Shown here piece by piece: positions 1 through 43,708 of a stretch of DNA of 43,708 nt. The position numbers and the translations under genes were made by a program. This DNA comes from Caulochytrium protostelioides (Eukaryota; Chytridiomycota; Caulochytriomycetes; Caulochytriales; Caulochytriaceae). The stretch spans positions 1 to 43,708 of the forward strand of contig ML014267.1 in NCBI GenBank assembly GCA_003615045.1, given 5' to 3'. Below the pieces are notes generated by a model. That model did no database searches. It was given only the letters and a program-made list of their open reading frames with translations, and was not told the DNA's origin. Position 1 is the stretch's first letter. The number at the start of each line of letters is the position of its first letter.

Positions 1-956
1 TGCCCTCGCGTGCTGCATGCGCAACACTGAACGTCTCGCTAGCTGCTGTCGCAGTGTGCCGTATGCTCCTTCGGTGAGGCACTGACGTCGGCACCGATGC
101 CAATCTCCGTGTTGACGTCGATGAAGTGAGGTGGTGCTGACGTCGGGGCCACCAGGTGGAGTCCGACTCGAAGGCCCACCTTCTCTTTCGTCATGCATCA
201 TGCATCATGCATCATGCATCATGCATCATGCATCATGCCTCCTGCGTCATACTATCACATCCATTCATTTAACTAATAGCATGCCGCGACCGTTCTGATA
301 CCTGCGCACCTGCGCTGGCACGGACACGAGACAATGGCGCATCCTTCGGCGGGCTGACTCGTCATGGCGCCCAACGCTCGGCGCCGCGATGAGAAGTCCA
401 TCGATCCCTTCACCTCGTGCTACGTGGCGCTCGACCCGCCCCGCGCAACGAAGCGCGACCACCCGCCGGCCTCCGCGACGGCAGCGACGGCGCCCTCGCA
501 GCGGCGACGTGGATTTGTTGGGTCGCCGCCTCGGCGCTGACCCTGCTCGGCCTCTTGGCGCTGCATGCTACGGCTGGCTTTCCAACACACACTCTGAGCC
601 CAGATGTATAAGGCCATCACCGAGACCGTGAGCGGGTGAGCCTAACTCTCTATCAGGCCCGACGGAATTCCGACGATGTGCGTTGTCGCCGGAGGACCGT
701 CGATGGGCTGGAGCGGCATGGTATCGAATGTGAAGGGTGCTGAAGGGTTCAGGAGGCCATGAGGCAAGAACTTCTTGAACGAGTCAAGCGCGATGGGATG
801 GGTCGTTCCTCCCCATGTTGGCTAATCCCCCCTCTTCCCCATCGGCGCAAGACCGAATCATGGACAGTGAATCAAGAAGCAAGCGATCGCGGTGACACCA
901 CACCTCACATTGGTTGATACATGGACGTGACACCGGCGAAGGCGCAGGATGCAGAT
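1..956. other. Left flank with no convincing gene
   Basis: No recognisable protein or RNA gene is seen. A short plus-strand frame around 490-610 encodes a hydrophobic stretch (WICWVAASALTLLGLLALHA) that could be a membrane segment. It has no family match I recognise and no clear start or splice sites, so I do not call it. A 7-bp tandem repeat lies at about 191-237 (listed separately). The 3' end of the minus-strand myotubularin gene begins at 957, so its 3' UTR and polyadenylation site should fall in the right part of this stretch. Confidence 0.5.
191..237. repeat. 7-bp tandem repeat (ATGCATC)n
   Basis: About six head-to-tail copies of ATGCATC are visible, followed by degenerate units (atgcctcctgcgtc). 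The unit contains the palindrome ATGCAT, so the array can fold on itself. It is an ordinary microsatellite and no gene overlaps it. Confidence 0.9.
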
Positions 957-3299
957 TTACCGGTCGGGACCCGCCAGCCGCGGCAGCGGCAGCGAGCTGC
1001 CTTCCCGGGGATTGGACGGCTCGGTCGGGGTCGCCGCCGCAGGTGCCGAGGACGAGGACGACGATGACGACCATCCTTCGAAGCCGGGCTGCAGCGAGGA
1101 AAACCAGTTCGCGATGCGGTCCGTGTTCGGCATGAGCACCATTTTGGTCCCGGCTTCGCCGGGCTCGCGCGCATACGCGGTCGCCGACGGTGCCACAAAT
1201 TCAGGGTTGCGGAACGCGCGGTGGTGGGCGCACACGTACTTGGTGAGCGAGGGCCAGTCCTTTTCACGGCACGCCGCGGCGCGCTCGGCTTCGCAGTTAG
1301 CCAGCGCGATGTCGAACATCCCCGAAAACGCGTGGGTGTTGAGGAAGGCGAGCAGCGGCGGGCCAAACTCAAAGGCCGTTGGATACTGCACCATCAGCTG
1401 GTAAACGCAATCCAAGTACTGGCTGATGATGGGTGCCGACTCTTTGGAGTCCACGGGTGTGTAATCCAGAGCCAGCGCGGCGGTTTGCGTGGTTTGCTGG
1501 CCGCTCAAGCTGAGCGGCGTGTGCTCGGCCGCCGATGCCGGGGTGTAGGACATGACCGGATCGGGCGATTCCGTCGTGTGCTTGTCGCGATCGTGCTGGG
1601 ACAGATGGCTCTGCGGACCATACCCGGACCGCGGCGACGCCACGCTCTCGGTGCTTTGTGTGTTGACCGGCGAGGTCATGGCGTAGCTCGAGGGGCTGCG
1701 CGACGGCGACGGCTTGGGCAAGAAGCGCGAGGCCAGCGCTGACCAGCCAGCCGAGGTGGTGAGCGCGCGGGCGCTCGAGACGGCGGCAACGGCGGCTTCA
1801 CTGAGGGAGGTTGGGCCCGCACTACTCGACTCGCGCGTCACGTCTGACGCTGAGAGGCCCATGGCCTGCTGGAACATGCTGCCCCCCGTCTGGTACGTGC
1901 CATCCGCAGCAATGGTCAGTGTCACGTGGGAGACTTCCGGACGTTTCGTCAGGAGGCCGCCGCGATCGCGGAATTTGTGGCCAAAGCTCGCCCATTCCTT
2001 CTCGAAGAGTACCATAAAGCCGCGAGTCGTGCGGTAGAACGGATCGGCACACAGCGCGGCGAGGGAGCAGAGCTGGGCGGTGCGATCCCATCCGTCGGAG
2101 CAGTGCACAAGCACGTGGCGCTGATGCTGAATGGCGCTGACCATGAAGCGGGCGCCCTCGAGGATCGTGCGGATATGTTTGGTCCAGCCGGTTCGCGCGA
2201 TCATCCCGTGGATCAGCGCCTCGCTGTCCCGGGAAGCGGGCCGGGGCCCCGCGGGCCCGGGGGACTCGTGCTGCGCCACGCTGCGCTGCTCGCGCCGTTC
2301 ACAGAAACATGGGTGGAGAGCGTCCAGCACGCGCAGATGCGTGTCGCGCACCACGTGGATGTTCTCGATCCCGAGAAAGTGCAAATCGCACTCATACAGA
2401 TCGGCGTTTTCGGTCCCGGCGCCCATGGCGGTCTGGCCTAGCGCATTGGCCTGGGGCCGCGCATCCAGAATCAGGTCGCGGGAGCCCCGGGGCGGGGCCT
2501 CGCTGGGACGGGGGCCGCGCCGGAGATGGCTCTGGAAAATGGCTTTGACGAGCTTCTCATCCTGGATCGAGCGCTTCATCTGGAGCCCGACAAAGGGCTG
2601 CGCGGACCGCGTAATGGACGTGCCATCGGGATGGACGTAGCTGAGCACGGGGATGCGGCACTTGGAGCGGAAGGCGCCCGCGTGCTTGAGGACATTGTCG
2701 CTGAGCCGCGCCGGCACGACAAGACGGTCCGGATACGTCGGGGCGAACAGGAACGCCGCGTTGATCTGTGACATGCGCCAGCCCTCGGCGTTCATGGCCG
2801 CATGCGCCGTGAGCGACACGCCCTGTCGCCGGAACTCGCGCTCGGCCACGTAGCCCGAGTGCGCCCAGCGCGCCGCCGCGTCGGCGTCGGCGTCGGCGTC
2901 GGTGTGACGGTGCGGAGGCGTGGTCCACGCCGTCCTGCCGCCCGCGACCACGCCCATTGCATCATCGAAGGGATCGTCGACGCCGCGGAGCGCCGCGAGC
3001 ACCGGGTGGCCTGCCGCATGCGAGGCGACCGAGTCGTAGGCCGGCGATTGGATCAGCCGGCCGACAAACGCGTCGCCGTCGCTCGACGCCATGTGGAGCT
3101 GGAAGAAGCGCGCGTCGCGAGTGACGAAGTGCAGCGTGACACGGCCGAACTGCCGCGAGGGCCGGTCCGCGGGTCCAGGCCCTGAGGGCGGCGGCGTCGT
3201 CGGGGGCGCCCCGTCGTGCAATGAGTCCGCCGACCGCGCCGACGCGGGATGCGGCGCGGCCTGCGCGCTGCGCCACCCCAGAAAGGGTCGGCGTTTCAC
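957..3299 (-). CDS. Myotubularin-family phosphoinositide phosphatase
   Basis: 780 residues. Family knowledge: myotubularins are CX5R-type phosphatases that remove the 3-phosphate of PI3P and PI(3,5)P2 on endosomal membranes. The catalytic P-loop HCSDGWDRT is at about residues 399-407, with Cys and Arg both present, so the enzyme should be active. Upstream are the conserved WRMSQIN (about 174), YPDRLVVP (about 189), SKCRIPVLSY and QPFVG blocks; downstream are LFEKEWASFGHKF (about 431) and QYLDCVYQL (about 627). Two things are odd. A Ser/Thr/Pro-rich insertion of about 160 residues (about 456-619) splits the domain after the P-loop region, in frame. The N-terminus begins in what looks like the end of a GRAM/PH domain (VTLHFVTRDARFFQLHM), so a 5' exon may be missing; a CGGCAG possible splice acceptor lies just before this block. 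A (DA)n run at about 134-141 is microsatellite-encoded. It faces away from MBF1. Confidence 0.9.
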   Translation of the reverse strand: MKRRPFLGWRSAQAAPHPASARSADSLHDGAPPTTPPPSGPGPADRPSRQFGRVTLHFVTRDARFFQLHMASSDGDAFVGRLIQSPAYDSVASHAAGHPVLAALRGVDDPFDDAMGVVAGGRTAWTTPPHRHTDADADADAAARWAHSGYVAEREFRRQGVSLTAHAAMNAEGWRMSQINAAFLFAPTYPDRLVVPARLSDNVLKHAGAFRSKCRIPVLSYVHPDGTSITRSAQPFVGLQMKRSIQDEKLVKAIFQSHLRRGPRPSEAPPRGSRDLILDARPQANALGQTAMGAGTENADLYECDLHFLGIENIHVVRDTHLRVLDALHPCFCERREQRSVAQHESPGPAGPRPASRDSEALIHGMIARTGWTKHIRTILEGARFMVSAIQHQRHVLVHCSDGWDRTAQLCSLAALCADPFYRTTRGFMVLFEKEWASFGHKFRDRGGLLTKRPEVSHVTLTIAADGTYQTGGSMFQQAMGLSASDVTRESSSAGPTSLSEAAVAAVSSARALTTSAGWSALASRFLPKPSPSRSPSSYAMTSPVNTQSTESVASPRSGYGPQSHLSQHDRDKHTTESPDPVMSYTPASAAEHTPLSLSGQQTTQTAALALDYTPVDSKESAPIISQYLDCVYQLMVQYPTAFEFGPPLLAFLNTHAFSGMFDIALANCEAERAAACREKDWPSLTKYVCAHHRAFRNPEFVAPSATAYAREPGEAGTKMVLMPNTDRIANWFSSLQPGFEGWSSSSSSSSAPAAATPTEPSNPREGSSLPLPRLAGPDR

Positions 3300-4530
3300 A
3301 TGGTGGAGGGTTGCCAGAGGAATCTGGAGATCCGCCGCGTCGTCCCCAGATCGGCAGGGTGCGCCGGTTCATACCGCGAGCCGCGAAACATCATTGTAAC
3401 CGAGGGTGAGCGCTCAATCGTTGTGCGACGCCGTGTCCGGGTTGGCGGACGCGGAGCATGGGGCATCGTGCACGGTGTTCGGTGGTCGATGACATCCGCT
3501 CATGGGTGGTCATACCTGGGTGATTTTGGCATTGGGCGCGGTGTGGACCAGCACGTGCGGATACCACTGCAACGTGCCGACCCGCGTCACGTGCCATGTC
3601 TCGAGCGTTACGTCTCTCGCCGTCTGCCCAGGCGCATGGTGGAGATCGGGACGTGGACCGGTGCCATGGGATCAAGTCGCATCGTATCGCATCGCATTGC
3701 ATCGGTTGGCATTCAACGGGATGAATGCCACATCGAAACATCAGGCATCGAAAGTCCAAAGTCAAAGCCGTGTGAGTCTAATCATCTTTTCATTCCGACA
3801 GCCGACAGCCGACTTCAGCTCACTGCATCGTTATCGCCCGACTCGTTGTTCGCGCGAGGGCGCGGGAAGAGAGAGCCTGGGCTCGGGCCGACAGTAGGCG
3901 CAGGTTCCTACCGGGCAGAGCAGTGCCCTACCTCAAGCGGCTCGCCCGTGAGCGGAAGGTCCATCGCGGCGGCACGGTGACGGCAGCAGCAGCAGCGGCA
4001 GCGGCGATATCGACAGGGGGGCGAGCACCAAAGGCGGTGAGCGCGCAGGCGGCGACAACGGTGACGGCGGTGACGGCGGCGGCGGCGACGAGCGGCTCGG
4101 ATCCGTGGGAGCGGCGGCGCAGCCCGTCGATGCTGTGGGGTGGTGGGTTCAGCCCGCGGAGTCCGTAACCGCTGACCGAAGGTTTCGAAGGAAATGGGCT
4201 CGGGTGTGGTGGGACGGCGGTCCCTGCGCACACGCGCGTCGGACGCAGGCACCCATGCGCCGCGCAGCGAGGCCCATCCCAGCATCCAGCCCGCCGCTCC
4301 TGATCAGGACCGCCGTCCCGACCGCCGTCTTGGCCGCGCCCAGGCCTGGCTGGGCTGCTCGCTGGGCGCTGCTCCGTCGCCGGGGGTTCCGCTCGTACGT
4401 CCGGTGTGCACCCAGCGGCCTCCGCCGCGCCGTGCAGCGCGGCGTCACGGCACGCGGTCGCGTGGGCCAGATCGGCCGTGGCGCATTGCAGCGCCGCGGG
4501 GCCGCCGGGCGGGGCTGCGAAGGAAGTTCA

Positions 4531-4567
<37 letters not shown>

Positions 4568-4895
4568 GCCACGTCTTCGTGTGCCACAGCCGCGAGGGTG
4601 TCGACGGTCGATATCGGTCGATATCGGTCAGGGCCGCCCGTTGTCTCTGCAAGGAAGGGGTGACCGCGCCGCCGTCAGCATCGGCAGCATAGACCCATCC
4701 ATCGTTGGCGACCTCGGATGGCGCCTGCCACGACGATCCCATCCACGCGAAGCTCGCGTGATGCGAAGCCGTGGTGCGGGGGGATCGATGGCATCAGGCA
4801 ACCCGCAGATCACAGGTGATCTTGGTCGGTATCATCGGCATCATAGACGTCGAACCCACGGCACGATACGACACGACTTGTGCCGTCGTTATGAT
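3300..4895. other. Intergenic stretch, no gene recognised
   Basis: No domain or conserved protein is recognised on either strand; ORFs of up to 260 codons are stop-poor GC-rich frames. It should contain the promoter of the minus-strand myotubularin gene: two CACGTG palindromes lie at 3552-3557 and 3588-3593, about 250-290 bp upstream of its start. A degenerate GCATC pentamer run is at about 3676-3703, a CAG/CGG-rich run at about 3982-4005, a CCG run at about 4532-4567, and a duplicated GATATCGGTC at about 4609-4628. Confidence 0.6.
4532..4567. repeat. (CCG)n trinucleotide run
   Basis: An almost perfect run of about 12 GCC/CCG triplets outside any supported gene. Similar runs inside genes of this window encode poly-Gly (in the adaptin) and poly-Pro (in the TACC protein). 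Confidence 0.9.
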
Positions 4896-5427
4896 GGTTT
4901 GATTCTCCGCGTCGCGGACGAGGCGGCTACGGAGAAGAGGTTGCCTATGGCGCATCCAAGTTTGCCTCCGGGGTAAAAACCAGATCGCCGTTACAACATC
5001 TCGCTCATACCAGGCGTGTGTTCAACGTTTCTACACCTTCGTGGTCGGCGAGTTCCGGACGACTCAGGTCCATGCCGAGATGAATGGGGTTCTGCAAATT
5101 CGGGACGCGACGGTAGTTTTGGTATCTCGCGCGTTCGAGGCGGGCGTCCACCCGACCGAGCCGACGCCGGTCGACTGGGTCCGCACGACGCGGGTGTTTA
5201 CCCAGACGCATGCGGCCCTGAAACCCGGTCACCGCCGGCTCCAGGGGATCGTGGTTCGAGGGTTGCTGTGGTGTAGTTCCACCAACGACAAGTGTGTGAA
5301 TGGCGACCTCGATGCCGCGTTGAACATTCGACGCTGCCTGGCTATGCGGGTCAGACCTTCGGCGCTGTACCGCATCCCCGAATAAGCCCCACTGCTGCCG
5401 GTGGCCGGCCAGCTCATCCGGCGATAA
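4896..5427 (+). pseudogene. Decayed Fanzor/TnpB-like nuclease remnant, copy 1 (C-terminal part)
   Basis: Seen: the frame at 5041-5385 reads EFRTTQVH near its start and then RGLLWCSS followed by VNGDLDAALNIRRC. This resembles the end of TnpB/Fanzor nucleases: an EFRT(S/T)K-type block before the zinc ribbon, then the RuvC-III block (R)D-x-NAA-x-NI carrying the last catalytic Asp. Upstream, in another frame (about 4896-5030), is YGASKFASGVKTRSP, which looks like the preceding segment. Damage: a frameshift near 5030, the first zinc-ribbon cysteines replaced, Arg to Gly in the RDxNAA block, and an in-frame TAA at 5383-5385. After that stop the frame continues for 13 codons (PVAGQLIRR) to TAA at 5425-5427, matching the end of the second copy at 35042. 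No N-terminal half, partner recombinase or terminal repeats were found. The family assignment rests on motif recognition only. Fanzors are eukaryotic RNA-guided nucleases spread by transposons. Confidence 0.55.
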
Positions 5428-6198
5428 ACCTAACGGGGTACTCCGTGGGGGACACCTGGGGTGCACCAAGAAGGGTATGGTGTTCGCGTTAGGTCGTGGG
5501 ACAGCCTGTATGTTCTAGCTAATATATGATCTGCTGGATTCGCATAGCCATATATACGAATGGTAGCTGTTTCTTTTTCTTTTTTGTGGCGTTGCCGGTT
5601 GCATAGCCGTGAGGATGCCCCTCAACGTCTCGTGCGATCGTTTGACCCATCCACGGGGTTCGGTCAGGCTCGACTAAGCCAACGCCACATCTCTCGTCTC
5701 GGGCGCGCGTGCGTCGGTGAGCTAAGGGACCCCGTCCCACGCCGTTGGCGACCATCGTGGCGGCTGTTGGCGTCGTGGCCGCTTGCCCGGCCGGCGACGC
5801 CGACCAGCAAGCACCGTGACGTGTGCCAGCCGCTGACGCGAGCGGCTTCGGACCTTGCACTCCGATGCAAGGTCCTGGCGGGCGGCATCCCGTGCCTGCA
5901 TGCTGCGCTCTTACGTCAAACCGCGCCGGCGCGCCGTCTCAAGCTGATCCGACACGTGCAGATGACTGCGGACGGCGAGCTCTCAAGCGCTTCCGTGGGT
6001 GGCGAGGGGCGAGAGACGTCGTTCTACAAAGCCATGACGCTCCTGACCTGCCACCCTGCCACGAGACCCACGATACTCCCACTGCTTCTTGACTGATTCG
6101 TTTCTGAAGCTCCGCACTATAGCATCGCATCGCATCGCACCGCATCACACACCGTACCGTACCGTATCTTTTCGTCGCCTCATTGTCAACGCGCCGCC
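5428..6198. other. Intergenic region with MBF1 promoter
   Basis: No gene is recognised. An AT-rich patch lies at about 5515-5585. A CACGTG palindrome is at 5953-5958, 241 bp before the MBF1 start. A run of CATCG pentamers sits at about 6121-6145, inside the probable MBF1 leader, followed by CCGTA repeats at about 6152-6166. Confidence 0.55.
6121..6145. repeat. GCATC pentamer repeat in MBF1 leader
   Basis: Tandem GCATC units about 55-80 bp upstream of the MBF1 start codon. The same pentamer recurs in other intergenic regions of this window (about 3676-3703, 12481-12499 and 20647-20690). Confidence 0.8.
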
Positions 6199-6836
6199 AT
6201 GTCCGATAGCTGGGACCACCAGACGGTCATCCGCAAGACCCCCGTGAATGCGGCGGCGTCGCGCGCGACGACGGCCGTGAACTCGGCTCGCCGCTCGGGC
6301 GCTGAGGTCGTCACCGACCGTCGCAACGTCCAGGCCAACGCCAAGACCCAGCACGACTCGGCCAAGGCCTCCAAGATCGACCGCGAGACCGAGAACTTCC
6401 ACGTCGCTCGCGTGCCGCCCACCGTCGGCAAGACCATCGCCTCCGCGCGTCTCGCCAAGAGCATGACCCAGAAGGAGCTCGCCAAGTAAGTGGCCTTCAG
6501 CCCCTCTGACACTGCCGGTACAGCACGCAGCAGCCCCCCTGTAGGCTTCACGGCGCGCATCGCAGAGCCGCCGCCGGCTACCCGTTGCGCCCATCGTTAA
6601 TCACACCCTGAGGACTCACCATGGTATTTACCATCTTTCGATGTGATGATGGTAATTCGGGTTCTCGCCCTATTAGCAAAATTCAAGAGAAGACCGTGAT
6701 CGTCACCGAGTACGAGAGCGGCCGTGCCGTCAACCCGGATCAGAAGATCCTGGGCAAGATGGAGCGTGCGCTGGGCGTCAAGCTCCGTGGCAAGGACATC
6801 GGCCAGCCATTGGGCAAGCCGGGTCCCAAGAAGTAA
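6199..6836 (+). CDS. MBF1: Multiprotein-bridging factor 1 (transcription coactivator)
   Basis: Two exons, 6199-6485 and 6677-6836, joined across a 191-nt intron (GTAAGT ... TATTAG), give 148 residues, the normal size for eukaryotic MBF1. The N-terminal MBF1 domain begins [13 protein letters not shown] and includes the Arg-rich region and [11 protein letters not shown]. The C-terminal cro/XRE-type helix-turn-helix starts at MTQKELA, runs across the splice junction into [18 protein letters not shown], and continues with [19 protein letters not shown]. Family knowledge: MBF1 bridges bZIP activators and TBP, and also acts in ribosome quality control and frame maintenance. The splice is supported because only this junction joins the two halves of the HTH in frame. 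The 3' end is 131 bp from the end of the convergent kinesin gene. Confidence 0.96.
6486..6676 (+). other. MBF1: MBF1 intron
   Basis: A 191-nt GT-AG intron (5' GTAAGT, 3' TTAG) interrupting the helix-turn-helix domain after two bases of an Asn codon. Confidence 0.93.
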
Positions 6837-6967
6837 TTGTTGGAACGCTTAGTTAATTTAAACCTCCCCGCAGACAAAAAAAGAATGCTGGGATGTGCCA
6901 GCCGCGTCCCAGCCCTCCAAATACCTGGCTGACCAGGACGGTGGATCCGGTGTTCTGCATCGCGCGG

Positions 6968-9900
6968 TTACGGCTCGTCGTTCGGCTGGCCGCGTGCACT
7001 GGTCGCCCGTGGTCGGCGCGACGGCAGGCGGCTCGGCAGCGCGGCTTTGGTCGGCGTGGCCGGCCGGATGCGTTTTCGCGAGCCCGAGAGCCCGGCCGTC
7101 GTCTCATCCGGCGTGAGTCGGTGCGCCGCCGCGTGCGTCCCTTCCTCGCCGATCGCCGATTGCCGGTCTTCCTCGTCCAGGGCCAGCAGATCCGGTCCGA
7201 CCTCGGGGATGTATCCTTCGGCAGGCGCGACCGGACAGACCGCGGCCGCCACCGCGGCATCGGTGCCGGCGATCATGCCGTCGGCCATCAGATCGGACGG
7301 CGCCGACGGCGGGGGTGACGGGCGACGCGTCGGCGTCGCGGCAGATGACGACGGCGCCATCGCGACATCGACATCGACATCGACAGCGACGGCGACGGCG
7401 CCATCTGCCGCGGCCGCCAGGGCTGGCGAGGCCGGTTTGGGGAGACCGGCCGCATCGGCGGGATCCTCTGGCTGATGGGGTGGGGGCGTCGTGGTCGCCG
7501 GCTCGCCCCCGCCGTGGTACGCTTGCTGCCACGTGTCGAGCCGTGAGCCGGCGGCCCGGAATTTGGCGAGCAAGGTCTCATGATCCTCGGTCACCGGCCA
7601 GGCTGCCGGAGGCGCGGTGGCGGGCGGCCGTGGGGGCGTCGTGCCGGTCGCCGGCGGGGCGGCCGCCAGCGCCGTTTGAGCGAGCGTGTGTCCGGCCGCC
7701 GGGATCGTGCCGAGAACCTGGGCGGCGGAGAACGCGTTGACGGCAGCGCGACCGTCGGCCGCATACTGGCGCGACTGCTTGAGCGACCGCGTGAGCTGGT
7801 TTTGCGCCGCGGCGCGCGATTGCAGCGTGGACTGGTGCGCCTCGACGAACGCAGCTGTCGTGGCCGTGAGCGACTGGTCGACGCCGGCGATCTCCGCTTG
7901 AGCGGCGGCGAGGTCGGACCGGTTCGCAGCGGCTACGTGGTCCCATTGCGCTTGCTGCGCCTGCGCTTGCTGCTGCAGTATCGTCTCGCGGCGCTCGGAC
8001 TGCTCTGCATACGCACGCGAGAGCGTCTGTAGCTGAGCGCGCGACGCCACGAGCGACTGCTGCGCCACCTCCACCACGTGGCTGGTGACCAGCTGGTCCA
8101 TGCGGGCGGTCTCGTCGGCGGCCAGCTGCGCCTGCAGCGCAAGCGTGTTGTCGGCGTCGCGGACACGGTGGTCGTACTGAGCGCGCACCGTCGCCTCCAT
8201 GTCGCCCAACCGCGCCACCAGCGCCGCCGCCTCGCGTGCTTCGCTGGTGCAGAGCGCATCGACCATCGACGCGATCTGCGCCATCATGTGCTGCTTGCGG
8301 GCGGCCAGGCCGTCCTGATGCTGCTGAACGGCAAGGCGCATCGCCTCAAGCTCTGCCAGGGCGGCATCGCGCTGCGTCTGGGCACGGTCCTGCTCGTCGC
8401 GCCGCCATGCCTGCCACCGCTCAGTATCGACGGTCTGCTTCCATTCGCTAAACTCCGCCACGGCCTGCTGGGTCGTGCGCTGCAGGGTCTCCGTCTTCTC
8501 ACACAGGGCGTGGTAGGCGGACACGGTGCCCCCGTACAGGTCGGTCGTGGCCTGGTCGAACGCGCGCATCGTCTGCACCAGCTCGCGATGCTGCGCCACG
8601 CCCTGCGCGCAGTGCTCGTCCACCTGGCCGTGATGCCGCGTCAGCGTCGCCATCACCGACCGCGTCAGCGTCTCGCAGGACGTCTTCAAGGCGGTCTCGA
8701 GCTCGGCGAGACTGCCCGCTTCGGCGATTTGCAGCGATTGGTCGTCAGCGGCCCACTGGTCTGCGGCGGCACCAAGTAGGCGGTCTGTCTTTTCGAGCAA
8801 CGCAGTCTGCGACTGCGAGAACGCCTCCGTCTCGCCGCGCATGGCCTTTAAGTGCGCGTACATGCGGGTCCGCATGGCGTCGAAGCGGTCGTGGTGGTCG
8901 CGCACGAGCTGCGACTGCGCGGCGAGCTTGTCGTGCAGCCGGTGGATCTCCGCCACGCGACGCGTGAGCAGCGTGTTGAGCTCGTGCGCTATGGCGTCGA
9001 GCCGCTTCTCGGCCGCCGCGTGCGCCACGACCAGCGCTTGCCGCTCGACCAGCTGGAGATCGCGGGCGCTCACGTCCGCGCGCGCCGCATCGAGTGCCGC
9101 CCGGCTGGCGTCGACGTCGGCTTGCGCGGTCGCGAGCTCCCGGACGGCCTGCTCGAGCCGCTGGGACTGCTGCTGGCACTGTGTCGTCAAGCGCGCCAGC
9201 TCGTCGGCGCGGTCGTTCTGAGCTTTCTCGAGCTCGGCCAGGCGGTCGCGATTGGCCTGCGCTTCGTTGACCAGATGCTTATAGTTCTCCGAGGCGAGGA
9301 AGACGCCGTTCTTTTCGCGCGTGGCGTGCAGATCCGCCTTGAGGCGCTCGATCTCGCTGATGTACTCGCGGATCAGCGCCTTCTTAGTCATCTTTTGGTT
9401 GATTTCGGGCTTGTTGCGGATGTTTTTGGCGCGGTGTGCGTAGTCCAGCGTGCTCAGCGTCTCGTCGAGGCTGCAGCGGGCTGGCGAGATCGCGGCCAGA
9501 ATGCAGGTCTTTGTCCGGCCGCCGAGGCTGTCCTGGAGCAGGCGCGTCAGCTTGCTTTCGCGGTAGGGCACGTGGGGGCTGCGCTCCACCAGGGCGTTGA
9601 TCACGCGGCCCAGCGTCAGAAGGCTTTGGTTGATCATGCCCGCTTCTTTAGCACGGCGGCTCTCGGCGCCCGACCGCCCAATGTTCTCGGAGCCTGCCAG
9701 GTCCACGAGGTTGAGCTTGCCCACCTTCAGCAGATCCTCGCCGTCGGGCGTCGCTTCCTTGATGTGCACGGTGATGGAGAAAATGCAATGCGACCGACTC
9801 GAGCTCTCGTTCATCTTGGTGGACGCCATCTGGCGCTTGCTGCTACCGCGATGCATGATCTGGATCACGTCATCGACGTTCTTGACAATCGACTCTTCGA

Positions 9901-10453
9901 GACCCTGAATCAGCACGGAGCCCTTCCGCGAAAAATCTTCAAAGATGCGCAACTTGCGGAAGTCGGGGTCATCGGCCGACAGCAAGTCTTTCAGCTCCTC
10001 GTTGTAGAGCTCGATATAGGAAACGCGGACCGAGTACTCGGCGGTTTCGCTCTCGAGGCGCTGGAAGAGATGCGTCAACGTCCGCGGAATGATGCCGGCA
10101 TGCTCGCCCGTGATGTTCTGGAGATCGCCCTCCATACTGTACGTTTTGCCGGCGCCGGTCTGGCCATAGGCAAAGATGGTGCAGTTGTAGCCCATCAGCA
10201 CCTCATCGAGAATCGGCGAGACGACTTCGTAGAACACATGCTGCTGCGACGCCTCGGGGCCAATGACCTTGTCGAACGTGAAGGTCTTGGTGTCGCTGCC
10301 ATTGTACCGGACCTGAACTTCGCGTGACCCGCGCACCCCCGAGACCGGGTTGACGACGATCTGGCTGTTGTCGCGGATCTCGCGTGGGTTGCGCGGGCGG
10401 ACGCGGACCACAATCGTGATATTTGCCTCTTTGGGCAGATCTTGCGACATCAT
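6968..10453 (-). CDS. Kinesin-5 (BimC/Eg5/Cut7 type) mitotic motor
   Basis: 1161 residues, single exon. The N-terminal motor covers about residues 10-350: P-loop GQTGAGKT at 97-104, switch I NESSSRSH at 215-222, switch II LVDLAGSEN at 249-257. The neck region NKPEINQKMTKKALIREY followed by EIERLKADLHATREKNGVF is diagnostic for the kinesin-5 family. A long coiled coil rich in Ala, Gln and Glu occupies about 360-950 and should form the bipolar tetramer. The tail is low complexity, with a DV repeat encoded by a GACATC microsatellite near 7365-7385, and ends in a basic stretch containing ATPTKAALPSR; I see no clear canonical BimC box. Role: plus-end-directed sliding of antiparallel spindle microtubules. 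The start was chosen because MMSQDLPKEANITIVVRVRP matches the usual short leader before the first motor strand. It is convergent with MBF1 and divergent from the secreted protein gene. Confidence 0.96.
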   Translation of the reverse strand: MMSQDLPKEANITIVVRVRPRNPREIRDNSQIVVNPVSGVRGSREVQVRYNGSDTKTFTFDKVIGPEASQQHVFYEVVSPILDEVLMGYNCTIFAYGQTGAGKTYSMEGDLQNITGEHAGIIPRTLTHLFQRLESETAEYSVRVSYIELYNEELKDLLSADDPDFRKLRIFEDFSRKGSVLIQGLEESIVKNVDDVIQIMHRGSSKRQMASTKMNESSSRSHCIFSITVHIKEATPDGEDLLKVGKLNLVDLAGSENIGRSGAESRRAKEAGMINQSLLTLGRVINALVERSPHVPYRESKLTRLLQDSLGGRTKTCILAAISPARCSLDETLSTLDYAHRAKNIRNKPEINQKMTKKALIREYISEIERLKADLHATREKNGVFLASENYKHLVNEAQANRDRLAELEKAQNDRADELARLTTQCQQQSQRLEQAVRELATAQADVDASRAALDAARADVSARDLQLVERQALVVAHAAAEKRLDAIAHELNTLLTRRVAEIHRLHDKLAAQSQLVRDHHDRFDAMRTRMYAHLKAMRGETEAFSQSQTALLEKTDRLLGAAADQWAADDQSLQIAEAGSLAELETALKTSCETLTRSVMATLTRHHGQVDEHCAQGVAQHRELVQTMRAFDQATTDLYGGTVSAYHALCEKTETLQRTTQQAVAEFSEWKQTVDTERWQAWRRDEQDRAQTQRDAALAELEAMRLAVQQHQDGLAARKQHMMAQIASMVDALCTSEAREAAALVARLGDMEATVRAQYDHRVRDADNTLALQAQLAADETARMDQLVTSHVVEVAQQSLVASRAQLQTLSRAYAEQSERRETILQQQAQAQQAQWDHVAAANRSDLAAAQAEIAGVDQSLTATTAAFVEAHQSTLQSRAAAQNQLTRSLKQSRQYAADGRAAVNAFSAAQVLGTIPAAGHTLAQTALAAAPPATGTTPPRPPATAPPAAWPVTEDHETLLAKFRAAGSRLDTWQQAYHGGGEPATTTPPPHQPEDPADAAGLPKPASPALAAAADGAVAVAVDVDVDVAMAPSSSAATPTRRPSPPPSAPSDLMADGMIAGTDAAVAAAVCPVAPAEGYIPEVGPDLLALDEEDRQSAIGEEGTHAAAHRLTPDETTAGLSGSRKRIRPATPTKAALPSRLPSRRPRATSARGQPNDEP

Positions 10454-13301
10454 GCCGGTCTCAATGCGGGGTGCGGGAGGCGGCAGCGAGAGTAGGAGGA
10501 GGAGGGCTTAGCGCCACGCACGCGATACCCGGCCCGTTCGGCGACCCGGCACCCGTGGGCTCTCTCCCAGAACCCAGGGCACTGGAGAGAGGGATTACTC
10601 GCAATGGCCAAGGGGTACGGGGGCCAGCGATCCAGCGCACCGCACCGGCGAGGGATGGGTGCAGAATGGCGGAGAGTAGGTCAGGACGCTCGGCGGTAGC
10701 GCGCGACGGAAGAGGCCAGCAGCGGGACAGGAGCGCGACAGAGCAGGGGAGCGACGGTCGGCAGGGAGGGGCGGCAGGTCGCACTGGTCGGGGTGGACAG
10801 TATGAGGCGAAGGCGAGTATGAGGCAAGGGCGGCCATGAGGTGGTCTCATGCAGCGCGCCTATCAGATCCTCTCTCGCTGCGCGCTCTCGACGCGCGTGC
10901 TGTGCTTCCGCATGGCGGCCTCGAGAGCCGTCGCGTCCCCGCCTGCGCTTGAGGAGCCGGGCGCCTCGTTTTCCATCGCGAGCATGGGACCAGCACGGCG
11001 ATTCAACGGCCGACGGTGTCGTGCACCGGACGGGCAGGCTTGAGGCACCGCGCCGCACGTGCCCCGGTGCCGACGTGCCACACGGCGCCGCGGCGTCCTG
11101 CGGCGTCCTGCGGCGCCGTGCGGCACGCCGTGGGCAAGCCGACGAGTGTGCGGCGTGGCGCGTGTGGCGCTGGATCCACGGCGTGGCAGACATCGCTGGC
11201 GCGAGCCGCGAAGGAAGCGGTGCTTAGGGCGCGTCGGTGGCGGGTGTGCGTGTAGTCGAATCGCGAGGCAGCGCGAGGCGGTGGTGTGGCGTGTGCTGCG
11301 TCGGCGTCCAGCGGTGCGGAGCTTGGAGTGAGACGGAGTGGTGAGGCGCAGCAGGACGCTGGAAAGAGCTAAGCCCCTTCCTGCGTTGCGAGGCGGAAGG
11401 CGGCAGGATCGGCGCTTCCATCGCCAGTGGTCGGAGAGCTTGCTTGCGCCGCCGTTGCAGAACCCCCGGACTTGTCTTAAAACGACCAAAAGGCATCGCC
11501 CAGATCACCACCTCGAAGCATCCTCACAGGATGGTCATCTAAAAGGCGATCTTGGATCTGAATGGAGTATGAACGCGTGGAATCTCCGCCCGCCTTCCTG
11601 ATGCCGGCGAAGCATCGACCTGGACGCGAAGCCAAACGGAATCAAGTATACTAGCGTGATAAAGTAGACAGCTCTCCATCATGACCGGAGCACGGCTTTA
11701 TGTCAGCAGCGTTATGTTATAGATTCCGATCGATTCGTGCAGCGATAGTGGTCTTTGAAAAAATCGCTCGACTCTCCATCTCCATGGAGATGAATCCGAT
11801 AAATTGCCTCTTTTGCCCGCGAAACAGCCTGGTCATGGGCATCTTTCTGACGACCAGATCGCACCTTTTGACGAGTTCTGTGAGTTTCGGTGGCTGGTTT
11901 CACATGCAGAGTCGAGATCGACCGCTGTAGATAGCTTGTTGTCTCCGCTTGAACCGGCTCGACCTGGGCCTCGGCTTAACGCGCGCGACTCGATAACCGG
12001 GAAAGCTGTTAAGCCACGCAGCGAAACGGGCTCACGCGGTCATCGCGGGCATGGCTATGCGCCTCTCACGCCGCCGACGCGATCGCGGAAAACGCGATGC
12101 CATATAGCAGTGCTATCGATGGTCGGTGCTCAGCGATGCTGATGTGCCGAGATGGGCTGTGATGGCGGGATCATCGATAGGGGTCGCGCCGCCGAGCCTC
12201 CTGGAAGTCCGCGCCGCCAACGCGGACCTCCGCGTGGTTCGCTGCGACTGCGCGTGTTGTTGACGACACGACGTCCCCTGTCACGCGAGCGGAGTTTTCT
12301 CCATGTGCGGTCGGCCCGCCCTGGGGGGCGGGGGTCGGAGGCGCGCCGCGGCCGCGATCGATGCACGCGTCGGGACGCAGAGCGGAGTTTGGGTCGCACC
12401 ATCCTTTCCGCCAATTAAGCGGGCGATGGCGCGGGAGATGGCAAGGACGGGAGCAGGCCGGGCCGAGCCTGATCACGTCGGATCGCATCGCGTCGCGTCG
12501 CACTGGGAGGCGGGCGAGCGGCCGATCATAACAAACCCGCTCAGAGCGCCGACCCGATCGATGCGTCAGTCTCACACAACCCGGCCGCCGACCCCCGCAT
12601 CGCTTCGCGCTTGTCCTACCTGGCCTGGAGGCTCTGCCCGCTGACGGCGGCCGACAAGTGGGCAGGTGGGTGACCGCTGGCCCAGGTATGACTCGGTAAC
12701 CCCGGCGACCCGGCGGTCTCGAGACGAGAGCAGTGCCGCTAGCGTTTCTTTTTGGGACCGCCTCGGCTCCGCGCGAAGACCGCGCGATATCGCGATTCAG
12801 AATGATCTCGCCAACAGACGGCCGGGGTGAAACGCTTTCGAGATAATAAAAAACATTGAGATGTTTCGGTAATGCAGGCTCCCGTCTTCTCCGATAGACG
12901 GTCGCCACCACCACCACAACAATAACCTGTGTGACGACGAAGTCGGGTTGCCATGTCCGCCTGCAACGGATGCAAGTGCAGATGGACGGGTCTGGGTATT
13001 TAAGCTGACAATCCCAGGCCAGCAAGAGCATGGTGGCATCAGCATCGATTCCGACGGGTCGTCTCGACGATCGACTCCATACTTTCCACGATCCTGCTTC
13101 GAATAGCGAGTTGTCCTTTGGGTGCTTTGGATTCATCGATATTGATCCATCGATCCACCGGCCCAGGTGACCTGGATCGCGTCCCTTTACCGATAGACTT
13201 TCCCCCCAAAATCCGTGTAGAATACCGACCGATTGTCAGTTTTGACCCTCCCCTATTGTGATATATCCCGTTCTCCCTGTCTGCCCCTTAGTTATTCCGC
13301 C
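10454..13301. other. 2.8-kb divergent intergenic region, no gene recognised
   Basis: I find no conserved protein. The longest frames (for example about 320 codons on the minus strand at 12171-13136) lack any recognisable domain and overlap other equally long frames. A CACGTG palindrome is at 11056-11061. AT-richer islands occur at about 11600-11950 and 12790-13290; the latter precedes the secreted-protein gene and includes a TATTTAAG at about 12998-13005. A GCATC/GCGTC pentamer run is at about 12481-12499. It probably holds the promoters of the two flanking genes, plus untranslated or non-coding RNA that I cannot detect by eye. Confidence 0.5.
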
Positions 13302-15165
13302 ATGGTTGTCTTTCGGGTGGCCCCGCTGCTGCTCGGCCTACTCGGTATCGTCCAGATCGTGCTGGCCGCTAGTCCCAACAATGGCTGGCACTGCTCGCGT
13401 GAGGTCGATCAGTATGGTAACCCCATGCTGGGATGGGATGGCTCCTTTGGCTACATTACTGGTAAGTGAACTTGCTTCAGAAAAAGTGCATCGGATGACG
13501 GCTGGCGTGGTCCTTGAGGCCCCATGTTTCAACGAGACTTCTCGCGATCCGATGGATACTGACCTCCATCTGCTTATTCATGTCTCATGGATCCGCTTTA
13601 TCGTCACAGGACTGGGCATCGGCTTGGTCCGTCTGTATGTCCACCTCTCCATTGAGACGACGACGCGATCGCAGCTGATCAAGACCCTTCCGGCGCTCCT
13701 GGCGAAGGGAAACAACGAAGGCGTATCTTTCATTCTGCGCTTCTACTATGACAACGGCGAGGCGCCGATGAATGTCATTGCCAACGACTTGAGCCAGCTC
13801 GTGCCGGTCGTGACGGCTAACAAGAAGTACATCTACGCGTTGCAGGCCGGTTTCCTTGGCGCTGCATACGGCGAATGGTGGGGCGGCGTGCTAGCGCCCG
13901 ACTACGATCCCGGGTGGAGCTCGACCGTCCGCGCGGCCAAGAGCTACGTCGTCCAGGAACTCAAGAAAACCGGCCTCCCGATTCTCATCCGCTACCCTCG
14001 CGACATTGCGACGTACTTCCCGGACGACCCGCAGATCGGCTGGCACGACGACTGTATCCTGGCCAACGGCCCTGGCGGCCATGACGCCGGCACCTTCTCG
14101 AAGGGCGGCATCCCGTGGCCCGAGAACGACCTCGGCGCTGCCATGATTTACTCGCAGCACAAGATTCAGGGAATCCGCGGCGGTGAGTCCTGCTCGGACG
14201 CCGGTACTGCACCGGATTGCCCCGCCCTACTGACGTTCGTCAAGAACTTCAAGATCTGTTTCCTCAACGTGGAGTACCCAAGCAACTTTTTTGGGATTTA
14301 CAAGGCCAGTTCTTCGAGCTGCACGAGCAGCCTGATGAGCGCGATGCGCTCGAACTGTGAAGACCAGTTCTCCACGTGGAACAAGTACTTGGATGCTCAG
14401 TCGAAGACGACGACGACGACGATCAAGACGACGACGACGACGACGACCAAGACAACAACAACAACGACAACGACGACCAAGACGACGACGACGACGACGG
14501 CGACGACCAAGACGACGACGGTCCCAAAGTGGGCGTTCGTCACTAACCCGGTCACGACGACGACGACGGCGCCGCCGCCGGCGGCCACGACGACGACGAC
14601 GCGCTCGTGGCAGCTCATCCCGCGGTCGGATGACAACACGACCGGCTGCTGGGCGCCCGACCAGCCCGCCACGATTCCGTGCACCATCGGCGCGTGCGGG
14701 AGCCAATACTGCACGCCCATGGACACGGCCCGCGGCTTAGGCCACGAATGCACACTGCTCCAGGCCGACTTCTGCGCGAACGAGCTTGCGGTTGGCGTCG
14801 CCAACGGCACCGCCACGGCTGTCGTCGACCCGGTCATGCTGGGCTGCTTCGCCACCGACCAGCGGCCCTACGTGCCGTGCTCAACGGCGGGGTGCACGGC
14901 CGACCACTGCACCGAGCTCACGGACAAGTCGCCCGCCGGGTTCTGCCGGCTCTTCCGCGGCCCGCAGTGCCGCGGGACGTGGCCGTCGCTCGGTTGCTTC
15001 ACGGCCAACCACCGGCCCTGGGTTGCGTGCAACGACACCGACTGTCCCTCCGGGCGCTGCACGCAGAACGGCCTCACGCAGGCGGCGTTCAAGTGCCTGC
15101 TTCTCAAGGACGCCGAGTGCCGGGGGTCCTGGCCGCCGCAGAGCATCCCCGTTCTCGGCATGTAG
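13302..15165 (+). CDS. Secreted DUF4874/DUF4832-like protein with poly-Thr linker and Cys-rich repeats
   Basis: Two exons, 13302-13461 and 13610-15165, joined over a 148-nt GT-AG intron; 571 residues. The start gives a clear signal peptide (VAPLLLGLLGIVQIVLAAS). The body looks like DUF4874 (SPNNGWHC, GIGLVRLYVHLS, VSFILRFYYD, YIYALQAGFLGAAYGEWWGG) followed by DUF4832 (GLPILIRYPRD, IGWHDDCILANGPGGHDAGTF). This pair is thought to form a glycosidase-like TIM barrel, but the substrate is unknown. A Thr/Lys linker of about 65 residues, probably O-glycosylated, follows. Last come three repeats of about 50 residues, each with a C-(W/F)-x(6-8)-P-x-(I/V)-x-C core and five to six cysteines, beginning near CWAPDQPATIPC, CFATDQRPYVPC and CFTANHRPWVAC. 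The layout (catalytic-like domain, Thr linker, small Cys-rich modules) suggests a wall- or carbohydrate-associated secreted enzyme. Its 3' end is 176 bp from the convergent adaptin gene. Confidence 0.8.
13462..13609 (+). other. Intron of the secreted DUF4874/DUF4832-like gene
   Basis: A 148-nt intron, GTAAGT ... TCACAG. It splits a Gly codon and restores FGYITGLGIGLVRLY, which bridges two conserved parts of the N-terminal domain. Confidence 0.88.
14409..14530 (+). repeat. ACG/ACA codon repeat encoding the poly-Thr linker
   Basis: Mostly ACG triplets interrupted by AAG and ACA codons, read as Thr runs punctuated by Lys. The mixture of ACG and ACA suggests the peptide, not only the DNA, is being maintained. 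Confidence 0.9.
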
Positions 15166-15341
15166 TGCTACCCGATCTTCTGTCAAGATATATAGACATC
15201 GTTTCGTTAGCAACCAAGACGGATTCGTCAGCGCGCGCAAGGTGGGGGGACATCGATGCGTGGCTTCGGGGAGGCCCCCCCAGAATCGGAGGTGAGGAGT
15301 TCTCTGACTTGCGCCGGGAGAGCGGAGTCCCCAACCATTCG

Positions 15342-16339
15342 CTAAGACGGTTGCCGCTGCTCAGCGGCGGCAAGCAATCCTTCGAGGCGCAGCAACGCGT
15401 TGGTCTGGGCGACCGCTCTGGACCGGCCGTCCAGCAAGTTCTGGAAGAGATACGTCCACGGCCCGTGGTCATCTTCGAGCGCGCACGCCGCGACCGCCTG
15501 CTGCACGTGCGGCGCGGCGGCTTCGAGGAAGCTCACGACGTGCTGCGCCACGCGCGTCGCCAGCTCCGGGCCGTAGGCCGCGCTGGCCGCCGAGGGCCTC
15601 CCGGCCGCCGCGCGGTCGCCGCGCTGCCCAAACCCCTCGTCACCCCGATGCGGCGAGCCCGAAGCGCCGCCCGCGAGCGGATCCAGCGCGGCATCCGTGC
15701 GCTCGGCCGCGACGGCGACCGCGTGGTAGTACTGCACAAAGGAGAGAAGGTCGTCCGGCTGCAAGGGCGACGGCGGCGCGGCGGCGCCACCGACGGCGCT
15801 GGCGGCTGTGGCGTCGCTCTCGACAACAAAGAGCCGTGAGTACATCAGCGCGACAAACTCGATCGTTTCGGCGCCGCGCGGCAAGGGCGGCAGGTGCGAG
15901 GCGCGCGCGAGGCGCTCGCCCGCCGTCTGCGCGGCTGAGAGGGCGATCGACGCGGACTCGGGGCCCTGCACGGCGACGGCGGCCGCGGCGGCATGGAGCG
16001 CGGCCATCGGGTCGTCGCCGCGCAGCCACGCGCGCAGCCACGCGCGGGCAGCGTGCCGCGCCTCGGCGTCCAGCGCGCCGAGCACGCGCCACGTGAACGG
16101 CGCGACGGCCGCAAAGCACGCCTCGCCGAGCAGCGGCAGGCTGGGCGCGAGCAGCCGCATCCACACGTCCCGCGGGAGCGCGAGTGCCGGGGCGGACAGG
16201 ACCACACGGAGCACGCTCGGGTGCTCGGGCGCGTCCGCGCGCGCCAGCACGGCGCACAGCGCTTGACTGAACAGCGGCAGCGCGTGCGGCTGCGGCGGCG
16301 CGGCCGGCGGCAGGGACGCCGCCGCAGACATGGCACGAA

Positions 16340-16371
<32 letters not shown>

Positions 16372-17666
16372 AGGGCCGCCGGATGGCCGTTGGCGACGAA
16401 CTGGTGGGCACACACGGCCGCGAGGCCGCGGAGCGCCGAGAGGGCGACCCCGAGGGCGGGCCGGCGGGCCAAGTCCACGAGCAGCGGCGCCAGGCTCTGG
16501 ATGTCCGCCGTCGCGAGGGGCGCTTCAGCGAGTTTCATGAGACTGTGCGCGGCCAGGTAGGCCATCTTGACATCGGGATGCGCGATGGCGCTGTGGATGA
16601 AGCGCATGCAGACGTCGAACGTGCTGTCGCGCGCTTCAAGGAAGAGCGCATACTCGTCGGGCGCGACGGCGTCGGGCGCGACGTCCAGATGGAAGCAGAG
16701 CGGGACGTAGCATGCAAAGATGCCCTGACTGAGGGCGCAGTCGGTCCCATCCTGGGCCTTGGTTTCCATGGCGCGCAACGTCTGTGCCGCGACCATGGCG
16801 AGCTGCAGGGTGATCGGCGGCTCGAGCAGGCGCGCTTTGCACAACGCGAGCAGGATCTCGACGCAGGTCGCTTCGTACCACGGCGCCATAAACAGGCGTC
16901 GGTGATACATGGGCGGGAGTTTCTGTTCGGCGATTTGGACGAGAATGTGCAGCAGGGGCCGCTGCATCTTGGCGACCGCGGGAAGCGTCTCGGGGCGTCG
17001 GCACAGCGGCCGGTAGAAGGCCAGCATGGCGCCGAGCACCTCGACGGCCGGGTCGGCCACGAGGCGGCGGACGCGCTTGCCGAGGGGCACGGCGAACCGG
17101 GCCGCGTCGATCTGCGCGAAGCGGCTGAGCACGAGCACGGCGCGGTGGCGGACCTGGGCGCTCGGATGGGCGAGCGCCTGGGTGACGGCGGGCTCCAGCA
17201 CCGTCCAGGCGTCGCGCGGCGCGGCGTGGGCGGCGGCGGCCAACGTGGCGAGCAGGGCGGCGCTGTCGGCGGGCTCGGCGAGGCGCTGCGCCAGCGTGTT
17301 GGCCAGCAGCAGCGTGTGCGGCGCGGCGGGCGTCCGCGACAGCAGCAGACCGACGAGCATCGTCAACCGGTGGACGCAGACCGGGTCCTCGGCGAGCGCC
17401 GGATGGCCCGCAGCGCGGCCGAGCGTCAGCAGCGCAGGCCGCCACAGCGCGCCGGCGTCGGCGGGCACCAGCGTGGCGACCACGAGCATGCGGCTCACGG
17501 CCTCGGCCCACGCCGTGTCGCTGGCATCCGCCACGAACGACTCGATCAGCCGCGGCGAGCACGTCTGTGCCTCGAGCGCCGCGAGCAGCGACCGCAGGTA
17601 GGCGAACTGGGCGGGCGCCGCGATCTGGGCCAGATGCCGCTCGATCCGGGGCGTGCGGAACTCCAT
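15342..17666 (-). CDS. Adaptor-protein large subunit, AP-4 epsilon-like
   Basis: 774 residues from the chosen ATG at 17666 (MEFRTPRIERHL); the frame stays open to an ATG at 17852, but that extension is low complexity. The protein is a helical-repeat (HEAT/ARM) solenoid. The block at about residues 170-275 (VRHRAVLVLSRFAQIDA, then VAKMQRPLLHILVQIAEQKL, then PPMYHRRLFMAPWYEATCVE) aligns with the adaptin segment that in AP-4 epsilon reads RRKAVLALYKF, KQVVGGKLP and YHSVPAPWLQIQLLRIL. Adaptins of this class build tetrameric vesicle coats; AP-4 works at the trans-Golgi network without clathrin. Oddities: the N-terminal conserved adaptin block is poorly preserved, a poly-Gly run (about residues 435-443) is encoded by a CCG repeat, and the C-terminal appendage seems short or absent. 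Alternatives are another AP large subunit or a diverged adaptin-like protein. Confidence 0.6.
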
Positions 17667-18735
17667 GCTGGGAGCGAATCCCGGCCTTCGCTGCGTCGCG
17701 ATCCTGACAGCCGAGCCGAGCCGAGCGGCGGCGGCGGCGGCGGCGGCAGTATGGAGCGGCGGGAGCCTGTCGTGGGGTGCCACGTGCCACGTGGGATACG
17801 AGGCGGAGATGGGGTCGGGCAACCGGTGGATCGGAGGGGAAAAGACCGTCAAGCGTCGCGTCGCGTCGCCTCACCGGACGGCGCGATCGGGATCCCGCAA
17901 GCCGCACGGGACCATGCAGGAGCGCGGGTGGCATCGGTTCCTGCGCACGTGGCCTCGCTGCATCGACCACGTGCTCGCCTCCGCACGCGCCAGGGACCTC
18001 CAGGGTCCGGCCGCCAGGGACCTGCGGAGATCACGGCCCGCCGCCGCTACGGCAGCCGCCGACGCCCAAGGGCGCTGTCCCGGACGCGGCCGGCCGCCGG
18101 CAGCGCCCGCGCCACCTGCCGCCGCCTTCGCTTCCCGTCTTTCCGAACCGCTCGCTGCTGCGTTCCACGCCGCCGTGGCCGTGGCCGTGGCCGTGGCCGT
18201 GGCCGTGGCCGTGGCCATGGCTGCCGCAAGTGGCACACGTCCGTGGGCGGAAGACGTCGACGAGGGTCTCGCAAGCGGGCACGCGAGGCGTCGGTGCGCG
18301 GACTGAGACCAGCGAATCGAAGGGATCCAAGACGGGCCGACGGGCCGACGCGTGAATGCCCTTTCACAGCGGGGGCCGACCCAGACCGCATCGGCGGACC
18401 GATGCTGATGGTTCGAGAGCCGAGACCGCGCTGCTCGCTGCTCGCTGCCGTCTGCGTTGCACCGGCCACGTGGTCCTTTCCTCTCCCTCTGATCGCTCGG
18501 CCGACGACATACCCGCAAGAGACGGCCGCTGCTGCTACTGCTGCGGGATACTGCTGCGCCTCGGCACTGCTGCTGCTCGCACGTCGCGCAAGTGCAAGAA
18601 GGCCGCACCAGAACGCGATCCGATCGGACCCGATCAGCGCTCGACCCGGCTCACCTGTGCTTCTGCGCTCCTGCGCTTCGGACTCCACCACCGGCTCCTG
18701 TCTCTCTCCCGCACACCGACCGATCGCCCTCGGCT
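17667..18735. other. Divergent promoter region between adaptin and RBX1
   Basis: No gene is recognised. The region contains five CACGTG palindromes (17781-17786, 17788-17793, 17946-17951, 17968-17973, 18467-18472), two of them in tandem, and a GTGGCC hexamer repeat. A short GTCGC repeat is at about 17853-17868. It should serve as a shared promoter region. Confidence 0.6.
18173..18218. repeat. (GTGGCC)n hexanucleotide repeat
   Basis: About eight units of GTGGCC between the divergent adaptin and RBX1 genes, ending in a variant unit GTGGCCATGG. Confidence 0.9.
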
Positions 18736-19702
<967 letters not shown>

Positions 19703-19776
19703 TAAATGGTTATATACGTGTCGTCCGTTCGATGCCAGCGCCTGGGCTTGGGTCTGGGCGGGCCCTCGCGCGGCAC

Positions 19777-20196
19777 TCAGGACGCTATCCAGGCAGCGAT
19801 GGCCTCAGGCGTGATCTGGTCTTCCACGAGCCGGTCGGCGTAGGCGACGGCCTCGGGCCCGGCCTCGCGCGGCCACCGAATGAGCGTGGGCACCGACGCG
19901 GCATGGACGGCCGGATCGGCGCGCCACGCGTTTGCCGTGGTCCGCCACGTGGCACGGTCGCCCACGGGCACTTCGATCAGCGGCAGCGACGGCTGCGCGG
20001 CGAACGCCGCATGGACCACGGGGTCCGAGGCCTGGCAGTCCGGGCACCACGACACGCCGGTGGCCGGGTCGCGGCTCGCGACCAGGTAGACGTAGGCATA
20101 CGGCGCGGCCGGCCGGGTCTCCCACGCGGCAGCGAGCGCCGTGCGCAGGATGCCGGGCGTGACGGCAATCACGGCGGCGACGGGGCTCGCGAGCAT
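19777..20196 (-). CDS. TXNDC17/TRP14-like thioredoxin-domain protein
   Basis: 139 residues from the ATG at 20196 (MLASPVAAVI); an in-frame upstream ATG at 20286 would add 30 residues without family support. The active site WCPDC (residues 50-54) is the signature of the TRP14/TXNDC17 family, in contrast with WCGPC of classical thioredoxins. DPVVHAAF, PVGDRATWR and VPTLIRW (the cis-Pro loop) match the family in order. Role: cytosolic disulfide and cystine reductase dependent on thioredoxin reductase. Its 3' end faces RBX1; its promoter faces the TACC gene. Confidence 0.88.
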   Translation of the reverse strand: MLASPVAAVIAVTPGILRTALAAAWETRPAAPYAYVYLVASRDPATGVSWCPDCQASDPVVHAAFAAQPSLPLIEVPVGDRATWRTTANAWRADPAVHAASVPTLIRWPREAGPEAVAYADRLVEDQITPEAIAAWIAS

Positions 20197-20529
20197 GGTG
20201 TCGGTCCGCAGCAGCGTCAAGAAACAATGGGGCGATCGGGGCGATCGTCGATCCACAGGACCACCAGCTATGGTGCGGACGGCCACTGCTCCGCGGAAGA
20301 CTTCATCCTCGATGGCAGCAACGATACCCCAGCAGCGCTGCTCCGAGAGGGATCGCCGCTCATGGCGGGCTTTTTGCCTTGGGTTCAGCGGACTCTTGTT
20401 CTGAGCACCGGGCGGTGTTCACCGCAATGGCTTAGGGCAGCGCAGCGCAGCGTGGCCCGGCGGAGCCGCCCAAGTGTGCCCCCCATGCTGTCCCTCGCTT
20501 CCTACCCCGGCCGGCTCCGAAAGCGGCAT

Positions 20530-20572
20530 GGCGGGCAAGCGGGCGAGCAAGCGGGCGAGCAAGCGAGCGACG
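20530..20572. repeat. Short GC-rich tandem repeat (GCGGGCGAGCAA type)
   Basis: Three to four imperfect units of about 11-12 bp (gcgggcaa, gcgggcgagcaa, gcgggcgagcaa, gcgagcga). Confidence 0.75.
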
Positions 20573-20646
20573 GGACGGCCCCAAGCACGAGGCAGAGCAT
20601 GGCGACGCGTGTGCTCAGGGCCAGGCGAGGGTCGTACGATGGTATG

Positions 20647-20690
20647 AGCGCATCGCATGGCATCGCAAGGCATCGCATCGTATCGCATCC
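20647..20690. repeat. GCATC pentamer repeat
   Basis: Repeated GCATC units with variants GGCATC and GTATC, in the divergent promoter region of the TXNDC17-like and TACC genes. Confidence 0.8.
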
Positions 20691-21693
20691 TGGCAGAGCG
20701 AAAGAAAGAGTAGTGGCATCTGGTCGAGCACGGGGGCGGCATCACGGCCGGAACGAACGGACCATTGCGTCAGGAACATAGAGTCGGTCACTCGCGTGAA
20801 AGCTTCTCGCTTCCCCGCTACACCGCCGCTCCGTTGCTCGTCGTCTCTCGGTGCATCGCTATCGCCTCACGCATCGTGTGGTTTCGCCCCAATCCGCATT
20901 GATGCGAGTGTACATTATCCGCACCCCCCGCTTCTCGGCCCTCTCGACGGCTTGCTTGTGTGACTCCGTCGGTGTTCCCCGCGCACGGCGCCTCATCCGT
21001 GTCTGCCGCGGACGCTCACCCCGCACGAGTCCTCCGGCCGCCGTGCCGTCGACCCCGGATCGTGACCGTCCACACGGGACAGTTGCTGCTGCTCGTGGTA
21101 CCTATTGAATACGCTGATCGCCACAAAGATACCGCGTCCTTCCTATCGCCGATCGCTGACTGGATTCCCGGTTGAGCCCCGTCTCCGCTGGCCGCGGCGC
21201 GTTATTTTTGGTCATTCAAACGGCACCGGTGGTCCTCTGGCGGTTTCGGTCGCTTCTCAGATTCGGCTCGTTGCCACCGTCCGTCCAGCTCCACGTGGCG
21301 CTGCCTCGCCGTCGCGTTCAGCCGCTGCCGCTCGTGGCAGCTCGAGTCCGCGTCGCCTGCTTAGCACGTGCTCGTCCGTGATTGACGGCGTCAAACCCTC
21401 CCACACGGGCCTCACGGGCCCTGTTGCAGTGCGTCCAGGATCACTCCGCCGTTGCGCCGATCGGATCGGATCGCCGTGGCGACGCAGGAGCGCCCGCTTC
21501 CCGGCACCGCCCCTTGAACCGGGTGGCGTGCGGGCGATCAGGCGCCGCCGGGTGCTCTCGATCGCGACCAGCGCCAGGCTCCTCGCGTCTTCTCGTGACG
21601 GCGCGGCGTCTCCGTGCCAACTCCGGTGACGGTGGCCCCCGCCGCATCTCGAATCACCGGTCTCGGCGACAGCGACTCCCGACGCTCGCCGCC

Positions 21694-23502
21694 ATGAGTG
21701 CTTCGACGCGCCCATCGCGCACGTCGCCACCGGCGTCCCAGGCGGCGTTCGGCAGCTTCGGCGCACCGTCGGCGACGAGCGGTCCCAAAATCCTGCGGCC
21801 CGCCGACTCGACCATGACGCTGATCGACGGCGATGCCGGCCCCCCGCCGATGCTGCTCAGCGACGGGAGCGCGCACACGCTCCAGCCACTGCCGCCCGCC
21901 ACGGCGCCCAACGCCCTCCACGGCGCCACGCCCCGCGGCTTCTCCCGGCACCGCCTCCACCCGTCGCCGGCGCTGCTCGCCGGCGCTCCTGCCGCGCCGG
22001 GCGCCCATGCCGCCTCGCCGGGCTCGCCCCAGATCGGCATCGATATCAGCTACGACGCGTCCTACGGCTCCGAAGATGCCGTGATGACCCATGCGCCGCC
22101 GCCACCGCCGCCGCCGCCGCCGGCAGCCGCGCCGTCGTCATCGTCGCTGTCGGACGGCGGCTGGCGGCCCGCGCGCGCCATCACGTACGGCCACGCGGGC
22201 AACGCCCCGCGGTCCGGGTTCACGCCGCATTCCAGCACGGCGTCCTGGCAGGCCTCGGCTGATGCCGCGGCGGCGGCCGGCGCCACGGGCGCCGATGCGG
22301 CCGGGCCGGCGCCGACGTCCTTTCTGGCCAAGCTCGCGCAGCTGAGCCACGTTCCGTCGACCCTGGCGCTCACGCCGTCGCGCCATGCGTCCATGCTGCC
22401 GCCGCCGGTCGGCCGCGCCGACAGCGACAGCGACTCGATGCACGACGACACGAGCGACGGCGGCCGCGACGCGCGCGAGACCGCGACCGACCCCGAGGAG
22501 GAAGCCTCCGAGATCGTGATCCGCCGTGACTTGCTGGGCGCGCTGGACGGCCCGGACGCGAGCGCCGTCGGGATGGCCTCCATGGCGACGGCACGTGCCG
22601 ACGACCACGACCACGACCACGACCATGACCGCTTTGACCTGGACGCGACGCTGGAGCTCGGGCCCGACCGCCAAGCCGCCCCGTTCCGCCGCAGCACGAG
22701 CGGCCCCTCCGATCCCCTGCGCGACCGGCCCACGCCGCCGCCGCCGCACCACCACCACGACCCGCAGCAGGAAGACAGCGCGATGGAGCTGGCCTCGGAC
22801 CAGCCGGTGCTCGACTCGCCGCCCCTGCCCGCCAAGCACGCCGTCCGCCATACGCCCGACCGCGAGCGCCTCCTGCAGCGCGGGCGTGACGCCCGCGACG
22901 CGCCTCCGCCTCCGGCGATGCCGGACCTGCCGGCGCACCCCGTGGCGCACCACAGCGCGCCCGTGACCGAGCGGCCCGCGTGGCTCCGCCGCGGCTCGCC
23001 CACGACCGGCCGGTCGAGCCCCGACCCCGCCGTCGCGAGCGCCCTCAGCGGCGCCGCCGCGCGGCCCCGCGATCACCGTGGCGCCGCCACTCCGCACGCC
23101 CCGCTTCCGGCGACCCACGCACCGCGTCCGGCCACGAGCTCGCCCCTCCCGTCGGTCCCGTCGGTCCCGTCGGTCCCGTCGACCCGCCGCGCCTCGCCAG
23201 CGATGGCCACGCTGCGCGCAACCTCCGTCGATGGCGGGCTCGACCGCGACGCCGCCGCCGGCCCGTCGAGCGGCGTGGTCCCCGCGAGCAGCCCCAGCGT
23301 GCTCGCGCCCCATCTGGCGGCCCGACCCCGCGTGAGTCCGCGCACCCTCAGTTCGACGGCGCTCCTCGGTCTCGGGTACGGCCACGCCCAGCCTCGGAGT
23401 CCCTCCCTGACGGCGACCACGACGGCGGCCGACCCGGGCGAGGCACGGGAGGCTGCGCCTCGGGCCGACGGCCGCCCGGTTGCAGGCTCGAGCGCAGGCC
23501 TG

Positions 23503-23534
<32 letters not shown>

Positions 23535-24381
23535 ATCGCCCCGCATGGGCGCGGCGCTGCCGGCGGCCGTCGACCCGCGCCACGCTACGCCGCTGTCGCT
23601 CGCGACGTCGTCGTCGACGCCCGCGCCGACGCTGCGCTCGACGCAGACGTCCATGACGCCCGTGGCGCCCGTGTCGACCGCCGATGTCTGGCTCTCGCCG
23701 GCCGTGCCCGGCGCGCACGTGTTCACCCAGGCCGACCTGGACGCGGTGCGCCGCGAAGTGACGGCGCAGTTCGAGAAGCAGCTGGACTTTGCGCAGCTGG
23801 AGGCGACGGCGCTCGTCGAGAAGGAAAAGGCGTCGGCGGCCGTCGTCGCGGACATGCGCGGCGTGCTCACCGAGTGGGAGGGCGCCATGATGGCCATGAT
23901 CAAGGAGAAGGAAGGGCTCGTCGCCGAGAACGACCGCCTGCGCGTGCAGCTGCAGCGCATGACCGAGCGCCACCAGCAGGAGCAGCAGGAGCACCAGCTC
24001 GCGCAGACGAAGCTGAAGCGGCTGCATGCGGACTTTGAAGCGAGCCGGGCGCGCGAGGCGGAGCTGCGCCACACGGTCGACCAGACCGCCGCGCATCTGC
24101 AGAGCACAGAGACGCGCTACATTGCGCTGAAGAACCAGGCCGAGGCGAAGCTGGAAGCCGCCAGCGCGGAGATTGCGCGGGTCCAAGCGACGGCGGCCGC
24201 GGAGCGCGAAGAACGGCTCGCCGGCCTCGAAAAGGAGCGCGCGGCGCTGCGGGCCAAGATGTCGCGCCTCGAGATCGCTAACGCCGGGCTCGAGAAGTCG
24301 ATCCAGACCAAGGCCGAGGAGAACCTGGAACTGACCCGCATCTGCGACAGTCTCCTTGCCCAAATTGACGGCACCGCATGA
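21694..24381 (+). CDS. TACC-domain microtubule/spindle-pole protein
   Basis: 895 residues from the ATG in GCCGCCATG at 21694; an in-frame ATG at 21382 exists but the added part looks like leader sequence. Residues 1-676 are disordered, with Pro, Ala and Ser runs, an (HD)n stretch, a VPS repeat and a GA repeat. Residues about 677-895 form a long coiled coil with the TACC pattern: FTQADLDAVRREV, EWEGAMMAMIKEKEG, RYIALKNQAEAKLEAA, and a conserved end IQTKAEENLELTRICDSLL. TACC proteins (Alp7 in fission yeast) bind XMAP215/TOG polymerases and target them to spindle poles and microtubule plus ends. Its 3' end lies 95 bp from the convergent dynactin p27 gene; both proteins belong to the microtubule system. 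Confidence 0.88.
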
Positions 24382-24476
24382 TTGCGTTTCTCGATGGATC
24401 TCTTATACATAATCGACACGTGACCCTCTCTTTCTGTCGTTCTCGCCGAGAGCATCGCAGGCACGCGGCCTGAGGG

Positions 24477-25208
24477 CTAAGCGGCGCCGAGGGCCCAAGT
24501 CTCGGGGCCCGCTTCGGTCCGCGCATGCGACCGCGGCAGCGTCTCGTGGAGATACTGCAGGTGGCGGGTATGCAGGAGCAGACGCGACCCGAGTCCAGGC
24601 GCCGTCGCCGCCGCCGCCGCCGCCGTCGCCGCCGTTCCCGCCGCAGCGTCCGTGAGCGCGGCGTCGGGGGAAAGCACGGGTCCCGCGCGCGCGGCGATGC
24701 CGGCAACGCCGCTGCTGCGGCGCCACGCGCCATCGGGGCCATAGACGACGGCGTCGTCCGGAAGCACCGTGTCCCGCGGCACGCGGGCCCGTGCGCCGAC
24801 GAGCACCCGTGCGCCGAGCACGCAGCCGCGGCCGACGGCGGCGCCTGGCTCAAGGATGCACGCCGGGCCCATCTGGCGGCCGCGGAAGGTCGCGCCGGCC
24901 TCGAGGAGGCACTGCGCGCCGATGCGCATCGCGCCGGCGCCGTCGTGCCGCACGACCGCCGTCTCCTCGACGATCGTGTCCGCATGCAGCGTCACGGTCG
25001 CGTCGGGGTGGACGCACTCAATCCGCGCTTGCGGGTGCACCACGACGCCGGGCCCGAGCGTGATGGGCGCCGACGCGGCGGCGCCGGCGCCGGCGCCCGC
25101 GGCGTGCACGAGGTGGGCGTCCCGCGCGACGAAGGGCGGCCGCGGCGGCACCGTCGCCGCGGCCGCAACGGGCGCCCCGGCGTCCATCACGATACTCAGC
25201 GGCAGCAC
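24477..25208 (-). CDS. Dynactin subunit 6 (p27)-like left-handed beta-helix protein
   Basis: 243 residues. Hexapeptide-repeat pattern typical of a left-handed parallel beta helix: ITLGPGVVVHPQARI, MRIGAQCLLEAGA, GPACILEPGAAVGRGCVLG, ARVLVGARARVP, then VLPDDAVVYGPDGAWRR, and a C-terminal helix LLLHTRHLQYLHETLP. The order matches dynactin p27 (IGPRTVIHPKARI, NLIEEQALI, MKMGDNNVIESKAYVG, VIPENTVIYG..RR, then a terminal amphipathic helix). In dynactin, p27 with p25, p62 and Arp11 forms the pointed-end complex that supports cargo and dynein adaptor binding. An Ala/Thr-rich insert of about 35 residues precedes the last helix and coincides with a CCG repeat. The second Met (residue 8, MDAGAPV) is an alternative start. 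Confidence 0.85.
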   Translation of the reverse strand: MLPLSIVMDAGAPVAAAATVPPRPPFVARDAHLVHAAGAGAGAAASAPITLGPGVVVHPQARIECVHPDATVTLHADTIVEETAVVRHDGAGAMRIGAQCLLEAGATFRGRQMGPACILEPGAAVGRGCVLGARVLVGARARVPRDTVLPDDAVVYGPDGAWRRSSGVAGIAARAGPVLSPDAALTDAAAGTAATAAAAAATAPGLGSRLLLHTRHLQYLHETLPRSHARTEAGPETWALGAA

Positions 25209-25378
25209 CGCTTGCAGCAGCCGCCGCAGGGGTCAGGCCACGTGCCACTCAGCCACGTGACGGGGCTCGGGCTCGTGTGTCAAGGGTCACGCCGTCGAAT
25301 AGTTGCACGAGACGGGTGACGACGACGGCGACGGCTACGGCGACGGCGACGGCGACGGCAACGGCAACGGCGACGGCA

Positions 25379-25420
<42 letters not shown>

Positions 25421-26049
25421 GGATGATGGACCGTCCCGGCGGCATCCAGCGGCCGGCGGGCAGGCGCCTCGTGCGCCGAGGCCGCCCACGTGATGGCGAC
25501 TCCCCCGGCCGCCACCGCGTTTTGTGTTTCCTGATCGTGGCGCGGCTGGGCAGGCGCTCGCCGCCGTCGCCGCGGCGCGAAAGGGTCGATAGGACCGAGC
25601 CCCCCCAAGTGTGGCGTCGGCCGGTCCGCACACCCGCCGCGGGTCCACGGCTGCGCTTGCGCTCACCGCTGCGCCTAGCAGGCACTTCATGGCAAGGTGG
25701 CATTGGCAGCTGTCGTCCACCGTGGTACCGTATACTTGGGAGCCGCGCATGCATGGCCGCAGAGCCGCGTCCTACTCGGCCGGTCCTACTTCGTGCATCA
25801 CGCCGAGGCTGCCGTGAGGCTGAGAGAGGGCATCACGGAACCACCCTGATGCGACACCCCTCGCATATGCTCCATCTCCCTATTCTCGATGAGAACGACG
25901 TCCTCCCTGTCGAACAGCCGCACTTGAACCACCTGTCGGTCGACCTTGACTTGCCGACGCCGTCGGGTCTCCGACGACCGGCCCTCTCAGCGATTTGACA
26001 CCGGCTATCGAAATCAGCCCCAGCGCGAGCAGGGCGCTGCGTCACCCCT
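25209..26049. other. Divergent promoter region between DCTN6-like and PEX19
   Basis: CACGTG palindromes are at 25239-25244 and 25254-25259, only 31-51 bp upstream of the DCTN6-like start, and at 25497-25502. A GACGGC minisatellite of about 105 bp lies between them (listed separately). No gene is supported; the open frames through the minisatellite are repeat artefacts. Confidence 0.6.
25318..25422. repeat. GACGGC hexanucleotide minisatellite
   Basis: About 17 hexamer units, GACGGC with interspersed AACGGC and TACGGC variants. It is open in several frames on both strands, giving spurious Asp-Gly and Arg-Arg runs. Confidence 0.93.
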
Positions 26050-27372
26050 ATGATGGCGACCACGGAGCCGCTTGGCGGCACCGCTGCCGCCTGTGTGCCC
26101 CAGACCACCGCCAAGGCGCCGAGTCCGAGCAATGACACCATGCCGGATCCCAGCGCCTCCTCCGCGTCTGCCGCGGTCGCCACCGATCCTGCTCCGCAGA
26201 GCGAGAACGACAACGACGACGACGACGATGTTGATTTCCTCGACTCGGTCCTCGACAACTTCCATATGGAGCCGTCGGCACCGGCTGCCGGCGACGAGAC
26301 ATCATCAAGAAGCGCCGCCGCCGCGGCCCCCTCGGCCGACGAACGTGAGGCGGGCGGCCTCCCGTCGCAGCTCGCCGACGACGCCCAGCACCTGGACGCG
26401 GACGCGTGGCGCTCGGCGCTCGAGCAAGCGTTCGTGGCCGAGGGCGCCGATCCCGGCGCCGCCTCCTCAGCGCCGCCTCCCGCCGCGGATGCCGCCGTAG
26501 GCGCCAAAGCGGCGCCCAAAGACTTCCAGACGCTCATCTCGTCGACGCTCTCCAATCTCAAGTCGTCCCAGACCCGAGCGGACCAGCGCGCCGCGGTGGC
26601 CGCCTCCGCCTCGGCGGCGGGCCTCGGTGGCCTCGAGGGCCTCGAGGGCCTGGAAGGCCTCGGCGGTCTGGAGGGCCTGGCCAACATGAGCGAGCCAGAG
26701 CTCGAAGCGCTGCTCACCAAGATGGAGGCGCTGATGGGCGGCGCGGGCGGCGGCGCGGGCGGCGCCGACGGCGCCGACGGCAGCGACGGCGCGGGTCTCG
26801 CCGACGCCCTGCTCGAGCAGTTCATGACCCGCGACCTGCTGTATGAGCCGCTGAAGGACCTCGCGGACCGCTACCCCGCGTGGCTCGACGCCCACCCGGG
26901 CGCCCCGAGCGCCGCGCCGCCGGGCACTGCGGCGCAGCGCGACGACCATGCGCAGCGCACCGAGCAGCTCCGGATCATCCGCGAGATCCTGGCCGTGTTT
27001 GACGAGGCTGACGACGCCGACAGCGACGGCGGCGACGACGGCCAAGGCGATGGCGGCGCGGCCGACGGCGCGGCGCCGGCGCCGGCCAAATCAGCGCGGC
27101 AGGCGCGGCTGGGCGCGCTCATGACGCAGATGCAGGCCTGCGGCGCGCCGCCTGACGACTTGCTGGCCTCCGTGACCGACGGCGATGCGAAAGGCGACGC
27201 CAGCGGCAACGGCGCTTCATCCACCAAGATGCCGGACCTGGCGGAGCTTGAGAAGCTCGCCGGCTCAGACGGGCTGGAGAACATCCTTCCGCAGCTCCTC
27301 GAGAGTCTGGAGGGGATGGAAGGGATGGAAGGCGTCGCCGGGGGGAGCAAGGAAGGGTGCTCTCTCATGTAA
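26050..27372 (+). CDS. PEX19: Peroxin-19, peroxisomal membrane-protein chaperone
   Basis: 440 residues, single exon. An acidic N-terminal segment DDDDDVDFLDSVLDNF (about residues 56-71) matches the PEX3-docking helix. The middle contains the helical PMP-binding region (KDFQTLISSTLSNL, then LEALLTKMEALMG, TRDLLYEPLKDLADRYPAWL, RTEQLRIIREILAVFD). The C-terminus is a farnesylation CaaX box, CSLM, as in other PEX19 proteins. Role: cytosolic receptor that binds newly made peroxisomal membrane proteins and delivers them to PEX3. Gly-Leu-Glu repeats and a poly-Gly/Ala stretch near residues 195-245 are an unusual low-complexity insertion. The 3' end is 257 bp from the convergent GPI-type gene. Confidence 0.95.
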   Translation: MMATTEPLGGTAAACVPQTTAKAPSPSNDTMPDPSASSASAAVATDPAPQSENDNDDDDDVDFLDSVLDNFHMEPSAPAAGDETSSRSAAAAAPSADEREAGGLPSQLADDAQHLDADAWRSALEQAFVAEGADPGAASSAPPPAADAAVGAKAAPKDFQTLISSTLSNLKSSQTRADQRAAVAASASAAGLGGLEGLEGLEGLGGLEGLANMSEPELEALLTKMEALMGGAGGGAGGADGADGSDGAGLADALLEQFMTRDLLYEPLKDLADRYPAWLDAHPGAPSAAPPGTAAQRDDHAQRTEQLRIIREILAVFDEADDADSDGGDDGQGDGGAADGAAPAPAKSARQARLGALMTQMQACGAPPDDLLASVTDGDAKGDASGNGASSTKMPDLAELEKLAGSDGLENILPQLLESLEGMEGMEGVAGGSKEGCSLM

Positions 27373-27629
27373 CCCCACAACAACAAAAAAAAACGACGAT
27401 CGTCGTCATCATCATCTGGCCGCGCTGACGTACTGGCACCTCGCCGTCCCGATTTCCAACACTTCACCAGAGGGTTGACCCTCGCTTCATGGCCCCTCAT
27501 GAATTTGTATATGAATCCCTTTTTTCTTTTCTGTCGTTTTGTTTTTCCGAAAGCGGGGGTATTCGATTAGGTATAACATGCAGTCCGCGTGAACGCATGG
27601 CCATTCATGAACGGGGTCCAACGCATCGT

Positions 27630-28538
27630 TTAAAGAATGAAGGCAGCCCAAGCGACGGCGGCGCCAAGCCCCCAGACGACCGAGGAGCGGAGGGCGGTCG
27701 AGGCGTCGTAGCGGAGACCGCCCGCCGAGGGCGTGAGAGTGACGGTGGCACTCGGCGTGGCGGTGCCGGTGGGCGTGGCGGTGTTGGTGACGTGGTACCT
27801 GACGGCGTCGCCGACGATCTGCGCGTCACGGCACAGCGTGCGGCCGCCCCACGGGCCCTTGCTCGCGACGCCCTGCTTGATCTTGTCGGACAGCTCGCGC
27901 AGGAACGTGTGCGCCTCAGCGAACGTCTCGTTGGCGGCGCAGGACGTGATGTTGAAGTCGATGCGGGTGATCGTGTAGGTGTCCGGAGCGTCGGCCTGGA
28001 CGTAGGCCGGGTCGGCCTCGGTGCGCGCGGTCGTGTTCGTGGCCAGCGACGGCGAGCACGACGCGACGGAGGCCGCGAGCAGCATGGCCGTGCCGTTAAG
28101 CGGCCCCGAGACGGTCGCCGCCAAGTAGTAGGCCCAGTTGTCCGGGATGCCGTTCGCGTCGGGCTGGGTGCCCGACAGCGACGTGTCGTTCGACATCTGC
28201 GTGTACGCAAGCGACACCAGCTCGGACTGCTCCCACGTGCCGAGCGTGTAGTTGCGCGCGTTACCACTGGGCGACGTTGTCAGGATATTGGCCCAGGACA
28301 GGTCGGTCGGCGAGCCGATAAGGCGCCACAGCTCCGAGGGCGTCATGAGCGGCACGTAGATGGAGGTCGCATTGAAGGACCACGTCTGATTGACCGTGCA
28401 GAGCTCGTTCGACACCGTGCCATTAAATCTGCCCGGGAACGCTACCTGCGACGGCATCCACGTGGCTAGGCTGCCCTGCGCCGCGATCAGCGCCGTCGCG
28501 GCGGCGACGGACGCCTTCTTGCTAGCGAAGCGAGTCAT
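27630..28538 (-). CDS. Secreted, probably GPI-anchored glycoprotein of unknown function
   Basis: 302 residues from the ATG at 28538 (MTRFASKKASVAAATALIAA), chosen because it gives a signal peptide at once; the frame is open to 28679 through an 11-bp tandem repeat. No family is recognised. The mature part has about nine N-glycosylation sequons (for example NGT, NQT, NAT, NYT, NDT, NTT, NIT, NET) and about five cysteines. A Thr/Ser/Pro-rich stretch (ATPTGTATPSATVTLTP) is followed by a C-terminal hydrophobic tail (SSVVWGLGAAVAWAAFIL) with no cytoplasmic residues, as expected of a GPI-attachment signal. It is therefore a likely cell-surface or wall protein. A TATA-like element lies about 295 bp upstream. 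Confidence 0.75.
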   Translation of the reverse strand: MTRFASKKASVAAATALIAAQGSLATWMPSQVAFPGRFNGTVSNELCTVNQTWSFNATSIYVPLMTPSELWRLIGSPTDLSWANILTTSPSGNARNYTLGTWEQSELVSLAYTQMSNDTSLSGTQPDANGIPDNWAYYLAATVSGPLNGTAMLLAASVASCSPSLATNTTARTEADPAYVQADAPDTYTITRIDFNITSCAANETFAEAHTFLRELSDKIKQGVASKGPWGGRTLCRDAQIVGDAVRYHVTNTATPTGTATPSATVTLTPSAGGLRYDASTALRSSVVWGLGAAVAWAAFIL

Positions 28539-28610
28539 CGTGAACGTGGGCGAAGAGCAAGCACGGAGGGATGCGCGATGGCGTCGGATGCGATGAATAC
28601 GATGGAGCGG

Positions 28611-28665
28611 CAATGGAGCGACAATGGAGCGACAATGGAGCGACAATGGAGCGACAATGGAGCGT
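28611..28665. repeat. 11-bp tandem repeat (ACAATGGAGCG)n
   Basis: Five near-perfect copies, 73-127 bp upstream of the GPI-type glycoprotein start and inside its probable leader. An 11-bp period puts each unit on about the same face of the helix. Confidence 0.92.
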
Positions 28666-28831
28666 AAGAGAACGATCAAAGGCCCAGGCGATGTCCACGA
28701 ATGACGTGCAGTGATGAGTCACGAACGCATGCTACGATGGCCGCCCCAAGGATGATGAGAAATGACCATGAGTCCATCCAGTCCATCGCTACCCCCATGA
28801 TCTCCATCACGGCATGCGAATCGCCCTTACC

Positions 28832-28837
28832 TTTATA
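28832..28837 (-). promoter_or_regulatory. Possible TATA box of the GPI-type glycoprotein gene
   Basis: Minus-strand AGGTATAAAG, about 295 bp upstream of the start at 28538. It is one of few TATAAA matches in a GC-rich surrounding; the assignment is by position only. Confidence 0.35.
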
Positions 28838-31800
28838 CCTGTCCGTTGGGCACCACGTCGGCTGCCAAAACGATTGACGGCACACGGCGCCGTCGCACCC
28901 GTCGTGATCAGGCGCCCATCACACCGGCCTCGCATAGGTCACATGGTGTTTTGTGAAAGACCGCACCGGCCGTGCCACCGATCGCTACCTTCTGGGCGGT
29001 TCGAGAGCAGACAAAAAGCGGGTGAGCACCACTAAAAATAAACCACGGCGGTGATGTCTGTGTCACCTGCCGACGTAAACGCCGCAGCCTTCGTGGCCCT
29101 CAATGCCTTCAGGCCGGAACGCCGCGCGGACCTTGGATCAGCCCAGCCCTGAGTTCGAAGAACCACGATATTTTGTGTCCCCACTCACCGGTGCGCGTCG
29201 TCGCCACCGCCGCCGCCCCAAAGGCCGAATTCACCGATCGGCACCCATCATGGCACGGCAAGGCATGGCCATCCATCATGTTTCACCGCTGTGAATGTAT
29301 CTTGGCGATGGCGCGCGACCGCTTCGCGTGGGCGATTGGCCCGTCGCCCCGGATGATCGGCGCTCGGATGGGCCCGTGGCGCCCCCGCGGCGCCGCCGCT
29401 CGATCGCCCGCCGCGGGCCGTCCACCGCCATCCTCGCGCCGATCCGGCGTGCGGCGGTGTTCGAGAGGGATCCATGACGGCGTCGTGCAGCGGCGGCGGT
29501 GCCGTCGCGACCGTTCTTTCGCCGCCGCCGCCGTCGTGTCATGGCGGCCCATGTTGATGCGAGCCCCACGCAGGCGGAGTCTCCGCCCGGAGCCTCGGGG
29601 AGGGTCGGACGACGGTCGCACCAGCCGTGCCGGGGGGGACGCAGCGGCAGGCCAGGCCAGGGAGGCGCCGCGCGCGTCGCACCCGGCGGCCTTCATCGCA
29701 TGGGCCAGGATGGGCCAAGCGCTCCTCGAGGCCGGCATCGCGATGCCGTGCTGGACGGCGCACGGCCATGGAAAACGTCGAAGGTCGTTCACCCCGTCGG
29801 GTCTCGGATGTGACCCCTGGTGATGGAACAGAACCAAGACCTCATGGATGGATGATTCTTGGCCGATTCATGGGCGCACGACGTCATCCCCCTGGTTAGG
29901 AGCATCGGTGGTCGTCCCTGCTTCGTTCGCCGCAGCAGGTGCTCTGGGGCATGAGCATGGCCTCCGGCTTCTCTCTACGTATCGACGTATCGCCATGTGT
30001 CGGCCGATGCAGCGATCGAGGCCCATCACGGCCCTCTGGATCTCGTCCTCTGAAATCTCCAGCTCTGCCGCATGACCCTCAGGGACTCAGTGGTATCTGA
30101 AGAAGAAAAAAAAAACATGGATTGACCATTCGTGCGGGCCACCGTCGTTCACGACGCTTGGCGGATACCCTGATGGTTGATGGTGATCGCCAAGCTGTGC
30201 ATCTCCTGGACACGATGAACGGCCACACTCAATCATCGTATCATGGACCACGACCTGGGAGTCGGTCGAGAGGGCATCGGTGTCGGGCCCGCGGTCTCGG
30301 CCACCAACGCCTGGTCATGAGCCACACCGAGCGCCGCTGCGGTCCCCTGGCTCGCTGTGCCCCATGGGGCCACGCCTGGGGCGCCGCTGATCGGCGGCGC
30401 ATGTCACATGCGCCTGCCCATGATCCCTCCGGGCGGCGGCGCGCGATGGCGCGATGGCGCTGATCATCACTCATCCCACCGACCGTCATGCCTGCTCCAC
30501 GCCGAGCGATGGGCCTTGTCCCTCGTCAGGGAAGGATGGATGGGTCACAGGAGAGATGGATCACCGGATGGATGGATCCCAGGATGAATGGATGAATGAA
30601 AGGTCGGCCCCATGGAATGCGGTGCCCGCCAGGCCATGCGTGACCGTGTTGCTCGGGGATCCCCCGCATGGCGCCATGGGCTGGCGATCGGTGTCCGCCC
30701 TGCCTGCTCCACGAGTCGCCCGGGATGCGGTGTGCTGCGAGACGACGCGATCCGCCAGGCCCAGCGGTGGCCTCATGGGCCGCGGGGGCCCCGCGTGCTG
30801 ACCTCATGGGGGTGGGAGGTGCCGAGGCCGGACCGGACGGAGCGACGGGAATGCACCCACAAACGCAGGAACGGACGGATGCATCGACGCACGCATCGCG
30901 TGACGGGACGGACAGATCGCGCCGGCGGTGTGGCGACGCATGACGTCGCCTCGCCTCGCCTCGCGCCGCTCTCGCCTCGCGCCGCTCTCGCGGACCGCTG
31001 GCGAGCCGGCCTTCCCGATCACCCGCACGGCGGCGCCGGCGCCAGCGCCAGCGCCAGCGCGACGACGCGCCCGCACCGGTGTGGTGGCCTCTCCCGCGGC
31101 CCCGCGCGCTGCTGGCGGGACGACCCCTCTCCGCGTCCTTTTCTCGGTTTTCTCGCTGTTCTTGGGGTCGCGTTCTCCTGTGATTTCATCATCGGTGGGA
31201 TGGGGGTGGGGAAACGCGATCGCCCATCGACGGCGCCCGCGCCAGCACCAGCGCCCGCGCCAGCACCAGCGCCCGCGAGCGCCGGCCTGGCCGCCGCCGC
31301 CCCCGCGGCCGCGGCATGGCGGTCCCCCCCTGAAAGGAACGCCTCCAGGGATGCCGCACCCGCCGGCTTCCCAGGGGCGCCGCGCCCCGAGGAAACCCCC
31401 TCGCCGCGGGCCGGCGGAACGCCGTCGAACAAAAAGAAGCGTGCGTCGCGGCGACGGCATCCGTGGGGTGCCGGCGGCCACCCGAGTGCTTGGCCGGGCA
31501 CCGCGCATCCGAGGGGAAGGGAAGGGAGGGCCGCCGATCGGGGGATCGTCTCCTCCTGCTCTCCGCCTGCTCTCCGCCTGCTCTCCCTGGGCACCACCGG
31601 GCGCCACCACGGCCTGGACGGGGTCACGGCATGACGCCGAACGCGGCGACGCCTCGCGCGCCTGCGTGGTGGCCGCGGGCACGGGCCTCGGCCCACCGAC
31701 ACCGGCGCTAGAACCAGAACCAGAGCCAGAGCCGGCGCCCGCAGCAGGAGCCGCGCAGAGGGGGAGGATCGTCCATCCGCCGCATAGTGGACGCGGGGGG

Positions 31801-32028
31801 AGCGGTCACCGGGCGGCGCCGACGGGTCGGCCCGATCGCGTGGGCCCGATCGGGCCGTGGGCCGGCGCCGAGCCCTTCGCGCGCGCCGCGGCGGCCACGG
31901 ATGCGGTTCCCGCGGGACGGAGGTGGAGGTGGGAAGCGGCGGCGCCTCCCCCGGATCGCCTGGGCACGCGGTGGCGGACCGCAGGGCCTCGCGGCGCGCC
32001 GCCACGCACGGGGGACGGCGTCGCTCGG

Positions 32029-32066
32029 CCTGAGCGCTCGGCCTGAGCGCTCGGCCTGAGCGCTCG
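32029..32066. repeat. 13-bp tandem repeat (CTGAGCGCTCGGC)n
   Basis: Three units, each containing the palindrome GAGCGCTC. Confidence 0.88.
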
Positions 32067-32862
32067 GCCGGCCACACTCCCCTCCACACGCGCCATCCTC
32101 CATCCGCATCGCTCATCCCGCGCGCTCGGGGGCGACCTCGACACGCCGGCGCTCCCCCCCCCGATCGCCGGATCGCCGGATCGCCCGATCGCCCGATCGC
32201 CCGCGATCCGTGCGGCGCCCGCCCGAGCGCCGCACGGTGCCTCTGGCAGGCGCCGCGGTGGGCCGCGGGCGCCGCGACGGAGCCCATCCCCGGAGCCCCT
32301 CCGCGGTGCAGCCTTGAGGAGGGGGTCGCGAGGCCTCGCGCGGGCCCGGCGGCCGTGGACGGCGCGGTGGCCCCCGTCGTTCAGGCCGCCCCCGCCGTGG
32401 CGGCGCGCGTCCGCCGCATTCACGCACGGGAGCCCGGATGGAAGGAAAGGAACGCGCCGTCGCGCCGTCGCGCCGTCGCGCCGCGCGATGCCGCATTCCT
32501 CGCATGGCCCACGGGGCGTGATGGGCGCCCGCGCGCCACGGCCACGGCCACACCGGCGCCGCCGGGCCGTGCCGACCGACGACGGAGGACCGGCGCAGCG
32601 GCCGGTGGGGAAGCCGCAACGCGGCCGGCGACGCATGCGGCGCGCGCCCGTCGCGGGGGAGGCGCGGGGGAGGAGGCCCGCGCAGCCGAGGCCGGTGCAG
32701 GCAGGACACCGGCACGACGGCGCGGCCGCGCCAACACACGGCCAGAGTGGGACGCCGCACGCCGCCCACTCGGACGCGTCATGACGAACGGGAATGAGGG
32801 TGGGGATGGGGAATCCGCTGGCCGGGCGCCTCGCCGCCCCGAGGGCCCGAAAAAAAAAAAGG

Positions 32863-32869
32863 TATATAA
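32863..32869 (+). promoter_or_regulatory. Actin TATA box
   Basis: TATATAA, preceded by an 11-base A run and followed by CCCGCGG, 216 bp upstream of the actin start. The TATA plus poly(dA) arrangement fits a strong housekeeping promoter. Confidence 0.7.
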
Positions 32870-33078
32870 ACCCGCGGCATCGCGGTGGAGGGGCACAGGC
32901 ATCGATGCCAGGCCGGCGCGTCACGAGACGCACGCACACCCACAGATCACGCCCCTGGATGATCATCGTCTCGCCCTCCAACCAACGCGCTGCTCTCGAC
33001 TGACTCGACACGAACCTCACGACGAACCACCCCAAACTTGCTTTCCCCTTTGATCAACCTTCGATACCATCAATCACC

Positions 33079-34625
<1,547 letters not shown>

Positions 34626-35041
34626 GCATCGGCGGAATGGCGTTGATTCGATTTTTCGTGTTATGGGCGGTGGTCCGTCTGACGCGGACCATGGGAAAGT
34701 TCACGTCGCGAATCCGCTCGCATCGTGGCTAGGGGCCCGTGCTCCGTCTCGACGGCCTGCCGGTGCTCTTGTGGCGGTGGAGACGTGCGTCTTATCGGTG
34801 TGGATGCGATTGAGGGCCCCAAAGGGATTATACTCTCGCACCCGTGCGCGATTAGGCGCGCTTTGGTCTCGTCGCTGTCTCCTTTCTACACAACAATATA
34901 TTCTCTCAATGGAGGTTGTCCGGTGAAGCACCACGTCCACTCAGCGTTGTCCGTCAAGTCCACAGTCGTCGAGATTCAGTTTAACGCTCATCGACTGACC
35001 CGACGCGCACACCATCCCCCCGAGGCAGATGCGCATTCGGT
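34626..35041. other. Actin 3' flank, nothing recognised
   Basis: Contains the actin 3' UTR and an AT-richer patch at about 34890-34915. No gene is seen. Confidence 0.5.
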
Positions 35042-35266
35042 TCAGTGTCGGATGACGTTGCCGACCACGGACCGCAACCTCGTTTGCTCCGGGTTGCGGC
35101 ACAACGCTGGCGGGTAAGGCCAGGCCAGCGTCGGGTGTTCCACGCGGCATTGAGGTCGCGGTTCACATTGCCGGGGGGCGGCTTCATACCCCAGGAAACC
35201 TCGGACCATGATCCCCTGGCGCCGGCGTTGACCGGGTTGCAGGACCACATGCATTGCATTGGGCAT
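35042..35266 (-). pseudogene. Decayed Fanzor/TnpB-like remnant, copy 2 (C-terminal end)
   Basis: Seen on the minus strand: HVVLQPGQRRRQGIMVRGFL in one frame, then NVNRDLNAAWNTRR in a second frame, then ALCRNPEQTRLRSVVGNVIR and a stop back in the first frame. The middle block is the RuvC-III signature RDxNAAxN of TnpB/Fanzor nucleases with the catalytic Asp present. The two frame changes compensate each other. The DNA aligns over about 200 bp with 5219-5427 (for example AACCCGGTCA, CGCCGG, CCAGGGGATC, GACCTC, and GCCGCGT blocks), so both are copies of one element. Only the last ~75 codons are present; neither the N-terminal half nor the EFRTT block of copy 1 is seen here. Family assignment is by motif and by the copy-to-copy match. 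Confidence 0.55.
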
Positions 35267-35308
35267 CCACTCGGGCCGTGTGGACCCGGCTGCCCCCCCG
35301 CGGCGCGG

Positions 35309-35888
35309 TCAGCTGGCGCGCCCTCCCGGGACGCGCGAGCGATCGGCACGGCCGTCGGGTCCCGAGTTCGTCAGGCCGAATGGTCTGTCCACGACACGGC
35401 ATCGCGACGTCCGCATCACGTGGGCGAAGGCATTCTGCTGACGGGGGCCCAACGCTTCTGGAACCCCTGTGTGGCGCCAGAGACGCCCCCGCCGGGCCAT
35501 GCTCGCCTCGTGCGGGCGGGGGTCGCGGTCGCGGTCGCGGATGCCCCTTGGCACGGCCTCCGTCGTGCGGTTGACCAGGATGGGGGGTCCGCTTCGGCAT
35601 GGCGACGTCGGTCACGCCAGGGATGGCGCGATCGGTTTGGACCTGCTGCGAGAGCACGTCGAGGTCTTCGATCTGCTCGACATCCCACGTGGGGTTGGCG
35701 TACGTCTCGTTCCTGTGGACCCCGTGGATATCGGGCCGCTCGTCGGCCATCGCGTCAGGGTCGTGGTCAAAGGAGCGGTTCTCCAGCACAATCAGCACGA
35801 CGTTCTTGATCGGCCACGAGTCTGGCGTCGTCCCAACGCGACGTTCCCGCTCGGGGCGCGAATCGGCATATTCGGCATGATCGACCAT
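35309..35888 (-). pseudogene. Broken phospholipase-C-type phosphoesterase fragment
   Basis: The N-terminal part reads PIKNVVLIVLENRSFDH and then ERPDIHGVHRNETYANP in the same frame. This is the first metal-binding block of the phosphatidylcholine-PLC / acid-phosphatase-like phosphoesterase family (consensus IKHxxxLMxENRSFDH ... GNE.NP). Later, VQTDRAIPGVTD resembles the DPxHxxxxVTEQ block, and in another frame RVVDRPFGLTNSG followed by SRVPGG resembles the FaVxDrWFxSxPGPTxPNR block. The segments lie in different frames with spacer sequence between them, and the C-terminal half is absent, so it is a pseudogene or relic. It lies directly before Fanzor-like copy 2 in the same orientation. Confidence 0.5.
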
Positions 35889-37624
35889 TCCTTGACGGCG
35901 GGCGTCGAGCCCGGTGACGTGGCAGCACTAGCCATGGCGATCGAAGAGACTCCTAGAATCCGTGCATGCAAGAGTATGCGATGCCAGTGATTCAGCATGC
36001 GTCACTGTGTTCTCAAGAGCGAAGGCGTGATTGCACACCGGTAGATTCTCTTGCTGCTGCCGCAGTCCCGCAACTTGCTCGACCGGGGCGGTCGTCGGTG
36101 TCGTGGGGCCTCGCGTGCGCGCAAGTCGCTGGAAGTATTGGATGTATGTTTCGCCTCGCCCAGCCCACGCGCGACGCGTCAACAAACAGCCGCTGAGTGG
36201 TCACCATGTGTGCTATGGCCATGACGACGTGGGCAGCAAGCAGTGTATTGACGAGGGGACCCTTCAGCGACAGCGACAGCTGCCGCCGTCATGACCATTG
36301 CCGTCACGATCGCGAGCCTCCAACGAGGACGTGTTCCTTGTCTTCGTCCTCCTCATCATCATCTTCGGCGCCGTCGCCATGGTCGTCGCCTTCGTCGTCT
36401 TTGTCGACCTCGGCGCCCGAGTCCCTCGCCGTAGGGATGCGGCGGCGGCAAGCTAGAGGGCACGCCGGAGGGCACGCTGCTGCGCACGCCGGTGTGCAAG
36501 CTAGAGCGCCAGCCGGTGTCCAAGCCGGTGATCACCACAACGTCATTTTCGAGGGAGCGACGCCGACAAGCCATTCAAGCGTGTGTTCGAGCCTTTGAGA
36601 CGATTACGTTGACAACCCCACCGGCCGATCCGCGCGCCGATCCGGTCGAGGACGGGTGGCGGCTTCTGGACCCACTTGACGATTGCAGCTGGGTCGTGGG
36701 GGGCCCTTTCAACTCTTTTTTCTGCTGCTTCGGTTGCGAGGATCAACCCTCCGCGAGCAACAGTATCACGATAGGCCGTCCTCCCTCACCACTGCCTCGA
36801 CGCCCGCGATCTCACCAATCGTGTAAACTGTACTGAACACTGAAAACCCATACTATGTAGAAACTTATTGAAAACGCGAACATATGAGAGACGAAAAAAC
36901 ATTAAGTGGCGCGTCGAATGTGCATCGAAGAAGCGATGCGGAGGATGCTACCCCGCTGGGCACTCCTGGGTGGCTGGGGGCGGCCACCCAGCCAGAATCA
37001 AACGCCGGATGCGTCAGGTCGATTCAGATTGCAGCTGCAAGGACAACCAAAATAGTCGTTTCGCGAAGGGATGGAAGCAGCGATGGATGGAAAAGCCTGG
37101 ATCAGAGCGTCCGATCGCTCTCTCGAGCGTTTCGAGACCCCTGATAGGCGCACCATGCAGTGCATGAGCGGCGTGATGCGCACGTCTATGTTGAATGTCG
37201 CTGGCTGCCACTGGCTGTCACTGGCCGCGGACCGCCACGCAGAGACCCCGTCATCCTGCGAAACCATCAGCGGCTCCGATGCGAGCGTCCTCCGGAAACG
37301 GCGGTGCCGATGGAGGCGGAGGCGCCCTGGCTTGGTCGGCGCCGCGGCGTTCAAGCATAACGATGCGTTTAGGGACGAGAGCGCTCATTTTCCGGAGCAA
37401 TGCTGACTACGATTGGAACGTCCGTGTGGACTGCAACTCGTCAACACGCCAGATCCGGCATCATGACGCATCATCAAATCATCAAATATACGGCTCTACC
37501 TACGGTAGCGAATGGAGGAGGCCCTCGCCCTCCCAGGCATCAGTCCAGATATTTATTTTAGAGCCACCGGTGCCAACTTCTTGCCTTTGTTAAATCATAT
37601 ATTTGAATCTAATCGGCATGTGCA
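35889..37624. other. Intergenic stretch between the phosphoesterase relic and the cyclase-like gene
   Basis: No gene is supported. A plus-strand frame at about 36320-36455 encodes a membrane-like stretch (VFLVFVLLIIIFGAVAMVVA), but it arises in a GTC/TCATC microsatellite-like sequence and lacks a start codon. AT-richer sequence occurs at about 36820-36910 and 37540-37625; the latter is the likely polyadenylation region of the minus-strand cyclase-like gene (37625 onward). Confidence 0.5.
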
Positions 37625-40600
37625 TTACGAGGCAGCGGTGAGCCCCTCGGCTGGAGTCAGAACGCTGACCGGGTCCGCGAGATGCTGCGCTTCGCGCGTT
37701 GGAAGGTCGAGGGCCCGCCAGACGCCGTCCCAGGTATCATCGGTCGCCTCCGGGAAGCGTCCTTCAATGAGTGCGCGGCAGCGGTCGATAAAATAGTAGG
37801 AGACCGGGTCCTGCGTCAGCTGCACCGCTTGCTTGAAGTTCGCGATCGCGGCGCCCCAGTTCTGCGAGCGGTACTCCGACAGGCCCAGCTCGAAACACAT
37901 TAACGAGGTCTGCCGCTCGTGCGACAGCTTCATACCAGCGAGACCAACCACCTCGTGTAGCACGACTTGGGTGTCCGTGCCGTGTATCTGGATAATGTCG
38001 ATCTCGCGGAAGTGGAACTGATCCTTCAAAGCTGTGCTAGTCGCAGCGTCAACGAGAATACTCGACCGGTAGAGACGATTGATCTGTGAGAGATACTCGG
38101 CGACCGGCACCGCTTCACCAAAGATATGCAGATCCATGCGCATGTGCTCCTGGCCCAGAAACCCCGCCATGACGGCACTGGAGGCCACGCCATACGTGAT
38201 CAGGGCGCCCTCCTGCGACTGCTGGTACATGTACGCGGCCTGCACCGCATCCACAATGCCCTGTCGCTCGGGCAGCATGCCGAACACGATGCGGGCCACC
38301 CCGCCGTCGTAGGCCGTCAGAACGCCCTCGTAGGCCCGCACGTGGTCGAAAAAGGGGTTCCATTGGGCATTGAGGTCTGTCAGCAGCGACCGGTCATGCG
38401 CGTCCGTCAGCATATCGCGCGGCAGCGACGCGACCAGCACCCCCGCAGCAGGCAGCAGCCGTGGCCAGTTGCCCTGTGGATGGTGCGGCTGCAGGTACCG
38501 CGTGAGCAGGCCCCGTGCCTGTTTGACCGGCGTGATGTCGTCCAGCACGAGGAGCAGCCCGGACGTCGTCGCGAGCGCGGTGCCGGATTCTGACGGTTCC
38601 TCGGAACGATTCGGCGGCGACGTGGCCACGGCCGCGGCCGCGGCTGACGCCACTTTGCCCGTACTGCCGGGCTTCGACCTGACTGCAACGCAGATGGTGC
38701 GGTAGTGGACATGGTGCGCTTGTCCCCGGATAGTGAGGACCGCATTGGGCCGGAAGATGCTTTGCCCGTCGGCGAGCGAGGTGGCCAAATCAGTAATGAG
38801 CAAAGGGTTGTCGCCGAGCCACTGACTGTACGGGATCATGGATAATCGGCCGAGCGCGGTCTCGTCCAATCCCAGCCGGTCGGCGCCGGTCGCCTTCACC
38901 AAGCAGCCCCGCTGATCCAGCACAAGCACGACACTGCCGGCCGCATCGGCCATCAGCTGGTTTGTGGCTGCGTTCCACGTCGTCTGCGCCAGCTCCTCCT
39001 GCAGCGCGCTATACAACAACGAGCGCTCAATCGCGGCGGCGGCCAATGCGGTAAAAGCGCCCAAGAGACTTTCGTCTTCCTTCTTGAAACGCGTGCCCTC
39101 CGGAAGCTTATTGATGACCTGGCAGACGCCCATAATCTGCCCGCTGGCGTCGCGCAGCGCCATGCACAGGATGGTGCGCGTACGGAACCCCGTGCGTGCA
39201 TCCACGGAGCGGTCGAACCGCTTATCATTGTACGCGTCCGGAATGTTCAGCGTGGTTCCCGTTTGGGCCACGTGACCCGCGATTCCCGCGGTCATGGGAA
39301 TCCGGATCTGCACCGACCCGCCAGCCACCGTCGACCAGAGCTGCTGCTGCTCGCGATCGAGGAGGAACAGCGTCGACCGCTCGGCCTGGAGCAGCTCTTT
39401 CGCGGTCTGCATCACGGCGGTGAGCATGCCGCCCGTGTCCATATCGGACGACATCAGGTTCGCGGTGCCCAACAGCATCTGGATGTTGGCGCCATTGGAC
39501 TTGGAGGCGCCGGAGACCTCGTTAGACGTTTCAGCAATAAAGGCATCGGACGACCCAACGAGGGTTCGCCACAACCGCGCTACCAACCCGATGAGGAGCT
39601 CGTCCTCAGCGTCAAACCGCGGTGCCGATACGTCGTCTGCCTTGTTGATGACCTCGAGCATCCCGACGACGCGGGCTGTATCTTCGTCCCATACCGGCAC
39701 CGCCAGCAGCATGCGCGGCTCGGTCATTTCATAGACCATATCGAGCTCTAATGGCCAGCTCTCACTCATCAGATGGATATTGAACGTGTTGGCCACGTGG
39801 TTGCTGCGCACGGCGTTGCTGCCAAACAAGCGGTTGCTCGGAAAGCTGGCCTTTTCTTCCTGCCAATTGCTGTCCAACACGATCCAGTTGTCGGTCATCT
39901 CGTCATACACGTAGATGGTGCCCCACTTGGCCTGCGTCATGTCCAACATGGCCTGGAGCAGCACTGAGGCGCTGCGCGAGGGATCTTTCGAGGCGGACGC
40001 CAGGCTGCGCAGCAAAACGTGAAGCTTGTTGCAGCGCTCGGTGAGGAAGTGGTTCATCACCTCGCTCGGCGACGTCGACGGTGGCAACGCCTGGGTCGGC
40101 GCGGCCTGGTGGTACTCGCCGCCCGGATTGATCAGCCGCAGATACATACTCGTGTTGAACGGCAGCTTTGCGGCGGCCTCCCCGGCAGCCTCCATCCGCC
40201 CGACGTCCGCCGGCCCGCCCCGGTGCTGGAGCTTAGTGTACGTCGTAGCCAGGGCTAACCCCGCCGGCGTCTCGGGCACAGCCGGCGGCCCCACGGTCCG
40301 GCCCATAACATGCGTCTTGAGGAGATCGAGCTGTTTGGAGGAGCTGCGCACCACCAGGCCTTTGAGGAGCTGTGCGCGCTCGCTGTCGGTGAGCAGCGCA
40401 TACGCGGCCAGCATATTCTGGATCTGGACAAAGCTGTCGGCCGCATTGGATGCGGGCGCCACCACAGGCGCCGCCGGTGCCGCAGCCGCCACTGATTCCT
40501 CAAACGGGGACACCGGCGGCGCTAAGTGCAGCCTCAGTGTCCTCGCGTCGTGCACGCCCGGCCTTCCTCGGCCCTCGGCAGTCGGCGGCGCGTCATCCTG

Positions 40601-40795
40601 ACGGCTCGGGCCGAGCTTCGTGGACGTTCGCGCATTGCCCTGGCTCGACGGTAGCATCGGGGGCTCGAAGAGCCCGACCGTCGCGCGTTTCGGCGACAGC
40701 GACGTGGCGGATGGGATGGCTGGGATGGGCGTACTGGGGTTGACGCGGGGCGCTGACCCGAGCCTGGTGGGGCCGCCCCAAGATCCGGGTTTCAT
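37625..40795 (-). CDS. GAF-GAF-PAS-cyclase-like-TPR signalling protein with degenerate cyclase domain
   Basis: 1056 residues, single exon. Disordered N-terminus about 1-115; helical region about 118-250; GAF-A about 255-415; GAF-B about 440-600; PAS-like domain about 607-755; class III nucleotidyl cyclase-like domain about 783-950; one TPR-like helical pair about 965-1015 (CFELGLSEYRSQNWGAAIAN). Both GAF domains carry the NKFDE motif of cyclic-nucleotide-binding GAFs: N384-K385 ... F394xxxD398-E399, and N562-K563 ... F570xxxD574-E575. The order matches cyanobacterial CyaB1/CyaB2 adenylyl cyclases. By my alignment the two metal-binding Asp of the cyclase are replaced (AGVLVASLPRD, Ser790 for Asp; LTAYDGGVARIVFG, Gly832 for Asp), the adenine-specifying Lys is Ala828, and the transition-state Asn is absent (GEAVPVAEYL). 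A catalytically dead, cAMP/cGMP-sensing regulator is the likely reading; alternatively it pairs with an active partner. CACGTG lies 261 bp upstream. Confidence 0.85.
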   Translation of the reverse strand: MKPGSWGGPTRLGSAPRVNPSTPIPAIPSATSLSPKRATVGLFEPPMLPSSQGNARTSTKLGPSRQDDAPPTAEGRGRPGVHDARTLRLHLAPPVSPFEESVAAAAPAAPVVAPASNAADSFVQIQNMLAAYALLTDSERAQLLKGLVVRSSSKQLDLLKTHVMGRTVGPPAVPETPAGLALATTYTKLQHRGGPADVGRMEAAGEAAAKLPFNTSMYLRLINPGGEYHQAAPTQALPPSTSPSEVMNHFLTERCNKLHVLLRSLASASKDPSRSASVLLQAMLDMTQAKWGTIYVYDEMTDNWIVLDSNWQEEKASFPSNRLFGSNAVRSNHVANTFNIHLMSESWPLELDMVYEMTEPRMLLAVPVWDEDTARVVGMLEVINKADDVSAPRFDAEDELLIGLVARLWRTLVGSSDAFIAETSNEVSGASKSNGANIQMLLGTANLMSSDMDTGGMLTAVMQTAKELLQAERSTLFLLDREQQQLWSTVAGGSVQIRIPMTAGIAGHVAQTGTTLNIPDAYNDKRFDRSVDARTGFRTRTILCMALRDASGQIMGVCQVINKLPEGTRFKKEDESLLGAFTALAAAAIERSLLYSALQEELAQTTWNAATNQLMADAAGSVVLVLDQRGCLVKATGADRLGLDETALGRLSMIPYSQWLGDNPLLITDLATSLADGQSIFRPNAVLTIRGQAHHVHYRTICVAVRSKPGSTGKVASAAAAAVATSPPNRSEEPSESGTALATTSGLLLVLDDITPVKQARGLLTRYLQPHHPQGNWPRLLPAAGVLVASLPRDMLTDAHDRSLLTDLNAQWNPFFDHVRAYEGVLTAYDGGVARIVFGMLPERQGIVDAVQAAYMYQQSQEGALITYGVASSAVMAGFLGQEHMRMDLHIFGEAVPVAEYLSQINRLYRSSILVDAATSTALKDQFHFREIDIIQIHGTDTQVVLHEVVGLAGMKLSHERQTSLMCFELGLSEYRSQNWGAAIANFKQAVQLTQDPVSYYFIDRCRALIEGRFPEATDDTWDGVWRALDLPTREAQHLADPVSVLTPAEGLTAAS

Positions 40796-40859
40796 GGCTA
40801 GCGCCTATCGGCAGTTGACATTCGATTATCGTTGATCGACAATAGACAATCGACAATCG

Positions 40860-40881
40860 CGGACCGGACCGGACCGGACCG
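40860..40881. repeat. (GGACC)n pentamer repeat
   Basis: Four to five units of GGACC in the probable leader or core promoter of the minus-strand cyclase-like gene. Confidence 0.88.
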
Positions 40882-41383
40882 GAGCAGATGGTAGCCAAGA
40901 CCGGGAAGAGTGTGCAGCGTGTGATGAGTTTGGGTCAAGGTAGGGTGAGTTGGGGGGGATCAGCGGGAGACAGGATGTCTTGGGCCGGCCATCGACTTCC
41001 GTGACCGCATACCGCGGCCGTCGGATCCGACGTAATGTGGCGGAATCGTGGCGTCCACGTGATATGTATGACGAGTACGACAGAATGTATCATACCGCTG
41101 TGAATGACTTTCGTGCCATCAAATGATCGCGAAGATATGTGCTAATAACGCCGCCGCCGGGCCTGCCGTGCAGATCGGCCTTCGCAGCCCCCGCTGCCCC
41201 ATGTGCGCAGGTGTGCTGAGGGGCGGAGCGGAGACGGAGATTGAAGGGTTATCCCAGCGGGCCGGTGATCCTCCGCTCCCACAGGGCTATGACTCCACCT
41301 CCGGCGCCTTGCTGGACGTCTATGTCGCGGCTTAAAGTCTACAAAGTGGGCCTGTACACGATGACGCTGTCAATATGTCTCAT

Positions 41384-41399
41384 AAATTTATTAATAAAT
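41384..41399 (-). terminator. Probable polyadenylation signal of the oxidoreductase gene
   Basis: AATAAA occurs on the minus strand about 65-80 bp beyond the oxidoreductase stop, within an AT-rich palindrome that also presents AATAAA on the plus strand. It supports the TGA at 41461 as the true end of the gene. Confidence 0.5.
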
Positions 41400-41460
41400 T
41401 TGTTGTCGTATAAGAGCTGCCGGCCCAGAAGACGCGAGATTTAAAGCAGTGAAAGCTTGC

Positions 41461-42704
41461 TCAAAGCTTACTCACATTGAAGGTGAAACCTTGCTTCTTC
41501 AAGCGGTCCACCAGCACGTTGCCGAATGCGGCAGAGGCCGTGATCACACCAGACTGCTTAAGCGGGATGGGGCCCTCATAGGACTTGAGCTTATCCGTTT
41601 CCAGCGCCAGCAACAGACCCACTTCGCCCAGGATCTTAGCGGTCTGCGAGTAACCGGGGTCGCCGTTGACGTTAAGCTCGGTGACGTAGCGAACTTCAGT
41701 ATCGGGTGACGAGCCGATGGTGCGGGACGAGTATCCCCCGCTGCGCTGCGCCTCCTCCGACGGCCCGCTGCCCGGCGGCATAAGATAGGACAGCAGCGGC
41801 CGCAGGATGCTGCTGCCCGATGTGACGGCGAAGGCGAGAATAAACAGGTTGTTGATGATCGCCTGCAGCAGGCTCGGAGTGCGCCGATACGCGCTCCATT
41901 GGAACTTAGACCCATAGTTGTTGAGGAAGGCCGAGCGAAAGACGAGGGGCAGATCGATACTCTCCATGACGTACAAGCTGTTCCAGCCACCCAGAATCGG
42001 GTCGCGGGAAAGCATCGATTGCTGCGGCTTGGCCACCGCCTGGATGTTCGTGCGCTCCTTCTCGGTCAGGTAGCCATAAGGCCCCGAGGGCTTCACCCCC
42101 GCAATCGATGCGATCGTACCGCCAGACATCGACGCCTTGAGCTTATGCACTGAGCAGCGGGTCGCGCCAAGCTCTTGGCCGTTCTTGCGGTACTCCTCAG
42201 CCAGCAGGTACACCGCGAGATCCGACGGGACGCTGTCGAATCCGGCCTGGGGAATGATACGCGTACCGTTGCGCTCCGCCTCTTCATGCAGCGTGCTGAC
42301 GACATGCTTGTAGAACTCACCCTCGCCCGTCAGATCCGCATAGTGGGTGTTCTGGTCCACACAGGCCTTGACCAGATGGTATCCATACTTGGCGTAAGGC
42401 CCCGCGGTACTGATCACGGCGACCGTCTGCTCTGCTAGGCGCTCCATGTCTTTCTGGTTGAGTGAGTCGCCCACAATGAAACCGCACTTGTCCTTGACGG
42501 GGCCCGCCGCCATGGACGCATGCACCATCTTGAGCTTATCCAGACTACGTCCGGCAAGCGCCAGGCGGAGATGCTCGGGCGCCTCGCGCGCCAGGTGCTT
42601 GGCGACGAGCTGGCCGGTAAACCCGGTTGCGCCCCTATGTCAACGAGAATTCAGCACAACATTAATGATTCCCATTCACAACGCGACGATGCATAGGGTG
42701 TCAT
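41461..42704 (-). CDS. Saccharopine-dehydrogenase-like oxidoreductase with C-terminal SKL
   Basis: The main exon (41461-42634) begins with the end of a Rossmann glycine motif, GATGFTGQLVAKHL, then LALAGRSLDKL, AVISTAGPYAKYG, LVKACVDQNTHYADLTGE, IIPQAGFDSVPSDL and ASMSGGTIAS. This is the SCCPDH-like / trans-acting enoyl reductase family, a lipid-droplet or mitochondrial oxidoreductase group of uncertain substrate. It is preceded by ACATAG, a splice acceptor, and a possible 45-nt intron (42635-42679, GTGAAT ... ATAG). The presumed first exon (ATG at 42704) encodes the first strand only if one base is missing near 42692; the uninterrupted frame there (PPYDTLCIVA) has no Met. The gene may thus be frameshifted, or the base is a sequence error. 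The protein ends SKL, a peroxisomal PTS1 signal. A GTGAGT overlaps the SKL codons, so a further 3' exon is a less likely alternative. Confidence 0.82.
42635..42679 (-). other. Possible 45-nt intron of the oxidoreductase gene
   Basis: GTGAAT ... GACATAG. It joins a hydrophobic first beta strand to GATGFTG in phase. It is very short, and the start codon upstream is out of frame by one base, so it is tentative. Confidence 0.5.
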
Positions 42705-42719
42705 ACGGTGGCGACGGAA

Positions 42720-42759
42720 TCAAAATCAAAATCAAAATCAAAATCAATCAATCAATCAA
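42720..42759. repeat. (AAAATC)n then (AATC)n repeat
   Basis: Four CAAAAT hexamers followed by three to four CAAT tetramers, immediately upstream of the oxidoreductase first exon. The minus strand is a TTTTGA/TTGA pyrimidine-purine run that introduces the TGA stop bounding that exon. Confidence 0.92.
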
Positions 42760-43511
42760 AAAAGACATTAGAGGTGAGCGCGACGACCAAGAGTCTGTTC
42801 GAAACCTAGGCAGCAGGCGCGCAGCTAAACGTGGCGAAGAACACACGCCACAGCATATTCTCGCTGAGCATCATGAAGTGGAAGCTTACATGACTAAAGA
42901 TAACAAAAGACCGCAGACATAAAGAAAAAAAAAACGAAAAAAAGGGCGAGCTCGTAAACTACATGTTTGTCGTGTTTGATAAAAGTGCAGCAGAAAACTT
43001 AACAGCAGAAAACCTACGGACGAGGTCGTATGAGCGACTCATGATGTTATCGAGGTTGTGAAATTGTGCGATTGAGCAATTCGTCGTCTGAAGTGTTTTG
43101 AAAAAAAAGTGACAAGAGTAAGCTAGAGAAAGCAAAGAGCCAAAGTGATAGAAGGGCAGCGGCGAGTTCAGTCCACAAGCAAGCTATTGAAATCATACGG
43201 ACAGTGCATGTGCAAAAACGCGAATCGACTCAGTATCGACAAAGCAAGTATCGCATTCAAGGTATTCTAGCATCCAGCTTGTTTTCTTATCGCATGGCTG
43301 TCGCTCGACAAGCCGTCATCAACCTCACGGAGTGTAGCCATCGTGGGCTCGTGTCAACTAGGATTCAGAAGGAGCTCCGCCGCAGCGACGCCGTGTCCAC
43401 TTTGCGGCGTGGCCATCACGCCCGAGGCTTTCGAGAAAGCTGGGTCGCCACGCGTCCGGCACGGACCCCTTATCCTTTCACGCGTCAAAACGGACATGAT
43501 TGGTAAAAACA

Positions 43512-43519
43512 AAATAGCT
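43512..43519 (-). terminator. RNA polymerase III terminator of tRNA-Asn
   Basis: Directly after the 3' end of the tRNA, the minus strand reads AGCTATTTTGTTTTTACC: a T4 run followed by a T5 run, which is the standard Pol III stop. Confidence 0.85.
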
Positions 43520-43606
43520 CTCCTCAGGGAAGGCTCGAACTTCCAACCTCTCGGTAACAGCTATAGCTTAACAGCCGAACGCGCTAGCCAATTGCGCCAC
43601 TGAGGA
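43520..43606 (-). tRNA. tRNA-Asn(GTT) with 13-nt anticodon-loop intron
   Basis: The cloverleaf is complete: acceptor TCCTCAG/CTGAGGA, D arm GCGC..GCGC with loop AATTGGCTA, anticodon stem TTCGG/CCGAG with loop CTGTTAA (anticodon GTT), T arm GGAAG-TTCGAGC-CTTCC, discriminator G. Mature length is 74 nt. A 13-nt intron (43556-43568, AGCTATAGCTGTT on the minus strand) follows the base 3' of the anticodon, the canonical position for the eukaryotic tRNA splicing endonuclease. Internal A box (TGGCGCAATTGG) and B box (GTTCGAGCC) are intact. Confidence 0.97.
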
Positions 43607-43708
43607 ATGCGATGTTGTGACGGACTCGCTCCGTCACAGGCTTCCTTGAAGATCCTGACGACTCGGCGGACTTCAACGGACGATGGCGCGTGACTTAGCC
43701 GATCGATA
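43607..43708. other. Right edge of the window
   Basis: About 100 bp upstream of the tRNA. A short inverted repeat GTGACGGA(ctcgc)TCCGTCAC lies at about 43617-43638 and could form a hairpin. No gene is seen. Confidence 0.5.

Follow-up and report, generated by a model that had tools for sequence, protein, structure and literature searches.

A CyaB-type protein with a putative pseudo-cyclase domain in the chytrid Caulochytrium protostelioides

Background

Why would a fungus carry a protein with the domain order of the Anabaena CyaB adenylyl cyclases, and what could such a protein do if its cyclase domain is catalytically dead? The question is raised by an open reading frame at positions 37625-40795 on the (-) strand of a 43,708-nt window, the whole stretch of DNA analysed here, from Caulochytrium protostelioides (GCA_003615045.1, contig ML014267.1). 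The original prediction read its product, hereafter the window protein, as a GAF-GAF-PAS-cyclase-TPR protein in which the cyclase had become a pseudoenzyme, perhaps partnered by an active paralogue.

Results

An intact reading frame with CyaB-type architecture

The ORF was confirmed to be present, with an ATG start and a product of 1056 aa; given the base composition, 1056 open codons would be expected by chance at ~3e-13. Codon-position GC is coding-like, the cyclase part included (GC3 0.77, GC2 0.39), and is flat in the 500 bases upstream. The CyaB-type architecture was supported: Pfam found two GAF stretches (E 1.8e-23), and the best PDB sequence match was the CyaB2 tandem GAF structure 1ykd (E 3.2e-43). 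The Pfam Guanylate_cyc match (E 7.8e-4, 19.5 bits) fell slightly below the 21.9-bit cut-off, which the same domain exceeded in a six-frame search of the genome (22.7 bits). With a PAS-like domain placed from the predicted structure and from relatives only, this gives the order GAF-GAF-PAS-cyclase, preceded by roughly 230 residues of N-terminal sequence. The fungal Cyr1 adenylyl cyclase, which combines Ras association, LRR, PP2C and cyclase domains, is a different protein; Pfam matched no Ras-association, LRR or PP2C domain in the window protein, and such domains occur in a separate gene on C53.

The NKFDE motifs are complete in both GAF domains, as originally claimed: N384, K385, F394, D398 and E399 in GAF-A (about residues 268-415; 39551-39994, (-) strand), and N562, K563, F570, D574 and E575 in GAF-B (about residues 446-600; 38996-39460, (-) strand). 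Judging from the alignment, this does not make both domains receptors. In GAF-B, R473, T475, V490, D532 and T535 align with R291, T293, I308, D356 and N359 in the list of CyaB2 GAF-B ligand contacts (PMC4411481); R473, T475 and D532 are identical to the CyaB2 residues, while V490 and T535 differ. In GAF-A the CyaB2-type pocket Arg is replaced by W291, and none of the 18 aligned chytrid rows has Arg at that position. Only GAF-B looks receptor-like, because the ligand-contact Arg and Asp of CyaB2 are kept there and GAF-A has W291. GAF-A is also poorly conserved, with 28% identity to Blyttiomyces. When GAF-B alone was compared with the PDB, the GAF domain of an HD-GYP protein (4mcw) scored highest among the matches listed, at 123.4 bits, above PDE2A GAF-B (99.0 bits) and CyaB2 GAF-B (81.2 bits).

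A long predicted helix (residues 572-617; 38945-39082, (-) strand) connects GAF-B with the PAS-like domain, which spans about residues 618-755 (38531-38944, (-) strand) and contains a low-confidence insert in the AF2 model. The proposal of a PAS-like domain stood in part: the order of strands and helices in the AF2 model agrees with it, and Pfam gave no match in the window protein. In precomputed Pfam assignments, PAS families are present in the prokaryote-type relatives and unlisted for the chytrid and EukProt rows; identity to Blyttiomyces is low here as well (23%). The rank of 4mcw above CyaB2 for GAF-B and the poor conservation of GAF-A and PAS were counted against the explanation that we prefer below.

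The TPR-like end held up as a C-terminal helical module (about residues 959-1026; 37718-37921, (-) strand), seen in alignments and the AF2 model and giving a weak Pfam TPR match (E 0.025), with helices followed by WDGVW at 1022. The module is common to the CyaB-type relatives and is 40% identical to that of Blyttiomyces. Of the 17 prokaryote-type rows, 11 close with WxGxW, three more have WDGx followed by Y or H, and three lack the motif; as a CyaB-type trait it is defined here from the relatives compared, not from the literature.

A predicted cyclase fold without its catalytic residues

The class III cyclase-fold domain (about residues 779-955; 37931-38461, (-) strand) was picked up by Pfam (below its cut-off), the six-frame search, alignment and models, and its fold is retained in the AF2 prediction. 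All six canonical catalytic residues are absent. The two metal-binding Asp positions hold S790 (codon 38426-38428) and G832 (38300-38302), the purine-specifying Lys and Thr/Asp positions A828 (38312-38314) and H890 (38126-38128), and the transition-state Asn and Arg positions P897 (38105-38107) and Y901 (38093-38095), all on the (-) strand and, apart from S790, placed by alignment. The VKGK lysine is also gone. The losses at S790, A828 and G832 and that of the Asn, proposed from the start, are borne out by the alignment, which goes beyond the first reading with H890, P897 (the Asn position) and Y901. The pseudoenzyme reading is thus supported by a predicted fold that is kept and catalytic residues that are not, and the domain is probably catalytically dead.

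Methods differ on which residue occupies the first metal-Asp position. MAFFT sequence-only alignments favour D794, and in a separate alignment run a later Asp falls in this column; sequence aligners disagree. In both AF2 models of the window protein, beta-1 terminates at S790 and D794 lies beyond the strand, and D794 was rejected as the first metal ligand. The VIA-align start pairs (40/380 in 1azs, 41/241 in 4p2f, 42/443 in 5oyh), assuming no intervening gap, set S790 opposite the first metal Asp of AC5 C1, Rv1625c and RhoGC, which we take to be D396 (1azs), D256 (4p2f) and, from family spacing and the E497 in the title of 6aoa, D457 (5oyh). CyaC disagrees: the pair 42/1004 in 1wc1 and 2bw7 sets A789 opposite D1017, presumably its first metal Asp. 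VIA-align rows starting far upstream (e.g. 7yzk, 1wc4) hold gaps and were excluded from the placement. The position of S790, resting on these ranges and on the modelled end of beta-1, should be good to about one residue. The original prediction had named D794 and D830 as acidic residues that might sit in the metal site instead; both AF2 models favour S790.

A chytrid series from intact to fully eroded

The window protein does not stand alone: it marks one extreme of a series of chytrid CyaB-type proteins. These belong to one family by full-length homology (32% identity between the window protein and Blyttiomyces), with a related N-terminal region and the C-terminal module in common. The intact rows are from Blyttiomyces, Dinochytrium, Phlyctochytrium and Chytridium lagenaria, and the degenerate ones from Batrachochytrium, Entophlyctis, Globomyces, Chytriomyces and others. 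Erosion varies between degenerate rows, several of which retain part of the site: Batrachochytrium salamandrivorans keeps 5/6 catalytic residues, Entophlyctis 4/6 (its site reads DKDSLR) and B. dendrobatidis 3/6; no row other than the window protein has 0/6. Ten of the 11 other degenerate rows are near full length; in P0029 both the N-terminal part and the usual end are missing. Among the candidates scored in three protein searches, two of them capped at 7992 and 7995 candidates, there were no named matches from other fungi beyond the chytrids, a EukProt row and bacteria. A bacterial name is carried by 4 of the 17 prokaryote-type rows (P0003, P0016, P0019 and P0022). Outside the alignment are P0030 (a shorter B. 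salamandrivorans entry), P0032 and P0040 (both without a listed cyclase), P0015, P0023, P0025 and P0043-P0045. P0026 shows a gap where the Thr would be, and P0035 shows gaps in GAF-B and the cyclase; these may be gene-model faults.

In the degenerate rows every domain evolves faster, GAF-B included, and PAS and cyclase have accelerated more than GAF-B or the C-terminal module. The window protein as a whole evolves fast, with an end branch of 1.58. Loss specific to catalysis was considered and rejected: the six catalytic positions were kept in 29/71 cases versus 248/467 for other conserved cyclase positions (Fisher p 0.057), with the near copies P0028 and P0037 excluded from this test and from the distinct count. 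Because catalytic positions were not lost significantly more often, the pattern points to a general relaxation of the cyclase domain, not one aimed at catalysis.

In a tree built without the cyclase, with 8 of the 17 prokaryote-type rows included in the trees, the 12 degenerate rows lie together on the same side of one branch, which has support 69/57 and recurs in 97% of 200 bootstrap trees, and the four intact rows group with support 73/38. Holding the window protein with the intact rows was rejected by the AU test (p 0.018), as was holding the Rhizophydiales-like rows there (p 0.03); the same constraint on Podochytrium and two Chytriomyces was not rejected (p 0.41). These groups were chosen after the tree was seen, and long branches are involved. 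By NCBI taxonomy, the Chytridiales hold both intact and degenerate rows, and degenerate rows occur also in the Rhizophydiales and in another class (Caulochytrium), which would mean that loss happened more than once. A single loss or an old pair of paralogues would also agree with the gene tree.

Other class III cyclases in the genome

The suggested active CyaB-type paralogue did not appear: the six-frame genome search returned the query alone (3 candidates scored). The genome has at least three other class III cyclase genes, of FHA-GAF-cyclase (C2), Cyr1 (C53) and sAC-like (C29) type, and, in an alignment read by eye, the C2 domain has D, K, D, T, N and R. Possible active partners would belong to these other types.

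Discussion

The explanation that we favour, and consider probable, is that the window protein derives from a CyaB-type cyclase, probably bacterial in origin, and that its dead, still-folded cyclase domain persists as a dimeric regulator without catalytic activity. GAF-B would bind a small ligand, probably a cyclic nucleotide; the change that it induces would travel through the long helix and the PAS-like domain to the pseudo-cyclase dimer, which would then alter binding by the TPR/WDGVW module or by its own surface. The former enzyme may now be a signalling receptor or scaffold.

An alternative, unlikely in our view, is that the pseudo-cyclase pairs as a regulatory half with the C2, C53 or C29 cyclase and changes the activity of that enzyme, by analogy with the degenerate halves of membrane adenylyl cyclases. 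The other cyclase genes, including C2 with its apparently complete site, the partial sites in relatives such as Entophlyctis, and a chytrid precedent for pairing, two Rhizoclosmatium rhodopsin-guanylyl cyclases that need a third as heterodimer partner to function (PMC7655827), would all suit such a pairing. However, the window protein has lost both the metal half and the purine/transition-state half of the site, therefore a shared site cannot be completed and allostery alone remains. The genome search (3 candidates scored) gave no CyaB-type paralogue, and pairing with cyclase domains from other subfamilies may not occur. RGC1 and RGC2 carry the known cyclisation residues (PMC8815786), and hence are no precedent for a dead partner.

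That the protein is a decaying relic, losing function from the cyclase end and with a residual role or none, is quite improbable. Slow gene decay keeps some standing because all domains are faster in the degenerate rows, PAS and cyclase most, and because the window protein has a long end branch; erosion that differs row by row and spares catalytic positions no less than other conserved ones fits it too. Against decay stand the intact frame, the coding-type GC3 through the cyclase, the near-complete length of most degenerate relatives and the still recognisable C-terminal module beyond the dead domain. Some class III cyclases are active despite unusual residues, and D794 under the first metal Asp or D830, two residues N-terminal of G832, might offer a non-canonical metal site or another nucleotide might be the substrate, but the placement of S790 (A789 against CyaC) and the concurrent loss of Lys, Thr, Asn, Arg and the VKGK lysine make a surviving enzyme very improbable.

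The reading of a non-catalytic regulator might be extended, tentatively and with some doubt, to a phylum-level family in which a bacterial cAMP-sensing cyclase, acquired by chytrids, became, in several lineages, a cyclic-nucleotide receptor signalling through a dead cyclase dimer and TPR module. A series from 6/6 to 0/6 catalytic residues within one architecture offers a graded natural experiment on the passage from signalling enzyme to receptor. Automatic names may mislead about the function of these proteins; one B. salamandrivorans member is automatically named 'Guanylate cyclase'.

Comparison with known systems

Pseudokinases are well known. Class III pseudo-cyclases that stand alone rather than in a complementing pair seem to have received little description: the titles and opening lines of abstracts in the literature searched contained none, and none on chytrid CyaB-type proteins, with PMC5005798 as a possible exception. 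A bacterial-type adenylate cyclase of B. dendrobatidis is reported there as horizontally acquired and possibly represents the same gene family; the portion of that text considered here describes it as an adenylate cyclase and does not mention loss of catalytic residues. In the C1/C2 pair of mammalian membrane adenylyl cyclases, too, the class III fold occurs in a half that lacks catalytic residues, and the two halves complement each other (PMC8815786); unlike them, the window protein has no half-site left. Rhizoclosmatium RGC1, RGC2 and NeoR are also chytrid class III cyclases, with obligate pairing and, unlike the window protein, rhodopsin sensors.

The closest likeness is to Anabaena CyaB1 and CyaB2, which share one domain order: the window protein resembles them in this order, the GAF-B pocket Arg, Thr and Asp, the NKFDE motifs and the tandem GAF fold of 1ykd. 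CyaB2, with tandem GAF, PAS and class III cyclase domains, is an active cyclase whose activity is raised by cAMP (PMC4411481). Unlike CyaB2, the window protein lacks the six catalytic residues and the GAF-A pocket Arg, and has the additional N-terminal region.

A CyaB-type protein with a degraded catalytic hexad

The CyaB-type ORF (37625-40795, minus strand) runs from an ATG start to encode 1056 aa. Pfam detects two GAF stretches (E 1.8e-23) and weak TPR matches, and Guanylate_cyc is sub-threshold (19.5 vs 21.9 bits); in a six-frame search of the genome (20.9 Mb, 337 contigs) the same cyclase domain reaches 22.7 bits, above the cut-off. The top solved relative by sequence is the Anabaena CyaB2 tandem GAF (1ykd, E 3.2e-43). 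In the N-terminal region, residues 1-230 (about 40106-40795, minus strand), the short stretch SERAQLLKGLVVRSSSKQ resembles one in chytrid relatives; the rest has no named domain.

Among the matches listed in protein searches, relatives of similar length and domain order come from chytrid fungi, one EukProt entry and prokaryote-type proteins, which bear GAF, PAS and Guanylate_cyc in precomputed Pfam data and, where named, are all bacterial (Wallbacteria, Chloroflexota, Methylomirabilota). We aligned 36 rows (18 chytrid-type, 1 EukProt, 17 prokaryote-type); dropping the near copies P0028 and P0037 leaves 16 distinct chytrid-type rows, including P0029, which has no species name. All six residues of the catalytic hexad (D, K, D, T, N, R) are found in the EukProt row and in 16 of the 17 rows of prokaryote type, the exception being P0013, where Asp replaces Asn. 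Among the 16 distinct chytrid-type rows, four have the full set: Blyttiomyces, Chytridium lagenaria, Dinochytrium and Phlyctochytrium. The other twelve are degenerate: the window protein (SAGHPY), Podochytrium (DKEVSK), Chytriomyces MP71 (NKEITQ), Chytriomyces cf. hyalinus (EKEVSQ), Entophlyctis (DKDSLR), Polyrhizophydium (DKD-QR), B. dendrobatidis (NSDTQR), B. salamandrivorans (DKDTLR), P0029 (DKDTAK), Globomyces (DQDQKE), Boothiomyces (DESSEQ) and Gorgonomyces (DQDQKD). All twelve lack the Asn, which is the sole loss in B. salamandrivorans, whose protein may retain cyclase activity. A non-acidic residue occupies a metal position in four (the window protein, B. dendrobatidis, Boothiomyces and Chytriomyces MP71).

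The original prediction of a dead cyclase would fail if D794 or D830 lay in the metal site. Sequence aligners do set D794 at the first metal Asp; the S above is taken from structure, the 36-row alignment having an Asp in that column. In two AlphaFold2 models of unequal length, beta-1 ends at residue 790 (model residues 56 and 551), so that D794 falls past the strand. The start pairs from VIA-align, read on the presumption of no gap within beta-1, set S790 opposite D396 of AC5 C1 (1azs), D256 of Rv1625c (4p2f) and the corresponding Asp of RhoGC (5oyh). For CyaC (1wc1), the residue facing D1017 is A789 instead. These are the first metal Asp residues, numbered in part by spacing. D794 was set aside, both models favouring S790. 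The domain is very probably catalytically dead.

History of the loss

All 12 degenerate rows fall to one side of a weak branch (support 69/57), and by itself the gene tree would weakly favour a single loss. In the NCBI taxonomy, Chytridiales holds intact Dinochytrium and Phlyctochytrium with degenerate Podochytrium; degenerate Gorgonomyces is in Rhizophydiales, Blyttiomyces is incertae sedis and Caulochytrium has its own class. Entophlyctis helioformis is also listed under Chytridiales, and its protein clusters here with Batrachochytrium. This distribution suggests repeated loss, or an old paralogue pair sorted differently.

Distances to the EukProt row, on a topology fixed from the non-cyclase part, are greater for degenerate than intact rows in every domain: cyclase 1.80-2.65 vs 1.08-1.11 and PAS 3.09-4.57 vs 1.81-1.96 (both ~1.6-2.5 fold), GAF-B 1.09-1.68 vs 0.82-0.89 (1.3-2.0), GAF-A 3.45-4.52 vs 3.24-3.26, and C-terminal module 2.62-3.82 vs 2.39-2.44 (1.1-1.6; the maximum is P0029, with its abnormal end). 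The 22 reference rows share 46 conserved cyclase columns; here the degenerate rows together retain 29/71 hexad residues vs 248/467 in the other 40 columns (p 0.057), which points to wide relaxation of the domain rather than loss of catalysis only. Six columns (G906, F916, I960, M965, N1039 and K1082, Blyttiomyces numbers) are kept in none of the 12, and five structural columns in all, the beta-1 columns being unsure for the window protein.

Candidate ligand site

As originally predicted, NKFDE is complete in both GAFs. According to the available part of PMC11977230, this motif makes no ligand contact, yet is required for binding in tested proteins. CyaB2 GAF-B contacts cAMP through R291, T293, I308, D356 and N359 (PMC4411481, available part); the equivalents in the window protein, by alignment, are R473, T475, V490, D532 and T535. 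The contact Arg is present in 36/36 rows and the Asp in 35, with one gap. In GAF-A, where the alignment is loose (P0022 and P0024 most of all), W291 occupies the pocket-Arg position, and the Arg occurs in 0/18 chytrid rows vs 15/17 prokaryote-type rows and the EukProt row. Since NKFDE completeness is not ligand contact, the retained GAF-B Arg and Asp and the lost GAF-A Arg make GAF-B the likelier ligand site. The best single PDB stretch printed for GAF-B is the GAF of an HD-GYP protein (4mcw), which would argue against a sure cyclic-nucleotide reading.

Possible roles and genomic context

We favour, with some reserve, a dead CyaB-type cyclase serving as a dimeric regulator, which would respond to cyclic nucleotide without catalysis. 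It is less probable, though conceivable, that the protein is the allosteric partner of an active cyclase. No second CyaB-type gene appeared among the candidates scored in the six-frame search; an FHA-GAF-class III cyclase (contig C2, 66500-75500; locus L011, 1765-4878, plus strand; 1037 aa frame) has all six hexad residues by eye and is likely active. The genome also encodes a Cyr1-type cyclase (C53; L012, 89-9130, plus strand) that joins RA-like, LRR and PP2C domains to a cyclase domain, the match to the latter being interrupted by a long insert. A 1959 aa protein on C29 (L013, 407-6286, minus strand) resembles soluble adenylyl cyclase; Pfam gives it a single cyclase match and a weak AAA match, and a second cyclase-like stretch can be made out by eye. 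Counts of class III cyclases are lower bounds, as are those of cNMP-binding domains (at least 9 matches) and PDEase_I (at least 5). A large GAF hybrid histidine kinase with a receiver domain (2306 aa) was seen on C14 (L014, 1967-8887, minus strand).

That the gene is a relic is unlikely: beside the relaxation of its cyclase domain stand an uninterrupted ORF, whose probability of staying open by base composition is ~3e-13, and codon-position GC that is coding-like across all domains, cyclase included. An odd enzyme is highly improbable. D830 shares a hairpin with G832 and might conceivably lie in the metal site, but the other catalytic residues are gone.

Neighbouring ORFs in the window have family matches to a myotubularin-like phosphatase (957-3299), kinesin (6968-10453) and the saccharopine dehydrogenase NADP-binding family (41461-42528) on the minus strand, and to the TACC C-terminal family (21382-24381) and Pex19 (26050-27372) on the plus strand. 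The ORF at 33543-34625 (plus strand) resembles actin by eye.

Literature searches for "pseudocyclase" and for a Caulochytrium protostelioides cyclase found no paper. An adenylate cyclase of bacterial origin is listed for B. dendrobatidis in the available part of PMC5005798, and might possibly belong to this gene family. For the partner reading, the available parts of the NeoR papers (PMC7655827, PMC8815786) supply a chytrid precedent of a heterodimer.
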